In this document: positions 1 through 64,000 of the stretch, piece after piece
How positions within the stretch are numbered: position 1 is the stretch's first letter
Layout of the letters: every line of letters begins with the position of its first letter
Assembly (NCBI GenBank): GCA_013791905.1
Contig: VMSX01000011.1
Span: 434,001-498,000, forward strand
DNA from: Rhodocyclaceae bacterium
GTDB taxonomy: Bacteria; Pseudomonadota; Gammaproteobacteria; Burkholderiales; Rhodocyclaceae
DNA: 64,000 nucleotides
Reading direction: 5' to 3'
Made by a program: the position numbers and the translations under genes
The notes under the pieces: model-generated
What the model saw: the letters and a program-made list of their open reading frames with translations, nothing else
What the model was told of the DNA's origin: nothing
Database searches by the model: none

Positions 1-622
1 TCCGCATGCGATCGGCATGTCCACTGGCGTCAATACCCGCCAGGGCTGCCGGCGCATCTGCCGCTTCGCCTTCGACTATGCCGTCAAGCATGGCCGCAAG
101 AAGGTGACGGTGGTGCACAAGGCCAACATCATGAAGGCACTGACCGGCATCTTCCTCGAAACCGCGCGCCAGATCCATGCTGCCGAGTATCAGGACAAGG
201 TCGTCATGGAAGAGATCATTGTCGACGCCTGCGCCATGAAGCTGGTGATGAACCCGTGGCAGTTCGACGTGCTGGTGACCACCAACCTGTTCGGCGACAT
301 CCTCTCAGACGAAATCGCCGGACTGGTGGGTGGACTGGGCATGGCGCCAGGCGCCAACATCGGCGAGGATGCGGCGATCTTCGAAGCCGTGCATGGCTCG
401 GCGCCAGACATCGCCGGCCAGGGCATCGCCAACCCCATCGCCCTGATGCTGGCGGCGGCGATGATGCTCGACCATGTCGGGCTGGGCGACAAGGCCACCC
501 GCCTGCGGCGCGACATCGACCTCACCCTCAACGTCGACCATGTGCGCACCGGCGACCTTGGCGGCAATGCCAGCACCGAGGAATTCACCGCAGCGCTGGT
601 GACCCGCTTGCGCGCCGGCTGA
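1..622 (+). CDS. icd: NAD-type isocitrate dehydrogenase, 3' part (truncated by window edge)
   Basis: C-terminal about 206 residues of an isocitrate/isopropylmalate dehydrogenase family enzyme; the 5' end lies outside the window and the frame is open from base 2. The metal and substrate-binding segment NLFGDILSDEIAGLVGG and the coenzyme loop EAVHGSAPDIAGQGIANP are intact. The segment after the loop and the overall match fit the short, about 340-residue NAD-dependent isocitrate dehydrogenase, which oxidatively decarboxylates isocitrate in the TCA cycle. Isopropylmalate or homoisocitrate dehydrogenase is a less likely alternative because the substrate-specificity region is missing. The gene ends 19 bp before a dispersed repeat. 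Confidence 0.8.
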   Translation, partial: PHAIGMSTGVNTRQGCRRICRFAFDYAVKHGRKKVTVVHKANIMKALTGIFLETARQIHAAEYQDKVVMEEIIVDACAMKLVMNPWQFDVLVTTNLFGDILSDEIAGLVGGLGMAPGANIGEDAAIFEAVHGSAPDIAGQGIANPIALMLAAAMMLDHVGLGDKATRLRRDIDLTLNVDHVRTGDLGGNASTEEFTAALVTRLRAG

Positions 623-641
623 TCGCCGCAGCCTGATCCAT

Positions 642-664
642 AAAGTCGGCGCTGGCGGGACGGC
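642..664 (+). repeat. Dispersed repeat copy 1 (intergenic)
   Basis: Matches the window-wide consensus: core AAAGTCGGCGCTGGC followed by GGGACGGC. It lies 20 bp after the dehydrogenase stop codon and 20 bp before a decayed biotinyl-domain fragment. That arrangement mirrors the copy next to the pyruvate carboxylase stop at 3439-3496. Confidence 0.85.
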
Positions 665-684
665 GCCGATTTATTGCATAAGTA

Positions 685-757
685 TCAGGAAAGCTCAACC
701 AGCAGAGCCTTCGCGGTAACGCTCTCGCCGGGGCAGACGTGAATGGCGTGCGCGGCG
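685..757 (-). pseudogene. Remnant of a biotin-carboxyl-carrier C-terminus (pyc-like tail)
   Basis: On the minus strand this encodes HAIHVCPGESVTAKALLVEL followed by S and a stop, closely matching the last residues of the intact pyruvate carboxylase (HAIHVRPGENVNAKDLLVEF). By eye, 59 of 69 aligned bases agree with 3498-3566. The similarity stops abruptly near 757 and no upstream biotin-lysine motif follows, so this is a gene tail only. It sits next to a dispersed repeat exactly as the real pyc tail does, which suggests duplication or deletion through the repeats. Confidence 0.75.
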
Positions 758-940
758 CTAGCGCGCTAGTCCACTGCCACCAGACCGCTTGATAATCAGG
801 CTCACCTCGCTCAATATAAATGCCTGTAATATGGTCATTGATTGGCTTGGGGGTAGCGAATGCGGGCCTTCAGTCTTCTTTGCAATGGCAGCCATGCTCG
901 ATTAATGACCGGGTAAAGCACAACAAAGGGGTTACACCAC

Positions 941-3220
941 GTGAATACGCTAAGGTTTATCGCGAAACACCGCGTTAGCTATTTGCGCTTCACCTTCCTG
1001 GGGATCGGGTTGGTGCTGACGTTCGCGACAATCCAGATAACGCTGCTGTACCCGAATCCGACGCCCCGGCACCTCATCGTGCCGCTACTGCTGGGCACCA
1101 CGGTCGGCCTGCTGCTATCCACCCTGATTGCCCTGCGCCGGGAGGTGCTGGATGGCCAACGCATGTTTCGTGCGGTGGCCGACCTAGCTCAGGAGTTCAT
1201 CTATCTTCGCCGCGTCGATGGCAGCTACGAGTATGTCTCGCCGTCCTGCGAGCAGTTGACCGGCTACTCGACGGCGGATTTTTACGCTCAGCCGAGTTTC
1301 ATGAGCAAACTCGTTCATCCCGAAGATCGCCAGGCGTGGGACCGGCATGTGCATCAAATGGATCAGCTCGGTCAGCCGGAGAAACTGGTAATCCGCATAC
1401 ACACGCGCAACGGCGAGATGCGTTGGATCGAGCACCTATGCACCGATGTGCGTGACGCGCAGGGAAACATCTTTGGCGTACGCTCCACCAATCTGGATAT
1501 CAGTGGCCGCGTCGATCATGAGCGGGAAATGGCCATCGCCGCCGTGGCCTTCGAGACCCACGAAGCCATTCTCATCACCGACCGCGATTCCCGCATTTTG
1601 CGGGTTAACCGTGCGTTCTGCGACATCACCGGCTATGCGGCCGACGAGGTCATCGGCCAGACGCCCGCGCTGTTCCGGTCGGGACGCCACGATGCACAGT
1701 TCTATGCGGAGATGTGGACAACCTTGCGTACCCAAGGGCGCTGGGCTGGCGAAACGTGGGATCGCCGCAAGAACGGCGAGATCTACCCGAAATACCTGAG
1801 CATCACGGCGGTGCCTGACCAGTCCGGCGAAGTAGCCTATTACGTCGGCACCTTCAGCGACATCACGGTACGCAAGGACGCCGAGGCGGAGATCAATCGC
1901 CTGGCTTATTACGACCCGCTCACCCACCTGCCCAACCGCCGCCTGCTGCTCGACCGCCTCGCACACACCATGGCGGCCAGCCAACGCCATGGCCGCCATG
2001 GTGCGGTGTTGTTCATCGATCTCGATCACTTCAAGAACCTCAACGATACCCGCGGCCATGACGTAGGCGACCACCTGTTGATCGAAGTGGCCGATCGCCT
2101 GATCTCCTGCGTCCGGGCTGAAGACACCGTAGCTCGGCTGGGGGGCGACGAGTTTGTGGTGCTGCTTGAAGATCTTGGCGACGACGCACCGCAGGCCGCA
2201 GCCCAGGTTGAGGCCGCAGCCGACAAAATCCTTTGCGCCATCAATCAGCCATACCTATTAAAAGGCTATCCGCATCACAGCACCTCCAGCATCGGGGCGG
2301 TACTGTTCAAGGGCCAGTCAGAAAACATCGATGAGCTACTCAAGCACGCCGATGTTGCGCTTTACCGCGCCAAGGATGCCGGGCGCGCCACCTTGCGTTT
2401 TTTCGATCCCACCATGCAGGCAGCGCTGGATGCGCGTGCCGTGCTGGAGGCCGATCTACGGGAAGCCGTGGTGAAGCATCAATTCCACTTGCACTATCAG
2501 GCGCAATTGGACTCTGCGGGGCACATCATCGGCGCCGAGGCGTTACTGCGTTGGCAGCATCCGCAACGTGGATCCGTGCCACCTGTCGAGTTCATCCCAT
2601 TTGCCGAGGAGTGCGGCCTGATTGTCCCCATCGGCCGCTGGGTTCTCCAGGTTGCCTGCAAGCAGATCAAGGCATGGGAATCTCATCCCCTTGCCAAAAA
2701 CCTGCGGCTGGCGGTGAATGTCAGCGCCAGCCAGTTCATGCAGGAAAGTTTCGTCGAGGAGGCCATTCAGCAAATTCAGATCAATGACCTCGATCCCCAC
2801 CGATTGAAGCTCGAGTTGACCGAAAGTGCGCTGATCGATGGCATCGATAATGCAATCGAAAAGATGCGGGCACTAAAAACCGTCGGCATCGGGTTCTCCT
2901 TGGACGATTTCGGCACCGGCTACTCTTCACTCTCCTACCTCCGACGTTTGCCGCTCGATCAACTCAAGATTGACCGCTCTTTCGTCAGCGACATCATGAC
3001 CAACGCCAGTGACGCGGTGATCGCCCAGACCATCATCGGCATGGCGCGCAACCTTGGTCTGGACGTTATTGCCGAAGGTGTCGAAACCCAGGACCAGTTC
3101 AGATTTCTTGATCAGCACGGCTGCAATGGCTATCAGGGATACCTGTTCAGCCGACCACTGCCACTGGATGAATTCGAGCAGCTACTGAAGGAAAATGACA
3201 CGTCTCCACAGCAGAAGTAA
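941..3220 (+). CDS. Membrane PAS-PAS-GGDEF-EAL cyclic-di-GMP turnover protein
   Basis: 759-residue protein of c-di-GMP signalling. Order: two N-terminal membrane segments (about residues 14-36 and 44-64), PAS domain 1 (about 77-190, with a PAC tail), PAS domain 2 (about 200-315), GGDEF (about 320-490) and EAL (about 500-755). The cyclase signature GGDEF is intact with an RxxD inhibitory site (RAED) five residues upstream. The EAL domain has EALLRW, the ELTES segment, DDFGTGYSSLSYL and KIDRSFV, so phosphodiesterase activity is plausible too. Which activity dominates cannot be read from the sequence. GTG start with AAAGGGG upstream. It is followed by a regulator remnant and converges on pyc. 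Confidence 0.93.
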   Translation: MNTLRFIAKHRVSYLRFTFLGIGLVLTFATIQITLLYPNPTPRHLIVPLLLGTTVGLLLSTLIALRREVLDGQRMFRAVADLAQEFIYLRRVDGSYEYVSPSCEQLTGYSTADFYAQPSFMSKLVHPEDRQAWDRHVHQMDQLGQPEKLVIRIHTRNGEMRWIEHLCTDVRDAQGNIFGVRSTNLDISGRVDHEREMAIAAVAFETHEAILITDRDSRILRVNRAFCDITGYAADEVIGQTPALFRSGRHDAQFYAEMWTTLRTQGRWAGETWDRRKNGEIYPKYLSITAVPDQSGEVAYYVGTFSDITVRKDAEAEINRLAYYDPLTHLPNRRLLLDRLAHTMAASQRHGRHGAVLFIDLDHFKNLNDTRGHDVGDHLLIEVADRLISCVRAEDTVARLGGDEFVVLLEDLGDDAPQAAAQVEAAADKILCAINQPYLLKGYPHHSTSSIGAVLFKGQSENIDELLKHADVALYRAKDAGRATLRFFDPTMQAALDARAVLEADLREAVVKHQFHLHYQAQLDSAGHIIGAEALLRWQHPQRGSVPPVEFIPFAEECGLIVPIGRWVLQVACKQIKAWESHPLAKNLRLAVNVSASQFMQESFVEEAIQQIQINDLDPHRLKLELTESALIDGIDNAIEKMRALKTVGIGFSLDDFGTGYSSLSYLRRLPLDQLKIDRSFVSDIMTNASDAVIAQTIIGMARNLGLDVIAEGVETQDQFRFLDQHGCNGYQGYLFSRPLPLDEFEQLLKENDTSPQQK

Positions 3221-3221
3221 T

Positions 3222-3434
3222 TTGACGCCGCTGCGCTGAGACGTCCTCAAGGTGATGACGGGTTCCGGGCCGCTCGCTCTGCGGGAAATTGCCAGACACG
3301 TCGGGCGTGACGTGCGCGCTGTGCATACGGACGTCCATGCGCTGCTGGCCGTTGGACTGATCGATCACGACGAAACAGGATTTTGCTTTCCATACGACGC
3401 GGTGCGTGTGGATTTCATGCTGAATCCGGCGTGA
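3222..3434 (+). pseudogene. 3' remnant of an HTH transcriptional regulator (COG4190-like)
   Basis: The reading frame from 3222 gives LTPLR, a TGA stop at 3237, then DVLKVMTGSGPLALREIARH and a winged-helix-like tail ending in PYDAVRVDFMLNPA. This resembles the C-terminal half of small predicted HTH regulators (COG4190 type) that usually accompany toxin-like genes. The stop stands where the family usually has tryptophan, and the N-terminal half is absent because the preceding gene ends at 3220. A GTG/ATG at 3252-3257 could start a 60-residue peptide, but it would lack the usual N-terminal half. Confidence 0.6.
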
Positions 3435-3438
3435 TCCG

Positions 3439-3496
3439 AAAAGTCGGCGCTGGTGGGACGGCGGTATAACGCGCCGTCCCACCAGCGCCGACTTTT
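3439..3496. repeat. Perfect 58-bp palindrome of the dispersed repeat; likely two-way terminator
   Basis: Two inverted copies of the repeat form 25-bp arms (3439-3463 and 3472-3496) around an 8-nt loop. The outer ends are AAAA and TTTT, so transcripts of either strand would form a GC-rich stem followed by U residues. It lies between the convergent cyclic-di-GMP gene (or regulator remnant) and pyc, and ends 1 bp before the pyc stop codon. Two-way rho-independent termination is inferred. Confidence 0.85.
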
Positions 3497-3497
3497 A

Positions 3498-6400
3498 TCA
3501 GGAAAACTCGACCAGCAGATCCTTCGCGTTCACGTTCTCCCCGGGGCGGACGTGGATGGCGTGCACGACCCCATCGCGCTCCGCCGTGAGCATGGTCTCC
3601 ATTTTCATCGCCTCGATGGACACCAGCGGATCGCCCTTCGCCACCTTCTGGCCGACATGCGCGGCCACGGTGACCACCGTACCGGGCATCGGCGCGCCGA
3701 GATGCTTCGGGTTGCCTTCCTCGGCCTTGGGCTTGGTCTTGGCGGCAACCAGCCCGGCCTTGGGGACGCGGATCAGCCGCGACTGGCCGTTGAGGACGAA
3801 GAACACCTTGACCAGGCCTTCGTCGTCTGGTCCGGCCGTGCCCTGCTGCGAGATGATCAGGCTCTTGCCGCGCTCTAGATCGACGCTGATCTCCTCGCCG
3901 GTCTGCAAACCGTAGAAGAAGGTCGGGGTCGGCAATGCCGACATGTCGCCATAGTGGCTGCGGTGGGCGGCGTAATCCTTGAAGATCTTCGGGTACATCA
4001 GAAAGGAAGCGAGGTCGGTGTCGCTGACCTTGCGGCCGACCGCGCTCTCGGCCTCGCTGCGCTTCGCTTCCAGATCGACCGGCGGCAGCGAGTCGCCGGC
4101 GCGGCCGGGCAGCGGCGCTTCGCCCTTCAGCACCTTCTTCTGCAACTCGGCGGGGAAACCATCGGGCGGAAAGCCCAGCTCGCCCTTCATCAGCGAGATG
4201 ACCGAATCGGGAAAGTCGATCTCGCGTGCCGGATCGCGCACTTCGGCGGGCGTCAGGCCGTTGGCCACCATGAACAGTGCCATGTCGCCGACCACCTTCG
4301 AGGTCGGCGTGACCTTGACGATGTCACCGAACAGCAGATTGACGTCGGCATAGGTCTGCGACACTTCGTGCCAGCGGTGCGCGAGGCCCATGGCGCGCGC
4401 CTGCTCGCGCAGGTTGGTGTATTGGCCGCCGGGCATTTCGTGGCGATAGACATCGGCGGTGCCCGAACGGATGTCGGCCTCGAAAGGTGCGTACTGCCGG
4501 CGCACGCCTTCCCAGTATTGCGAGAGGGCTTGCATGGCGCCCAGATCGATGTCCGGGTCATGCTCGCTACCAGCCAGCGCAGCGACGATCGAGCTCAGGT
4601 TGGGTTGCGAAGTCAGCCCGCTCATCGCATCGAGCGCGCCATCGACCGCGTCGCAGCCGGCCTCAACCGCGGCCAGCACCGAAGCTGCGGCGATGCCGCT
4701 GGTATCGTGGGTGTGGAAATGCAGCGGCAAGCCGATTTCTTGTTTCAGCGTGCGCACCAGTTCGCGCGCGGCGCGCGGCTTGCAGACGCCGGCCATGTCC
4801 TTGATGGCAATGATGTGGGCGCCGGCCTTTTCCAGTTGCTTGGCCAGATCGACGTAGTACTTGAGGTTGTACTTCGGCCGCGCCGTATCGAAGATGTCAC
4901 CGGTGTAACAGATCGTCGCCTCGCACAGCGCGCCGGACTCGATCACCGCATCCATCGAGACGCGCATGTTGTCCACCCAGTTGAGCGAGTCGAAGACGCG
5001 GAACACGTCGATGCCCTCCTTAGCCGCCTGCTGCACAAAGTAGCGCACCACATTGTCTGAATAGCTGGTGTAGCCGACGGCATTCGAGCCGCGCAACAGC
5101 ATCTGGAAGAGGATGTTCGGCACCGCCTCGCGCAGTTGCGCAAGCCGCCCCCACGGATCTTCCTTGAGGAAGCGCATGGCGACGTCGAAGGTGGCGCCAC
5201 CCCAGCATTCCAGCGAGAACAGCTCGGGCAGCATGCGCGCATAGTGCGGCGCAATCGCGGTCATGTCATGGGTGCGCATGCGCGTGGCGAACAGGCTTTG
5301 GTGCGCGTCGCGCATCGTCGTGTCGGTGAGCAGCACGCGCTTCTCGTTCTTCATCCATTCAGAAAACTTGGCTGCGCCCAGCTGCTTGAGCCGGTCGCGC
5401 GTGCCGGCAGGTGGCGCGACGGTCAGGTCGCACATGGCCACGGCAGGCTTCTGCGGTCTGGCGAGTGGCAGGGGCGGCGGTTCGCGGCCCTTCATCTCCG
5501 GATTGCCATTCACTATGACATCGCCGACGAACTTGAGCATCCGCGTGGCGCGGTCGCGCCGCTTCTGATACTTGAACAGTTCCGGCGTCTCGTCGATGAA
5601 ACGAGTGGTGCATTCGCCCGAGCGGAACAGCGGATGGGCGATGACGTTCTCAAGAAATAGCAGGTTAGATGAAAGGCCGCGCACGCGGAACTCGCGCAGC
5701 GCCCGGTCCATGCGGCGCGCCGCCTCGTCGGGACTGTGGCCCCAGGCCGTCACCTTGACCAGCAGCGAATCGTAATACGGCGTGATCACCGCGCCGGCAT
5801 AGGCGGTGCCGCCGTCGAGCCGGATGCCGAATCCGGCCGGGCTGCGATAGACGTTGAGGCGCCCATAGTCGGGCGTGAAGCCGTTCTCCGGATCTTCGGT
5901 GGTGATACGGCATTGCAGGGCGTAGCCATTGAGGCGCACCTCCTCCTGCTGTGGCACGTAGGAATCCTCTTCACCGATACGCGCGCCTTCGGAAATGCGG
6001 ATCTGTGCCTTGACGATATCGACGCCGGTCACGAGTTCGGTAACGGTGTGCTCGACCTGGATACGCGGATTGACCTCGATAAAGTAAAACTTGTCAGTGT
6101 CGGCATCCATGAGGAATTCGACGGTGCCGGCGTGCGTGTAGTTGGCGGCCTTGGCCAGGCGCAGCGCGGCAGCGCAGAGTTCGCTACGCCGCTGTTCGGT
6201 GAGATAGGCAGCCGGCGCACGCTCGACAACCTTCTGGTTGCGCCGTTGCACCGAGCAATCACGCTCAAACAGGTGCACGCGGTTGCCGTGCGTGTCGCCC
6301 ATCACCTGCACCTCGACATGGCGGGCACGCCGCACCAGCTTTTCCAGATAGACCTCGTCGTTGCCGAAGGCAGCCAGCGCCTCGCGGCGGGCGATTTCCA

Positions 6401-6950
6401 TGGCCGGCCCGAGGTCGGCCTCGGTTTCGATCACGCGCATGCCGCGCCCGCCGCCACCCCAGCTGGCTTTCAGCATCAGCGGGTAGCCGACGGCAGCGGC
6501 CTGTTGCTTGGCTGCGGCCAGATCCGTCGGCAGTGCCCCCGTGGCGGGCATCACCGGCACGCCGGCCTGCTCCGCCAGTTCGCGTGCCGACACCTTGTTG
6601 CCCAGCAGGCGCATTACTTCCGGTTGCGGGCCGATGAAGATAATGCCTGCTTGTGCGCAAGCCTCGGCAAAGTCGGGATTCTCGGAAAGGAAGCCGTAGC
6701 CCGGATGGATCGCATCGACCTGCGCCTCCTTGGCGATGCGAATGATGTCGGCAATATCGAGATAGGCGTCAATCGGTTTCTTGCCCGCGCCGACCAGATA
6801 GGACTCGTCGGCCTTGAAACGGTGCAGGGCGAAACGATCCTCATTGGAATAGATGGCGACGGTGCGGATGCCCATTTCGCTGGCGGCACGCAGCACGCGG
6901 ATGGCAATTTCGCTGCGATTGGCGACAAGGATACTTTTAATAGATTTCAT
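3498..6950 (-). CDS. pyc: Pyruvate carboxylase (single-chain)
   Basis: 1150 residues when started at the ATG at 6950 (MKSIKSILVANRSEIAIRVL). Biotin-dependent carboxylation of pyruvate to oxaloacetate, an anaplerotic reaction. Domains: biotin carboxylase (about 1-450; ATP-grasp loop WGGGGRGM, ERDCSVQRRNQKVVE, EVNPRIQVEHTVTE), carboxyltransferase (about 530-800; TDTTMRDAHQSLFATRMRT), a conserved PYC/OADA linker (about 830-1030) and a C-terminal biotinyl domain with the biotin lysine in EAMKM. The frame is open upstream to a GTG at 7019, but family alignment favours 6950. The single-chain arrangement separates it from two-subunit pyruvate carboxylases. It converges on the upstream gene across a repeat palindrome. 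Confidence 0.97.
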   Translation of the reverse strand: MKSIKSILVANRSEIAIRVLRAASEMGIRTVAIYSNEDRFALHRFKADESYLVGAGKKPIDAYLDIADIIRIAKEAQVDAIHPGYGFLSENPDFAEACAQAGIIFIGPQPEVMRLLGNKVSARELAEQAGVPVMPATGALPTDLAAAKQQAAAVGYPLMLKASWGGGGRGMRVIETEADLGPAMEIARREALAAFGNDEVYLEKLVRRARHVEVQVMGDTHGNRVHLFERDCSVQRRNQKVVERAPAAYLTEQRRSELCAAALRLAKAANYTHAGTVEFLMDADTDKFYFIEVNPRIQVEHTVTELVTGVDIVKAQIRISEGARIGEEDSYVPQQEEVRLNGYALQCRITTEDPENGFTPDYGRLNVYRSPAGFGIRLDGGTAYAGAVITPYYDSLLVKVTAWGHSPDEAARRMDRALREFRVRGLSSNLLFLENVIAHPLFRSGECTTRFIDETPELFKYQKRRDRATRMLKFVGDVIVNGNPEMKGREPPPLPLARPQKPAVAMCDLTVAPPAGTRDRLKQLGAAKFSEWMKNEKRVLLTDTTMRDAHQSLFATRMRTHDMTAIAPHYARMLPELFSLECWGGATFDVAMRFLKEDPWGRLAQLREAVPNILFQMLLRGSNAVGYTSYSDNVVRYFVQQAAKEGIDVFRVFDSLNWVDNMRVSMDAVIESGALCEATICYTGDIFDTARPKYNLKYYVDLAKQLEKAGAHIIAIKDMAGVCKPRAARELVRTLKQEIGLPLHFHTHDTSGIAAASVLAAVEAGCDAVDGALDAMSGLTSQPNLSSIVAALAGSEHDPDIDLGAMQALSQYWEGVRRQYAPFEADIRSGTADVYRHEMPGGQYTNLREQARAMGLAHRWHEVSQTYADVNLLFGDIVKVTPTSKVVGDMALFMVANGLTPAEVRDPAREIDFPDSVISLMKGELGFPPDGFPAELQKKVLKGEAPLPGRAGDSLPPVDLEAKRSEAESAVGRKVSDTDLASFLMYPKIFKDYAAHRSHYGDMSALPTPTFFYGLQTGEEISVDLERGKSLIISQQGTAGPDDEGLVKVFFVLNGQSRLIRVPKAGLVAAKTKPKAEEGNPKHLGAPMPGTVVTVAAHVGQKVAKGDPLVSIEAMKMETMLTAERDGVVHAIHVRPGENVNAKDLLVEFS

Positions 6951-7059
6951 GGCGTAAATGGAAAGTTGGGGGAGTGCAGTCGGCGCGAAATAACCTTGCC
7001 GGGAACGTAACTTTGCCACGACCGGGCAAAAATAAGCAATTGATTATTTACAATTCACG

Positions 7060-7143
7060 TACTGGCGCCGTACCCGTATTGGCTGGCGTGCCGGCTGACG
7101 CCGTACCCGCTTCGGGGCATTTCATCCTGCCAGCGCCGACTTT
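7060..7143 (-). repeat. Composite dispersed repeat ending at the algR stop codon
   Basis: On the minus strand, AAAGTCGGCGCTGGC begins next to the regulator stop codon (7127-7143). About 40 bp further on is a palindrome-like block GGCGTCAGCCGGCACGCC, plus two GGCGCC/GACGCC-GTACCCG direct repeats. The same two-part build recurs at 27355-27412. The rest of the 6951-7142 spacer between pyc and the regulator shows no gene. Confidence 0.65.
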
Positions 7144-7907
7144 CAGAGCTCCAGTTGCGCCTTCACTTCTGGCCACTGGCGCCGGCTGACCGGCAGGTGT
7201 TCAGGTACATCGCGCAGGCGCAAGGCCCAATGCGGATCGCTGTCGCCGACTTTTTCGCTTTCGCGCACCACGCCCACCACGGCATCGATCGCCACCAGGC
7301 AGTTGCGGTGGATGCGCACGAAACGCGGGGAAAATTCGGTTTCGAGGTGGGCCAGCGATTCTTCGAGCAGGTGTTCACGCTCCGCAGTACGCGCGGTGAC
7401 ATATTTCAGCTCGGCGCGCAGATACAGCACGTCGGCGACCGGCACCAGCAGCACGTTGCCGCGTTCCACCACGCGCAGCCGCGTACGGCCAGCGGGCGCC
7501 AGCGCCTGCAGCAGGGTATCGGCAGGCGCCAGGCGGCGCGCCTTTTTCAGTGCCTCCAGCAGGCGGGCGGCGCGCACCGGCTTCAGCAAATAATCGGCGG
7601 CGGCCAGTTCGAAGGCCTTTAATGCGAATTCGTCGTACGCCGTGACGAAAACCACGGCCGGCGGCTGCGGTAGCCCGGCCAGTTGCTGGGCCAGTTCGAT
7701 ACCGTCCATGCGCGGCATGCGAATGTCGACCAGGGCGATATCGGCGGACGACTCGGGCGGCAAGCCGGCCAGCAATTCAAGGGCGGCGAGACCATCGCCG
7801 GCCTCGCCGACGATCTGGTGGGGAACGTCGCCGGCAATGTCAGCCAGCAAGGTGCGCAGTCGTGCCCGTGCCGGCGCTTCGTCATCGACAATCAGGATGC
7901 GAAACAA
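7143..7907 (-). CDS. algR: LytTR-family response regulator (AlgR-like)
   Basis: 254 residues. Receiver domain (about 1-120) with acidic pair DDE at 8-10, phosphoacceptor D61 in LVDIRMPRMDG, and the conserved K of LLKPV. LytTR DNA-binding domain about 145-250 (FVRIHRNCLVAI). It lies 84 bp downstream of a matching histidine kinase on the same strand. In Pseudomonas the homologous fimS-algR pair sits beside argH and controls exopolysaccharide and twitching; here argH is also nearby (10241). The target genes here are not visible. Confidence 0.88.
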   Translation of the reverse strand: MFRILIVDDEAPARARLRTLLADIAGDVPHQIVGEAGDGLAALELLAGLPPESSADIALVDIRMPRMDGIELAQQLAGLPQPPAVVFVTAYDEFALKAFELAAADYLLKPVRAARLLEALKKARRLAPADTLLQALAPAGRTRLRVVERGNVLLVPVADVLYLRAELKYVTARTAEREHLLEESLAHLETEFSPRFVRIHRNCLVAIDAVVGVVRESEKVGDSDPHWALRLRDVPEHLPVSRRQWPEVKAQLEL

Positions 7908-7956
7908 TATAGCCCCCCCGAAATCGCCGCTGTGCGGCGCTCTCCCCCCAGGGGGC

Positions 7957-7991
7957 CAAGAAACACTTGGGGCGGCCCGGCGTGTTTCTTG
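7957..7991. repeat. Inverted repeat between sensor kinase and regulator genes
   Basis: CAAGAAACAC (7957-7966) and GTGTTTCTTG (7982-7991) form a perfect 10-bp stem with a 15-nt GC-rich loop. It directly abuts the kinase stop codon. It may set differential expression of the two genes or be a degenerate dispersed element; there is no U tract that would make it a clear terminator. Confidence 0.6.
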
Positions 7992-9002
7992 TCACTCATG
8001 GCGAGGCTTGCGCTTGCCGGGCAGATCGATGCGCACGCGATAACGGCCGGCGCTGACGCCGCTGTCCAGCGTGGCTTCGAGGTCGTAGAACAGCATCAGC
8101 CGCTCGCGCAGATTGGCCAGCGCCATGCGGTTGCCGGCGCGCTGCGAACTTTCACCCAGCCAGGGATTGTCGATCTCGATCCGCACCCGGTCGCCCTTGA
8201 CGGCCAGCCGGACGTAAATCTCGCCCGGCGTCGTCGCCGGCTCGATACCGTGATACACAGCGTTTTCGATCAGCGGTTGCAACAGCAGGGGCGGCGCCAG
8301 GACATCGGGCGGGCAATCACTCACGTCCCACTTCACCCGCAACCGCTCGCCGAGACGCAGATGCTCGATTTCAAGATATTTGCGCGCCAGGGAGATTTCA
8401 TCAGAGAGTGGCACCAGTTCGCGGTTTTCTTGCATCAATGCGCGGAACAGTTCTGACAACTCTTCGAGCGCCGTCTCGGCCCGCCGCGGGTCTTCGCGGA
8501 TCACACCGAGCACGGCATTCAGGCTATTGAACAAGAAATGCGGGCGAATGCGCGCGGTCAGTGCCGCCAGTCGTGCCTCGGCCAGTGCCGGTGCATGGGC
8601 GCGGGCGGAAAGATCGAACCACAGCAGCATGCCGAACGCCAGCACGCCGGCCGCCAGAGGCGCACGCCAGCTATTATCGCCACCGAGCACCTGCACCAGC
8701 AGGCCGCCAATCCCGGCCGTCGCTACCACTGCCAGCATGACGATCAACAGCCCCGCCAGGCGTACCGGCAGTCTTTGTAGCAACGGGGCGAGGACAAACA
8801 ACACCGCCAAGGTGAACAGCAGCGACGGTTCGACAAGCGCCGCCAATTCACCCGCTTCGCGCGGCAGCGCCGCCAGCGTGCGATTGCCGGCCAGCGCCGC
8901 CGCCAGCAGAAAACTGTTCGCCACCAGCAGCACACGCAGCCAGACACCCAGATTGCGAAAGTCCGGCAGGCGGAAAGCGGGCGGACACGAGGGCATACTC
9001 AT
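7992..9002 (-). CDS. fimS: Membrane sensor histidine kinase (LytS/AlgZ/FimS type)
   Basis: About 336 residues from the ATG at 9002. The N-terminal half has about four hydrophobic helices (residues 20-125). The C-terminal half carries the His_kinase motif RPHFLFNSLNAVLG with the phosphoacceptor histidine and an ATP-binding region (PLIENAVYHGIEP, then IEIDNPW; a degenerate G-box near ALANLRERL). The family phosphorylates LytTR regulators, and the neighbouring AlgR-like gene fits as partner. The frame is open upstream to 9140, but that extension has no membrane or kinase character, so the internal ATG is preferred. A second ATG lies at 8996. Confidence 0.87.
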   Translation of the reverse strand: MSMPSCPPAFRLPDFRNLGVWLRVLLVANSFLLAAALAGNRTLAALPREAGELAALVEPSLLFTLAVLFVLAPLLQRLPVRLAGLLIVMLAVVATAGIGGLLVQVLGGDNSWRAPLAAGVLAFGMLLWFDLSARAHAPALAEARLAALTARIRPHFLFNSLNAVLGVIREDPRRAETALEELSELFRALMQENRELVPLSDEISLARKYLEIEHLRLGERLRVKWDVSDCPPDVLAPPLLLQPLIENAVYHGIEPATTPGEIYVRLAVKGDRVRIEIDNPWLGESSQRAGNRMALANLRERLMLFYDLEATLDSGVSAGRYRVRIDLPGKRKPRHE

Positions 9003-9076
9003 GGACTTACAAATAACACGGCTCGACGAAAAATGATAGGCCACGAGAGATGCCGGCGGGATTGGGTCAATCTTCG

Positions 9077-9145
9077 TGGGGCGAATTAGCGCAGCGTAAT
9101 CCGCAGTATGTGTTATGGAGGCGCAATGCGCCACGGGCATTGCGC
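9077..9145. repeat. REP-like palindrome and adjacent hairpin in a gene-free spacer
   Basis: 9077-9104 contains GCGAATTAGCGCAGCGTAAT, an imperfect palindrome of a kind often seen scattered in proteobacterial genomes. 9121-9129 (GCGCAATGC) pairs with 9137-9145 (GCATTGCGC) across a 7-nt loop. Both lie in the 9003-9329 spacer upstream of the sensor kinase gene. Apart from the terminator at 9260 I see nothing else in this stretch. Confidence 0.55.
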
Positions 9146-9259
9146 TCTACAAAAGCTGGATCCAGCTTCGGACACCCTGTACCGAGAAACCAAGGTTAGC
9201 CCCGACCGACGCTATGTCGTCGGCAGCAGTGTCAAGCCCGCAGCCTGACTTCACTCAGC

Positions 9260-9286
9260 AAAAAAAGGGCCGGGCAACGCCCGGCC
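9260..9286 (-). terminator. Rho-independent terminator of the decayed porin-like gene
   Basis: On the minus strand, GGCCGGGC-GTT-GCCCGGCC is followed by seven T residues. It lies about 45 bp downstream of the outer-membrane protein remnant at 9330, so the terminator has outlived its gene. Confidence 0.8.
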
Positions 9287-9329
9287 TTCAATGTGTCAGC
9301 GACTTCAATTTCAGCCGCTTTACAAGCCA

Positions 9330-9600
9330 TTAAAAACCGACTTGCACACCCATCATCACGCCATTCGACGTGGGTTTGTAATTGGTGCCTTCGATCGTTT
9401 TTCCGCTGAAAACGACTGACTGATATTCGAGAACGGCTGCGACATTACGCGAAAATGCGTGCTTGACGCCGATGCCATACACAGTGCCGCTGAAATTTTC
9501 AGTTACGCTTTTTCCTGCGAAAGCCATTTCTGCTTTGGCTTTCACATAGCCGAGACGAACAATACCCATGCGGCGAGAGATATTTCCGCTTGACGGATAC
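9330..9600 (-). pseudogene. 3' remnant of an outer-membrane beta-barrel protein gene
   Basis: The last about 80 codons read as alternating beta strands (GIVRLGYVKAKAEMAFAG, GTVYGIGVKHAFSRNVAAVL, GVMMGVQVGF) and end in the C-terminal phenylalanine typical of outer-membrane barrels (OmpA/Omp25-like). No signal peptide or N-terminal strands exist. The frame continues to 9899 only as an antisense shadow of higB. The 5' part was probably removed when higBA arrived. A terminator follows at 9260. Confidence 0.7.
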
Positions 9601-9618
9601 CGCGTCACGGAATAATAT
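9590..9618 (+). promoter_or_regulatory. Sigma-70 promoter of higBA, inside the porin remnant
   Basis: TTGACG (9590-9595), a 17-bp spacer, then TAATAT (9613-9618). The expected start point, about 9625, coincides with the higB ATG at 9624, so the transcript may be nearly leaderless. GATCATGATC, a perfect 10-bp palindrome, covers the start codon and could be part of an operator. Confidence 0.7.
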
Positions 9619-9623
9619 CGATC

Positions 9624-9902
9624 ATGATCCATTCGTTCAACTGCACGGACACTCAGGCGCTCTTCCATAGCCAAACGGTTTCCCGGTTCAAAAACATCGA
9701 ACGCGTGGCGCGGCGTAAGTTGCTGCAGCTTCAAGCGGCCACCGATCTTGCCAGCTTGCGGGTACCGCCGGGGAACCAGCTTGAAGCCTTGAAGGGAAAC
9801 CGCAAAGGGCAGCACAGTATCCGCGTGAATGACCAATGGCGGATGTGCTTTGTCTGGCGCGAGGATGGCGCGCACCGGGTTGAAATTGTCGACTATCACT
9901 AG
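9624..9902 (+). CDS. higB: HigB-family toxin (RelE superfamily mRNA interferase)
   Basis: 92 residues, the normal length of this family. Conserved segments IERVARRKLLQLQAA, RVPPGNQLEALKG and SIRVNDQWRMCF are complete, including the basic and aromatic residues expected for ribosome-dependent mRNA cleavage. No Shine-Dalgarno sequence precedes the ATG. It is followed after 9 bp by the antitoxin gene, the toxin-first order typical of higBA. The module sits between a broken porin-like gene and argH, consistent with horizontal acquisition. Confidence 0.92.
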   Translation: MIHSFNCTDTQALFHSQTVSRFKNIERVARRKLLQLQAATDLASLRVPPGNQLEALKGNRKGQHSIRVNDQWRMCFVWREDGAHRVEIVDYH

Positions 9903-9911
9903 GAAACGAAC

Positions 9912-10217
9912 ATGACTGAATTACTTGATGAAATCCACCCCGGCGAAATTCTGTTGGAGGATTTCATGAAACCGCTGGGCATCTCGGCCCGCCAGCTGGC
10001 GGCGGATATCGACGTATCCCCCAGCCGCATCAGTGACTTGGTACACGGTTCGCGGCCGATTACCGCCGATACCGCTTTGCGCTTGGGGTTGTTTTTTGAC
10101 ATGGAACCGCGCTTCTGGCTGAACCTGCAAACCGAGTACGACATGCGAATTGCCGCCAGAACCATTCAAGAAAATCTCGTTTCGCGAATCCGCGTTTTCC
10201 ATCACGCGGCAGCATAA
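9912..10217 (+). CDS. higA: HigA-family antitoxin (XRE helix-turn-helix)
   Basis: 101 residues. HIGA-type opening [17 protein letters not shown], helix-turn-helix about residues 25-55 ([20 protein letters not shown]), then the family tail [12 protein letters not shown]. It should neutralise HigB and repress the shared promoter at 9590. The stop is only 23 bp before argH, so read-through into argH is likely. Confidence 0.93.
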
Positions 10218-10240
10218 CCAATCATTTCAACGGGTTCATC

Positions 10241-11629
10241 ATGTCAGACACGTCAGGCAAATCCTGGTCGGGCCGTTTTTCAGAGCCGGTTTCCGATCTC
10301 GTCAAACGCTACACCGCCTCGGTCTTTTTCGACCAGCGCATGGCGGCGCAGGATATACGCGGCTCACTCGCTCACGCGAAGATGCTGGCGCGGCAAAGCA
10401 TTATTACGCAGGACGACTTTGCTGCCATCGAGCGCGGCCTGGCACAGGTCGCCGAGGAAATCGCAGCGGGCGCCTTCGTCTGGAACCTCGACGACGAGGA
10501 CGTGCATCTCAACATCGAGAAGCGCCTGACCGCGCTGGTGGGCGATGCCGGCAAGCGCCTGCATACCGGCCGCTCGCGCAACGACCAGGTCGCCACCGAC
10601 ATCCGCCTCTGGCTGCGCGACACCATCGACACGCTGGACGGCCTGCTGGCCGATTTAGTGCGCGCACTACTCGACGTGGCGGAGACGCACGCGGAAACGC
10701 CGATGCCCGGCTTCACCCATCTGCAGGTGGCCCAGCCCGTCACCTTCGGCCACCACCTGCTGGCCTATGTCGAGATGCTGCGGCGCGACCGCGAGCGCTT
10801 CGCCGACTGCCGCAAGCGCGTCAACCGCCTGCCACTCGGCGCCGCCGCGCTGGCGGGCACCACCTTCCCCATCGACCGCGAGTTCGTCGCCCGCGAACTC
10901 GGCTTTGAGGCGATTTGCGAGAACTCGCTGGATGCCGTCTCCGACCGCGACTTCGCCATCGAATTCTGCGCCGCCGCCGCGCTGGTGATGGTGCATCTGT
11001 CGCGCTTTTCGGAAGAGCTGATTCTTTGGATGAGCCCACGCGTCGGCTTCATCGACCTGGCAGACCGCTTCTGCACCGGTTCGTCGATCATGCCGCAGAA
11101 GAAGAACCCCGACGTGCCGGAGCTGGCACGCGGCAAGAGCGGTCGCGTGTTCGGCCACCTGATGGGGCTGCTGACCCTGATGAAAGGCCAGCCGCTCGCC
11201 TACAACAAGGACAACCAGGAAGACAAGGAACCGCTGTTCGATACGGCGGATACCCTAGTCGACACGCTACGCATCTTCGCCGACATGGCGCCGGGCATTC
11301 AGGTCAAACCTGAGGCGATGGCTACCGCGCTCAAGCAAGGCTTCGCCACCGCCACCGACCTCGCCGACTATCTGGTCAAGCGCGGCCTGCCGTTCCGCGA
11401 CGCCCACGAGGCTGTGGCGTGCGCCGTGCGTGCGGCAGAAAAGCAGAACTGCGACCTCGCCGACCTGCCGCTCGCCGAGTTGCAGAAGTTTTCGCCGCTG
11501 ATCGGAGACGACGTTTTCGAGGTGCTGTCGGTGGCCGGTTCGCTGGCTGCCCGCGACCACCTGGGCGGCACCGCGCCGCAACAGGTCAAGGCCGCCATCG
11601 CGCGCTTGCGCGCCACTCTCCGAGAGTAA
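10241..11629 (+). CDS. argH: Argininosuccinate lyase
   Basis: 462 residues, full length. Cleaves argininosuccinate to arginine and fumarate, the last step of arginine synthesis. Signature loop [12 protein letters not shown] with catalytic serine, plus [12 protein letters not shown] and [16 protein letters not shown], are present. No clear own promoter lies in the 23-bp gap after higA. A Ser/Thr kinase gene follows after 7 bp, so the genes probably share a transcript. Confidence 0.97.
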
Positions 11630-11636
11630 GCATTTC

Positions 11637-12947
11637 ATGGACAAGATCGGCGGTAAGTACGAAATCATTCGCAAGCTCGGCGATGGCGCCACCTCCACCG
11701 TCTATCTGGCCTACGACCCCTTCGCTGAGCGCGAGGTGGCGGTCAAGCTGATCTTTCCCGAAATCCTGACCGACCACAAGCGCGGCAAGCTGTTCCGCCA
11801 CCTGCTGCTCAACGAAGCCTCGCTCGCCGGCAAACTGGTGCATCCGCACATCGTGCAAATATTCGATGCCGTGGTGGGGGAGGACGAAAGCTACATCGTC
11901 ATGGAATACGTGCCGGGCGGCACGCTGGAGCGGTTTTGCAAACCCGATCACCTGCTGCCGATCGAACGTGTGGTCGAGATCGTCTTCAAATGTACGCGGG
12001 CGCTTGAATACGCCAATCGTCTCGGCATTACCCACCGCGATATCAAGCCGGCCAACATCCTGCTGGCCAAGGCGCTCGATGCGAACCGACCGGACGCCGA
12101 CATCGAAATCAAGATTTCTGATTTCGGCGCCTGCATGCAGACCAGCGCCGAACAGACACAAACCCAGGTCGTCGGCATCGGCTCACCTGCCTACATGTCG
12201 CCGCAGCAGGTGCGTGAACAGGCACTCAACCACCAGACCGACATTTATGCGCTGGGCGTCGTCATGTACCAGTTATTGTCGGGCCGACTGCCCTTCCAGG
12301 CCAGCAGCAACTTTGGCATGATTTATCAGATCTGCAATATCGAGCCGCCGCCGCCCTCTACTTTTCGCAACGAGATACCAGTGGCGCTCGACACCTTGGT
12401 TGCGCGCGCCATGCAGAAGGAACTTGCCGATCGCTACGCCAGTTGGGCGGAATTTGCCCACGATCTGGCGCAGGCCTTCCGCAACCGCCAGTTGGCCACG
12501 CGCCAGCAGGAAACGCCTGACAGCGAGAAATTCGAGAGCCTGCGCGCGCTGAATTTCTTCGAGGATTTCTCGGATGTCGAAATCTGGGAGATCGTGCGCT
12601 TTGCCCGCTGGGAGGAAATCGCCGCCGGCACCCGGCTGATGAAGGACGGCGAGCCCGGTGACCATTTCTGCTTTGTCCTCGATGGCGAAATCCGCATCAG
12701 CAAGCAGGACCATGTGCTCGGCGTGTTGGGACGCGGCGAGGTGATTGGCGAGATTGCCGTCATTGACCGCCGCCACCCGCACCGCGGCGCTGATGTCGTC
12801 GCGCAGACCAACGCCCGCATTGTCGTCATTCCCGGGCAATCGTTGCGCCACGCTTCCGACACCACGCGCATGCACTTTTACAAAAGCTTCTTGCTCGTGC
12901 TGGCGCAACGCCTGTCGCATACCAATCTGCTTCTGGTTGGCCCCTGA
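11637..12947 (+). CDS. Ser/Thr protein kinase fused to a cyclic-nucleotide-binding-type domain
   Basis: 436 residues. Kinase domain about 8-270: glycine loop LGDGATSTVYLA, lysine in VAVKL, catalytic loop HRDIKPANILL, DFG, and GSPAYMSPQQ. After a linker, a cupin-like cNMP-binding domain (about 300-425) shows DGEPGDHFCFVLDGEIRIS and GEVIGEIAVIDRRHPHR. The phosphate-binding cassette is R-less at the classical position, so cAMP or cGMP binding is uncertain. No membrane segment, so it is cytoplasmic. Start ATG 7 bp after argH; the next gene starts 2 bp after its stop. Confidence 0.88.
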   Translation: MDKIGGKYEIIRKLGDGATSTVYLAYDPFAEREVAVKLIFPEILTDHKRGKLFRHLLLNEASLAGKLVHPHIVQIFDAVVGEDESYIVMEYVPGGTLERFCKPDHLLPIERVVEIVFKCTRALEYANRLGITHRDIKPANILLAKALDANRPDADIEIKISDFGACMQTSAEQTQTQVVGIGSPAYMSPQQVREQALNHQTDIYALGVVMYQLLSGRLPFQASSNFGMIYQICNIEPPPPSTFRNEIPVALDTLVARAMQKELADRYASWAEFAHDLAQAFRNRQLATRQQETPDSEKFESLRALNFFEDFSDVEIWEIVRFARWEEIAAGTRLMKDGEPGDHFCFVLDGEIRISKQDHVLGVLGRGEVIGEIAVIDRRHPHRGADVVAQTNARIVVIPGQSLRHASDTTRMHFYKSFLLVLAQRLSHTNLLLVGP

Positions 12948-12949
12948 TA

Positions 12950-13870
12950 ATGCTTCACCCGGCACTGGCAGAGGCCATTGCCGCTGCCATCGAAGCGACT
13001 ACCGGCCGGCCCTTCCTTCTGAAGTCGGCGCAGCCGGTCGCGGGCGGCTGCATCCATGATGCCTGGCTGCTGCATGATGGCCAGCGGAGATTTTTCGTCA
13101 AGACCGACACGGCCGCTGCAGCCGCCTCTTTTGAAGCCGAAGCCGACGGGCTGAAAGCACTTCAAACCACCGGCACGGTGCGCGTCCCAATAGTCGGCGC
13201 TGGCGGTACGGCGGGTCAGCAGGCCTTCCTGATCCTTGAATACCTTGAATTGCGCAGCCTTGATCACACTGGCGGCGCCACGCTGGGCGAAGCGCTGGCC
13301 CGCTTGCATCACGAGAGCGTCGCGAACAGCGATGCCACCTACGGTTGGCCGCGCGACAATTTCATCGGCGGCACACCGCAATCCAATCAGAGCCATCGCA
13401 CCTGGGCCGGCTTTTACGCTACCGAACGACTGCAGCCGCAGCTCGCACTGGCCAGCCGCAATGGCATGGAGCGCACCTTACGCGACCAGGGCGAACGGCT
13501 TGCCGAACGCCTTGCGTCCTTCTTTCTGGATTACCGTCCGGCGCCCAGCCTGCTGCACGGCGACCTTTGGTCGGGCAATGCCGCCCAACTGGCCGCAGGG
13601 GAAGAAGCGGGCACACCGGTCATCTTCGACCCGGCCGTATATCGCGGCGACCGGGAAGCGGACATTGCCATGGCCGAACTTTTCGGTGGTTTTCCCGAAT
13701 CGTTCTATGCCGCCTACCGGGCGGCCTGGCCACTCGATCCGGGCTTTGAGACACGCAAGACGCTCTACAACCTGTATCACGTCCTCAACCATTTCAATCT
13801 GTTCGGCGCCGGCTACCTCGGCCAGGCCCAGCGGATGATCGCGCGGCTCAATGCTGAACTGCGCGGATAA
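12950..13870 (+). CDS. Fructosamine kinase family protein
   Basis: 306 residues, normal for the fructosamine-3-kinase/YniA family, which phosphorylates sugar or ketoamine adducts on proteins and helps remove them. Seen: N-lobe GGCIHDAW and FFVKTD, catalytic HGDLWSGNA, metal-binding segment FDPAVYRGDREADIAM, and the C-terminal YNLYHVLNHFNLFG. A copy of the dispersed repeat is embedded in frame at residues about 81-88 (IVGAGGTA), between the N-lobe and the hinge strand FLILEYLEL. Translationally coupled to the preceding kinase gene. Confidence 0.88.
   Translation: MLHPALAEAIAAAIEATTGRPFLLKSAQPVAGGCIHDAWLLHDGQRRFFVKTDTAAAAASFEAEADGLKALQTTGTVRVPIVGAGGTAGQQAFLILEYLELRSLDHTGGATLGEALARLHHESVANSDATYGWPRDNFIGGTPQSNQSHRTWAGFYATERLQPQLALASRNGMERTLRDQGERLAERLASFFLDYRPAPSLLHGDLWSGNAAQLAAGEEAGTPVIFDPAVYRGDREADIAMAELFGGFPESFYAAYRAAWPLDPGFETRKTLYNLYHVLNHFNLFGAGYLGQAQRMIARLNAELRG
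13189..13212 (+). repeat. Dispersed repeat inside the fructosamine-kinase-like gene
   Basis: Sense orientation; frame gives I-V-G-A-G-G-T-A. Two differences from the core at the 5' end, and GGTACGGC at the 3' end. Confidence 0.75.
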
Positions 13871-14164
13871 AGTGAAAACGTAGCGTTTGCGCCGGGCCGC
13901 CCTTATCCCACAGCCCTTCTCCCGCAAGGGGCGAGGGGAGAAAACCACCGCAGTCTCGCCGCCGGGCCGCCCCAAGGCGAGACGACACGCGGCGCCAGCC
14001 GCAACCCGCGCCCATGCCAAAGCAAACCGCCCCGTAACAAGCGAGCACAAGGCCGAAGGCCGCAGGACAGCCAAAGGCTGGTCCCGCGAAGCGGGATGCG
14101 GCTTTGCCGCACAAAGCGAGCCGTTAAGAACCCCCCGCGAGGGGGGCAAAGGGGGGCGGGCGTA
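13871..14164. other. Gene-free, GC-rich spacer with short inverted repeats
   Basis: Between the fructosamine-kinase-like gene and convergent grxD. It holds several short self-complementary blocks (CTTCTCCCGCAAGGGGCGAG; CCCGCGAAGCGGG; GCGGCTTTGCCGC; CCCCCCGCGAGGGGGG). No coding support: the open frames here have no recognisable domain. Any of the hairpins could act as a terminator, but none has a convincing U tract. Confidence 0.6.
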
Positions 14165-14482
14165 TTAATGCTGGGTAATGGCTGCCAGCTTCTGCTGCAA
14201 TTCGCCGGCCTGATACATCTCGGTCATGATGTCGCAGCCGCCGATGAATTCGCCCTTGATGTACAGCACCGGAATCGTCGGCCAGTCGGCATATTCCTTC
14301 AGTGCCGGGACCACTTCGGGGTCGGCCAGCACATTCACATCGACGAAGTTCACGCCGCAGGCCTTCAGGATCTGCGTCGCCTTGGCCGAAAATCCACACT
14401 GCGGAAACTGTGTGCTGCCCTTCATGTAGAGCACGACAGGGTTCTCGGTAACGGTTTGATGGATTTTCTCTTTGGCATTCAT
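14165..14482 (-). CDS. grxD: Monothiol glutaredoxin (Grx4/GrxD type)
   Basis: 105 residues. The active site CGFS (in FPQCGFSAKATQIL) marks the monothiol class that binds a [2Fe-2S] cluster with glutathione and delivers iron-sulfur clusters. The conserved K before the site (VLYMKGS), the WPTIPVLYIKGEFIGGCDI strand-loop and GSH-binding residues are present. It lies downstream of prmC on the same strand, separated by 45 bp. Confidence 0.96.
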   Translation of the reverse strand: MNAKEKIHQTVTENPVVLYMKGSTQFPQCGFSAKATQILKACGVNFVDVNVLADPEVVPALKEYADWPTIPVLYIKGEFIGGCDIMTEMYQAGELQQKLAAITQH

Positions 14483-14527
14483 GGTGGTGTCCTTGGTTAA
14501 TAACGTACGGATTTAGTCGGATATAGC

Positions 14528-15391
14528 TTAGTCGCTCGGTAGGATGGGGTCAAGCAGGCTGCCGACGCTGACACGCACGATGCCGGCCAGGTCGCGATGC
14601 TGTTCGATACCTGAAAATCCGGCGGCAACGAGCAGGTCGAAAACGGCTGCGGCTTGGTCAAAACCGTGCTCGAAAAACAGGCTGCCACCGGGCTTCAGCC
14701 AGCGCGGCGCAGTCGCCACGATATGGCGCAGCGCGGCAAGTCCGTCCGCCTGATCGGTCAGCGCGTCCAGCGGCTCGAAACGCAAGTCTCCCGACCGCAG
14801 GTGCGGGTCGCCAGCGGCGACATAGGGCGGATTGGCGACAATGAAATCGAAGCGCTTTTCCGGCAATGCCGCAAACCAGTCGCTCGCGAGAAGATCGACT
14901 GACGCGCCCAGCAGTTGCGCATTCACGCGTGCCACCTCCAGTGCTGGCGGGGCGACATCGACCGCAGTCACCCGCGCCCCGGGCAGTTCAAGCGCCAGCG
15001 TGATGGCGATGCAGCCGCTGCCGGTGCCTAGGTCAAGAATACATGTTGTGCTGATCGCCGTCTTGCCAGCGCCGACTTTTGCCAGCGCAACATCCACCAG
15101 CAGTTCGGTTTCGGGACGCGGGATCAGCACCGCGGATGTCACGGCAAAATCGCGGCCATAGAACTCGCGGGTGCCAAGCAGGTAAGCCACCGGCTCGCCC
15201 GCTGCGCGGCGCTCCACCAGCCCGGCGAACGCTGCCAGCTGCTGTGGCGTCAGCGCTGCCTCGCGATGCGCCTCCAGCCATGCGGACGAACAGCCCAAGA
15301 CATGCCCGAGCAACAGGCGCGCCTCAGCGGGCGGGATGCTGGTGCGCGCTGCCGCAAAGGCGGCGGCAATCGTTGTCACGGTGTTGCTCAC
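14528..15391 (-). CDS. prmC: Release factor glutamine N5-methyltransferase
   Basis: 287 residues. Methylates the glutamine of the GGQ motif in release factors. N-terminal helical domain (about 1-85), SAM-binding motif [12 protein letters not shown] and catalytic NPPYVA are intact. GTG start overlapping the prfA stop by 4 bp (GTGA), so it is co-translated with its substrate gene. Between the conserved [10 protein letters not shown] and ILDLGTGSG segments sits an in-frame copy of the dispersed repeat (KVGAGKTA, about residues 104-111) in what is normally a short variable loop. Confidence 0.96.
15057..15080 (-). repeat. Dispersed repeat inside prmC
   Basis: Full-length copy in sense orientation relative to prmC, read as K-V-G-A-G-K-T-A; differs from the consensus mainly at the AAG in place of GGG. 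Confidence 0.85.
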
Positions 15392-16464
15392 TGCGCGAGT
15401 TCGGCCAGCAGTTCCGCCTGGTGCTCGGCATTCAGCCCGGCAATCAATTCGTCGAGATCACCCGCCATGATCGCGTCGATCTTGTACAGGGTCAGATTGA
15501 TGCGATGGTCGGTAATGCGCCCTTGCGGGAAGTTGTAGGTGCGGATGCGTTCGGAACGGTCGCCGCTGCCGATCAGGCTCTTGCGCGTGCTGGCAATCTG
15601 CTGCTGCTGCGCGCGCAGCTGCATGTCCTTCAGGCGCGCGGCCAGCACCGAAAGCGCCTGCGCCTTGTTGCGGTGCTGAGAACGATCGTCCTGGCATTCG
15701 ACGACCAGGCCAGAAGGCAGGTGCGTGATACGCACCGCCGAATCGGTCTTGTTGATGTGCTGTCCGCCGGCGCCCGAGGCGCGGAAGGTGTCGATGCGAA
15801 GTTCGGCCGGGTTGATGGTGATGGCGTCGAGTTCGCCCGCCTCCGGCAGCACCGCCACCGTGCAGGCCGAAGTATGGATGCGGCCCTGCGTTTCGGTAGC
15901 CGGCACGCGCTGCACGCGATGGCCGCCGGATTCGTATTTCAGTTTTGCATAAGCCCCGGCGCCCTCGATGCGCGCAATGATCTCGCGGTAGCCACCCAGG
16001 TCAGACTCGCTTTTCGACACCACCTCGATCTTCCAGCGGTTCTTCTCGGCGAAGCGCGCATACATGCGGAACAGGTCGCCGGCAAACAGGGCGGATTCGT
16101 CACCGCCGGTGCCGGCGCGGATTTCGAGAAATACGCTCTTGTCGTCATCCGGATCACGTGGCAACAGGGCGCGCTGCAGATCGTCCTCCAGGTCGGCCAT
16201 GGTGGCCTGTGCCGCGGCGGCTTCTTCGCGGGCAAACTCACGCATCCCGGGGTCGCTTTCCATGGCAGCGGCAGCCGCCAGGTCGGCTTCGGCCTGCCGG
16301 TAGGCGGCGAACAAGTCGACCACGGTGGCGATTTCCGCGCGCTCCTTGTTCATGCGCAAAAATGCCTCCATGTCCCGCGTCGCCGCCTCGGCGCCCAGCA
16401 GGGCATCGAGTTCGGCGAGCCGGTCGGCAAGTTGTTCAAGGCGGTGACGGATGCTGGTTTTCAT
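15388..16464 (-). CDS. prfA: Peptide chain release factor 1
   Basis: 358 residues, full length. Recognises UAA and UAG and triggers peptidyl-tRNA hydrolysis. The GGQ loop is in [19 protein letters not shown]; the domain-2 anticodon-like region is around residues 180-190 ([12 protein letters not shown]). The C-terminal [17 protein letters not shown] is conserved. It is followed by overlapping prmC and preceded by hemA, the usual hemA-prfA-prmC order. Confidence 0.97.
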
Positions 16465-16521
16465 GGATGATCAATAGGCAATAGCGCACCGCAAGACTGC
16501 GGCGCGCAAGATATCGGTACG

Positions 16522-17775
16522 CTACTTCTCGGAATTAAGATGCCAGATGCGGGAAATGGCCTGCGCGACTTCGTTGCGCTCGGCACCTTCGGCCAGGTTG
16601 AGTGCCTGTGTCGGCGGATGCAGCAGCTTGTTGGTCAGCCCTTTCGACAGGGCATCGAGCACTTGCGCCGGATCGTCGCCACGTTGCAGCAGCTTCAGCG
16701 CATGTTCCAGTTCGTGGCGGCGCGCCCGCTCGGCAGTGTCGCGCAGGGCGCGGATGGTTGGCACCGTCTCGCGCGAGTCCAGCCAGTGGAGAAAATCGTC
16801 GACACGGTGGGTGATGATTTCCTCGGCCTCGACAATCGCCGCCTGGCGGGACTCCTGGCCGGATTCGACGATCTGCCCCAGATCATCAAGCGTGTAGAGA
16901 AACACGTCACCCAGCTGGCTCACCTCGGGCTCGATGTCGCGCGGCATGGCCAGATCGACCATCACCATCGGTCGGTGGCGGCGCGCCTTCAGCGCCCGCT
17001 CGACCATGCCCAGGCCAAGGATCGGCAGGGAACTGGCAGTACAGGACACCACGATATCGTAGTCGGCGAGCCGGTCACCCACCTCATCGAGACGCAGCAC
17101 ATCGCCGCCAAAACGCTCGGCAATCGGCTGGGCCCGCTCCGGCGTGCGATTGGCAATGGTCAGGCGCTTGGGCTTGCTGCCGGCAAAGTGGGCGGCACAC
17201 AGCTCGATCATTTCACCGGCGCCAATGAACAGGACTTTCTGATCGGCCAGGCGCTCGAAAATCCGTTCGGACAAATGCACGGCCGCCGCAGCCATCGACA
17301 CGATGTTGGCGCCGATCGCCGTCGTCGAACGCACCTCCTTCGCCACCGAGAAAGTGCGCTGGAACAGCTTGTTGAGCAAGGTGCCGAGCGTGCCAGCTTC
17401 TTCCGCCGCGCGCGCCGCCTGCTTCATCTGACCGAGGATCTGCGGCTCGCCCAACACCATCGAATCGAGTCCGGAAGCGACCCGAAACATGTGGCGCACG
17501 GCATCCTTCTGCGGATACTGGTACAGGTAAGGGTCGATACGGCGTGCCGGTAGCGCATGGTATTCGGCCAGCCAGTCAATGGCCGCCGCCGGCTCGTTGG
17601 TGGCGCAATACAACTCAGTGCGATTGCATGTCGACAGGATCGCCGCTTCGCGCACCGGTCGTTCGCGCAGCAGATCATGCAGCGCCAGTGTCAGCTTCGC
17701 CGGGTCGAACGCCACCTGCTCACGGATGTCGAGCGGGGCAGTATGGTGGTTGATGCCGAGGGCGAAAACCTGCAC
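16522..17775 (-). CDS. hemA: Glutamyl-tRNA reductase
   Basis: About 417 residues. First committed step of C5-pathway tetrapyrrole synthesis: reduces Glu-tRNA to glutamate-1-semialdehyde. Catalytic cysteine in [22 protein letters not shown] opening, NADPH-binding region [15 protein letters not shown] and the long C-terminal dimerisation helix are present. Start chosen at the GTG at 17775 because homologues begin Met-Gln-x-Phe-Ala-Leu; the frame is open to a TTG at 17790 that lacks a Shine-Dalgarno sequence. Upstream of prfA-prmC on the same strand. Confidence 0.95.
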
Positions 17776-17806
17776 GGAGCCTGTCTGCAAAAGGAAGAAA
17801 CGTGTA

Positions 17807-17835
17807 ATTAGAGACTAAAAGCCTGACGTCGGCAA
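17807..17835 (-). promoter_or_regulatory. Candidate sigma-70 promoter of hemA
   Basis: Minus-strand TTGCCG (17830-17835), 17-bp spacer, TCTAAT (17807-17812), about 32 bp upstream of the likely hemA start. Moderate match only. Confidence 0.45.
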
Positions 17836-17976
17836 CCCGGGCCGGTCAATTTTTGCGGCACTGCCACCGGGTTGCCTGCTGTAACGGAATAATCATTTCA
17901 GCCTGTTCGCATTTGACTGCCGAGGCAACGACAATTCGGCTACTATTTATTATCGATACACCTGCCGAGGAGAAAG

Positions 17977-18690
17977 ATGATGAAAAAGCTTGGGCTGGCC
18001 GCCGTTGCAATACTCATACTCATTGCTGCCGGTTTGTTCTGGCTGCGCGGCAACCTTGATGGACTGGCGAAAGACGCCATTGCCACCCAGGGCAGCGCGA
18101 TGACGCTGGCCAAAGTCAGTGTCGGCGCGGTGGAGATTCGCGGCAGTGACGGCACCGGCATCATCCGTGACCTGAGCATCGGCAATCCGGCCGGTTTCAA
18201 TACCGCCCACGCACTCAAGGTCGGCGAGATCGAAGTCGGCATCGACATCGCCAGCGTAACCAGGGACGTCGTGGTGATCCGCAAGATCGCAATCAAGGCA
18301 CCGGACGTGATCTACGAAAAAGGCGAGGTGATGACCAATTTCGACGCCATCCAGAAGAACATCGCAGCCTATCTCGGCCCGACCGAGCAGAAAAGCACTG
18401 ACGGCGGCAAGAAGCTGATCGTCGAGGAGCTCACCGTGCGCGACGGCAAGGCACACGCGAGTGCCGCCTTCATGCAGGGCAAGTCTGTTGCCGTGCCGCT
18501 GCCCGACATCACGCTACGGAACCTCGGCAAGGCCAAGGGCGGCATGCCGCCGGGCGAACTCGGACAGGAAATCGCCCAGGCGCTCAAACAAAAACTCTCA
18601 TCCTCCATCAGCTTCGACAGCCTCGCCAAGTCGGCCGGCGATACGCTGGACAAGACCGGCAGTGCGATCAAAGGACTGTTTGGAAAGTAA
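17977..18690 (+). CDS. AsmA-like membrane-anchored protein of unknown function
   Basis: 237 residues. One N-terminal membrane anchor (LGLAAVAILILIAAGLFW) followed by a beta-rich periplasmic part resembling the start of AsmA/DUF748 proteins (LAKVSVGAVEIRGSDGTGII, LSIGNPAGFNTAHALKVGEI). Much shorter than classical AsmA. The C-terminus is helical. AsmA-family proteins are linked to lipid transport or outer-membrane assembly; its specific role is unknown. Good ribosome site GAGGAGA; ATGATG start, first ATG used. A strong hairpin follows at 18736. Confidence 0.7.
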   Translation: MMKKLGLAAVAILILIAAGLFWLRGNLDGLAKDAIATQGSAMTLAKVSVGAVEIRGSDGTGIIRDLSIGNPAGFNTAHALKVGEIEVGIDIASVTRDVVVIRKIAIKAPDVIYEKGEVMTNFDAIQKNIAAYLGPTEQKSTDGGKKLIVEELTVRDGKAHASAAFMQGKSVAVPLPDITLRNLGKAKGGMPPGELGQEIAQALKQKLSSSISFDSLAKSAGDTLDKTGSAIKGLFGK

Positions 18691-18735
18691 GTGCATGCGG
18701 CTGGCTGTCGGTTCGCCGCGATACGCCACAAATGA

Positions 18736-18763
18736 AAGCGGCCCTCCGGGAGGAGGGCCGCTT
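18736..18763. terminator. Two-way hairpin terminator between AsmA-like gene and tRNA-Phe
   Basis: 12-bp perfect stem (AAGCGGCCCTCC / GGAGGGCCGCTT) with a 4-nt loop, 45 bp after the plus-strand gene and 6 bp after the tRNA 3' end on the minus strand. It probably serves both; U tracts are short. Confidence 0.7.
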
Positions 18764-18769
18764 GAATTC

Positions 18770-18845
<76 letters not shown>

Positions 18846-18859
18846 ACAGGAAGCGGCGC

Positions 18860-18888
18860 ATTATAGTGGCTGCCATGATTGCCGTCAA
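18860..18888 (-). promoter_or_regulatory. Strong sigma-70 promoter of tRNA-Phe
   Basis: Minus-strand TTGACG (18883-18888), 17-bp spacer, consensus TATAAT (18860-18865). The predicted start is a few bases before the tRNA 5' end, and a GCGCCGC-type GC discriminator follows the -10 box, as expected for stringently controlled stable RNA. Confidence 0.85.
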
Positions 18889-18906
18889 AATTTCCCTGCA
18901 TCTGCA

Positions 18907-19212
18907 TTAGAAGCATTGCAGCAAATTCGCATCGCAGTAAATCTTCTTCAAAAAGGCCAACCCGATCCACAGCCAGAACAGCAGAAAAAACGCCACGAAG
19001 GGCAGATGTTTGTCGATGATCTGCGGCGGCGCGATCATGCGCACGAGTTTCAGCACCGGCCGGGTGACAATGACGAAAAGTTGATAGATGGTGTTGCTGT
19101 GGCGGCGCTGTCCCGCCAACAGCGCCAGCAAGCCTTGGCCGAGCAGGAACAGCAGGGAGATTTCGGCCAGTGCACGCAGCAAGCCGAGGATGAGGAGTTC
19201 CGGGTGACTCAT
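18907..19212 (-). CDS. Small integral membrane protein, possibly YggT-like
   Basis: 101 residues with two long hydrophobic helices (about 5-32 and 68-90) joined by a basic loop containing VTRPVLKLVRMIAP, which resembles the repeat unit of YggT-family membrane proteins. Function unknown in this family. The ATG at 19212 is used. It is divergent from the TPR gene at 19251 with a 38-bp shared upstream region. The gene ends close to the tRNA-Phe promoter. Confidence 0.65.
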   Translation of the reverse strand: MSHPELLILGLLRALAEISLLFLLGQGLLALLAGQRRHSNTIYQLFVIVTRPVLKLVRMIAPPQIIDKHLPFVAFFLLFWLWIGLAFLKKIYCDANLLQCF

Positions 19213-19250
19213 GTTATGTTGGCATTTTCCTGCATGGAATTGCGGCTACG

Positions 19251-19841
19251 GTGAACTATGACCACTGGCGGCATTATGCCCGCGGCTGGGTGTTTCATTT
19301 TCTGGGCCAGGTGGATGTGGCCTACGCGGCGTATGCCGAGGCGTTTCGCATCGACCCGTCGGACATCCAGTCAGCGCGACATCTGGCCGCCATTGCGGTG
19401 GAAAGACAGCGCTGGGATGAGGCCGAAGCGTGGTACCAAACAAGCCTCGACTTACTGTCGACGGATGCCGATACCTGGTTCAACCTCGGCTTCGTCCGCG
19501 AGCGCGCGGCAAAATCGGCGGAGGCAATTGCGGCCTTCAGCGAGGCGGTACGCCTCAAGCCCGCGCAGGATCGCGCCTGGTACGGCATGGGGCTGGCCCA
19601 CGCCCGGCTCGGCCAGCATGCAGCAGCCGCCAGCGCATTGCAGCAGGCCGTGAAGTTGCAGCCAATGAATGGCGAGGCCTTTTACCAGCTGGGCATGGCG
19701 CTGCATCACGCCGAGCGGCCGGATGAGCTGAAACCGGTTGTCATCAAGCTGGCCGGCTTCGAGCCGAAGCGCGCGCGCAAGCTGGTGCAGGATGCCGGCC
19801 GCGCCGACCTGCTGCCGCTCATTCCGGACCTGCCGTTTTAA
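19251..19841 (+). CDS. Tetratricopeptide repeat protein
   Basis: 196 residues made almost wholly of about four TPR units (for example VDVAYAAYAEAFRIDPSDIQ, DADTWFNLGFVRERAAKSAE, DRAWYGMGLAHARLGQHAAA, GEAFYQLGMALHHAERPDEL). No signal peptide; likely a cytoplasmic protein-protein interaction scaffold with unknown partner. GTG start. The stop codon TAA is formed by the first bases of a dispersed repeat copy (19840-19864). Confidence 0.82.
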   Translation: MNYDHWRHYARGWVFHFLGQVDVAYAAYAEAFRIDPSDIQSARHLAAIAVERQRWDEAEAWYQTSLDLLSTDADTWFNLGFVRERAAKSAEAIAAFSEAVRLKPAQDRAWYGMGLAHARLGQHAAAASALQQAVKLQPMNGEAFYQLGMALHHAERPDELKPVVIKLAGFEPKRARKLVQDAGRADLLPLIPDLPF

Positions 19842-19864
19842 AAGTCGGCGCTGGTTAGACGGCG
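19840..19864 (+). repeat. Dispersed repeat overlapping the TPR gene stop codon
   Basis: Core AAAAGTCGGCGCTGG followed by TTAGACGGCG; the AA of the repeat completes the TAA stop of the preceding gene. Confidence 0.8.
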
Positions 19865-19902
19865 CCAGCCGGAACGCCGCGTGATATGAGGACGGTGTCG
19901 GC

Positions 19903-19928
19903 AAAAAAACGGCCCCAATGACGGGGCC
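19903..19928 (-). terminator. Rho-independent terminator of the symporter operon
   Basis: Minus-strand stem GGCCCCGT/ATGGGGCC-type hairpin (19911-19928) followed by a run of seven T, about 50 bp downstream of the symporter stop at 19980. Confidence 0.8.
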
Positions 19929-19979
19929 GGCCCTGCAGGGGGGAGTGTGTCCTCCCTCATCCTCCTCCGGTAAATCGAA

Positions 19980-22070
19980 TCAGGCAGTTTTGGTGGTGAG
20001 ATCGTCTTTCAGATTCGGATAGCGTACATGGTCCACCAGATCCTGCACCTCCTGGCCCGGTGCCGGCGAGATGAGCGTACCGAAGATCACGCCAAAGAGT
20101 CCCGCCGGAATACCAAATATGCCGGCCGCGATGGGGTTGATGTCCCACCATGGGGCGGCATTGATGCCAAAGAAAGGATAGGTCTGGTACATGTAGTACA
20201 TGCAGACGCCCAGGCCCAGGGTCATGCCGAGTATGGCGCCCAACTGGTTGGCCCGCTTCCAGAACACGCCGAGCACCAGTGCCGGAAAAAAAGCCGAGCC
20301 CGCCAGCGAAAATGCCGCACCAACCAGGAACAGAATATCGCCCGGTTTCAGCGAGGTGACGTAGGCCGCGATCACGGCCACGACCAGCAACAGTGCCTTT
20401 GACACCACAAGACGCCGGGTGGTCGGGGCGTTCGGGTCGATGATCTTGTAATACACGTCATGCGACAGCGCGTTAGCAATGGTCAGCAGCAGGCCGTCGG
20501 CGGTGGACAATGCCGCGGCAAGTCCGCCTGCCGCGACGAGCCCCGAGATCACATAGGGCAAACCGGCGATTTCCGGGGTAGCCAGCACAATCAGGTCGCC
20601 GCCGATGACGATCTCGGCGAGTTGCACGATGCCATCCCTGTTGATGTCGGCGATGCTCATCAGCGTCTTGTCCACCGCCGCCCAGTTGCTCACCCAGGCC
20701 GGCAGCGCGGCAAAGCTGGAGCCAACCAGGTTGCCGTAAATTTCGAACTTCACCAGGATGGCCAGCGCCGGCGCGGTGAAGTACAGCAGAAAGATGAAGA
20801 ACAGCGACCAGAACACCGAGCGGCGGGCTTCGCGCACCGACGGGGTGGTGTAAAAGCGCATCAAGATGTGCGGCAACGCCGCCGTGCCCACCATCAGGCA
20901 GAAGACCAGGGCCAGGAAATTCCGCTTGGCAATGTCGCGCGCCGTTTCATCCTTCCCGGCAAAGGCCTCGGCATGCGCCTTGACGTTAGCGGCCCTGGCA
21001 CTGGCCCCGGCCTTGTCCTTGCTCCACTGCTCCCGGGCCTTTGCCGGGTCGGTCGGAAAGTCCCTGACAAGCTTGTCTGCAGCCTCGATGGCCTTGGGCT
21101 CATAAGTCGCACTCATCTTGAGCTCGGTAGCCTTGTCATCAAGTTTTTTCTTCTCCGCGGCGAGAAAGGCGGCACCGCCCGTATCCAGGCCCATGAGCCG
21201 ATCATCGGCAGCGGCGGCACGCTCGCGGAAGATGGCGCGTACCGATTCTTCGGCCGCGCCCTTCGGTGAGGCCTTGTCGTTGAATTCCTGCTCCAGGGCC
21301 GTCACCTTGGGCAGCACGGTCGTATAGGCGGTGATCTGCGGGATTGGCGTCCCAGTATGCAACAGCGACAACCAGACCACCGGGATCATGTAGGCGACGA
21401 TCAGGATGATGTATTGCGCCACCTGGGTCCACGTCACCGCCTTCATGCCACCGAGGAAGGAGCACACGAGGATGCCGGCGAGGCCGACAAACACGCCGAC
21501 GGCAAACTCCAGGCCGGTAAAGCGGCTGGCAATGAGGCCGACCCCGTAGATCTGCGCCACCACATAGACAAAGGAAACCAGCACGGCGGCAAACACCCCG
21601 ATCAGGCGTGGTGCATGCCCGCCATAGCGCGCACCGAGAAAGTCGGGAATGGTGAATTGCCCGAATTTCCGCAGGTAGGGAGCCAACAACAGGGCGACCA
21701 GCACATAGCCGCCGGTCCAGCCCATGATGAAGGCCAGCCCGTCATAACCGTTCAGATACAGCGTGCCGGCCATGCCGATGAAGCTGGCGGCCGACATCCA
21801 GTCCGAGCCGGTGGCCATGCCATTGAATACGGCAGGCACGCGGCGACCCGCAACGTAGTATTCCGAGACGTCCGCCGTTTTCGACATGAAGCCGATGCCG
21901 GCATACAGCAGGATGGTGGCGAACAGGAAGATGTAGCCGAGAATCTTGTTGGGAACCCCGAACATCTCGAGGATGCCGACAAACACCACGAAGGCAATGA
22001 AACCGCCCGTGTAGAAGCTGTAATAGCGCCGCAAGTTGGCGTTGAATAGCGTCTGACCGTAGCTGCTCAT
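19980..22070 (-). CDS. Sodium:solute symporter (acetate/pyruvate-type, VC_2705-like), with large insertion
   Basis: 696 residues. SSS-family transporter with about 13 membrane helices; family signatures include YYVAGRRVPAVFNGMATGSD and GLVAAGGLAAALSTADGLLL. Works with the small DUF4212 protein encoded just upstream (1-nt overlap). Probable substrate is a short carboxylate such as acetate, by family similarity only. Unusual: a highly charged about 130-residue insertion at residues about 250-380, and an EF-hand-like loop DINRDGIVQLAE (20613-20648) before the last helices. Last gene of a regulator-kinase-DUF4212-symporter set. Confidence 0.88.
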   Translation of the reverse strand: MSSYGQTLFNANLRRYYSFYTGGFIAFVVFVGILEMFGVPNKILGYIFLFATILLYAGIGFMSKTADVSEYYVAGRRVPAVFNGMATGSDWMSAASFIGMAGTLYLNGYDGLAFIMGWTGGYVLVALLLAPYLRKFGQFTIPDFLGARYGGHAPRLIGVFAAVLVSFVYVVAQIYGVGLIASRFTGLEFAVGVFVGLAGILVCSFLGGMKAVTWTQVAQYIILIVAYMIPVVWLSLLHTGTPIPQITAYTTVLPKVTALEQEFNDKASPKGAAEESVRAIFRERAAAADDRLMGLDTGGAAFLAAEKKKLDDKATELKMSATYEPKAIEAADKLVRDFPTDPAKAREQWSKDKAGASARAANVKAHAEAFAGKDETARDIAKRNFLALVFCLMVGTAALPHILMRFYTTPSVREARRSVFWSLFFIFLLYFTAPALAILVKFEIYGNLVGSSFAALPAWVSNWAAVDKTLMSIADINRDGIVQLAEIVIGGDLIVLATPEIAGLPYVISGLVAAGGLAAALSTADGLLLTIANALSHDVYYKIIDPNAPTTRRLVVSKALLLVVAVIAAYVTSLKPGDILFLVGAAFSLAGSAFFPALVLGVFWKRANQLGAILGMTLGLGVCMYYMYQTYPFFGINAAPWWDINPIAAGIFGIPAGLFGVIFGTLISPAPGQEVQDLVDHVRYPNLKDDLTTKTA

Positions 22071-22333
22071 CAGTCGTCCTCGCCTTCCTGGACACCGTAT
22101 TCCTTGTCCAGCCTGTTCATGTGACGGGCATAGAACCAGATGATCAGCACGTAGATGATCAGGGACCCTTGAGCCCCCATGTAAAAGCCCAGGGGGCCGA
22201 TCAGGGTGATCTCGTTCAGTTCACGCGCAAACCAACTGACCACAAACGTGGTGACGAACCAGATTGCCAACAGGCCTGCCGTCAGCGACAGGTTCCTGCG
22301 CCAGTACTCCTGGTGCTTTTCCGTGAGCTTCAT
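22070..22333 (-). CDS. DUF4212 small membrane subunit of symporter
   Basis: 87 residues from the ATG at 22333 (MKLTEKHQEYWRRN). Two membrane helices (about 17-38 and 50-70) and an acidic tail. DUF4212 proteins are encoded next to this class of sodium:solute symporter and are thought to be its small subunit. The stop and the symporter start share one base (TGATG), implying coupled translation. The frame is open to 22426, but the extension has no family match. Confidence 0.87.
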   Translation of the reverse strand: MKLTEKHQEYWRRNLSLTAGLLAIWFVTTFVVSWFARELNEITLIGPLGFYMGAQGSLIIYVLIIWFYARHMNRLDKEYGVQEGEDD

Positions 22334-22380
22334 CGGTTGATGATCGGGCGCGAACCTTTCATCAAACTTACAAGGGGGCC

Positions 22381-22409
22381 GGCCAATTGCCGCAATGCGG
22401 CAATTGGCC
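22381..22409. repeat. Perfect 13-bp-stem hairpin between kinase and DUF4212 genes
   Basis: GGCCAATTGCCGC, AAT loop, GCGGCAATTGGCC. No U tract on either strand, so an RNA processing or stabilising hairpin or partial attenuator separating regulatory from transport genes is more likely than a terminator. Confidence 0.7.
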
Positions 22410-22422
22410 CCGGCAAAGCGCT

Positions 22423-23880
22423 TCAATCAGCGTTTGCGCGATTTTTGAAAGTCAGGCGGATCAGCGTGCCACGCCCGCCAGGGTTGGCGAGGATCTCGAT
22501 TTTGGCCTGATGCAGATCGGCGATTTCGCGCACAATGGCCAAGCCAAGCCCGCTGCCTTCGACATCGGTACCGAGTGCGCGATAGAAGCGGTCAAAGACA
22601 TACAGGCGATCTTCTTCGGCGATGCCAATCCCCGTGTCCTCAACCTCGAGAACCCATGCGGGGGCGTTGCGCAAACGCACCGTGACATGGCCGCCCTCCG
22701 GCGTGTATTTGATGGCGTTATCGACCAGGTTGTCGATCATCTCACGCAGCAGCAGAGGCACGCCCGGAATGATCATGGCCGCGTCCGCTGCTTCAAAACC
22801 GAAATCTATGTTGCGGGCCAGTGCGCGGGGTACGCATTGGGCTGCAACTTCCCGGACAAGGGCTTCCAGATCGACCGGCTCGGTGGCGTTCGACTTTTCG
22901 TGGCTGGCCTCGGCACGCGCCAGCTGCAGCAGCTGGTTGGTCAGATGGGCAGCACGATCAACCCCGCCGGCGATGCGCTGCAGATAATCACGCAACTGCT
23001 GGCTATCGGTTTCCCGCAGCGCCAATTCGGTCTGGGTCTTCAGTCCGGTCAACGGCGTCTTCAGTTGATGGGCGGCGGCGGCGATAAAACGATGCTGGGC
23101 GCCGAGGTTATCTTCCAAGCGGGCCATCATGTCGTTGAAGGCCGCAATCACCGGTCGCAATTCCTCCGGCACCCGACGCAGATCTATGGGTGACAGATCA
23201 TCCGGGCGGCGGCGGCGAATGCGCGACTGCAAACGATTGAGCGGCGCCAGTCCGCGCGTCAGGCCGAGCCAGACGAGGAGCACCGCCAGCGGAATGATCG
23301 CGAATTGCGGCAACAGCACCCCGGTAATGACCCGCGAAGCGAGTTGTTTCCTTTTGTGCCGCGTTTCCGCCACCTGTACCAGCACCGGCGGCCGGCCTAG
23401 CCCGGCGGGCAGGAATTGGTAGGCGATGCGCACTTCTTCACCATTGATCGTCCCGTCCCGAAACATCATGGTCCGCATTTCGGCGGGCTGCTGAATGACC
23501 TCGGTGGGCACGTCACTATCGCCGGCCAGAAAATCGCCCTGCGGACCGGCGACCTGAAAAAACACGGTATCGAGCTCGTCTGCGCGCAACATGTCCTGCA
23601 CGTGTCCTGGCAGGTTGGCGGTGCTCTGCACGCCATGTGTTTCCACCTGGCGAACAACAGCCACGACGCTGGCCGTCAGGTGGCGGTCATAGGGCAGATC
23701 GGCGATCTGGCTGGCGACATGATTGGTGGCAACAATCGAAATCGGCCACAAAAACAATATCGGCGCCAGCATCCAGTCGAGAATTTCACCCAGCAGCGAA
23801 TGCGGCGCTGTCGGGCGGCTGCCGGTCGCCTGTGGAGGGGCCGACGCCCGATCCCGGTGCGTCTTGCTGGCCAAGCTCAT
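22423..23880 (-). CDS. Sensor histidine kinase (TctE/QseC-like)
   Basis: 485 residues. Membrane segment about 30-55, periplasmic sensor domain (2CSK_N-like) about 56-185, second membrane segment about 195-220, HAMP-like linker, HisKA with H-box HQLKTPLTGLKTQTELALRE, and ATPase boxes NLVDNAIKYTPEGG, DTGIGI and GSGLGLAIVRE. Overlaps the response-regulator gene by 4 bp. Related TctE kinases sense carboxylates; the flanking carboxylate-type symporters suggest a similar signal, which is inference. Confidence 0.92.
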   Translation of the reverse strand: MSLASKTHRDRASAPPQATGSRPTAPHSLLGEILDWMLAPILFLWPISIVATNHVASQIADLPYDRHLTASVVAVVRQVETHGVQSTANLPGHVQDMLRADELDTVFFQVAGPQGDFLAGDSDVPTEVIQQPAEMRTMMFRDGTINGEEVRIAYQFLPAGLGRPPVLVQVAETRHKRKQLASRVITGVLLPQFAIIPLAVLLVWLGLTRGLAPLNRLQSRIRRRRPDDLSPIDLRRVPEELRPVIAAFNDMMARLEDNLGAQHRFIAAAAHQLKTPLTGLKTQTELALRETDSQQLRDYLQRIAGGVDRAAHLTNQLLQLARAEASHEKSNATEPVDLEALVREVAAQCVPRALARNIDFGFEAADAAMIIPGVPLLLREMIDNLVDNAIKYTPEGGHVTVRLRNAPAWVLEVEDTGIGIAEEDRLYVFDRFYRALGTDVEGSGLGLAIVREIADLHQAKIEILANPGGRGTLIRLTFKNRANAD

Positions 23881-24554
23881 TGCCTGGCCGAGTCGGACTT
23901 CACCAGGCTGTACCCCAGTCCGCGCATGGTGTTGATGCGCACCGCGCTGAACTCCAATTTCTTGCGCAGGCGATGGATGTAGACCTCAATGGCATTGGTG
24001 CTCACCTCCTCGCCCCAGCTGCACAGCTGATCCACCAGTTGATCCTTGCTGACCAACCGACCGGCCTTGAGCAGCAAAATCTCCAACAAGGCCAGTTCGC
24101 GTGCCGAAAGATCAAGAATGTCCGCACCACAACGGGCGACGTGCTCACCTTGATCGAAGCTCAGGCAACCGAATTCGATGCGGCTCGGCATCGCGGTACC
24201 GCGGCGCGTCAGCGCCCGCACCCGGGCCTCCAGCTCAGGCAGGGCAAACGGCTTGGTCAGGTAATCGTCTGCGCCGGCATCCAAACCGTGCACGCGGTCA
24301 TCGAGTCCATCCTGCGCGGTCAGGATCAACACCGGCACACCGTTCTTGCGCGCCCGCAGGCGTTTCAGCACCTCGATGCCCGAAAGCCTGGGCAGGCCCA
24401 GATCGAGGACCAGCAAATCGTACTGCTGGGCAACCAGCGCGGTATCGGCATCGGCGCCGTTATTGACATGATCGACGGCGTAATTGGACTCGCGCAATGC
24501 CCTGATCAAGCCATCGGCAATGATGCGATCGTCCTCGGCAAGCAAAACCCTCAT
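23877..24554 (-). CDS. OmpR-family response regulator (TctD-like)
   Basis: 225 residues. Receiver with acidic pair (EDD at 7-9), phosphoacceptor in LLVLDLGLPRLSG (D51) and KPFALPELEAR; winged helix C-terminal domain with NAIEVYIHRLRKKLE and TMRGLGYSLV. First gene of the minus-strand set. The candidate target site is a tandem direct repeat at 24594-24609, between it and the divergent DUF4212-symporter pair. Confidence 0.93.
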   Translation of the reverse strand: MRVLLAEDDRIIADGLIRALRESNYAVDHVNNGADADTALVAQQYDLLVLDLGLPRLSGIEVLKRLRARKNGVPVLILTAQDGLDDRVHGLDAGADDYLTKPFALPELEARVRALTRRGTAMPSRIEFGCLSFDQGEHVARCGADILDLSARELALLEILLLKAGRLVSKDQLVDQLCSWGEEVSTNAIEVYIHRLRKKLEFSAVRINTMRGLGYSLVKSDSARQ

Positions 24555-24593
24555 CCACCAGCCCCCCGCGCTGTATTTCTCATGAAACGCATT

Positions 24594-24609
24594 GTAAGCG
24601 TTGCGTAAG
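24594..24609. promoter_or_regulatory. Candidate tandem half-sites for the OmpR-type regulator
   Basis: GTAAG at 24594-24598 and again at 24605-24609, an 11-bp period as expected for head-to-tail binding of OmpR/PhoB-type dimers. It is in the 151-bp divergent spacer, 40 bp from the regulator start and 97 bp from the DUF4212 start. Based on spacing only. Confidence 0.4.
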
Positions 24610-24705
24610 GATGCAGTTCGATAATCGGCCCGCTCGATGGGTGCGCCTGCTGCTGGCCTCCCCGTGCCGCTGGCTCACTAATTATATTTAGAGGAGGAGT
24701 ACTCA

Positions 24706-24966
24706 ATGCAATATAACCACGACGCCCAGGGTTACTGGAAGGCGACGCTGGGCCTCTTGACCAAGATCCTGATTATCTGGTTCCTGGTTTCGTTTGGCGC
24801 CGGCATCCTGTTCGCAGAAGTGCTGAACAACATCATGCTGGGCGGCTACCCGCTCGGTTTCTGGTTCGCTCAGCAAGGATCGATCTACGTCTTCATTGCG
24901 CTGATTTTTTATTACGGCAAGAAGATGGGTGACATCGACCGCGAATTCGACGTTCACGAAGACTGA
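24706..24966 (+). CDS. DUF4212 small membrane subunit (second copy)
   Basis: 86 residues with two membrane helices (about 16-40 and 50-72), motif GYPLGFWFAQQGSIYVFIAL, and acidic tail. Paralogue of the protein at 22070-22333. Very strong ribosome site GAGGAGGAG 6 bp before the ATG. The symporter gene follows after 13 bp. Confidence 0.88.
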   Translation: MQYNHDAQGYWKATLGLLTKILIIWFLVSFGAGILFAEVLNNIMLGGYPLGFWFAQQGSIYVFIALIFYYGKKMGDIDREFDVHED

Positions 24967-24979
24967 GGAGCGATAACAA

Positions 24980-26788
24980 ATGGATCTGCAAACAACAATT
25001 TACCTCGTCGTCGGCGCCAGCTTTGCGCTGTACATCGGCATCGCCATCTGGTCGCGCGCCGGCTCCACCAGCGAGTTCTACGTGGCTGGCGGCAGCGTTC
25101 CCCCGGTCATGAACGGCATGGCGACCGCCGCCGACTGGATGTCGGCTGCGTCCTTCATCTCGATGGCCGGCCTGATCTCCAACATGGGTTACGGCGGTGG
25201 CCTGTTCCTGATGGGCTGGACCGGCGGTTACGTGCTGCTGGCGATGCTGCTGGCTCCGTACCTGCGCAAGTTCGGCAAGTTCACCGTGCCACAGTTCATC
25301 GGCGACCGATACTACTCGAAGTCGGCCTCGACGGTGGCGGTGCTGTGCCTGCTGGTGGCGTCCATCACCTACATCATCGGTCAGATGACCGGCGTCGGCG
25401 TGGCATTCTCGCGCTTCCTGGGTGTATCGAGTGAAGTCGGCATCTATGTCGGTATGGGCATCGTGTTCGTCTATGCGGTGTTCGGCGGCATGAAGGGCAT
25501 CACCTACACCCAGGTCGCCCAGTACATCGTGCTGATCTTCGCCTACATCATTCCGGCGGTGTTCATCTCGGTTCAGCTCACCGGCAACCCGATCCCGCAA
25601 CTCGGCCTCGGTTCCAGCCTGATCGGCCAGGACATTTCCCTGCTCGCCAAGCTGGACTCGGTGGTAACGGACCTGGGCTTCGGTAAATACACGACCACGA
25701 CAGCCGGCAGCACGCTGAACATGTTCGTCTACACCATGTCGCTGATGATCGGCACTGCCGGTCTGCCGCACGTGATCATGCGTTTCTTCACCGTTCCGTC
25801 AGTGGCCGCTGCCCGCAGCTCCGCTGGCTGGGCGCTGGTCTTCATCGCCTTGCTGTACACGACGGCCCCTGCCGTTGCCGCGATGGCCAAGACCAACCTG
25901 ATCCGCACCATCACCCCGGGCGTCGTCATGCTGCACGCCGACCCCTATCTGGCCGAGTCGCAAATTCAGTACGAAGAGCGTCCCGACTGGATGAAGCGCT
26001 GGGAGAAGACCGGTCTGCTGAAGTTCGAAGACAAGAACGGCGACGGTCGCATCCAGTACTACAACGACAAGACCAAGAATGAGGCGGTCAAGGCCAAATT
26101 CGACGCCGCCGGCTGGAAAGGCAACGAGCTGACGGTCAACGCCGACATCATCGTGCTGGCCAACCCGGAAATCGCACTGCTGCCCAACTGGGTGATCGCA
26201 CTGGTGGCTGCGGGTGGTCTGGCTGCTGCGCTGTCCACTGCTGCCGGTCTCTTGATGGCAATCTCCTCCGCGGTTTCCCACGACCTGATCAAGGGTGTTT
26301 TTGCACCCAACATCAGCGAGAAAGGGGAACTGCTGGCCGGCAAGATTGCCATGGCGGTTGCCATTGTGGTCTCGGGCTGGCTGGGGCTTAATCCACCGGG
26401 CTTCGCGGCCGGAACGGTGGCGCTGGCCTTCGGTATCGCGGCCAGTACGCTGTTCCCGGCGATCATGATGGGCATCTTCTCGAAGAAGATGAACAAGGAA
26501 GGCGCCATCGCCGGCATGCTGGCAGGCCTGACCGTCACCCTGTTCTACGTGTTCGCGCACAAGGGCATCTTCTTCGTCAAGGGCACCGAGTATCTGGATC
26601 TGATCGGCGGCGCCAACAGCTTCTTCACCATCACGCCGGAAGCCTTCGGCGCCATCGGCGCCCTGGTCAACTTCGCGGTGGCCTTCGCGGTCGATAAGGT
26701 GACCAAGGAACCGCCCGAGCACATCCAGCACATGGTCGAGGCCGTCCGCGTTCCGCGTGGCTCCAAGGCTGTGGATGGTGCCCACTAA
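24980..26788 (+). CDS. Sodium:solute symporter (acetate/pyruvate-type), second copy
   Basis: 602 residues, about 13 membrane helices. Signatures STSEFYVAGGSVPPVMNGMA, TAADWMSAASFISMAG and GGLAAALSTAAGLLMAISSA. It lacks the big charged insertion of the copy at 19980 but keeps an EF-hand-like loop, DKNGDGRIQYYN (26030-26065), in the same place before NADIIVLANPEIALLP. Likely imports a short carboxylate with sodium; a gene symbol such as actP would over-specify the substrate. Strong ribosome site (GAGGAG), hairpin and terminator downstream; codon use suggests high expression. Confidence 0.9.
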   Translation: MDLQTTIYLVVGASFALYIGIAIWSRAGSTSEFYVAGGSVPPVMNGMATAADWMSAASFISMAGLISNMGYGGGLFLMGWTGGYVLLAMLLAPYLRKFGKFTVPQFIGDRYYSKSASTVAVLCLLVASITYIIGQMTGVGVAFSRFLGVSSEVGIYVGMGIVFVYAVFGGMKGITYTQVAQYIVLIFAYIIPAVFISVQLTGNPIPQLGLGSSLIGQDISLLAKLDSVVTDLGFGKYTTTTAGSTLNMFVYTMSLMIGTAGLPHVIMRFFTVPSVAAARSSAGWALVFIALLYTTAPAVAAMAKTNLIRTITPGVVMLHADPYLAESQIQYEERPDWMKRWEKTGLLKFEDKNGDGRIQYYNDKTKNEAVKAKFDAAGWKGNELTVNADIIVLANPEIALLPNWVIALVAAGGLAAALSTAAGLLMAISSAVSHDLIKGVFAPNISEKGELLAGKIAMAVAIVVSGWLGLNPPGFAAGTVALAFGIAASTLFPAIMMGIFSKKMNKEGAIAGMLAGLTVTLFYVFAHKGIFFVKGTEYLDLIGGANSFFTITPEAFGAIGALVNFAVAFAVDKVTKEPPEHIQHMVEAVRVPRGSKAVDGAH

Positions 26789-26807
26789 ATAACAAAGCTG
26801 CTCTGCG

Positions 26808-26837
26808 CAGCGTGCCCGGCTAAGATTGGGCACGCTG
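26808..26837. repeat. 10-bp-stem hairpin after the symporter gene
   Basis: CAGCGTGCCC (26808-26817) and GGGCACGCTG (26828-26837), 10-nt loop, immediately upstream of the real terminator; possibly an mRNA 3'-end stabiliser. Confidence 0.6.
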
Positions 26838-26847
26838 CAAATCTTCC

Positions 26848-26878
26848 GGCCCCGCCCTCAATTTGGCGGGGCCTTTTT
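26848..26878 (+). terminator. Rho-independent terminator of the second symporter operon
   Basis: GGCCCCGCC, short AT-rich loop, GGCGGGGCC followed by five T. About 60 bp after the symporter stop. Confidence 0.88.
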
Positions 26879-26989
26879 ATTTTGGTTGCGGCCTAAGCCC
26901 GCTCAGGCGGGCAGCGATCTTATCAAAAGCTTCGGTTGGTTCGAATGGGTTAAAGTGCCGGATTGTTTCCGGTGCTTGGAGGGAGTTTG

Positions 26990-27340
26990 ATGGTTTTCGA
27001 TATCAGTGTCGCCATGACCTGGATTTTGTTCCTGGCGCTGTTTCCAATCGCCTTTTACTGGGCGCGCCGCGCCTGGCGCATCCTGTTCCGCCATGATTTC
27101 TCCGAGGTGGCGCTCAAGGGGGGGGAATCACCGCCCAATCCCGCAAAGTTCGCCCCTTACTCTGCCGCGATCAATCTGATCGGCACGGCGATTCTCATCG
27201 GGGTGGTGATTGGTGTTGTCACCGCCACGCTGGCCTACGAAACCTGGTCGGCCATCGCCGGCTCGACGATCTGGATGAAGCTGATATTCGACTTCATCCT
27301 GAGCCGGCAGGCGCACAGCACCCTGGGCAAGAAAAAGTAA
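26990..27340 (+). CDS. Small membrane protein of unknown function
   Basis: 116 residues from the ATG at 26990, chosen because GGAGGGAG lies 6 bp upstream (an earlier ATG at 26963 has none). Two hydrophobic helices (about 8-26 and 58-82) with a basic segment ARRAWRILFRHDF between them, and a basic C-terminus ending GKKK. No family recognised. Stands alone between the symporter terminator and the convergent groEL gene. Confidence 0.65.
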   Translation: MVFDISVAMTWILFLALFPIAFYWARRAWRILFRHDFSEVALKGGESPPNPAKFAPYSAAINLIGTAILIGVVIGVVTATLAYETWSAIAGSTIWMKLIFDFILSRQAHSTLGKKK

Positions 27341-27354
27341 GCTGCACCGACTAT

Positions 27355-27412
27355 CGCCGTCCCATTTTTTGGCGGCGTGTCAGCTGACGCCATTACGCCA
27401 ACGCCGACTTTT
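27355..27412 (-). repeat. Composite dispersed repeat after the small membrane protein gene
   Basis: Minus strand: AAAAGTCGGCGTTGGCGTAA, then GGCGTCAGCTGACACGCC (near-perfect palindrome), then GGGACGGCG at the far end. Same two-part layout as 7060-7143. It lies between convergent genes. Confidence 0.7.
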
Positions 27413-27428
27413 GCCAAGCTACAAAGTG

Positions 27429-27454
27429 AAACACCCGGCCGGAGCCGGGTGTTT
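27429..27454. terminator. Two-way terminator between the membrane protein gene and groEL
   Basis: AAACACCCGGC, CGGA loop, GCCGGGTGTTT: an 11-bp perfect stem with A/T ends in both directions, 45 bp after the groEL stop. Confidence 0.85.
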
Positions 27455-27498
27455 CGTGATGCAGAGCGAACCGCCATAGTGCGCGGTTCAGGCGGACA

Positions 27499-29169
<1,671 letters not shown>

Positions 29170-29214
29170 TTATATCTCCAGTAAATTCAGTTAACAGCAG
29201 GCAAATTAGGTCGA

Positions 29215-29505
29215 TCAGAGCTCAACAACGCCCATGATGTCCTCTTCGCGCATAACCAGCAGTTCCTCGCCATCGACCTTGACGGCCTGGCCGGAGTATT
29301 TGCCGAACAGCACGCGATCACCCGGCTTGACAGCCATCGGACGGACCTTGCCGTCATCCATGATCTTGCCGTTGCCCGCGGCAACGATTTCGCCCTGATC
29401 AGGCTTCTCGCCGGCAGAGTCGGGAATGACGATGCCGGAGGCGGTGGTACGTTCGGCTTCGATACGCTTGACGATCACGCGATCATGCAAGGGACGGATT
29501 TTCAT
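29215..29505 (-). CDS. groES: Co-chaperonin GroES (Hsp10)
   Basis: 96 residues from the ATG at 29505 ([14 protein letters not shown]), the standard length; AAGGAG lies upstream. Mobile loop [20 protein letters not shown] and roof loop present. The frame is open to 29607, but the extension would run through the CIRCE leader. Confidence 0.98.
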
Positions 29506-29600
29506 GAAGTTTCTCCTTCTGGACAAAAATCGAAGCCACCCCGAAAGGTGGCATATCTGGCTATTGGGAACGATCCGGAGACAGTGGTAACAACAGGTTA

Positions 29601-29627
29601 TTAGCACTCATCTACGTCGAGTGCTAA
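29601..29627 (-). promoter_or_regulatory. CIRCE operator (HrcA binding site)
   Basis: Exact consensus: TTAGCACTC, 9-nt spacer, GAGTGCTAA. It lies about 95 bp upstream of groES and touches the -10 box, so HrcA would block initiation. Confidence 0.97.
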
Positions 29628-29655
29628 TAATAGGGTTCATTGGCTATGTTTTCAA
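29627..29655 (-). promoter_or_regulatory. groES-groEL promoter (sigma-70, possibly also sigma-32)
   Basis: Minus strand TTGAAA (29650-29655), 17 bp, TATTAT (29627-29632). The same bases also read CTTGAAA, 14 bp, CCCTATTA, close to the heat-shock sigma-32 pattern. Dual control by HrcA and RpoH is therefore plausible. Confidence 0.65.
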
Positions 29656-29727
29656 GGGGTGAAATCGTTTTAATCCCGAGTTTTTACAGGTGATAATGCG
29701 AAATCTACTTTCGATTCACGCTACGCC

Positions 29728-30678
29728 ATGGGACTCTTCGACTGGTTCAAATCGCCGCCACCCATCGACGACGGCACGTTGACGATGATTGACCATGCCG
29801 TGTCGGCCATTGATCCACTGATCCGCCAGGTTCCCGGCTACCAGAACAAGCTCGCACCGGTAGTGCGCCACGCGCTGGATTACTGCTCAGGTATCGTGGC
29901 GCAAATTCCCGGTCCTTACGAGATCAGCCGCGCCGCCTTCGCCAGCGACCCTCTGGTGCATGCGCTGTTTGCCACCGCCGACGATATTCAGGTCATGCTG
30001 GCGACCAACCAGTGCGCGCGCGACCTCTTGCACGATGTGCGCTTCGGCAGTGGCCAGTGTTGTGCCATGCTGGGCATGCGCCACCGCGTGAAGGCCGGCT
30101 TTGGCGCACAACTCTCCGGCGATGTTGTGCGGCGCGACGTGCAGCAGAAAGCGCTGTATTTCAGCGACCACACGCTGACGGAGCCGGGGCCCGATCTCGA
30201 TTCGGTGAAAAACCGCCTGCGCATCGCCATGTTCAACAGCTTGCTGAAAGGCCTGGCCGATGAGATTACGGTAGTGCGTGGAGAACATAGCAACCTCAAC
30301 AAGGAACATGCGATCGAGAGTGCCTGGGCGCGCAGCGGTCAGGGCAGCGGCGCACCGGAAACTCACACGCGCCGCCTCGACGAGTTGCGCGCCCGCCTCG
30401 AATCAACCGCCGATGCCCTGCAACCGGCCAAATTGCTCGATACCCTGATCAGTTGCCTCGCCGCGCCGGAGTCCTATCTGAACATCGCGCCCGTCACTAT
30501 GTCCGTCGACCGCACCGGCGTCATCACCGCCGACGGCACCGGCGAACCGCTGCACTTCGCCGAACTGACCGGCCGGGACCAGCGGCGCTGGGCGGTCATG
30601 TTGGTTCTGGTGGACCATGATGAAGCCCGCCGCGCAGTGGAACGCTTCGAGACATCGCGGCGGCACATCGTCATCTGA
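29728..30678 (+). CDS. Hypothetical cytoplasmic protein
   Basis: 316 residues, not assigned to a family. Opens MGLFDWFKSPPPIDDGTL; mostly helical, with a cysteine pair in GSGQCCAMLGMRHRVKAGFG and a basic RRDVQQKALYFSDHTL segment; C-terminal third has a possible coiled coil (RRLDELRARLESTADAL). No signal peptide or membrane helix. It is divergent from groES and overlaps dacB by one base (TGATG), so it is co-translated with a periplasmic peptidoglycan enzyme; no functional link is evident. Confidence 0.75.
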   Translation: MGLFDWFKSPPPIDDGTLTMIDHAVSAIDPLIRQVPGYQNKLAPVVRHALDYCSGIVAQIPGPYEISRAAFASDPLVHALFATADDIQVMLATNQCARDLLHDVRFGSGQCCAMLGMRHRVKAGFGAQLSGDVVRRDVQQKALYFSDHTLTEPGPDLDSVKNRLRIAMFNSLLKGLADEITVVRGEHSNLNKEHAIESAWARSGQGSGAPETHTRRLDELRARLESTADALQPAKLLDTLISCLAAPESYLNIAPVTMSVDRTGVITADGTGEPLHFAELTGRDQRRWAVMLVLVDHDEARRAVERFETSRRHIVI

Positions 30679-32078
30679 TGAGACGCCTCTGCGCAATCAT
30701 CTTTGCTTGTTGCTGCTTGACGGCATCGAGCGCATTCGCTAGCGGGCAACTGCCGCCTGGTGTAGTGCAGGCACTCACTACGGTGGGAATCCCGCTGCAA
30801 GCGGCAACGATTGTCGTGCGCGAGATCGATTCGGGCAAAACCACCCTGGGGCACCGTGCCGATGCTTCGATGAATCCGGCTTCGCTGATGAAGCTGCTGA
30901 CCACGCTGGCCGCGCTGGAAATACTCGGGCCGGCCTACACCTGGCGCACCGAACTACTGGCTGCGGGTCAGCCAGTGAACGGCGTAATCGAAGGCGGCCT
31001 TTATCTGCGCGGCAGCGGCGACCCCAAGCTCACCTATGACCGGCTCTGGCTGCTGCTGCGCGAACTGCGCGGGCGCGGTGTGAAGGAGATCCGTGGCGAC
31101 CTGCTCCTCGACCGCAGCGCCTTTGCGCCGGTCGAACACGATCCGGCGGCCTTCGACGGCAAGTCGCTGCGCCCCTACAACGTCGGCCCCGACGCCCTGC
31201 TGTTCAATTTTGCCACCCTGCATCTGAACCTGCTACCGGAAACCACGGCAGTGCGCATCCTGGCAGAACCACTCCCTGCGGGCGTCGAGATCGTCAACAA
31301 GTTGCAACTGAGCGATGCGAAAACCTGCGGCGAATGGCGCGAGCGCCTAGAGGCAAGGCTGACTCCCGGCAAGGTGGAATTGTCGGGGGCGTTTCCGCGC
31401 AGTTGCGGGGAACGGCGCTGGCATCTTGCCGGCCTGCCCAACAGCCTGCTGCTGCATGGTGTATTCACGCGACTGTGGCGCGAACTGGGCGGAGAGTTCT
31501 CTGGCCAGGTGCGCGAGCGCGGCGTGCCGCCGAACGCCGTGCTGCTCGCCGCCAGCGAATCGCCCGCACTCGGCGAACTGGTGCGTGACATCAACAAGTA
31601 CTCCAACAACGTGATGGCGCGGCAGCTGTTTTTGAAAGTCGGCGCTGGCGAGACGGCGGCAGCGGACAGCGTCGTACGCGCCTGGCTGGCACAGAACAAC
31701 CTGAACTTCCCCGAATTGGTGATCGACAACGGTGCCGGGCTCTCGCGGCGCGAGCGCATCTCCGCCGACAGCCTGGCCAGACTGCTGGCCACCGGCTGGG
31801 CGAGTCCGGTGATGCCGGAATTCGTATCTTCGCTGCCGATCGCCGCCATCGACGGCACGGCAAAGAAGAAATTCAATGGCAACGGCGTCGCCGGGCGTGC
31901 CCATCTGAAAACCGGTTCGCTCGAAGGCGTGCGCGGCATTGCCGGCTATCTGCTCGACAAGAACGGCCGCCGCCATATCGTGGTGTTCATGGTCAACCAT
32001 ACCAAGGCCGGCGAGGCACAGCCCGCCTTCGATGCGCTGCTGGAATGGTTGTGGTCAGCCAGCGGCTCCCGCACTTAA
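30678..32078 (+). CDS. dacB: D-alanyl-D-alanine carboxypeptidase/endopeptidase (PBP4)
   Basis: 466 residues. Signal peptide MRRLCAIIFACCCLTASSAF. Penicillin-binding triad: SLMK (catalytic serine, in NPASLMKLLTT), SNN (KYSNNVMARQLF) and KTG (HLKTGSLEGV). Class-C low-molecular-mass PBP with the inserted domain of about 200 residues between the first and second motifs. Trims and cleaves peptidoglycan peptide cross-links in the periplasm. An in-frame dispersed repeat (KVGAGETA, about residues 320-327) follows directly after the SNN helix, in a loop that varies within the family. Confidence 0.95.
   Translation: MRRLCAIIFACCCLTASSAFASGQLPPGVVQALTTVGIPLQAATIVVREIDSGKTTLGHRADASMNPASLMKLLTTLAALEILGPAYTWRTELLAAGQPVNGVIEGGLYLRGSGDPKLTYDRLWLLLRELRGRGVKEIRGDLLLDRSAFAPVEHDPAAFDGKSLRPYNVGPDALLFNFATLHLNLLPETTAVRILAEPLPAGVEIVNKLQLSDAKTCGEWRERLEARLTPGKVELSGAFPRSCGERRWHLAGLPNSLLLHGVFTRLWRELGGEFSGQVRERGVPPNAVLLAASESPALGELVRDINKYSNNVMARQLFLKVGAGETAAADSVVRAWLAQNNLNFPELVIDNGAGLSRRERISADSLARLLATGWASPVMPEFVSSLPIAAIDGTAKKKFNGNGVAGRAHLKTGSLEGVRGIAGYLLDKNGRRHIVVFMVNHTKAGEAQPAFDALLEWLWSASGSRT
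31635..31657 (+). repeat. Dispersed repeat inside dacB
   Basis: AAAGTCGGCGCTGGC then GAGACGGC; sense orientation, read as K-V-G-A-G-E-T-A. Confidence 0.87.
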
Positions 32079-32098
32079 GGCGCCCGGCTTCACCGACC

Positions 32099-32572
32099 CT
32101 ATTCCACCACCAGGACCGCGCAGCCCTTGGCTTCGTGGAGGATCTTGCTGGAGGTCGAGCCGAAGATGAATTCTTCGTTGCGGGAAACGCCGCGCCGACC
32201 GACCACAACGATGCGGCAGCCGAGTTTTTCGCGTTCTTCAAGGATGGCGTTGGCGATCGAGTTGCACGCCCGGACGATGATCCGGGTGTCGACCTGAGCT
32301 TCCTGGAATCCGCTGTCGCGCAAGCGTTGTTGATAGTCGGCCAAGGTAGTGCGCATTAGCGCTTCCCGCTCCTTCAGCCAGGCCTCACCCTCGGCAACGG
32401 TAGGGAAGAAATCCTCCAGCGGCTCGGGGATGATGGTGAGCAGGGTGATGCACGCGTCCGCAAGGCCGCCGAACAGTTCGATCAGATAGGCGACCGTCCG
32501 CTGGGAATTCTCCGACTCGTCAACCGCCACCAACAGGTGGCGCAGTTTGTTGCGGCAGGTCTCGGTGCTCAT
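32099..32572 (-). CDS. Universal stress protein family (UspA-like)
   Basis: 157 residues. Usp fold with N-terminal LLVAVDESENSQRTVAYLI and the C-terminal nucleotide-binding motif GRRGVSRNEEFIFGSTS, close to G-2x-G-9x-G-S/T, so ATP binding is likely. The ATG overlaps the stop of the upstream kinase-like gene by 4 bp. Pairing with a kinase suggests a joint stress-signalling role (inference). Confidence 0.9.
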   Translation of the reverse strand: MSTETCRNKLRHLLVAVDESENSQRTVAYLIELFGGLADACITLLTIIPEPLEDFFPTVAEGEAWLKEREALMRTTLADYQQRLRDSGFQEAQVDTRIIVRACNSIANAILEEREKLGCRIVVVGRRGVSRNEEFIFGSTSSKILHEAKGCAVLVVE

Positions 32573-33576
32573 GTTGCGCTCCCGCTTCCGGTAGGGGCCG
32601 ACAGATCGGCCCGGGCCACGGCCAGGTCTTCCAGCAACTGGTCCGCGCTGTCGTAGAACATTTCCGTGCCCCGCGAGAAGTACAGCAGGATGCGGTTCAG
32701 CGAGTCCGGAATGTAGGGAAAGACCTTCTGGAGATTCGCCACCCGGTTCTTGAAGGCGAGGCTCAGATCCTCACCCCACAGGGTATCGAAAATCTTCCGC
32801 CGGTTTTTATGGAGATCCCCGACCAGGATGTCGCCGTGGCCAACGATGTAGATCAGGATGTTGCCCAGTCCCTGCAGGTCCAGGCCGAACATGGACTCGC
32901 GATGCTGATAATTGTAGTCGAAGTCGATCCAGCGATTGACCTGGCGGTCGCGGTCGAAGAGGATGTGGTCGCGCCGGATGTCGCCATGCTTTTCGCCACG
33001 ATCGTGGAGAAACTTGATCGCCTCGACCAGCTCGATGTACTGCGCGAGCACGCCTGGAAAGTGATGATGGAAATATTCCTCGTGGTCCTTGGTCAGCTCG
33101 CCGAGGATGTCGTCGAAGCGCCGGCCGGGAATGAATTCCAGAATGCGAACGACGTTGCCGGCGGTGTCTTCGGCCCAGCGCCCATGCATGAAGTTGGGAT
33201 GGCCGGCCACTAGGTCGAGGATGCGCGCCTCCTTTTTCGGGCTGCGAAAGCAAGTGAAGCTCAGTTCACCGACCTGCGCCTCGAACTGCTCGTGGAACAC
33301 CAGCTTGAGAATCTTGGCGGAACCGTCGGCCAGATCAATGGCGCGCCGCACCCAGTATTTTGGTTCGTCGTCGAGGCCGAAGCGCCCTTCCTTCGTGTAC
33401 CCCCGCATCCAGAATGCTTGCTCGCCCAGCACCACCACATCACCAAATTCGACCTTGAAGAAGTCGCTGGTGTCCTCGATGATCTTGAAGCGTTCCGGCA
33501 CCGGCGCCGCCCCGGCGTGACGGGCCACCATTTCATGCAACGCCGCTGCCGAGAAATGACCGGGTGCGTTTGTCAT
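32569..33576 (-). CDS. Protein-kinase-like / aminoglycoside-phosphotransferase-fold protein
   Basis: 335 residues from the ATG at 33576 (a TTG at 33588 is possible). Kinase-like core: catalytic loop HGDIRRDHILFDRDRQ and metal-binding IDFDYNY in place of DFG. N-lobe is unusual (AIDLADGSAKILKLVF as the possible lysine strand). No membrane segment. It overlaps a universal stress protein gene, an arrangement suggesting that it modifies or is controlled by the Usp. A dispersed repeat copy lies directly upstream, its TTTTGC end running into the ribosome site. Confidence 0.72.
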   Translation of the reverse strand: MTNAPGHFSAAALHEMVARHAGAAPVPERFKIIEDTSDFFKVEFGDVVVLGEQAFWMRGYTKEGRFGLDDEPKYWVRRAIDLADGSAKILKLVFHEQFEAQVGELSFTCFRSPKKEARILDLVAGHPNFMHGRWAEDTAGNVVRILEFIPGRRFDDILGELTKDHEEYFHHHFPGVLAQYIELVEAIKFLHDRGEKHGDIRRDHILFDRDRQVNRWIDFDYNYQHRESMFGLDLQGLGNILIYIVGHGDILVGDLHKNRRKIFDTLWGEDLSLAFKNRVANLQKVFPYIPDSLNRILLYFSRGTEMFYDSADQLLEDLAVARADLSAPTGSGSAT

Positions 33577-33586
33577 GTTTGCCTGC

Positions 33587-33610
33587 AAAAGTCAGCGCTG
33601 GCGGGACGGC
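33587..33610 (+). repeat. Dispersed repeat upstream of the kinase-like gene
   Basis: AAAAGTCAGCGCTGG then CGGGACGGC; one mismatch in the core. It is 10 bp before the ATG of the minus-strand gene and 12 bp after the stop of the upstream gene. Confidence 0.82.
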
Positions 33611-33622
33611 GGGACGCGGCCC

Positions 33623-34045
33623 TCAGGCCGGCGGCACCGGCATGCCGCGCCGGTCCAGCAGGGCCAGCCAGCCGCGCACCACGCGGTAGAGTACCCACAG
33701 CCCGGTGATGACGATCACCAGGATCGCGGCGGGAATGCCGATCAGCGTAAACGCCAGGACGCCGGCCGCCAGCAGCCACAGCGCGGCGTACCAGAAGCTG
33801 CGCAACTGCCAGCGCCAGTGCGTCTCAAGCCAGGTGTCGCGCACGTTCGAGCGGGTGACATAGTTGATGATGACGGCGATGATCGATGGCCAGCCGAAGA
33901 CAAAGGCGCCGGCGATGGTCGCCGAGGTGATGATGCCGGACAGTGCCGAGAGCGCGTGCAGGCCGTACATGATGTGGCACCACGCGCGCGGACCTTCCAG
34001 GTTGTCGCTGCGAATGATTTCGCCATTCTGGTCGAAGTCAGCCAT
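33623..34045 (-). CDS. DUF4870-like membrane protein
   Basis: 140 residues with about three hydrophobic helices (about 30-62, 85-102 and 104-125). Motif NYVTRSNVRDTWLETHWRWQ resembles the conserved loop of DUF4870 small membrane proteins. Function unknown. 9 bp downstream of ubiD on the same strand, likely co-transcribed. Confidence 0.75.
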   Translation of the reverse strand: MADFDQNGEIIRSDNLEGPRAWCHIMYGLHALSALSGIITSATIAGAFVFGWPSIIAVIINYVTRSNVRDTWLETHWRWQLRSFWYAALWLLAAGVLAFTLIGIPAAILVIVITGLWVLYRVVRGWLALLDRRGMPVPPA

Positions 34046-34054
34046 ATTTTTTCC

Positions 34055-35545
34055 TCATAGTCCCAGTTGGTTCCAGAGTGTATCAACCCGCTGCTTGACG
34101 GCGGCATCCATGACAATGGGCCGCCCCCACTCGCGGCTGGTTTCGCCCGGCCACTTGTTGGTCGCATCGATACCCATCTTGCTGCCCAACCCGGCGACGG
34201 GCGAGGCGAAGTCGAGATAGTCGATCGGCGTATTTTCGGCGATCAGTGTGTCGCGCGCCGCATCGACGCGCGTGGTGAGCGCCCAGATCACCTCTTTCCA
34301 GTCGCGCACATCGACGTCATCATCAACCACGATAATCAGCTTGGTGTACATGAACTGGCGCAAGAAGCTCCAGATGCCGAACATTACGCGCTTGGCATGG
34401 CCGGGATACTGCTTCTTCATGCTCACCACCGCCAGGCGATAGGAACAACCCTCGGGCGGCAGGTAGAAGTCGGTGATCTCGGGAAACTGCTTTTGCAGCA
34501 GCGGCACGAACACTTCGTTGAGCGCCACGCCGAGCATCGCCGGCTCGTCGGGCGGCTTGCCGGTGTAGGTGGAATGGTAGATCGGGTCGCGCCGCATGGT
34601 CATGCGCTCGACGGTGAATACCGGGAATTCGGCAACTTCGTTGTAATAGCCGGTGTGGTCGCCATACGGACCTTCCGCTGCGGTTTCACCCGGATGGATC
34701 ACCCCTTCCAGCACGATTTCGGCACGCGCCGGCACCTGCAGGTCGGAACCGATGCACTTCACCAGTTCGGTCTTGCCGCCGCGCAGCAGGCCGGCGAACT
34801 GGTATTCGGAAAGCGTGTCGGGCACCGGCGTCACGGCACCGAGGATCGTCGCCGGGTCGCAGCCGATCACCACGGCAACCGGATAGGGCGTGCCGGGGTT
34901 GGCGGCACAATGGTCGCGAAAATCCAACGCCCCGCCGCGATGCGCCAGCCAGCGCATGATCACCTTGTTGGGCGCGATCACCTGCTGGCGGTAAATGCCG
35001 AGGTTCTGCCGCGCCTTGTTGGGACCGCGCGTCACCGTCAGTCCCCAGGTGATCAAGGGTGCCGCGTCACCCGGCCAGCAGGTCTGCACCGGCAATTTTG
35101 CCAGATCGACATCATTGCCCTCCCAGACGATTTCCTGGCAAGGCGCGGAGCTCACCACCTTCGGCGCCATGTCGAGCACCTTTTTCAGGATCGGCAGCTT
35201 GTCCCAGGCATCGCGCAGGCCCTTGGGCGGCTCGGGCTCCTTCAGGTAGGCGAGCAGTTTGCCGACTTCGCGCAGCGCTGTTTTCCAGTCTGCATCCGTT
35301 CCCGCGGTCACGCCCGCGGTCACGCCCATGGCGACCCGCTGCGGCGTGCCGAACAGGTTGGCCAGCACCGGCATGCTGCTGCCCTTCGGCTTCTCGAACA
35401 GCAAGGCCGGCCCGCCGGCCCGCAGCACGCGGTCGGCGATCTCGGTCATCTCCAGTTTCGGATCGACCTCGACGGCGATGCGCTTCAACTCGCCGCAGGC
35501 TTCCAGTTGGGCGATGAATTCACGCAGGTCGTGGGCAACATTCAT
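34055..35545 (-). CDS. ubiD: 4-hydroxy-3-polyprenylbenzoate decarboxylase
   Basis: 496 residues from the ATG at 35545 ([20 protein letters not shown]); the longer open frame to 35923 is antisense-type extension over ubiA. Prenylated-FMN-dependent decarboxylase of ubiquinone synthesis. Conserved segments: [52 protein letters not shown] and the late [17 protein letters not shown] short tandem duplication (VTAGVTAG, near 35310-35335) sits after GTPQRVAMG. The gene begins 2 bp after ubiA. Confidence 0.96.
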
Positions 35546-35547
35546 GT

Positions 35548-36438
35548 TCAGGCTTTCAGGGAACGCAGCAGATAATCGAGGGCGATGCCGGCAAACACGG
35601 CGGCACCAAACCAGTTGTTGTGCAAAAAGGCCTTGAAACAGCGCATGCGGTCGCGCTCTCGGATCAGGGTGTAATGGTAACCGGCAATCGCGGCGGCGGC
35701 TGCCAGGCCCAGCGCATACGGCCAGCCGAAGCCGAGTTGCCAGCCGACCCAAGCCAGCAAGACGAGCGTCGCGCCATAGCAGAGCATGATCGCGGCGATG
35801 TCGAAGCGACCGAAGGTCAGCGCCGAAGTCCTGATGCCGATGCGGATGTCGTCGTCGCGGTCGACCAGCGCATATTCGGTGTCGTAAGCCAGCGCCCAGA
35901 AAATGTTGGCGGCGAGCAGCCACCAGGCAATCTCGGGGATCCGCCCGAGTATCGCGGCAAACGCCATCGGGATGCCAAAGCCGAACGCCACGCCCAGATA
36001 GGCCTGCGGCAGGGCGAAAAAACGCTTGGTGAACGGGTAGCTGGCGGCCAGGAACACGGCGGCCACGGCCAGGCCGAACAATAGTGGCGTCAAGAGCGGC
36101 AGGATCAGGAGAAACGCGCAGACAACCAGAAATCCACAGAGGATGAACGCTTCGCGCGACGTCACCGTGCCCGCCGCCAGCGGCCGCGCCTTGGTGCGCT
36201 CGACGTGCGGGTCGAAATCACGGTCGGCATAATCGTTGATGACGCAACCGGCAGAGCGCATCAGCACCGTGCCAAGAATGAAGATCCAGACGACCATCCA
36301 GTGTGGCTTGCCGTCAGCCGCGATCCACACCGCCCAGAGCGTCGGCCAGAGCAGCAGCAAAATGCCGATGGGCTTGTCGAGCCGCATCAGCTTTTCGTAG
36401 CGGTCGAGGCGTTCCTTGAGGTGGGCGAAACTCGGCAT
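35548..36438 (-). CDS. ubiA: 4-hydroxybenzoate polyprenyltransferase
   Basis: 296 residues, about eight membrane helices. Attaches the polyprenyl tail to 4-hydroxybenzoate in ubiquinone synthesis. Both aspartate motifs are present: [20 protein letters not shown] and [18 protein letters not shown]. First gene of the ubiA-ubiD-DUF4870 set, so two consecutive ubiquinone steps are co-expressed. Confidence 0.97.
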
Positions 36439-36450
36439 GGCAGAATTCTA

Positions 36451-36484
36451 CGCTGGCGGCGCCGTCCCGCCAGCGCCGACTTTT
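36451..36484 (-). repeat. Dispersed repeat, partial palindrome, between ubiA and hydrolase gene
   Basis: Minus strand AAAAGTCGGCGCTGGCGGGA then CGGCGCCGCCAGCG; the inner part is self-complementary (CGCTGGCGG / CCCGCCAGCG). It lies in the divergent spacer. Confidence 0.82.
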
Positions 36485-36541
36485 GCCGAGAACTGTGACA
36501 TCATGGCCAACAGCCACTGTGAAGGAAACTGTGGAGTGCGC

Positions 36542-37429
36542 ATGATCGGAACCCTGCTCGGAATCGCGGCCATGACCTACGCCGGGTTTGCCCTGGTGCT
36601 GTATCTGTTGCAGCCCAGTCTGATCTATTTCCCGGAAATCGACCGCGCACTCGCCGCCACGCCGCAACAGGCCGGTCTGCCATATGAGGACGTCAAGCTG
36701 GTGACGGCGGATGGCGTCACCCTGCATGGCTGGCTGGTTCCGGCGGCCAACCCACCGCGTGGTAGCGTGCTGTTTTTGCATGGCAACGCGGGCAATATTT
36801 CCCATCGCCTCGACTCGCTGCGCATGTTCCACCGGCTCGGTTACAACACCCTGATCGTGGATTATCGCGGCTACGGCAACAGCGCGGGCGAACCGACTGA
36901 GCAAGGCACCTATCGCGACGCCGAAGCAGCCTGGGCGTATCTGACGCAGACCCGCGGCATCCCTGCGGCATCCGTCGTGCTGTTCGGCGAGTCGCTGGGC
37001 GGGGCGATCGCGGCCTGGCTGGCCAGCCGGCACACCCCAGCTGCGCTGATCATTTCCTCGGGCTTCACCTCGGTACCCGATCTTGCCGCGGACATTTACC
37101 CCTACATGCCGGTCAGATGGCTGGCGCGCTTCAGCTACGACACGCGCGCTTACCTGCGGGCAACCACCGCGCCAGTCTTCATCGCCCACAGCCCGGGCGA
37201 TGAAATCATCCCGTTCCGGCACGGTCGCGCGTTATATGAAGCGGCGCAAGACCCCAAACATTTTCTCGAACTAGCGGGCGGCCACAACGAGGGCTTTATT
37301 TTCGCGCGCGCATCCTGGGCACAAACACTGGGGGAATTTCTGCAAGCGCATGTCGCCATTCCTGATTCGCATCAAACAGGCAAGGCGGCAGACATTGCGG
37401 CGACTGGAATGCGGAAACCAGGGAGATAA
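36542..37429 (+). CDS. Alpha/beta hydrolase, membrane-anchored
   Basis: About 295 residues from the ATG at 36542 (GGAG 8 bp upstream). N-terminal membrane anchor (LLGIAAMTYAGFALVLYLLQ), then the alpha/beta hydrolase fold: oxyanion segment LFLHGNAGNISHRL, nucleophile elbow GESLGG with catalytic serine, acid in SPGDEIIP and histidine in GGHNEGF. Similar to the YfhR/Bem46-like family; substrate unknown. Divergent from ubiA. Confidence 0.88.
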   Translation: MIGTLLGIAAMTYAGFALVLYLLQPSLIYFPEIDRALAATPQQAGLPYEDVKLVTADGVTLHGWLVPAANPPRGSVLFLHGNAGNISHRLDSLRMFHRLGYNTLIVDYRGYGNSAGEPTEQGTYRDAEAAWAYLTQTRGIPAASVVLFGESLGGAIAAWLASRHTPAALIISSGFTSVPDLAADIYPYMPVRWLARFSYDTRAYLRATTAPVFIAHSPGDEIIPFRHGRALYEAAQDPKHFLELAGGHNEGFIFARASWAQTLGEFLQAHVAIPDSHQTGKAADIAATGMRKPGR

Positions 37430-37550
37430 ACAGGCAGAAAGTGATCATAAAATTTACCTCACCGGCTGGATTGCCCACACTCGGCATACCAACTACACTA
37501 GCCGGTGTTCTGTGCGCCACGCTTGGCAGGGCAAAATCAGGCCACCCAAC

Positions 37551-38411
37551 ATGACCGTCGAAAAAACACGCCAAAAAGTCCAGCAGCAGAAAGAGCTGCC
37601 AACCCTGACACCCAGCATGCAGCGCATTCTGGTGGCCTGTGAGGATCAGGGCATCAGCCAGACCGCGCTTGCCGAAGCGCTGACCGAGTCACCGACCATC
37701 ACGGCGCGCATCCTGGGCTTGGCGAACTCGGCCTTTTTCGGCCAGCGCAGCGGTGTTCATACGCTCCCGCATGCGATCTCGGTGCTGGGACTGGTAACCG
37801 TCAGAAGCATTGCCGCCGGCCTGACCCTTTCGGGCAGACTCGATACGCAAAACTGTCCGGCCTTTCGTGCCGAATATTACTGGCTGTCCGCCGTGCTGTC
37901 CGCCACGCTGGCGCAACGCATTGCGCCGCTGGTCGCCGCCGGAATGCGTCCGCCGCAGGACACTGTGTATCTCGCCGGTCTTCTGCACAATCTTGGACTC
38001 CTGGCATTGGTGCATCTTCACCCCGCCGAGATGGACCGCGCGCTGACCGCCTATGCCGCCGATCCCCAGCGCACACTCGGTCCGCACATCCGCGACGTGC
38101 TGGAAACCGATCACTATCAGGCCGGCGTCTGGCTGGGCAGCAAGTGGCATTTTCCGCGCAGCATGCTGCTGGTGATGGAACATCGCTACGATCCCGGCTA
38201 TCGCGGCGACCACTGGCCGCTGGTCGTGCTGCAAGGGCTGGCCGCACGCTGGGCCAATTGCATCATTGATGGCAAAGCCTGTTTCTATGCCGAACCGGAA
38301 GCCATGCAAGCACTCGGCCTGACTGAACCGATGATCGAAATCGTCTGGCAGGAAATGAGCGAGCAGCTCGACCGCATCCGCTCCGTCGCGGCAGCATTCT
38401 CGTCGGTATGA
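37551..38411 (+). CDS. HDOD-domain signalling protein
   Basis: 286 residues from the ATG at 37551; the frame is open from 37350, but the earlier part overlaps the hydrolase end and looks non-coding. HDOD domain about residues 15-215 (LPTLTPSMQRILVACEDQ, LTESPTITARILGLANSAFF, TLPHAISVLGLVTVRSIA, YLAGLLHNLGLLAL). Such domains occur in signal-transduction proteins and usually lack full HD phosphohydrolase residues. 4 bp before a GGDEF gene, so the two probably act in one c-di-GMP output. Confidence 0.88.
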   Translation: MTVEKTRQKVQQQKELPTLTPSMQRILVACEDQGISQTALAEALTESPTITARILGLANSAFFGQRSGVHTLPHAISVLGLVTVRSIAAGLTLSGRLDTQNCPAFRAEYYWLSAVLSATLAQRIAPLVAAGMRPPQDTVYLAGLLHNLGLLALVHLHPAEMDRALTAYAADPQRTLGPHIRDVLETDHYQAGVWLGSKWHFPRSMLLVMEHRYDPGYRGDHWPLVVLQGLAARWANCIIDGKACFYAEPEAMQALGLTEPMIEIVWQEMSEQLDRIRSVAAAFSSV

Positions 38412-38415
38412 AGCC

Positions 38416-39927
38416 ATGAGCGACCAGCACCTGGCCGAGCTCTCGCTGGAATTTAACCGGCATATCGTCAATCTGCTCGATTCGCTGTCGGCGTTAACCG
38501 AACTGGCGCAGCTCTCCATTCACGACATGGACGAGGCCAGCCTGCTCAAGCAGGCGCTTGCCGCCCTGATGGCCAACCAGGACATGGAGCGCTGTTCGAT
38601 CTATCTGCCCGACCCGGATGGCAACCCGCAATGTATTGCCGGCCTCGATTGGGACGAAATGCTGCGCGACGTCACTGGCAAGAATGCTCCTGTGGCAACC
38701 CCGCAGTCAGCGGACAAGCAATCCGGTTGCGGCGACGGAATCATGGGGAAGGCCAGCAAGAGCGCCACCCTGGTGCACTATTCATCCTGCCAGAACGAGC
38801 CGGGCTTCGGCAAGGACTGCGCCGGCGTCGATGGCGCGTTATTGTGCGTGCCGATTATTTGCGAAGGGCAGGTGCTGGGTCTGCTCAATGTCTTTCATCC
38901 GCAGCCCGGCTTCTTCAACATGTGGCACGAACGCCTGGTGCTGCTGTTCTGCCAGTCGCTGGGACGGCTGCTCGCCAATCATCGCCTGACCCACCATTTG
39001 CACAACCTGGTAGAGGCAAAAACCGCAAAAATCACCCGGCAGCAGAGCTTTCTGCGCGCGGTTCTCGACAGCGTGCCGGACCCGGTGATGGTGATCGGCA
39101 TCGACTATCGCATCCTCATGGCAAATCGCGCGGCGCACACCAATGCCTCCGATCTGAGCGGTGATGCCCGCTGTCACCAGATTTCGCACCACCTCGACAC
39201 GCCTTGCGATGGCAACGAGCATCCCTGCCCTTTGCAGCGCGTACTTGCCGGAGAGGAAGTGGTCAGTGTCGTGCATAGTCACTTTGATGCCAACGGGATT
39301 CTGAAGCTGGTCGAACTTACGGCCTCACCACTCAGGGACGAGACCGGCGCCACCGTGGGCATTGTTGAAAGTACGCGCGACATTACCGAGCGCATGCTGG
39401 CCGAAGAGAAGATTCGCCAGCTCGCCTACTACGACACGCTGACCGATCTGCCCAACCGCCGCCTGCTGCAAGATCGCATTAGTCTCGCACTGGCCCAGGC
39501 CAAGCGTCACCATCGCTCCATGGCCATCATGTTTCTCGATCTGGACCGTTTCAAGCAGATCAACGACACCCTCGGACATGCCATTGGCGACGAATTGCTC
39601 AAGCAGATCGCCCAACGGCTGGTGAGCTGTGTACGTCAGGGCGACACTGTCGCGCGTACCGGTGGTGACGAATTCATCGTTGTGCTCACTGAAATCACCC
39701 ATCCCGATGACGCGGCCCGGGTCGCGCAGAAAATTCTCGCTGCCTGCGCCAAACCCGTCGACGTTGCTGGCCAAGCGCTTTCTGTCACGATCAGCATCGG
39801 CATCGCCTTGCATCCGGTAGACAGCAGCGACGAACTTGATGAACTGATGAGAAAGGCTGACGTCGCCATGTACCGCACCAAGGAAACGGGCCGCAACGGC
39901 TACCGCTTTTTCGAAGCTACGCCTTGA
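38416..39927 (+). CDS. GAF-PAS-GGDEF diguanylate cyclase
   Basis: 503 residues. GAF-like domain (about 25-190) with several cysteines (DKQSGCGDG, HYSSCQNEPGFGKDCAGVDG, suggesting a redox or metal-sensing pocket), PAS domain (about 205-330; DSVPDPVMVIGIDYRILMAN), GGDEF domain (about 335-500) with intact GGDEF and an RxxD inhibitory site (RQGD). No EAL domain, so a c-di-GMP synthase. No membrane segment. Its last 11 bp overlap the 3' end of recG on the other strand. Confidence 0.93.
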   Translation: MSDQHLAELSLEFNRHIVNLLDSLSALTELAQLSIHDMDEASLLKQALAALMANQDMERCSIYLPDPDGNPQCIAGLDWDEMLRDVTGKNAPVATPQSADKQSGCGDGIMGKASKSATLVHYSSCQNEPGFGKDCAGVDGALLCVPIICEGQVLGLLNVFHPQPGFFNMWHERLVLLFCQSLGRLLANHRLTHHLHNLVEAKTAKITRQQSFLRAVLDSVPDPVMVIGIDYRILMANRAAHTNASDLSGDARCHQISHHLDTPCDGNEHPCPLQRVLAGEEVVSVVHSHFDANGILKLVELTASPLRDETGATVGIVESTRDITERMLAEEKIRQLAYYDTLTDLPNRRLLQDRISLALAQAKRHHRSMAIMFLDLDRFKQINDTLGHAIGDELLKQIAQRLVSCVRQGDTVARTGGDEFIVVLTEITHPDDAARVAQKILAACAKPVDVAGQALSVTISIGIALHPVDSSDELDELMRKADVAMYRTKETGRNGYRFFEATP

Positions 39928-41947
39928 GCAACTCCGCGCGCCCGCCCAGCCAGCGCGCCAGATGCCGTTCGGCATGAGTCGGCCACTGGGTCAGCATCTC
40001 TTCCGCTGTCGCCCGGGCGGCTTCGACCAGCGCCGTATCTTCGAGATCGGCAAAGCGCAATAGCGGCAAACCGCTTTGGCGACTGCCGATGAACTCGCCG
40101 GGGCCACGCAAATGCAGATCCTGGCGGGCAATCTCGAAACCGTCGTTGTTCTCGAAAATGATCTTCAGCCGTGCGCGCGCGGTTTCGGACAGCGGCTGTT
40201 CATAGAGCAGAATGCAGGCCGACTCGGCGGCACCGCGGCCGACCCGGCCGCGTAGTTGATGCAGCTGGGCCAGACCGAAACGCTCGGCGTGCTCGATCAC
40301 CATCAGGCTGGCATTCGGCACGTCGACACCGACCTCGATCACGGTCGTCGCCACCAGCAGATGGATTTCGTTGCGCACGAAGGCCGCCATCACGGCGGCT
40401 TTTTCATCAGACTTGAGGCGGCCATGCACCAGGCCAATGTGCAACTCCGGCAATTCGGCGCTCAGGTGCGCGTAAGTCTCTTCTGCCGTTTTCAATTGCA
40501 GCGCTTCGGATTCTTCGATCAACGGACAGACCCAATAAGCCTGCTGCCCCTGGCGGCAAGCAAGCCGCACCCGCGCGACGATTTCGTCGCGCCGTGCAGC
40601 GCCGACCAATTTGGTGACCACCGGCGTGCGGCCGGGCGGCAGTTCGTCGAGCACCGAAACATCTAGGTCAGCGTAGTAGCTCATTGCCAGCGTGCGCGGG
40701 ATGGGCGTGGCCGACATGGCCAACTGGTGGCTGTGCACACCCTTCTGCTTGAGCGCCAGGCGCTGGCGCACGCCGAAGCGGTGCTGTTCGTCAACGACAG
40801 CGAGGCCGAGCCGGGCAAATTCGACGCCCTCCTCGATCAACGCATGGGTTCCCACAATCAGCGCCGTCTCGCCAGCGCCGACTTTTGCCAGCGCCGCAAG
40901 TTTCTCGCGCTTTTTCTGACTGCCCGACAACCAGGCGACTTCCAGCCCCAAGGGCAGCAGCCAGCCGGCAAGTTTTCGGTAGTGCTGTTCCGCGAGGATT
41001 TCGGTCGGCGCCATCAGGGCGGCCTGATAACCGGCCTCGACCGCCCGCAACATCGCCAATGCCGCAAGCACGGTCTTGCCGCTGCCGACATCACCCTGCA
41101 GGAGGCGCTGCATCGGGTGGGGTTCGGCCAGGTCGCCGGCGATTTCCTGCCAGACGCGCTGTTGCGCCCCCGTCAGTTTGAAAGGCAACTGTGTCAGCAA
41201 TCGGTCCGTCAACACGCCATTGCCCGCCAGACTCGGCGCCCGGTGCATCCGGCGGGCCGCGTAAGACTGCCGCAAGGAAATCTGCTGCGCCAGCAGTTCA
41301 TCGAAAGCGATGCGCTGCCAGACCGTGGGCTGCGCAGCATCCGCCGGAGTGGTGTGCAGTGAGCGCACGCTCGCGGAGAAATCGGCCAAGTGCAAGCGTT
41401 TGACGATGGCATCCGGCAAGGTCTCGGCAAGATTGACTTCCTGCAATGCCCGCTCGATCAGACGCCGCAACGTCGCCTGCCCCAGCCCGGCAGTGGTCGG
41501 ATACACCGGTGTCAAGGTGGTCGGGAGCGCTTCATCGCCATGCAACACCCGGAAGCGGGGATGGATCATTTCGGTGCCCCAGAAACCGCCGCGCACCTCG
41601 CCAAAAATCCTGAGCCGCGCCCCTGGCTGCAGGACTTTTTGCTGGCTGGGGTAGAAATTCATGAAGCGCAGCACCAGCCCGCCCGAAGCATCCTCGACAC
41701 GACAGACCAACTGGCGGCGTGGCCGATAGGCGATTTCGCTGGAGATCACCGTCACGTCGAACTGGGCGGCCGCACCCGGCACGGCAGCGGCGACCAGGGT
41801 GATGTGAGTTTCGTCCTCGAAACGCAGCGGCAGATGCAGGACGAGGTCGGCCTGACAGTTCAGGCCGAGGCGCTTGAGTTTTTCGGCGACGGCTGGCGTA
41901 GCGCCGGGAAAGACAACCCGCCCCGGAGCTGCAGGCTTTTCAGCCAA
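39917..41947 (-). CDS. recG: ATP-dependent DNA helicase RecG
   Basis: 676 residues. Branch-migration helicase acting on stalled forks and Holliday junctions. N-terminal wedge/OB domain (about 1-160), motif [16 protein letters not shown], motif [13 protein letters not shown] (DEQH), motif [12 protein letters not shown], and C-terminal motifs ([27 protein letters not shown]). An in-frame dispersed repeat (KVGAGETA, about residues 354-361) sits between the Ia region and [13 protein letters not shown], where other RecG proteins have a short loop. The start overlaps ridA by 8 bp. Confidence 0.97.
40863..40886 (-). repeat. Dispersed repeat inside recG
   Basis: Full copy in sense orientation relative to recG; read as K-V-G-A-G-E-T-A. 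One mismatch to the prmC copy. Confidence 0.88.
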
Positions 41948-42320
41948 TCACCAGCACGGCGTCAGCTTCAACAAGGGCACCGCGCGGCAACTCCTTGACG
42001 CCGATGGCGGCGCGGGCCGGATAGGGTTCCTTGAAGTAGCGCGCCATCACCTCATTCACCTTGGCGAAATTGCCGAGGTCGACGAGAAAGATATTGAGCT
42101 TGGCAGTCGCATCAAGGGTCGTCCCGGCAGCGGCGGCGACGGCCTTGAGATTGTCGAAGACGCGCACGATCTGGGCGTCGATGCCCTCGACCATCTGCAT
42201 GCTGACCGGATCAAGGCCGATCTGCCCTGACATATAAACGGTATCGCCGACCCGCACAGCCTGCGAATAGGGGCCGATGGCGGCGGGTGCATCCGGGGTG
42301 CTGATGATCTGGCGCGGCAT
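41940..42320 (-). CDS. ridA: RidA/YjgF family reactive-intermediate deaminase
   Basis: 126 residues, normal length. Hydrolyses reactive enamine/imine products of PLP enzymes. Conserved [20 protein letters not shown], substrate arginine in the [19 protein letters not shown] segment and the C-terminal [10 protein letters not shown]. It overlaps recG by 8 bp and starts 3 bp after fliW. Confidence 0.94.
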
Positions 42321-42323
42321 GGC

Positions 42324-42776
42324 TTACTCCGGTGATTTGAGCGTGACTTGATAGTTGAGACGGGCAAAGACGTGCTGGATTCCCCGGCGGGCACGCACGT
42401 TAAGCACCAGCGGTGCCTGAAGATTGGCGCGCAACTGGGCATTACCCCCCGCTTGCGAGTCTTTGGCGAGAATCACGACCACGGCGGCATCGGACGGATC
42501 AGCAAGGTCGAGCACGGCGGACTCGGCGTCGGAAAGATTGATCTCGTAGCTGAAGCCGAACAGGGACGGGTCAGCGATATTGAAGGCAACCGCCGGGTCG
42601 TCGAGAGATTGCAGAATGAAATAGTTGGGCAGTGCTTCACCAACCGTTTCGGGATGGAACAGGGTGTATCGGCGGCAGGCCTCAAAACCGGCCAGACCTT
42701 CGGGAAATTCGATGATGCGGTCGGATGCGACGGCGAGCGTTGCGGAATTTGGGGTGTCGATATTCATGGCGGACAT
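42324..42776 (-). CDS. fliW: Flagellar assembly factor FliW
   Basis: 150 residues. Family signature IIEFPEGLAGFEACRRYTLF, ILQSLDDPAVAFNIADPSLF and APLVLNVRARRG. FliW binds flagellin and CsrA and couples flagellin levels to translation. No csrA or flagellin gene is next to it here, unlike in many Gram-positives. ATG at 42776 or 42767; neither has a strong ribosome site. Co-directional with ridA and recG. Confidence 0.87.
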   Translation of the reverse strand: MSAMNIDTPNSATLAVASDRIIEFPEGLAGFEACRRYTLFHPETVGEALPNYFILQSLDDPAVAFNIADPSLFGFSYEINLSDAESAVLDLADPSDAAVVVILAKDSQAGGNAQLRANLQAPLVLNVRARRGIQHVFARLNYQVTLKSPE

Positions 42777-42823
42777 TAGCGTGAATCCAAGGTTAGGCGT
42801 TGCGTTCGGCTGTGCGCGTTAGT

Positions 42824-43612
42824 CTATCGCCTCACCAGCATGCCGTCATCTATCCCGAGGGATTTCAGCTTGGCGCGCGCGGCATCAACCTCGGCGCGCG
42901 AGGCAAAGGGGCCGACTTGGACGCGCGACTCGATCTGCGCCGGAAGGCCCGCCTGCTGCAAACGGCCGACCAGTTCCTCAGCGTTGGCATGATTACTGAA
43001 AACGCCTACCTGCACCAGAAAGCGGTGTGCCGCTTCACCCGCTTGCGTGAGTGGGCGCGATGCGGGAGCTGCCGTCCTGGCAGCCTGGGTGCTTCGTTCC
43101 GGCATGGTGCGGGCAATTTCACGCTGGGCGTCGGGCTTGAGCGGGACCGCAGCCGGTGGCGTGGGCTTGACTGCAGCAGTTCGGGCGGTAGCCGGCGCTG
43201 TCACGGGCTTGGCTGTCTTGAGTGGTTTTTCTGCCGGAGACGGCGCCCGCGGGGTATCGGTACGCTCGGGCACAACAGCGGTTTCGGCACTGGCGGTCTT
43301 GCTTTCTTCTGTTTTCTCCTCGGTCGCATTTTCATCCGCAGCCGGTGCGGCAGGCTCCGCTACCGCAGTAATAATGGGCGTTTCCGGCACCTTGGCGGCT
43401 TCTGGCGCAGTGGCCATCTTTGGCATGGCCGGCGGTTGCGGTTTGTTGAGCGAGTCATATACCGCCAGACTGCCCAGCAGACCGGCAATCACGACGCCAG
43501 CGACGGCAATGCGCGACAGCAGCCGTTTTCTCAGTGCATCATCATCCTCGGCCGGGGCCGCGGTTATCGAATTGGTTGGGTCCGTCGTTTGGGGCGTATT
43601 CGTCTGCGCCAT
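42824..43612 (-). CDS. SPOR-domain membrane protein (FtsN-like layout)
   Basis: 262 residues from the ATG at 43612, preceded by AAGGAG at 6 bp. Cytoplasmic N-terminus about 1-35, one membrane helix (AVAGVVIAGLLGSLAVYDSL), a long Pro/Ala/Lys-rich linker and a C-terminal SPOR domain (about 185-262; FLVQVGVFSNHANAEELVGR, VQVGPFASRAEVDAARAKLK). SPOR domains bind denuded septal glycan. A role in division or polar envelope is likely. The 5' end lies 71 bp inside the DUF2802 gene in another frame. Confidence 0.88.
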   Translation of the reverse strand: MAQTNTPQTTDPTNSITAAPAEDDDALRKRLLSRIAVAGVVIAGLLGSLAVYDSLNKPQPPAMPKMATAPEAAKVPETPIITAVAEPAAPAADENATEEKTEESKTASAETAVVPERTDTPRAPSPAEKPLKTAKPVTAPATARTAAVKPTPPAAVPLKPDAQREIARTMPERSTQAARTAAPASRPLTQAGEAAHRFLVQVGVFSNHANAEELVGRLQQAGLPAQIESRVQVGPFASRAEVDAARAKLKSLGIDDGMLVRR

Positions 43613-44252
43613 GATCATCTCCTTCTGCAAAGTTCTTGTCGCCCCGACTCAAGGCATGCACCAGTTCGGCCTCAGCCAGCGAAATTCCCAGACGGTCGGC
43701 CACTGCCTGTGCGGAAAGTCCCCGCTGGGCAAGTTCCATCGCCTCGGCATATTGCGGCGAGAAGCGCCGCGCCAAGCGTAATTCATCCATTTCAGCACGC
43801 ATGCGTTCCATTTCAGCACGCATGCGCTGCACTTCCATTTCAATCTCGGCGCGTGCCAAATGCTCGGCTAAATGCTCACCGAATCCACTTGGAGGCTTTG
43901 CCAATGGTTGCTCCGGTGACGGCGCTGCCGTAGCCGGCTTGGTTGTTTCGCCAAACAGATCCTTAACCTCCTCCCATTCGAAAGCCGGTGCCGACGAGAG
44001 ACGGGAACTACCGGCCGTAACTTCAATAGTCGGCTCTGGTGGAATGGAATGCCCCGCAGCAGGGCTGGCGAAAGTCGGCGACGCATCAGCTGCTGTGTCG
44101 GACTCAGGCTCCAGCGTGGACGCTGGTTCGCTACGGGCAGGGCGGCGGCCAACCTGCCAAAACCTGAGCAACATCACGACCAAATAGATGGCTGCGATGG
44201 CCAGCAAGAGAAAAATCCCGGCACGCCAGTCAAATCCGATCGACTCCATCAT
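43542..44252 (-). CDS. DUF2802 membrane protein with coiled coil
   Basis: 236 residues. One N-terminal membrane helix (AGIFLLLAIAAIYLVVMLL), a disordered Ser/Pro/Glu-rich stretch, a heptad coiled coil with a 21-bp internal repeat (RMRAEMERMRAEMDELR) and a C-terminal helix-turn-helix-like DUF2802 region (AMELAQRGLSAQAVADRLGI). DUF2802 genes are often near flagellar or chemotaxis genes, and fliW is nearby. Its 3' 71 bp also encode the SPOR protein start, an unusually long overlap. A degenerate piece of the dispersed repeat may be present near 44068-44080. Confidence 0.8.
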   Translation of the reverse strand: MMESIGFDWRAGIFLLLAIAAIYLVVMLLRFWQVGRRPARSEPASTLEPESDTAADASPTFASPAAGHSIPPEPTIEVTAGSSRLSSAPAFEWEEVKDLFGETTKPATAAPSPEQPLAKPPSGFGEHLAEHLARAEIEMEVQRMRAEMERMRAEMDELRLARRFSPQYAEAMELAQRGLSAQAVADRLGISLAEAELVHALSRGDKNFAEGDDHGADEYAPNDGPNQFDNRGPGRG

Positions 44253-44646
44253 TGTCGTCCGTCACCCAGCCGTCTGGGTAACAAAACGGCCATCGAACCG
44301 GATGCGCAGGTCGTCACAACACAAGGCGGAGAAAGGTATATATGTCGCGGGCACGCGGTAGAACCCCATTCAGGGTAAATTGCACCAATCATAGCCCTGC
44401 TTTAAATCCCGCAAAAAGCCGAGCAGGGTGCTGTTTTCGCCATGATTCTGTTGTAAAGGAAGTTTTAGCGCAGGCGATTGCCCAAGTCAGCGGTTTATTC
44501 GAAGTTAAAAGCTGAAGTGCGGCGCTTGAAGTTAGACCACCAGCCCTCACATTCTCTTACAAATATTGGCATGGCAATGAGGAACCGAAGCTATATGTCT
44601 ACGGTCGCACCATGACCCATCACAATTGAATGAAAGGATTTTTGCA
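44253..44646. other. Intergenic region, divergent promoters expected
   Basis: 394 bp between DUF2802 (minus) and a small plus-strand gene. No convincing open frame, RNA gene or strong promoter. I see only AT-rich patches near 44490-44570 and a short CAGGGTAAATTGCACC stretch. Function must be regulatory or unknown. Confidence 0.5.
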
Positions 44647-44877
44647 ATGAACCGCAGGCAGTTGACCCTGATCGAGGTATTGCAACCCCAGTGTTTCAAT
44701 AACACGCCCGAGCGTTCGCGGGTGACACGCACCATCGTACAGCCTGAAATCGACTCCTTCGAGCAGATGGAGGCGCAAGCCAATGCTACAGAAAAGTCGG
44801 CGCCGCGGGAGCGGGGATCAGATACGATTGCCGCGCTGGTCACCCAGCAGATGGCTCCACAACTGGTAGTTGCCTAG
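44647..44877 (+). CDS. Small hypothetical protein
   Basis: 76 residues from the ATG at 44647 (AAAGGA 8 bp upstream); an in-frame ATG at 44626 lacks a ribosome site. Sequence MNRRQLTLIEVLQPQCFNNT continues polar, with an acidic middle (QPEIDSFEQMEAQ) and a helical C-terminus. No family recognised. A degenerate dispersed-repeat copy may underlie EKSAPRERG (44791-44815), read in a different frame from the other coding copies. Ends 2 bp before the convergent thioesterase gene. Confidence 0.45.
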   Translation: MNRRQLTLIEVLQPQCFNNTPERSRVTRTIVQPEIDSFEQMEAQANATEKSAPRERGSDTIAALVTQQMAPQLVVA

Positions 44878-44879
44878 TT

Positions 44880-45296
44880 TTATTCTTCGGCAGCAGGCAC
44901 TTCGCGCTTGCTGCCGTCGGCGTTGAGGCAGACATAGGTCAGCGTCGCCTCTGTCACCTTCACCACGATGGGATGTGCCGGGTCGCGCTCGGCATAAACC
45001 TGCACATCAACGGTAATCGAGGTGCGGCCGGTCTTGGTGATCGTGGCATAAAAGCTGACTACGTCGCCGACCGAAATAGGCTGCTTGAACAGGAAGGAAT
45101 TGACCGCCACGGTGGCAATCCGGCCACGTGCGCGCCGCATTACGGCAATGGCACCGGCAATGTCGGCCTGCGCCATTACCCAACCGCCGAAGATATCGCC
45201 AGACGCATTGACATCTGCCGGCATCGGCATCACTCGCAGCACCGGTTCCCGGCCGGACATATTCACATCGGTGTGTTCTCTCATGCACCGGATCAT
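44880..45296 (-). CDS. Acyl-CoA thioesterase (YciA-like hotdog)
   Basis: 138 residues. Hotdog fold with the YciA signature NASGDIFGGWVMAQADIAGA (catalytic aspartate in GDIFGGW) and FKQPISVGDVVSFYA. Hydrolyses short to medium acyl-CoA. The start may be the ATG at 45296 or the one at 45284; neither has a clear ribosome site. Divergent from the ABC exporter with a 32-bp gap. Confidence 0.9.
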   Translation of the reverse strand: MIRCMREHTDVNMSGREPVLRVMPMPADVNASGDIFGGWVMAQADIAGAIAVMRRARGRIATVAVNSFLFKQPISVGDVVSFYATITKTGRTSITVDVQVYAERDPAHPIVVKVTEATLTYVCLNADGSKREVPAAEE

Positions 45297-45328
45297 ACCG
45301 CAGCGTAGCCGCTGCTAGAATTTCCGCC

Positions 45329-47134
45329 ATGCGCCGCGATATCGCCCTACCCGCCCCACCCGCCGCCCAACGCCATGACTGGCAAACCGTCAGGATGCTG
45401 CTGCCTTACCTGCTGCAGTGGCGTGGCCGCATTCTGCTCGCGCTGGGTTGCCTGATCACTGCAAAACTGGCCAACGTCGCCGTTCCACTGGTATTCAAGG
45501 ACATCATTGACGGCTTCGCGCCCAGCGTCGGCGTGCAGGGCATGCTCGTTGTGCCGCTGGCGCTGATTGCCGCCTATGGAGTGCTGCGCTTTTCCGTATC
45601 GCTATTTACCGAGTTACGCGAACTGCTCTTCACCCGCATCACGCAGCAGGCGGTTCGCTCCATCGCCCTGCAAGTTTTCGAGCATCTACACCAGTTGTCT
45701 CTGCGCTTTCATCTGGAACGCCAGACCGGCGGGCTGACGCGCGACATCGAGCGCGGCACGCGCGCCATCGGCTCCTTGATCAGCTACACGATTTACTCGA
45801 TTCTGCCGACGTTGGTAGAGGTGGCGCTCGTCCTCGGCATTCTGGCGGCTCGCTATGAACCCAGCTTTGTCCTCATTGCCAGCGGCACCCTGGTGATCTA
45901 TATCGCCTTCACGATCACGCTGTCGAACTGGCGGGTCCAGATCCGCCGCGAGGTGAATGAACTTGACTCCGCCGCTAACACCCGCGCTATCGACAGTCTG
46001 CTGAATTATGAGACGGTCAAATACTTCAATAACGAAGGCTGGGAGAAGGAACGCTACGACCAGCAGATGAAGAAGTGGGCTGCCGCCCAGATCAAGAGCC
46101 AGTTTTCGCTCTCCTACCTCAATCTGGGCCAGGCCGCCATCATCGCCGTCGGCGTTTCGTTGATAATGTGGCGCGCCGCCGTCGGGGTGGCCAACGGCAG
46201 CATGACGATCGGCGACATCGTGCTGGTCAACGTCTTTCTGATCCAGCTTTACATCCCGCTCAACTTCCTGGGCGTGCTCTACCGCGAGATTCGGCAGTCC
46301 TTGACGGACATCGAGCGACTGTTCGTCTTGCTGAACGAGAACCGCGAAATTCGCGACGCTGCCGATGCCCGCTCGGTCGAACCGGACGCCCAGGGTGCCT
46401 GTGCGGTGCGCTTCGAAAATGTCAGCTTTGCCTACGAACCGCGCCGCTCGATCCTGCAGGATGTCAGCTTCGACATTCCCGCCGGTCGCACGCTGGCAGT
46501 GGTCGGCCACAGCGGTGCGGGAAAAAGCACGCTGGCTCGACTGTTGTTTCGTTTCTACGACGTTAACGGCGGGGCGATCCGCATCAATGGCCAGGATATC
46601 CGCCAATTGACGCAAGCTTCCCTGCGTTCCGCCATCGGGATCGTGCCGCAGGACACCGTGCTGTTCAATGACACGCTGGCCTACAACATCCAGTACGGCC
46701 GGCCGACGGCCACCTTCGATGAGGTCAAGGCGGCTGCCCACGCCGCACATCTCGCCGAATTTATCGAGCGGCTGCCTGACGGCTATGAGACACGCGTTGG
46801 CGAGCGCGGCCTCAAGCTGTCCGGTGGTGAAAAGCAACGCGTCGCCATCGCCCGTACACTGCTGAAGAACCCGCCTATCCTGATCTTTGATGAAGCCACC
46901 TCCGCCCTCGATTCGCAGACCGAAAAATCAATTCAAGCCGAATTGGAGCAGGTCGCCCGCGGCCGCACCACGCTGATCATCGCCCACCGGCTGTCTACCG
47001 TGATGAACGCCGACGAGATTCTGGTGCTTGACCAGGGGCGGATTGTCGAAAGCGGCAGCCATCGCGCGCTGCTGGAGCGTGCCGGCGCCTACGCAAAGAT
47101 GTGGTGGCTGCAACAACAGGAAGATGCTATCTAG
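45329..47134 (+). CDS. Atm1/HMT-type ABC exporter (fused permease-ATPase)
   Basis: 601 residues. Six membrane helices (about 25-320), then an ATPase domain with Walker A GHSGAGKSTL, signature LSGGEKQRV, Walker B ILIFDEATSALD and H-loop IIAHRLST. The NYETVKYFNNE motif in the permease is characteristic of the Atm1/ABCB7 branch, which exports glutathione-bound sulfur or metal species. Substrate here is inferred only by family. Preceded by a divergent thioesterase. Confidence 0.9.
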   Translation: MRRDIALPAPPAAQRHDWQTVRMLLPYLLQWRGRILLALGCLITAKLANVAVPLVFKDIIDGFAPSVGVQGMLVVPLALIAAYGVLRFSVSLFTELRELLFTRITQQAVRSIALQVFEHLHQLSLRFHLERQTGGLTRDIERGTRAIGSLISYTIYSILPTLVEVALVLGILAARYEPSFVLIASGTLVIYIAFTITLSNWRVQIRREVNELDSAANTRAIDSLLNYETVKYFNNEGWEKERYDQQMKKWAAAQIKSQFSLSYLNLGQAAIIAVGVSLIMWRAAVGVANGSMTIGDIVLVNVFLIQLYIPLNFLGVLYREIRQSLTDIERLFVLLNENREIRDAADARSVEPDAQGACAVRFENVSFAYEPRRSILQDVSFDIPAGRTLAVVGHSGAGKSTLARLLFRFYDVNGGAIRINGQDIRQLTQASLRSAIGIVPQDTVLFNDTLAYNIQYGRPTATFDEVKAAAHAAHLAEFIERLPDGYETRVGERGLKLSGGEKQRVAIARTLLKNPPILIFDEATSALDSQTEKSIQAELEQVARGRTTLIIAHRLSTVMNADEILVLDQGRIVESGSHRALLERAGAYAKMWWLQQQEDAI

Positions 47135-47187
47135 CTTGCCAATATCGAAAGATGTATAGTCATGCACCCTTCCAATTGGAGAGCCCC

Positions 47188-48090
47188 ATGAAAAAGACTT
47201 TTGCCTTAGGTTTAACAATCGCCTCAGCCTTCGCCCTGTCGCAACCGGTTTTGGCCGATACCCTAGCCAAGGTCAAGAGCTCCGGCAGCATCACCATGGG
47301 CATTCGCGAATCGTCCTATCCACTCTCCTATCTGGATGACAAACAGCTGCCAATCGGCTACCACATCGACATCTGCAACAGGATCGTCGATGCTGTCAAA
47401 ACCAAGCTTGATCTGAAGAATCTCAAGGTGATGCATCAGGCGGTCACCTCGCAAAACCGTATCCCGCTGGTCACCAATGGTACTGTTGACCTCGAATGTG
47501 GCTCGACTACCAACAACGCCGCGCGCCAGAACCAGGTCGCCTTCGCACCGACAACCTTCGTCACCAACGTGCGTATGGCGATCAAGAAGGGTTCCGGCAT
47601 CACCAGCCTGTCCCAACTGGATGGCAAACCCGTGGCAACGACTACTGGGACCACTTCCGTCCAGTTGATGCGCGCCCACGAGAAGGGCAAGAACATTAAT
47701 TTCAAGGAGGTCTATGGCAAGGATCACGCCGACTCCTTCCTGATGCTGGAAACCGACCGTTCCGTCGCCTTCGTCATGGATGACAACCTGCTCGCTGGCC
47801 TGATCGTCACCTCAAAGAATCCGGCCGAATACGCCATCGTCGGGGAAGTACTGAACATTGAGCCGATCGCCATCATGTTCCGCAAGGATGACCCCCAGTT
47901 CCAGGGTCTGGTCAATACCGTCATCCGGGATCTTGCCAAGGCGGGTGAACTCGACAAGCTCTATGCCAAGTGGTTCATGTCCCCGATTCCGCCAAAGGGG
48001 GCCAACATGAACTTCCCGATGAGCGACAAGCTCAAGGAACTCATCAAGAACCCGAGTGACGCCCCCGCCGAGGCCTACAACAAGAAATAA
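47188..48090 (+). CDS. gltI: Glutamate/aspartate ABC transporter, periplasmic binding protein
   Basis: 300 residues from the ATG at 47188 (TTGGAGAG upstream). Signal peptide MKKTFALGLTIASAFALSQP ending near VLA. Solute-binding protein family 3: IRESSYPLSYLDDKQLPIGY, VDLECGSTTNNAARQ. First gene of gltI-J-K-L. A repeat-based hairpin with a T tract follows 10 bp after the stop and probably trims read-through into gltJ. Confidence 0.93.
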   Translation: MKKTFALGLTIASAFALSQPVLADTLAKVKSSGSITMGIRESSYPLSYLDDKQLPIGYHIDICNRIVDAVKTKLDLKNLKVMHQAVTSQNRIPLVTNGTVDLECGSTTNNAARQNQVAFAPTTFVTNVRMAIKKGSGITSLSQLDGKPVATTTGTTSVQLMRAHEKGKNINFKEVYGKDHADSFLMLETDRSVAFVMDDNLLAGLIVTSKNPAEYAIVGEVLNIEPIAIMFRKDDPQFQGLVNTVIRDLAKAGELDKLYAKWFMSPIPPKGANMNFPMSDKLKELIKNPSDAPAEAYNKK

Positions 48091-48100
48091 GCCAGGCCTG

Positions 48101-48141
48101 AAAAGTCGGCGCTGGCGGGACGGCACTTGCCGTCCCGTTTT
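48101..48141 (+). terminator. Dispersed repeat forming an attenuator between gltI and gltJ
   Basis: Repeat 48101-48124 (AAAAGTCGGCGCTGGCGGGA then CGGC) continues into GCCGTCCC, making an 8-bp stem GGGACGGC/GCCGTCCC with an ACTT loop followed by GTTTTT. A partial terminator here would give excess binding protein over permease, a usual ratio in ABC uptake operons. Confidence 0.75.
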
Positions 48142-48153
48142 TCTGGTAACGCT

Positions 48154-48891
48154 ATGAATTATCACTGGAACTGGGGTATCTTCCTCCAGCAGGTTCAGTC
48201 AGGCGATGAAACTTACCTTGACTGGCTGATCTCCGGCTTGGGCTGGACAGTTTCGGTCGCACTGGCTGCATGGGTGATCGCACTGGTTCTCGGTAGTTTG
48301 ATCGGCACACTGCGCACCGTCCCCAATCGCTGGCTAGTGCTGTTGGCGACTACGCATGTCGAGTTGTTTCGCAATGTCCCGCTGCTGGTGCAATTGCTGC
48401 TCTGGTTTTTTGTCGTACCCGAATTTCTGCCGCGTGATCTGTCCCTCTGGGTCAAGCAGGACATGCCCGCGAAGGAATTTGTCACAGCAGTGATTTGCCT
48501 CGGCCTGTTCACCTCGGCGCGTGTCGCCGAACAGGTGCGCGCCGGCATCCAGAGCTTGTCGCGCGGCCAGAAAATGGCTGGGCTGGCGATCGGTTTCACG
48601 CTACCGCAGACCTACCGTTACGTCATCCTGCCGATGGCGTTTCGCATCATCATTCCGCCGCTCACTTCAGAGTTCATGAACATCATCAAGAACTCGTCCG
48701 TCGCCTTCGCCATTGGAGTGCTTGAGTTGACCTTCCAGGCGCGGCAGATGCAGGAAGATTCTGAACAGGGCATCGAAACCTATCTGGCGGTCACCCTGCT
48801 GTATTTCATTGTTGCCTTTGCTGCCAACCGAGGCATGGCCCTTATCGAGCGACGCACACGCGTGCCCGGGTACATCGGCGGCGCCAAATGA
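48154..48891 (+). CDS. gltJ: Glutamate/aspartate ABC transporter permease GltJ
   Basis: 245 residues from the ATG at 48154 (MNYHWNWGIF), close to 246 in E. coli. About five membrane helices, EAA-type loop about residues 150-170 (AGIQSLSRGQKMAGLAIGFT). The 3' end overlaps gltK by 4 bp (ATGA). Confidence 0.94.
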   Translation: MNYHWNWGIFLQQVQSGDETYLDWLISGLGWTVSVALAAWVIALVLGSLIGTLRTVPNRWLVLLATTHVELFRNVPLLVQLLLWFFVVPEFLPRDLSLWVKQDMPAKEFVTAVICLGLFTSARVAEQVRAGIQSLSRGQKMAGLAIGFTLPQTYRYVILPMAFRIIIPPLTSEFMNIIKNSSVAFAIGVLELTFQARQMQEDSEQGIETYLAVTLLYFIVAFAANRGMALIERRTRVPGYIGGAK

Positions 48892-49559
48892 GCTTTTTCA
48901 CCCAATTCGATTTTTCGGTCATTGCACCCAGCCTGCCCTTCCTTTGGGAAGGGCTCAAATTTACCGCCAAGCTGACCTTGATTGCGATGTCCGGCGGCAT
49001 TTTCCTCGGCACGCTGCTCGCTCTCGCACGACTTTCCTCCATTACTCCGTTGGCGATGGCAGCGACGTGGTATGTGAACTTGATGCGCTCCATCCCTCTT
49101 CTGATGGTGATCCTCTGGTTTTTTCTGGTGATTCCCATTTTCACCGGTAAACCGATGGGCGCGGAAACATCAGCGATCATTACCTTCACGGCCTTCGAGG
49201 CAGCCTATTTCAGTGAAATCATGCGCGCTGGCATTCAGAGCGTGCCACGTGGCCAGGTTTTTGCCGGGCAGGCGATTGGTATGACGTACTGGCAAACCAT
49301 GTCTTACGTTGTGTTGCCACAGGCCTTTCGCAATATGTTGCCGATCCTGCTCACCCAGACGATTATCCTGTTTCAAGACACCTCCCTGGTGTATGCCATA
49401 GGCGCCAAGGATCTTCTCAAGGCAGCAGAAATCGCCGGCAAGAACTACGGCCGGCCGCTCGAGATGTATGTTTTCGTTGCGCTGGTTTATTTTGTGGTCT
49501 GCTTCGCCCTTTCTAACCTTGTGAAACACCTTCAGTCACGTACCGCCATCGTCCGCTAA
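48888..49559 (+). CDS. gltK: Glutamate/aspartate ABC transporter permease GltK
   Basis: 223 residues, five membrane helices, EAA loop RAGIQSVPRGQVFAGQAIGM. Forms the membrane channel with GltJ. The gltL start follows after 6 bp. Confidence 0.94.
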   Translation: MSFFTQFDFSVIAPSLPFLWEGLKFTAKLTLIAMSGGIFLGTLLALARLSSITPLAMAATWYVNLMRSIPLLMVILWFFLVIPIFTGKPMGAETSAIITFTAFEAAYFSEIMRAGIQSVPRGQVFAGQAIGMTYWQTMSYVVLPQAFRNMLPILLTQTIILFQDTSLVYAIGAKDLLKAAEIAGKNYGRPLEMYVFVALVYFVVCFALSNLVKHLQSRTAIVR

Positions 49560-49565
49560 ACCGCC

Positions 49566-50294
49566 ATGATAAAAATCGACAACATCAGCAAATGGTACGG
49601 TCAATTCAGGGTGCTGACCGACTGCTCGACTCAAATAACAAAAGGCGAGGTCGTGGTCGTCTGTGGCCCATCCGGCTCCGGAAAATCTACCCTTATCAAG
49701 TGCGTGAACGGGCTTGAACCCTTCCAGCAGGGCGACATCATTGTCAATAACATTTCGATTGGCGATCCCAAAACCAATCTTCCCCAGCTACGTGCTCACG
49801 TCGGCATGGTGTTCCAGCATTTCGAGTTGTTTCCGCACATGACCATCACGCAGAACCTCACCATCGGCCAGGTCAAGGTACTCGGACGCAGCAATAATGA
49901 AGCACATCAACGTGCACTGCAATTACTGGATCGCGTCGGTCTTAATTCGCAGGCTGATAAATTTCCCGGCCAGTTATCCGGCGGCCAGCAACAACGCGTT
50001 GCCATCGCGCGGGCACTGGCCATGGATCCGATCTGCATGCTGTTTGACGAGCCAACCTCGGCGCTTGATCCCGAAATGATCAATGAAGTGCTGGATGTCA
50101 TGGTTGGCCTTGCCAATGAGGGCATGACCATGATGGTAGTTAGCCATGAGATGGGATTCGCCCGCAAAGTAGCCGACCGGGTGATTTTCATGGACAACGG
50201 CAGCATTGTCGAAGATGCCGGCACTGAGGAGTTTTTTGGTACGCCGCGCTCCGAACGCGCTCAATTGTTCCTATCTAAGATTCTCAGCCACTGA
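49566..50294 (+). CDS. gltL: Glutamate/aspartate ABC transporter ATPase GltL
   Basis: 242 residues. Walker A GPSGSGKSTL, signature LSGGQQQRV, Walker B CMLFDEPTSALDPEM and H-loop VVSHEMGFARKVAD. Energises GltJK. Last gene of the operon; a two-way terminator follows. Confidence 0.96.
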   Translation: MIKIDNISKWYGQFRVLTDCSTQITKGEVVVVCGPSGSGKSTLIKCVNGLEPFQQGDIIVNNISIGDPKTNLPQLRAHVGMVFQHFELFPHMTITQNLTIGQVKVLGRSNNEAHQRALQLLDRVGLNSQADKFPGQLSGGQQQRVAIARALAMDPICMLFDEPTSALDPEMINEVLDVMVGLANEGMTMMVVSHEMGFARKVADRVIFMDNGSIVEDAGTEEFFGTPRSERAQLFLSKILSH

Positions 50295-50307
50295 GGCGTC
50301 CCGCCAA

Positions 50308-50341
50308 CAAAAAAGCCGACTGAAACGTCGGCTTTTTTGTT
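50308..50341. terminator. Two-way terminator between gltL and rplQ
   Basis: ACAAAAAAGCCGAC, TGAAAC loop, GTCGGCTTTTTTGT: perfect 14-bp stem with A and T runs. Ends both the glt operon and the ribosomal cluster. Confidence 0.93.
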
Positions 50342-50356
50342 GTGTAAATGGGAAGC

Positions 50357-50749
50357 TTATTCGGCTTTTGGTGCCTCTGCAGCAACTTCTTCCGGGCGAT
50401 CGAGCAATTCGACATAGGCCATTGGCGCATTGTCGCCGACGCGAAAACCCATCTTGAGAATGCGCAGATAACCGCCGTTCCGGTTGGCAAAGCGCGGGCC
50501 TAACACATCGAAGACCTTGCCGACGATTTCTCGGTCGCGCAAGCGGTCAAACGCCAGACGGCGATTGGCCAGCGACGGCTTCTTGCCAAGGGTGATGATG
50601 GGTTCAACAACGCGGCGCAATTCTTTTGCCTTGGGCAGCGTGGTTTTGATAGCCTCGTGGCGCAGCAACGATACTGTCATGTTGCGCAGCATCGCCAGGC
50701 GATGCGATGAGGTCCGATTGAGCTTTCGTAGTCCGTTACCGTGACGCAT
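50357..50749 (-). CDS. rplQ: Ribosomal protein L17
   Basis: 130 residues; opens [20 protein letters not shown], with the usual [17 protein letters not shown] core. Large-subunit protein near the exit tunnel. Last gene of the alpha operon, 94 bp after rpoA. Confidence 0.97.
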
Positions 50750-50843
50750 GATGCTTCCTTTTCACTTATGCGGTCGCCGCGCTATGCCTGCGACCGGTTA
50801 CTTTTATATTGTGAGTTTAATATTAAATATTCTGGACTGAGGG

Positions 50844-51833
50844 TCAGCCCATCTTTTCCAAACCGGCGGGTGGCCAGTTTTCAAGCTTCATACCTAGGGT
50901 CAGGCCACGCGAAGCCAAGACTTCTTTGATTTCGTTGAGTGACTTGCGGCCAAGGTTTGGTGTTTTCAAAAGTTCAGTCTCGGTGCGCTGAATCAGATCA
51001 CCAATATAGTAGATGTTCTCGGCCTTCAGGCAGTTGGCAGAACGAACCGTCAACTCGAGATCGTCAACCGGACGCAACAGGATCGGGTCGACAGTGGATT
51101 GTTTGGGAGCCTCGATAGAAATCGGGGTGCCTTCAAGATCCGAAAATACTGACAACTGGTCCATCAGAATACTGGCGGCGTAGCGAATTGATTCTTCAGG
51201 ATCAATGGCACCATTGGTCTCAATATCGATAATCAGTTTATCAAGGTCAGTGCGCTGTTCAACACGCGCTGCTTCAACTTGATAACTAACGCGACGCACT
51301 GGGCTGAACGAAGCGTCAACCAAAATGCGGCCGATACTTTTACTGTCTTTTGTTGCGGTGCGCACGTTAGCTGGCACATAGCCGCGACCTGCCTCGACCT
51401 TGATCTGCATATCCAACTTGCCACCGGGGGCCAGATGGGCGATCACATGATCCGGGTTAATGATTTCGATGTCATGGTTAGCTTGTATATCAGCAGCCGT
51501 GACCATTGTTTCCTCCCCATCCCCCTTCTTTGACAGAGTCAGAATGGTTTCGCCGCGATTGTGCAGGCGCATTACTACGCCCTTCAAATTCAGCATGATG
51601 TCAACGACATCTTCGCGCACACCTTCCAGTGTCGAATATTCATGCAACACACCATCAATGGTCATCTCGGTTACTGCGGCACCGGGCATCGACGACAGAA
51701 GAATGCGACGCAGCGCATTACCCAAAGTATGTCCGTAACCGCGCTCAAAGGGCTCCATTACAACTCGGGCATGCAGTGGGGAGAGCGCTTGAACGTCAAT
51801 GATGCGGGGTTTTAGAAGCGCGTGACTTTGCAT
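50844..51833 (-). CDS. rpoA: RNA polymerase alpha subunit
   Basis: 329 residues. N-terminal dimerisation/assembly domain (about 1-235; [20 protein letters not shown]) and C-terminal domain (about 250-329; [39 protein letters not shown]) that contacts UP elements and activators. Complete. Confidence 0.98.
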
Positions 51834-51897
51834 CTTCGTTCCTCAAATAGACAAAAGCGCCCGCGGGCAAAATGCCCCCAGGCGCAAGAGAATGGAA

Positions 51898-52527
51898 TTA
51901 ACGCGAATACAACTCGACCACAAGACCTTCCTTGATGGTAGGTGGTAGTTCGTCACGAGCCGGATAAGCCTTGAAAGTACCTTTGCCAGCCTTAACATCA
52001 ACTTCTATCCACTCGGGGAAACCACGTGATTCAGCTGCTTCCAACGCAGCCTTGGTACGCAGATGCACCCGTGTTGCCTCCGTCACTTGGATAATGTCTC
52101 CAGGAGTGACGTTATATGACGGAATGTTGACGCGCTTGCCATTGACCAGAACGCCATTGTGGCGAACGATCTGACGGGACTCGGCTCGGGAAGCACCAAA
52201 ACCCATCCGATAAGCAACAGAATCAAGGCGACCTTCTAGCAATTGCAACAAATTCTCGCCAGTTTGTCCCTTGCGGCGACTCGCCTCAGCAAAGATTTTA
52301 CGGAATTGACGCTCGAGGACCCCGTAGAGGCGGCGAATTTTCTGCTTTTCGCGCAATTGTTGACCATAGCCGGAAAGGCGTTGGCCTGATTTCTGGCCAT
52401 GCTGGCCAGGCGCATAGGAACGACGCTCGATAGAGCACTTATCAGTGAAACATTTTTCGCCCTTGAGAAATAGCTTCTCTCCCTCACGGCGACACTGACG
52501 GCATTTTGGATCTAGATTGCGGGCCAC
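51898..52527 (-). CDS. rpsD: Ribosomal protein S4
   Basis: 209 residues, GTG start with AAGGAG upstream. N-terminal zinc-finger-like cysteines ([18 protein letters not shown]), S4 RNA-binding domain about 98-160. Primary 16S binder; in many proteobacteria it represses its own alpha operon. Confidence 0.98.
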
Positions 52528-52550
52528 TGGGCGGTCTCCTTACTTCAACC

Positions 52551-52952
52551 TTAGATGCGGCGGCGCTTGGGCGGCCGGCAACCATTGTGTGGAATCGGGG
52601 TGATGTCGGTAATGCTGCTGATCTTGATACCCAAGGCATTCAGCGCACGAACAGCGGACTCGCGCCCAGGGCCTGGGCCCTTGATACGCACCTCGAGGTT
52701 CTTGATACCGCACTCTAGAGCTGCCTTACCCGCGGCTTCAGCAGCAACCTGGGCAGCGAAAGGTGTGGATTTACGCGAGCCCTTAAATCCGGCGCCGCCT
52801 GACGTTGCCCAAGAAAGCGCATTCCCTTGGCGGTCAGTGATAGTAATAATGGTGTTATTGAATGATGCATGCACGTGTGCGATGCCTTCAGCAACGTTCT
52901 TCTTGACCTTCTTGCGAACTTTTGTGCTCGCCTTGGTAGTCGTTTTTGCCAT
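52551..52952 (-). CDS. rpsK: Ribosomal protein S11
   Basis: 133 residues; [20 protein letters not shown] and the [15 protein letters not shown] end are typical. Platform of the small subunit. 18 bp after rpsM. Confidence 0.98.
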
Positions 52953-52970
52953 GTTTATATACCCTACTGG

Positions 52971-53336
52971 TTATTTCTTGCTGCCGGCAACTGACTTGCG
53001 CGGCCCCTTGCGGGTACGCGCGTTGGTGCGCGTGCGTTGACCCCGTACCGGCAAACCCCGACGGTGCCTGACACCACGGTAGCAGCTAAGGTCCATGAGG
53101 CGCTTGATGTTCATGGAAACCTCGCGTCGCAAATCACCTTCGACAGCGACTTTGCCTACCTGCTCACGTAGACGATCCATATCTGTCTCGGTGAGATCCT
53201 TTATTTTGACCGAACGCAGAACCCCTGCAGCGTCGCAGATTTTCTGCGCGCGCGAGCGGCCAATGCCATAGATTGCGGTTAAAGCAATCTCGGCATGCTG
53301 GTGATTCGGAATATTTACGCCTGCAATACGGGCCAT
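52971..53336 (-). CDS. rpsM: Ribosomal protein S13
   Basis: 121 residues; [19 protein letters not shown], and basic tail [18 protein letters not shown]. Head of the small subunit, contacts P-site tRNA. First gene of the alpha operon, with its own promoter at 53453-53481 and a leader of about 110 nt. Confidence 0.98.
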
Positions 53337-53452
53337 ATTCTTACCTTGTCCTTGACATCGCTAATTCATCGTTCGATTGATCGTCGGGCAACATACATAG
53401 GTACCCTCTAACCAAGCGAACCGATTGAGCCGGCTAAAAATGCGAACCGGCG

Positions 53453-53481
53453 ATTCTAAAAGAAAATCAAAACGTTTTCAA
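53453..53481 (-). promoter_or_regulatory. Alpha-operon promoter
   Basis: Minus strand TTGAAA (53476-53481), 17-bp spacer, TAGAAT (53453-53458). The -35 box overlaps the rpmJ stop codon. The leader down to rpsM (53337-53445) contains CCGGTT/AGCCGG inverted pieces and could hold the S4 control structure. Confidence 0.75.
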
Positions 53482-53591
53482 CCCTGACGCTGCTTGTGCC
53501 GTGGTTCCGTACAAATCACACGAACTACGCCATGGCGACGTACAATTTTGCATTTGCGACAAATGCGCTTGACCGAAGCTTGAACTCTCAT
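53478..53591 (-). CDS. rpmJ: Ribosomal protein L36
   Basis: 37 residues: [20 protein letters not shown], then [17 protein letters not shown]. The four zinc ligands (C, C, C, H) of the classic zinc-binding form are present. 29 bp after the infA remnant stop and before the alpha-operon promoter. Confidence 0.96.
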
Positions 53592-53620
53592 CTTTTTCTC
53601 CGCAAATAACTTTGTTTCTC

Positions 53621-53839
53621 TTACTTCGCCCTAAATACGGTACGCGCCCTGTTTAGATCATAAGGTGTCAATTGAATGGTGGCTTTGTCACCTGGCATAA
53701 TCTGGGTGTAATGCATGTGCATTTTTTCAGATATGAAAACTAGGACAACGTGGCCGCCTTCCAACTTCACTCGAAATGTAGCGTTTGGTAGGTTATCAAG
53801 AACCTCTCTCTACATCTCAATGAAATCTTCTGTCGACAT
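53621..53839 (-). pseudogene. infA: Decayed infA (translation initiation factor IF-1) with in-frame TAG
   Basis: Between secY and rpmJ, where infA normally lies. The frame gives MSTEDFIEM, a TAG stop at codon 10 (53810-53812; homologues have CAG, Gln), then [20 protein letters not shown] and a recognisable IF-1 tail ending [16 protein letters not shown]. Besides the stop, conserved positions have changed (GHISGKMR to [12 protein letters not shown] to YTQI), including arginines that contact 16S rRNA. No ATG or good restart follows the stop before most of the fold. IF-1 is essential, so a second infA is expected elsewhere. Confidence 0.85.
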
Positions 53840-53863
53840 GAACCTGTCTGTTAATTCGGCGCA

Positions 53864-55201
53864 CTAACGGGTTGGCATCCCCGCTCCCTTGAAGTTAGCC
53901 TTCTTCAGCAAACTTTCATACTGATGGGACATAACGTAAGCCTGAACCTGCGCCATGAAGTCCATCGTAACAACAACAATAATCAGCAACGAAGTACCAC
54001 CAAAATAAAATGGCACATTCCATTTCAAAATCAGGAACTCGGGTAGCAGACAAACCAGAGTGATATATCCTGCGCCAACCAACGTCAAGCGCATCAATAT
54101 TTTGTCAATGTAGCGGGCGGTTTGATCTCCCGGGCGATAGCCAGGAACAAAAGCACCGCTCTTTTTCAGATTGTCTGCCGTATCTTTCGGATTGAAAACC
54201 AATGCCGTATAGAAGAAACAGAAGAATATAATTGCCGCCGCGTAAAGCAATACATAAACCGGTTGCCCTGGAGAGAGCGTGGCGGCAATATCCTTCAACC
54301 ATAACGCGCCCTCACCTGCACCAAACCAGCCAGCCGCTGACGCTGGGAAAAGGATAATCGACGAAGCGAAGATAGGTGGGATTACGCCTGCCATATTGAG
54401 CTTCAACGGCAAGTGCGAACTCTGGCCACCATATATCTTGTTGCCTACCTGGCGCTTGGCGTAATTGACAAGAATTTTGCGTTGCCCGCGTTCAACAAAT
54501 ACAACAAAGCCGGTAACGACCACCACCAGAACACAAATTACGATTGATGTCAGCGGGTGCATGGCACCAGTTCTAACCAATTCGAACAGCCCGCCGAGTG
54601 CGCTCGGCAAACCGGCAACAATGCCCGCGAAAATAATAATGGAAATGCCGTTGCCTAGTCCACGCTCGGTAATCTGCTCGCCCAACCACATCAAGAACAT
54701 CGTGCCGGTTACCAGTGTCATGACTGTAACCAGACGAAACATCAGGCCCGGATCAAGCACGAGGCCCGGCTGCATTTCCAATGCTATCGCCATGCCAATG
54801 GACTGAAAGAGCGCCAATATTACTGTTCCGTAGCGTGTGTATTGGGTAATCTTCCGACGACCGGCCTCACCCTCTTTCTTCAATTGCTCAAGTGCAGGAA
54901 CCGCGTGCGTCATCAATTGCATGATGATTGATGCCGAGATGTAGGGCATGATGCCCAAAGCGAAGATCGTGAAACGTGATAGCGCACCACCGGAAAACAG
55001 GTTGAAGACACCAAGTATGCCACCCTGCTGCGAATTAAACAGTTCAGCAAGCTGTACTGGGTCAATTCCCGGGACCGGAATGTGCGCACCAATACGAAAT
55101 ACTATCAGCGCCCCGAGTAGAAAGCCAAGCCGACGCCACAGATCGCCGAACTTGCCCGCTCTACCAAGTGCGCCTGTAGCGTTTGTGGTGGCGTTAGCCA
55201 C
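53864..55201 (-). CDS. secY: Preprotein translocase subunit SecY
   Basis: 445 residues, ten membrane helices, GTG start. Forms the protein-conducting channel with SecEG. Conserved [32 protein letters not shown] and the cytosolic loop [20 protein letters not shown]. Part of the spc operon after rplO. Confidence 0.98.
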
Positions 55202-55237
55202 GGTTATTGCTCCGCACCATTAACACTCGGCGCGCGC

Positions 55238-55687
55238 TTAGGCGGCCGCCGCAATATCTGCGACGGAACCACCAGCTGCCTCGATTGCTGCACGGGCACC
55301 CTTGGTGGCACCGACACCTTTAAGGTTGACCTTGCGGGTCAGCTCACCCGAAAGTATCACCTTCGCAGAAAGGCTGTCCGCCGGAACAACACCAGCTTGC
55401 ATCAACGTCAACAAATCGATGTCTTCGACTGGAAGTTTTTCAAGCTCGGACAGGCGAACCTCCACATTTCTTCCAGCCGTCAGGGAAACAAAGCCGCGCT
55501 TAGGCAAACGGCGCTGCAGTGGCATCTGACCACCCTCGAAGCCAACCTTGTGGAATCCACCAGCACGTGACTTTTGGCCCTTGTGGCCACGGCCACCAGT
55601 TTTACCCAAGCCACTGCCAATACCGCGACCAGGACGCTTGGCTGCGTGCTTAGCGCCGGCAGCAGGTTTCAAATTATTGAGCCGCAT
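55238..55687 (-). CDS. rplO: Ribosomal protein L15
   Basis: 149 residues; [20 protein letters not shown] and [20 protein letters not shown]. Late-assembling 50S protein. 4 bp after rpmD. Confidence 0.97.
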
Positions 55688-55691
55688 TTGC

Positions 55692-55874
55692 TTATTCCTC
55701 GCACTTCACTAGATAAGCAACTTTTTTGATCATGCCGCGAACTTCAGGAGTGTCCTGGAGTTCGCTGGTATGGTTGATGCGGCGCAGACCCAAGCCGCGC
55801 ACAGTTGCTCGATGATCCTGCTTGGTACCAATCACGCTTTTGACGAGCGTTACCTTGATTTTCTTTTCTGCCAC
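55692..55874 (-). CDS. rpmD: Ribosomal protein L30
   Basis: 60 residues; [20 protein letters not shown] and [20 protein letters not shown]. 2 bp after rpsE. Confidence 0.97.
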
Positions 55875-55876
55875 GA

Positions 55877-56407
55877 TTACGCCTCCAGGATTTCCTGCAC
55901 GCTCTTGCCACGCTTAGCGGCAATTTCGGCAGGGGTATTCATGGCCATCAAACCTTTAATCGTCGCCCGCACGAGATTGTATGGGTTGGTTGAACCAAGC
56001 GCTTTGGCCACAACGTCCGTTACACCCATGACTTCAAAAACAGCACGCATTGGGCCGCCAGCAATAACGCCTGTACCTGCAGCTGCAGGAGACATCAGAA
56101 CTTTAGTTGCGCCATGCTTGCCTGTCACCGGGTGATGCAGGGTTCCATTACGCAAATTCACCTTGGAGAGTTTACGACGCGCCTCATCCATTGCTTTCTG
56201 GACGGCCACCGGCACCTCACGCGCCTTACCCTTGCCCATGCCAACACCGCCATCACCATCACCGACTACGGTCAACGCGGCGAAGCCTAAAATACGGCCA
56301 CCCTTGACGACCTTAGTGACACGGTTGATTGCCACCATTTTTTCGCGCAAACCATCATCACGCTCTTCGGTGGACTGTTGCTGCTTTTTAGATTGTGGTT
56401 TAGCCAT
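55877..56407 (-). CDS. rpsE: Ribosomal protein S5
   Basis: 176 residues. N-terminal double-stranded RNA-binding part ([20 protein letters not shown]) and [20 protein letters not shown]. Takes part in decoding fidelity. Confidence 0.98.
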
Positions 56408-56430
56408 TTTGTTCTCGCTCTATTGACGGC

Positions 56431-56784
56431 TTAGAATTTCAGTCCGCCTTCACGGGCCGCATCGGCCAACGCTTTGACGCGCCCATGATATTTGAATCCT
56501 GATCGGTCGAATGCAACTTCGCTCACGCCCTTAGCCACAGCTCGCTCAGCAATAAGCTTACCGATCAACTGAGCGGCACCGACATTACCGCCTTTTGGCT
56601 GCTGCTGGCGAACCACCACTTCAACCGTAGATGCCGAAACGACGACTGCGGTACCACAGCCAGAGTAGATTTGGGCGTAAATGTGAGAGTTGGTACGATT
56701 CACGGTGAGACGCATCACTTTAAGCTCTGCAATTTTGGCGCGGGTTTTACGCGACCTGCGCAGACGAGCCATTTTTTTGTTCAT
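56431..56784 (-). CDS. rplR: Ribosomal protein L18
   Basis: 117 residues from the second of two adjacent ATGs (56784), which has better spacing to AAGG; the first is at 56787. Binds 5S rRNA. Core [20 protein letters not shown] and [20 protein letters not shown]. Confidence 0.96.
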
Positions 56785-56826
56785 CATTCGACCTTTAGAT
56801 ATGCATGCTAAGCAGAATATTTCTAC

Positions 56827-57360
56827 TTATTTTTTCTTGGTTTCCTTGATCACCACGACCTCATCCGCGTAACGAACGCCTTTCCCCTTATAGGGTTCAG
56901 GCGGACGATAGGCGCGAACTTCAGCCGCAACCTGACCAACCAACTGTCGATCAATACCCTTGATCAAAATTTCAGTCTGCGTTGGCGTTTCAACCTTGAT
57001 GCCATTCGGCATTTCATGTGCAACCGGATGAGAGAAGCCCAATGTCAGGTTGAGCTTAGTGCCCTGGGCTTGCGCCTTGTAACCAACGCCAACCAAAGTC
57101 AGCTTTTTTTCGAAACCTTTGGTTACGCCAGTAACCATATTATTCACTAGCGCACGCATGGTTCCTGACATAGCAGAGGCATTCGGCTGGTTCTCAATTG
57201 CCCGACAAACAAGACCATCGCCCTCTTTTTCAACCTTCACAGAAGGCAAAACAAATTGGGTAAGTGATCCAAGGGGGCCTTTCAAGGTGACTTCACCGGA
57301 GGATACAACTGCTTCCACGCCTTTCGGAAGCATTACTGGATTTTTGGCGATGCGGGACAT
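56827..57360 (-). CDS. rplF: Ribosomal protein L6
   Basis: 177 residues; two L6 repeats, ending [20 protein letters not shown] and KKK. Near the factor-binding site of 50S. Confidence 0.98.
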
Positions 57361-57370
57361 TAATTACTCC

Positions 57371-57766
57371 TTACGCCACAATACACAGCACTTCACCACC
57401 AACATTGACACTGCGCGCCTTGCGGTCTGTCATTACCCCTTTTGGCGTTGAAACAATGGCAATTCCCAGGCCGTTCATGACCCTTGGCAAATCCTGCATA
57501 CCGCGATAAATCCGCAAGCCTGGCCGCGATACGCGCTCAATGCGCTCAATAACGGGACGTCCTGCGTAATACTTCAATTCGATATCAAGGTTGGCCTTGC
57601 CAGCGTCATCACGCACAGCAAAGCTTTCGATATACCCCTCGTCTTGCAAAACTTGCGCTATCGCCTGCTTCAACTTTGAAGATGGCATCGAAACACCGAG
57701 CTTTTCCGCCATTTGTGCGTTACGGATACGCGTCAGCATGTCAGCGACTGGATCAGTCATACTCAT
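57371..57766 (-). CDS. rpsH: Ribosomal protein S8
   Basis: 131 residues; [20 protein letters not shown] and [20 protein letters not shown]. In E. coli S8 is the spc-operon translational repressor. Confidence 0.98.
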
Positions 57767-57776
57767 ATCGCACCCC

Positions 57777-58082
57777 TTACCAACTGGCCTTGGTCATACC
57801 AGGCACCATACCGCGCATGGCAAACTCGCGCAGCTTGAGACGGCATAGACCAAATTTCTTGAAAACACCCCGGGGGCGACCAGTCAATGCACAGCGCATG
57901 CGCTGACGCACTGGGCTCGAATCTCGAGGTAACTGCTGGAATTTGAGGCGTGCTTCCATGCGCTCATCATCGCCAAGTTTGCCGTCATTGATGATGGCCG
58001 TCAGTTCCGCCCTTTTCACAGCGAACTTGGCAACCATCTTGGCCCGTTTGGCTTCTCGGTTAATAATTGAAAGTTTTGCCAT
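57777..58082 (-). CDS. rpsN: Ribosomal protein S14
   Basis: 101 residues, the zinc-free long form (no CxxC pairs). [20 protein letters not shown] and [20 protein letters not shown]. 7 bp after rplE. Confidence 0.98.
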
Positions 58083-58089
58083 TACTCCC

Positions 58090-58632
58090 TCAGTTCTTGA
58101 AAGGGAACTTGAATGCGGAAAGAAGCGCCTTCGCTTCCTCGTCAGTTTTTGCCGTCGTGGTGATACTGATATTCATCCCACGCAGGGCGTCAACTTTGTC
58201 GTACTCGATCTCAGGGAAAATGATCTGCTCCTTGACACCAATATTGTAGTTTCCACGACCATCAAAACCCTTAGTCCCAGGAATGCCTCGGAAGTCACGA
58301 ATTCGCGGCATTGCTACACTTACCAAGCGGTCAAGAAACTCGAACATACGCGAACCGCGTAATGTCACCATGCAACCAATCGGGTAGCCTTCGCGAATCT
58401 TGAAGCCCGCAATAGCCTTGCGTGCCTTGGTAACCACGGGTTTTTGGCCGGCAATTTTGGTCATGTCACCAAGGGCATTTTCCAAAACCTTTTTATCGGC
58501 CACCGCTTCACCAACACCCATATTGAGTGTAACTTTCGTGATTCTAGGCACTTCCATCACAGATGCATATTTGAACTGCTCATGCAACTGCGGGACCACC
58601 GTATCTTTGTAAAACTCTTGCAAACGCGCCAT
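58090..58632 (-). CDS. rplE: Ribosomal protein L5
   Basis: 180 residues; [40 protein letters not shown]. Carries 5S rRNA and touches P-site tRNA. Confidence 0.98.
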
Positions 58633-58642
58633 GACCTATCCC

Positions 58643-58960
58643 TTAAGCTTCGACCAGTTCGCCGTTCGATCTGAAAATTCTGACCTTACGCCCATCCTCA
58701 AGAAACTTGACCCCAACGCGATCAGCCTTTTGCGTTGCTGGATTGAAGAGAGCCACATTTGACAAATGGATCGGCATTTCTTTCTCGATAATCCCGCCTT
58801 GCTGACCCTTCATCGGGTTTGGCTTGGTATGCTTTTTCACGCGATTGATACCACCAACGAGTAGCATCTCGCTATCCAAACATTGAATTACCGAGCCACG
58901 CTTTCCCTTATCTCTGCCAGCGACGACAACAACATCATCACCCTTTCGAATCTTTTGCAT
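58643..58960 (-). CDS. rplX: Ribosomal protein L24
   Basis: 105 residues; KOW motif [20 protein letters not shown]. Assembly initiator of 50S. Confidence 0.98.
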
Positions 58961-58986
58961 GATTTGCTTCCCTTCCCGATCCAGAT

Positions 58987-59355
58987 TCAGAGCACTTCAG
59001 GGGCAAGAGATACGATCTTCATGAAGCGCTCAGTGCGCAACTCACGTGTGACCGGCCCAAAAATGCGCGTACCAATCGGCTCAAACTTGTTATTGAGCAA
59101 TACCGCAGCGTTTCCATCGAATTTGATTAGGGATCCGTCAGCGCGTCGCACCCCTTTGGCTGTACGAACGACTACTGCGCTGTATACTTCGCCTTTTTTT
59201 ACGCGACCGCGGGGCGCGGCATCCTTGATGCTGACCTTAATGATGTCGCCAATACCCGCATAGCGCCGCTTCGAGCCGCCCAAGACTTTGATGCACATAA
59301 CAGAGCGTGCACCAGTATTGTCGGCTACATCGAGCCGTGACTGCATTTGAATCAT
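58987..59355 (-). CDS. rplN: Ribosomal protein L14
   Basis: 122 residues; [20 protein letters not shown]. First gene of the spc operon, downstream of the promoter at 59494-59522. Confidence 0.98.
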
Positions 59356-59493
59356 TTAACTCTCCAACTTAACCTGCATCTGGCGAACCGGATACGCAGT
59401 TAGTTTTGGAACCCCAGCTGTCCAACTCCGGGGCACTTAACTCTACCGGTACCCGCCTTAATCACACCGGCAGCTTTCCGACAAAGAGGCGGG

Positions 59494-59522
59494 ATTCTAC
59501 TGACCCCACCTAACAGTGTCAA
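59494..59522 (-). promoter_or_regulatory. spc-operon promoter
   Basis: Minus strand consensus TTGACA (59517-59522), 17-bp spacer, TAGAAT (59494-59499), in the 175-bp rpsQ-rplN spacer, followed by a leader of about 130 nt before rplN. Confidence 0.85.
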
Positions 59523-59530
59523 CAGAATAT

Positions 59531-59800
59531 TCAGGCAACAACGCTTTTATCGATAACTTTTGTCACGCGCCACGCCTTAGTCTTGGCAATTGGTGCGCAT
59601 TCCTCAATCTGGACCATATCACCAATAGCGGCGGTAAGCCCTTCGATGTGGGCATGGTACTTTCTTGAACGTATCATCACCTTACCAATAAGGGGGTGCT
59701 TGACGCGACGCTCAATCAGGACAGTCACGGTTTTTTGCATCTTGTCGCTTACAACCCGACCCTCCAGGGTACGGTGCATGGACTGGCTTGCTTCATTCAT
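59531..59800 (-). CDS. rpsQ: Ribosomal protein S17
   Basis: 89 residues; [20 protein letters not shown] and [20 protein letters not shown]. Overlaps rpmC by 4 bp. Last gene of the S10 operon. Confidence 0.98.
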
Positions 59801-59991
59801 TTTGCAGTCGCCCTCTCGTGCTGAATTGTTTTGATGCGCGCAATGTCCTTACGCAACTTGTCTACTTGGCTAGTATTGGTAAGCTGTTGGGTCGCTAGCT
59901 GCATCCGCATGGAAAACTGCGCCTTACGCAAGTCAAGCAATTCCTTGCCAAGGTCGGCATCATTCTTTTGTCTTAGTTCGATTGCTTTCAT
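59797..59991 (-). CDS. rpmC: Ribosomal protein L29
   Basis: 64 residues; [20 protein letters not shown] and [12 protein letters not shown]. At the tunnel exit. 3 bp after rplP. Confidence 0.98.
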
Positions 59992-59994
59992 TGC

Positions 59995-60408
59995 TTACCC
60001 CAAATGACGTGTAACGAAGGTTGTTGCAATCGGTAGCTTAGCTGCCGCCAATTCGAATGCCTCACGTGCTAGAACCTCGTCAACACCATCCATCTCATAT
60101 AGCACTTTGCCAGGCTGGATTTCAGCAACCCAATACTCTGGGTTGCCCTTTCCGTTACCCATTCTGACTTCGGCGGGTTTCTTGGAAACTGGCTTGTCCG
60201 GAAATATCCTGATCCAAATACGCCCGCCACGTTTGATGTGCCGAGTCATGGCGCGCCGAGCAGCCTCAATCTGGCGTGCTGTCAAACGACCTCTGGCGAT
60301 AGCCTTTAGCCCGTACTCACCAAAGCTTACTTTAGCGCCACGAGTCGCCAAACCAGTATTTCGGCCTTTTTGTTCTTTGCGATACTTTCTGCGTGCAGGT
60401 TGCAGCAT
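59995..60408 (-). CDS. rplP: Ribosomal protein L16
   Basis: 137 residues; [20 protein letters not shown] and [20 protein letters not shown]. Near the A site. Confidence 0.98.
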
Positions 60409-60414
60409 GTTGTC

Positions 60415-61317
60415 TTACTCCTTGGCATCCGGGCCGGCGACTTCTGCGCCTGCCTTGGTCGCTGTTGTTTTACGCACGCGCTTGACAGGTGACTTGACGG
60501 AACCTTCAGCAGATACAGCTGTTTCCGGTTTGTCTTCGACTCCCTGGTCCTCCTGCTTTTTAGCTGTGCGACGCGGGACGGATGGTTTCGCCTCATTGTC
60601 AGCATTTGGTGCGCCTTTGGTTGGACGACGTGCACGCTTGACAGGCTCTTCAGTAGCCAAGTCATTGGCCATAGTCGGACCTTCACCGCGCCCTTTAACC
60701 TCGCCCTTGAAAACCCACACCTTGATACCGATGATCCCGTAGGTTGTCTTAGCCTCAGCTGTTCCGTAATCGATATCGGCACGCAGCGTATGGAGTGGCA
60801 CCCGCCCCTCTCTATACCATTCGGTACGGGCGATTTCGGCACCGTTCAGACGGCCAGCACTCATGATCTTGATGCCCTGCGCGCCAAGCCGCATTGCATT
60901 TTGCATGGCTCGTTTCATGGCCCGGCGAAACATGATGCGCTTTTCTAGCTGCTGCGCAATGGAGTCGGCAATTAACTGCGCATCGGTCTCTGGCTTGCGA
61001 ATCTCTTCAATGTTTACATGCACCGGCACGCCCATACGGCGCTGCAGCTCAAGCTTCAACTGCTCAATGTCCTCACCCTTTTTGCCGATCACGACACCAG
61101 GTCTGGCACTAAAAACGGTAACCCGTGCATTTTTTGCCGGGCGCTCAATCACTACCCGGCCAACCGAGGCATGCGCCAGCTTTTTCTTCAAATAATCGCG
61201 TACCGCTATATCTTCCCCCAGCATGGAGGAAAAGTTCTTTGAGTTCGCAAACCAGCGTGAGGACCAGTCACGTGTTACCGCCAAACGAAAGCCAGTCGGA
61301 TGAATTTTCTGTCCCAT
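60415..61317 (-). CDS. rpsC: Ribosomal protein S3 with long C-terminal extension
   Basis: 300 residues against 233 in E. coli. Core KH domain and S3 fold about 1-215 ([40 protein letters not shown]). The last about 85 residues (after [11 protein letters not shown]) are a low-complexity Lys/Glu/Ala/Thr-rich tail. Betaproteobacterial S3 proteins tend to be longer than that of E. coli, but this tail is long. Confidence 0.97.
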
Positions 61318-61326
61318 GAGTGCTCC

Positions 61327-61656
61327 TTACTCGCCGACTGTCACATAAATGTGGCAGGTCTGTTTGCTAATGCGGTTACCACGACCCTTAGCTCGCGCGG
61401 TGAACCGCTTGAGCACTGTACCCTGCTCCACATAAATACGCGTTACCTTCAGCGCATCGATATCGGCAGCATTGTTATGTTCGGCATTCGCGATTGCGGA
61501 CTCGAGCACCTTTTTAAGGATCACCGCACCCTTTTTCGGGGAAAAGGCGAGAATGTTGAGGGCGTGATCAACCGATTTACCGCGCACGAGATCGGCAACA
61601 AGTCGCCCCTTTTGGGCCGAGAGACGCACACCACGCAGAATAGCGTTAGTTTCCAT
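61327..61656 (-). CDS. rplV: Ribosomal protein L22
   Basis: 109 residues from the ATG at 61656 ([20 protein letters not shown]), which has AAGGA 8 bp upstream; an in-frame ATG at 61662 is too close to it. Lines the exit tunnel. Confidence 0.97.
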
Positions 61657-61666
61657 TGACATATCC

Positions 61667-61942
61667 TTACTTCTTCGCCTTCTTACCTGCCGCATGACCT
61701 TTGAAGGTCCGCGTCAGGGCAAACTCGCCGAGTTTGTGGCCCACCATATTCTCCGAAACATACACAGGAATATGCTGCTTGCCATTATGGACGGCAATGG
61801 TAAGGCCAATAAAATCCGGCAATACAGTGGACCGACGTGACCATGTTTTTATCGGGCGCTTGTCATTCGACGTGCGCGCCGTATCAACTTTCTTGAGCAG
61901 ATGGTCGTCAACGAAGGGACCTTTTTTGATTGAACGTGCCAT
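61667..61942 (-). CDS. rpsS: Ribosomal protein S19
   Basis: 91 residues; [20 protein letters not shown] and [20 protein letters not shown]. Head of the small subunit. Confidence 0.98.
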
Positions 61943-61952
61943 GTTTTACCCC

Positions 61953-62780
61953 TTAACGCTTGTGACGGCGCTGAACAATCATGCTGTCCGTGCGCTTGTT
62001 TCTGCGAGTGCGATAGCCTTTTGCCGGCTGCCCCCATGGACTTACTGGCACACGACCTTCGCCGGTTCGTCCTTCACCGCCACCATGCGGGTGGTCGATC
62101 GGGTTCATTGCAACGCCGCGCACAGTCGGACGAATACCTCGCCAGCGGTTCGCGCCTGCCTTACCGATCTTCCGAAGGTTATTCTCTTCATTACCCACTT
62201 CGCCAATCGTTGCCCTGCACTCGATATGAATGCGGCGTATCTCGCCTGAGCGCAAACGCACCTGAGCATACGCACCTTCGCGCGCCAGAAGCTGCACGGA
62301 TGTACCTGCTGCCCGCGCCATCTGCGCACCTTTGCCCGGCATAATCTCAATGCAATGAATCGTGCTGCCAACCGGTATGTTACGGATCGGCAGGCTGTTA
62401 CCCGATTTAATCGGCGCTTCCGGGCCACTCAATACCTCTTGACCTACGGCCATACCCTTTGGTGCAATGATGTAGCGCCGCTCGCCATCCGCATAACAAA
62501 GTAGCGCAATATTTGCGGTGCGATTTGGGTCATATTCGAGTCTCTCAACTTTAGCGACGACACCATCCTTGTTCCGCTTAAAGTCGATTACACGATACTG
62601 CTGTTTGTGGCCACCGCCCTGATGGCGCGTAGTGATATGGCCGTGGTTATTTCGACCGGCTTTGCTGAATTTACTTTCGGTCAGCGCATCATGCGGGCGA
62701 CCCTTGTGCAAATTCGGGTTAACTACTTTAACGACTGCACGTCTTCCCGCAGAAGTGGGTTTAACTTTTACCAGGGCCAT
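61953..62780 (-). CDS. rplB: Ribosomal protein L2
   Basis: 275 residues; conserved C-terminal [20 protein letters not shown] with the histidine near the peptidyl transferase centre. Start overlaps the rplW stop by one base. Confidence 0.98.
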
Positions 62781-63094
62781 TACGCAACTCCTTCTGCGAA
62801 ATTGATTTCCTGCCCGGCCTCGAGACTAATGAAAGCCTTGCGCACATCACTGCGACGACCCATGGTGCGGCCGAAACGCTTGGACTTGCCCTTGGTATTG
62901 GCAACTTGGACAGATGTGACGCTAACCTTGAAGAGCAGTTCGACAGCCGCCTTGATTTCCGGCTTGGTGGCATCCGGCACCACCACGAAGATGACCTGAT
63001 TGCTACGCTCCGCCAGCATCGTCGCCTTTTCTGAAATTAGCGGTGCGAGCAGGATTTGCAGCAAGCGTTCTTGATTGAATTGAGTAGCGCTCAT
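62780..63094 (-). CDS. rplW: Ribosomal protein L23
   Basis: 104 residues; [20 protein letters not shown] and [20 protein letters not shown]. Docking site for SRP and trigger factor. Overlaps rplD by 4 bp. Confidence 0.98.
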
Positions 63095-63711
63095 CCCAGC
63101 AGCTCCTCTAGTTTTGCAATTGCTCCCCTAGTCATCACAACACGGGGGAAGCGAATCAGTGAAAGTGGGTCAGCCTGTTTTGGCTCTAACACCAGAACAT
63201 TTGGCAGATTTCTTGACGCCAGCATAAGATTGTCATTCAGGTCGTCGGTTACCAGCAAAGCCGATTCGACGCCCAAGCTTTTTAGCTTTTGAACTACAAG
63301 GCGCGTTTTAGGTGCTTCGACGGTGAAGTTTTCGACAACGGTAAGTCGATCTTCGCGTGCCAGTTGGGAAAGGATTGCTGCGATACCCGCTCGGTACATC
63401 TTCCGATTAACTTTATGAGAAAAGTTTTCATCGGGGGAGTTCGGGAAAGCGCGTCCGCCGCTTCTCCACAGAGGACTCGCTGTCGTGCCGATCCGCGCCC
63501 GTCCTGTGCCTTTTTGTTTCCAAGGTTTCTTCGTGCTATGCCGGACTTCAGAACGCGTCAGCTGGGAGCTATTGCCCGCACGTGCGTTCGCTTGATAGGC
63601 GACCACCAGTTGGTGCACTAGGGCTTCGTTGTAATCACGGCCAAACAAACCATCGGACACACTGACTGCTTCGCCCGCCTGCCCCTGCTCGTTTATGAAT
63701 TTAAGTTCCAT
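63091..63711 (-). CDS. rplD: Ribosomal protein L4
   Basis: 206 residues from the ATG at 63711 ([20 protein letters not shown]); a GTG at 63723 would overlap rplC. Loop [20 protein letters not shown]. In E. coli L4 also represses the S10 operon. Confidence 0.97.
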
Positions 63712-63719
63712 GGGCGCCC

Positions 63720-64000
63720 TCACTTACTAGCTTCGGCAGATTTCACTGCCGGCTGAACCATGACATCGCCACCCCGAGAACCCGGCACAGCTCCTTTGAT
63801 CAACAGGAGCTGGCGCGCCTCATCGATACGCACTACTTCCAGGTTTTGCGTCGTGCACTTGACATCACCAAGATGACCAGCCATCCGTTTGCCAGGAAAT
63901 ACGCGCCCGGGATCCTGCGCCATTCCGATCGAGCCAGGAGCGTTGTGGGATACCGAGTTACCGTGTGACGCCCGGTTCGATGAAAAGTGGTGGCGCTTGA
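63720..64000 (-). CDS. rplC: Ribosomal protein L3, C-terminal part (window edge)
   Basis: About 92 C-terminal residues; frame open to the window end. [20 protein letters not shown] and [20 protein letters not shown] are conserved, with the glutamine of MAQDPGRV that PrmB methylates in E. coli. The tail ends [10 protein letters not shown]. 8 bp before rplD. Confidence 0.96.

Follow-up and report, generated by a model that had tools for sequence, protein, structure and literature searches.

A probable infA pseudogene in the ribosomal cluster of a Rhodocyclaceae bacterium, with IF-1 probably supplied by an old paralogue elsewhere in the genome

Background

IF-1, the product of infA, is an essential protein. 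In the proteobacterial ancestor, infA is inferred to have lain in the spc operon (PMC8046335). Gammaproteobacteria have no infA near the spc/alpha cluster (PMC3087516), and the infA gene of E. coli is monocistronic, located elsewhere and cold-induced (PMC6511841). Plastid infA has been lost many times in parallel, the gene having moved to the nucleus (Millen et al. 2001, cited in PMC8429499). A gene annotated as infA2 is listed as a second IF-1 gene in Cupriavidus metallidurans (PMC2864759), and infA2 is also annotated in Bordetella pertussis, where a table places it between secY and rpmJ (PMC7742992). In each case these statements are taken from individual passages of the sources.

The locus described here shares with the Gammaproteobacteria the absence of a working infA from the spc/alpha cluster. 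However, the gammaproteobacterial absence, as those passages present it, is old and class-wide, whereas that in Rhodocyclaceae appears to be recent, partly ongoing and repeated among close relatives, and it leaves a divergent paralogue as the single copy. The likeness to plastids, as far as the passage cited describes them, is that the same gene is lost repeatedly and its function replaced from elsewhere, although here the setting is a bacterial chromosome and the replacement would be an old paralogue rather than a transferred copy. C. metallidurans and B. pertussis belong to the same class as the window's genome and likewise have more than one annotated infA; the passages concerned list these genes with no discussion of loss, and their infA2 numbering differs.

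Results

An interrupted infA between intact secY and rpmJ

The window is a 64,000-nucleotide stretch of a draft genome (G000) of 3.64 Mb in 30 contigs, with an estimated completeness of 99.99%. Its ribosomal cluster contains the following features:

50844..51833, minus strand: rpoA, intact
51898..52527, minus strand: rpsD, intact
52551..52952, minus strand: rpsK, intact
52971..53336, minus strand: rpsM, intact, the next gene of the cluster after rpmJ
53478..53591, minus strand: rpmJ (L36), intact downstream neighbour of infA
53621..53839, minus strand: infA (IF-1, type 1) pseudogene, full length, no indel
53810..53812, minus strand: in-frame TAG at codon 10 of infA, a glutamine codon in 11 of 11 intact copies from the genus
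53864..55201, minus strand: secY, intact upstream neighbour of infA, its own stop also TAG

The infA frame is 219 bases long (53839-53621) and runs from ATG to TAA with no frameshift. Its translation begins MSTEDFIEM*REVLDN... and has the usual end, ...VFRAK*, with a single in-frame stop. The initial annotation had reported a TAG at codon 10 in place of a glutamine codon, altered RNA-binding motifs and intact flanking genes, and inspection of the minus-strand frame confirmed the stop, the changed residues and the intact neighbours. The remnant has VFISEKMH and YTQI where the 11 intact genus copies have GHISGKMR, GYISGKMR or SHISGKMR, and YIRI. SecY (445 aa) and RpmJ (37 aa) are 98% and 97% identical, respectively, to those of the sister species G008, and a GGAG-type ribosome binding site is retained, by eye, directly 5' of rpmJ. 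With its one internal TAG the remnant scores 55.1 bits against PF01176 (81.9 bits for an intact second copy in the same genome); with the TAG read through it scores 76.4 bits and still passes the NCBIfam infA cut-off of 61.15. Among the best 80 of 580 SecY relatives, the nearest named ones are a Rhodocyclaceae MAG (L036, 92%) and a Sulfuritalea MAG (89%); the infA of L036 and that of G005, which is in the same genus as the window's genome, are one and the same, and the group is therefore referred to here as Rhodocyclaceae.

Extent of decay and loss of constraint

The remnant differs from all 11 intact genus copies at 16 of 72 codons, the stop included, which bears out the earlier proposal of decay as opposed to a single sequencing error. 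Fourteen of the 16 changed states, namely the stop and 13 residues, are absent from all of the 72 operon IF-1 sequences compared; these represent 71 distinct loci, L036 being genus member G005, and exclude as too gapped 4 of the 65 named copies (L042, L045, L065 and L080). By comparison, functional operon copies from the 61 named loci carry 14 private residues in total. Gly38, Arg41 and Arg46, which we take to be part of the RNA-binding surface of IF-1, are invariant in the 72 sequences, and the residues that the remnant has at these positions are found in none of them. Eleven of the 16 changes fall on positions that are at least 99% conserved (35 of the 72 positions are so). The location of the changes was considered as a further mark of decay and dropped, since the rare private residues of the 61 functional sequences also sit mostly on conserved positions (11 of 14); the argument for decay is therefore the number of changes, not where they lie.

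A codon model, in which relative branch lengths were fixed from the flanking genes (0.354 neutral substitutions per site on the G000 branch) and the TAG codon was masked, a conservative choice, gave a dN/dS for infA of 0.308 on the G000 branch against a background of 0.0152 (LRT 56.98, p 4.4e-14). This comparison among relatives, which had been proposed as a check, supports decay. On the branch to the sister species G008 the value was 0.060, a rise that is not significant (p 0.17). None of the 14 flanking genes was significantly accelerated on the G000 branch, and those with p<0.05 (rplQ, rpoA and rplO) were all lower. Over the whole branch, the dN/dS of infA is nevertheless significantly below 1 (LRT 22.44, p 2.2e-6). 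We attribute this to an early period under constraint, although the same value could come from a product that is weakly constrained. When infA was modelled as first constrained and then neutral, the best fit placed 30% of the branch in the neutral phase, and values of 0.2 to 0.45 lay within 1.92 lnL of it on the grid used. In simulations run neutrally until 16 codons had changed, stops averaged 0.62 and 34% of runs had exactly one, so that a remnant with 16 changed codons and a single stop is unremarkable under neutrality. The frame is thus disrupted by TAG and purifying selection is reduced relative to orthologues, two of the marks by which pseudogenes are recognized; that no indel has accumulated counts against a pseudogene. 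On balance we consider it highly probable (about 0.93) that the operon infA is a genuine and fairly recent pseudogene and that IF-1 now comes from an old type 2 paralogue elsewhere in the genome.

A second, intact infA

The initial annotation had advised looking through the genome for another intact infA, and one was found on contig C1:

G000:C1:291631-291822: second infA (type 2), intact, behind a cold-shock (csp) gene; PF01176 and NCBIfam matches

Its product, MAKEELIEMNGVV...RRRH, is 85 aa long without a stop, scores 102.3 bits against TIGR00008 (the NCBIfam infA equivalog, cut-off 61.15) and aligns with the solved IF-1 structure 1ah9 over residues 2-70. The remnant and this gene are the two PF01176 matches above cut-off in G000; a search at E up to 10 returned one more match, which is insignificant (E 1.4). 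The first 70 residues of the second copy are the same in G000 and G008, although the codons for them differ at 16 nucleotides, and its omega of 0.024 across 12 genus members indicates strong purifying selection. No significant shift in its omega was detected on branches without the operon copy (G000, p 0.12; G000+G010+G015, p 0.37).

In a tree of 123 IF-1 proteins, 50 type 2 sequences split from 72 type 1 sequences at 100% support, with E. coli IF-1 grouping with type 1; because type 1 rows had been picked by location and type 2 rows by start pattern, the split tests the labels, and the sample was not blind. Two second copies from Limnohabitans lie outside this tree. The second copy of G000 belongs to an old paralogue clade separate from the operon type. 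A type 2 alignment matched 113 of 121 genomes of the family, and in our reading of the list 12 of these have just one match, with a type 2 score. A SecY search covered 11 of the 12 (all except G098) and located the gene in four, all four without an operon infA. That the type 2 gene would suffice rests on the genomes in which nothing else was found.

The cold-shock gene and its terminator

A hairpin followed by a T-run lies between csp and the second infA in G000. Within the genus, the type 2 copy is present in 15 of 19 genomes, and csp is visible in front of it in 14 (the locus of G018 is cut by a contig end); all 14 have the hairpin. At the family level, 30 type 2 loci were fetched and 26 were read by start pattern (G000, G002 and G017 are also in the genus set). 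A csp gene was within 400 bases of infA in 21 of the 26, and the hairpin was present in 21 of 21, with 19-38 bases from the T-run to the infA start in 19 loci and 96 and 113 bases in the two others. Reading of comamonad-like loci revealed no csp ahead of their type 2 infA. The possibility that the csp terminator is a special regulator of infA was rejected: seven csp genes with no infA behind them (in G004, G006, G007, G009 and G069) carry a similar hairpin by eye, and the hairpin is therefore the csp gene's own terminator. Two of these loci, L209 (G007) and L210 (G006), have csp with the same kind of terminator and no infA behind it. These may represent the reverse loss, that of the csp-linked infA copy.

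Number of losses within the genus

An intact operon infA is present in 11 of the 19 genus genomes. SecY was located in 15. Behind it lie the intact copies of those 11 genomes and the pseudogene of G000, whereas infA is gone from G009, G010 and G015, in which a stretch of about 60 bases that includes the ribosome binding site of rpmJ is left. Genome searches found no infA of either type in G007 (83% complete) and G009 (85%), probably because these assemblies are incomplete. G004 (100% complete) and G006 (87%) yielded the operon copy alone, from which it follows that either copy may be lost.

A nucleotide tree of 14 concatenated genes has the topology ((G000,G008),(G010,(G015,G009))); G000+G008, the G010 clade and the two combined each have 100% support. 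Since the sister species G008 is intact and the tree pairs it with G000, the best reading is that the pseudogene in G000 and the deletion in the G010 clade are probably two separate losses in neighbouring lineages. It is improbable that the gene was inactivated just once, before G000 and the G010 clade diverged, and that recombination later restored an intact copy to G008. Such a history would accord with the nearly equal third-position distances of G000 to G008 and to G010 in secY, rpmJ and rpsK, and with rplO and rpmJ-rpsM-rpsK, which do not separate the three lineages and lean slightly towards G000 with the G010 clade. However, secY, which adjoins infA, by itself rejects both alternative groupings (AU p 0.006, 0.007), and the infA-rpmJ spacer is similar by eye in G000 and G008. 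The infA-only tree also pairs these two, albeit weakly (71%; species tree not rejected, AU p 0.315). The upstream genes reject the alternatives (AU p 0.001, 0.0004), as do all genes together; the rpsD-rpoA-rplQ block favours G000+G008 and does not reject the alternatives (AU p 0.10, 0.08).

Loss of the operon copy beyond the genus

Among the named loci, defined as the best 80 of 580 SecY relatives, an HMM found infA behind secY in 65 and none before rpmJ in 14; one locus (L094) is cut off. The 14 loci without operon infA are:

Named genera: Delftia, Acidovorax, two Limnohabitans, Pseudacidovorax, Xenophilus, Sutterella and Chromobacterium aquaticum
MAGs: Hydrogenophaga, Polaromonas, L061, L081, L095 and L105

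Whole genomes were tested for 11 of the 14 (all except L095, L101 and L104), and 11 of 11 carry another infA, which reads as type 2 in every case, the two Limnohabitans among them. L066 and L092, comamonad genomes in which the operon gene is retained, have two infA genes each. Because the operon copy is missing in 14 of these best 80 loci, some with relics, and another infA is present in all 11 genomes tested, its loss is recurrent.

Several of the gaps have features of their own. Short 3' relics of infA are apparent by eye in L059, L070 and L087. The 266-base secY-rpmJ gap of C. aquaticum (L104 4312-4577) has, by eye, infA-like ends, GCTAAGGAAGACACCATCCAGATGC ... GTGTTCCGTGCGAAATAA, with no HMM score; it is probably a heavily decayed infA relic and another separate loss. 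In Sutterella wadsworthensis (L101) the gap is 234 bases long and contains no infA; by eye there is an apparent hairpin (AAAGGGCGGTCC...GGCCGCCCTTTT).

SecY was also sought in 25 genomes of the family and order, mostly picked for a single weak IF-1 match or none. It was present in 10, and nine loci were read. No operon infA was found behind secY in G117, G084, G085, G038, G178, G189, G124 and G173 (G124, G173, G178 and G189 belong to families other than the window's), and G069 retains one. Two loci from other genera of the window's family contain relics: a 193-base gap in G117 (L199), in which the relic has HMM support (E 2e-6), and a 245-base gap in G084 (L200), a single-contig genome, in which it is recognized by eye alone. 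G225, G226 and G063, from the genera of G084, G085 and G117, have two infA matches each, suggesting that the losses occurred within genera. Two type 2 matches were seen within 2 kb of each other in G053 (C41:17521-17775 and 19209-19472), and two on separate contigs, C308 and C125, in G057. Neither IF-1 nor SecY was matched in G166 (98% complete), G045 (92%) and G047 (92%), assemblies that probably miss the ribosomal cluster.

Discussion

Could the interrupted gene still be of use to the cell? An amber-suppressor tRNA or programmed read-through of the TAG, with the protein still made and used, would be consistent with a frame that is otherwise open, with the remnant's passing both the Pfam and NCBIfam cut-offs and with a dN/dS below 1. 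However, the protein so made would have lost three residues that are invariant in 72 operon IF-1 sequences, with replacements absent from them all, and secY, just upstream, likewise ends in TAG. A whole-genome pattern scan, which assumes A37 and an exact T-loop and is not exhaustive, gave eight matches with a CTA anticodon; ARAGORN calls five tRNAs at these places, none of them CTA. Since a second intact infA is present, suppression is also unnecessary. Amber suppression, which the initial annotation had suggested looking for, is thus unsupported, and read-through of either kind is very unlikely indeed.

The same open frame and the same dN/dS below 1 could be invoked for a shortened IF-1 whose translation begins further on, such as at the GTG of 53770 (49 aa), and which has a new role or maintains translational coupling to rpmJ, as 49 residues are open after the stop. 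Such a product would lack the first 23 residues and would contain 12 of the 16 changed positions, and the whole segment is absent in three relatives; we regard it as quite improbable. An error of sequencing or assembly in an intact gene might be suspected in a draft of 30 contigs. Yet 15 other residues are changed across the gene, without indels, and the third-position divergence from G008 (34 of 72) falls inside the span of 26 to 37 seen across 72-codon windows of secY. Such an error is the least probable of the explanations weighed here.

Decay of the operon copy therefore remains the preferred reading, and the suggestion that a second infA has taken over was upheld: that copy is constrained, and another infA occurs in all 11 tested genomes without the operon gene. 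We infer from these sequences that the second copy has taken over the IF-1 role. Where two interchangeable IF-1 genes coexist, either one would be dispensable. On the branch that separates G000 from its sister species, the operon copy would have been inactivated at a point about 30% back from the G000 tip and would have drifted since, while secY and rpmJ on either side would remain under selection. G010, G015 and G009 would stand one stage further, with infA deleted and about 60 bases kept. IF-1 in G000 would now be supplied by the type 2 paralogue directly downstream of csp. Cold-shock (csp) proteins are antiterminators. It is conceivable, though rather unlikely, that control of IF-1 in betaproteobacteria shifts repeatedly from the ribosomal cluster to the cold-shock locus, with supply, after the death of the operon copy, depending on read-through of the csp terminator and uncoupled from ribosome synthesis.

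An event of this kind is known: it is the decay of a duplicate gene, ordinary in kind and unusual in place. In the literature searched, which covered few subscription journals, we found no report of a part-decayed operon infA or of its recurrent loss in betaproteobacteria. Essential genes of the ribosomal cluster are usually taken as fixed, and the window shows one in mid-decay, with relatives at other stages (intact, relic and deletion) that together form a natural series. This series could be used to ask at what point an essential gene can be dispensed with, whether one IF-1 paralogue can stand in for the other and how a ribosomal operon is expressed after the death of an internal gene. In practical terms, the infA of the cluster is an unsafe single-copy marker in betaproteobacteria.
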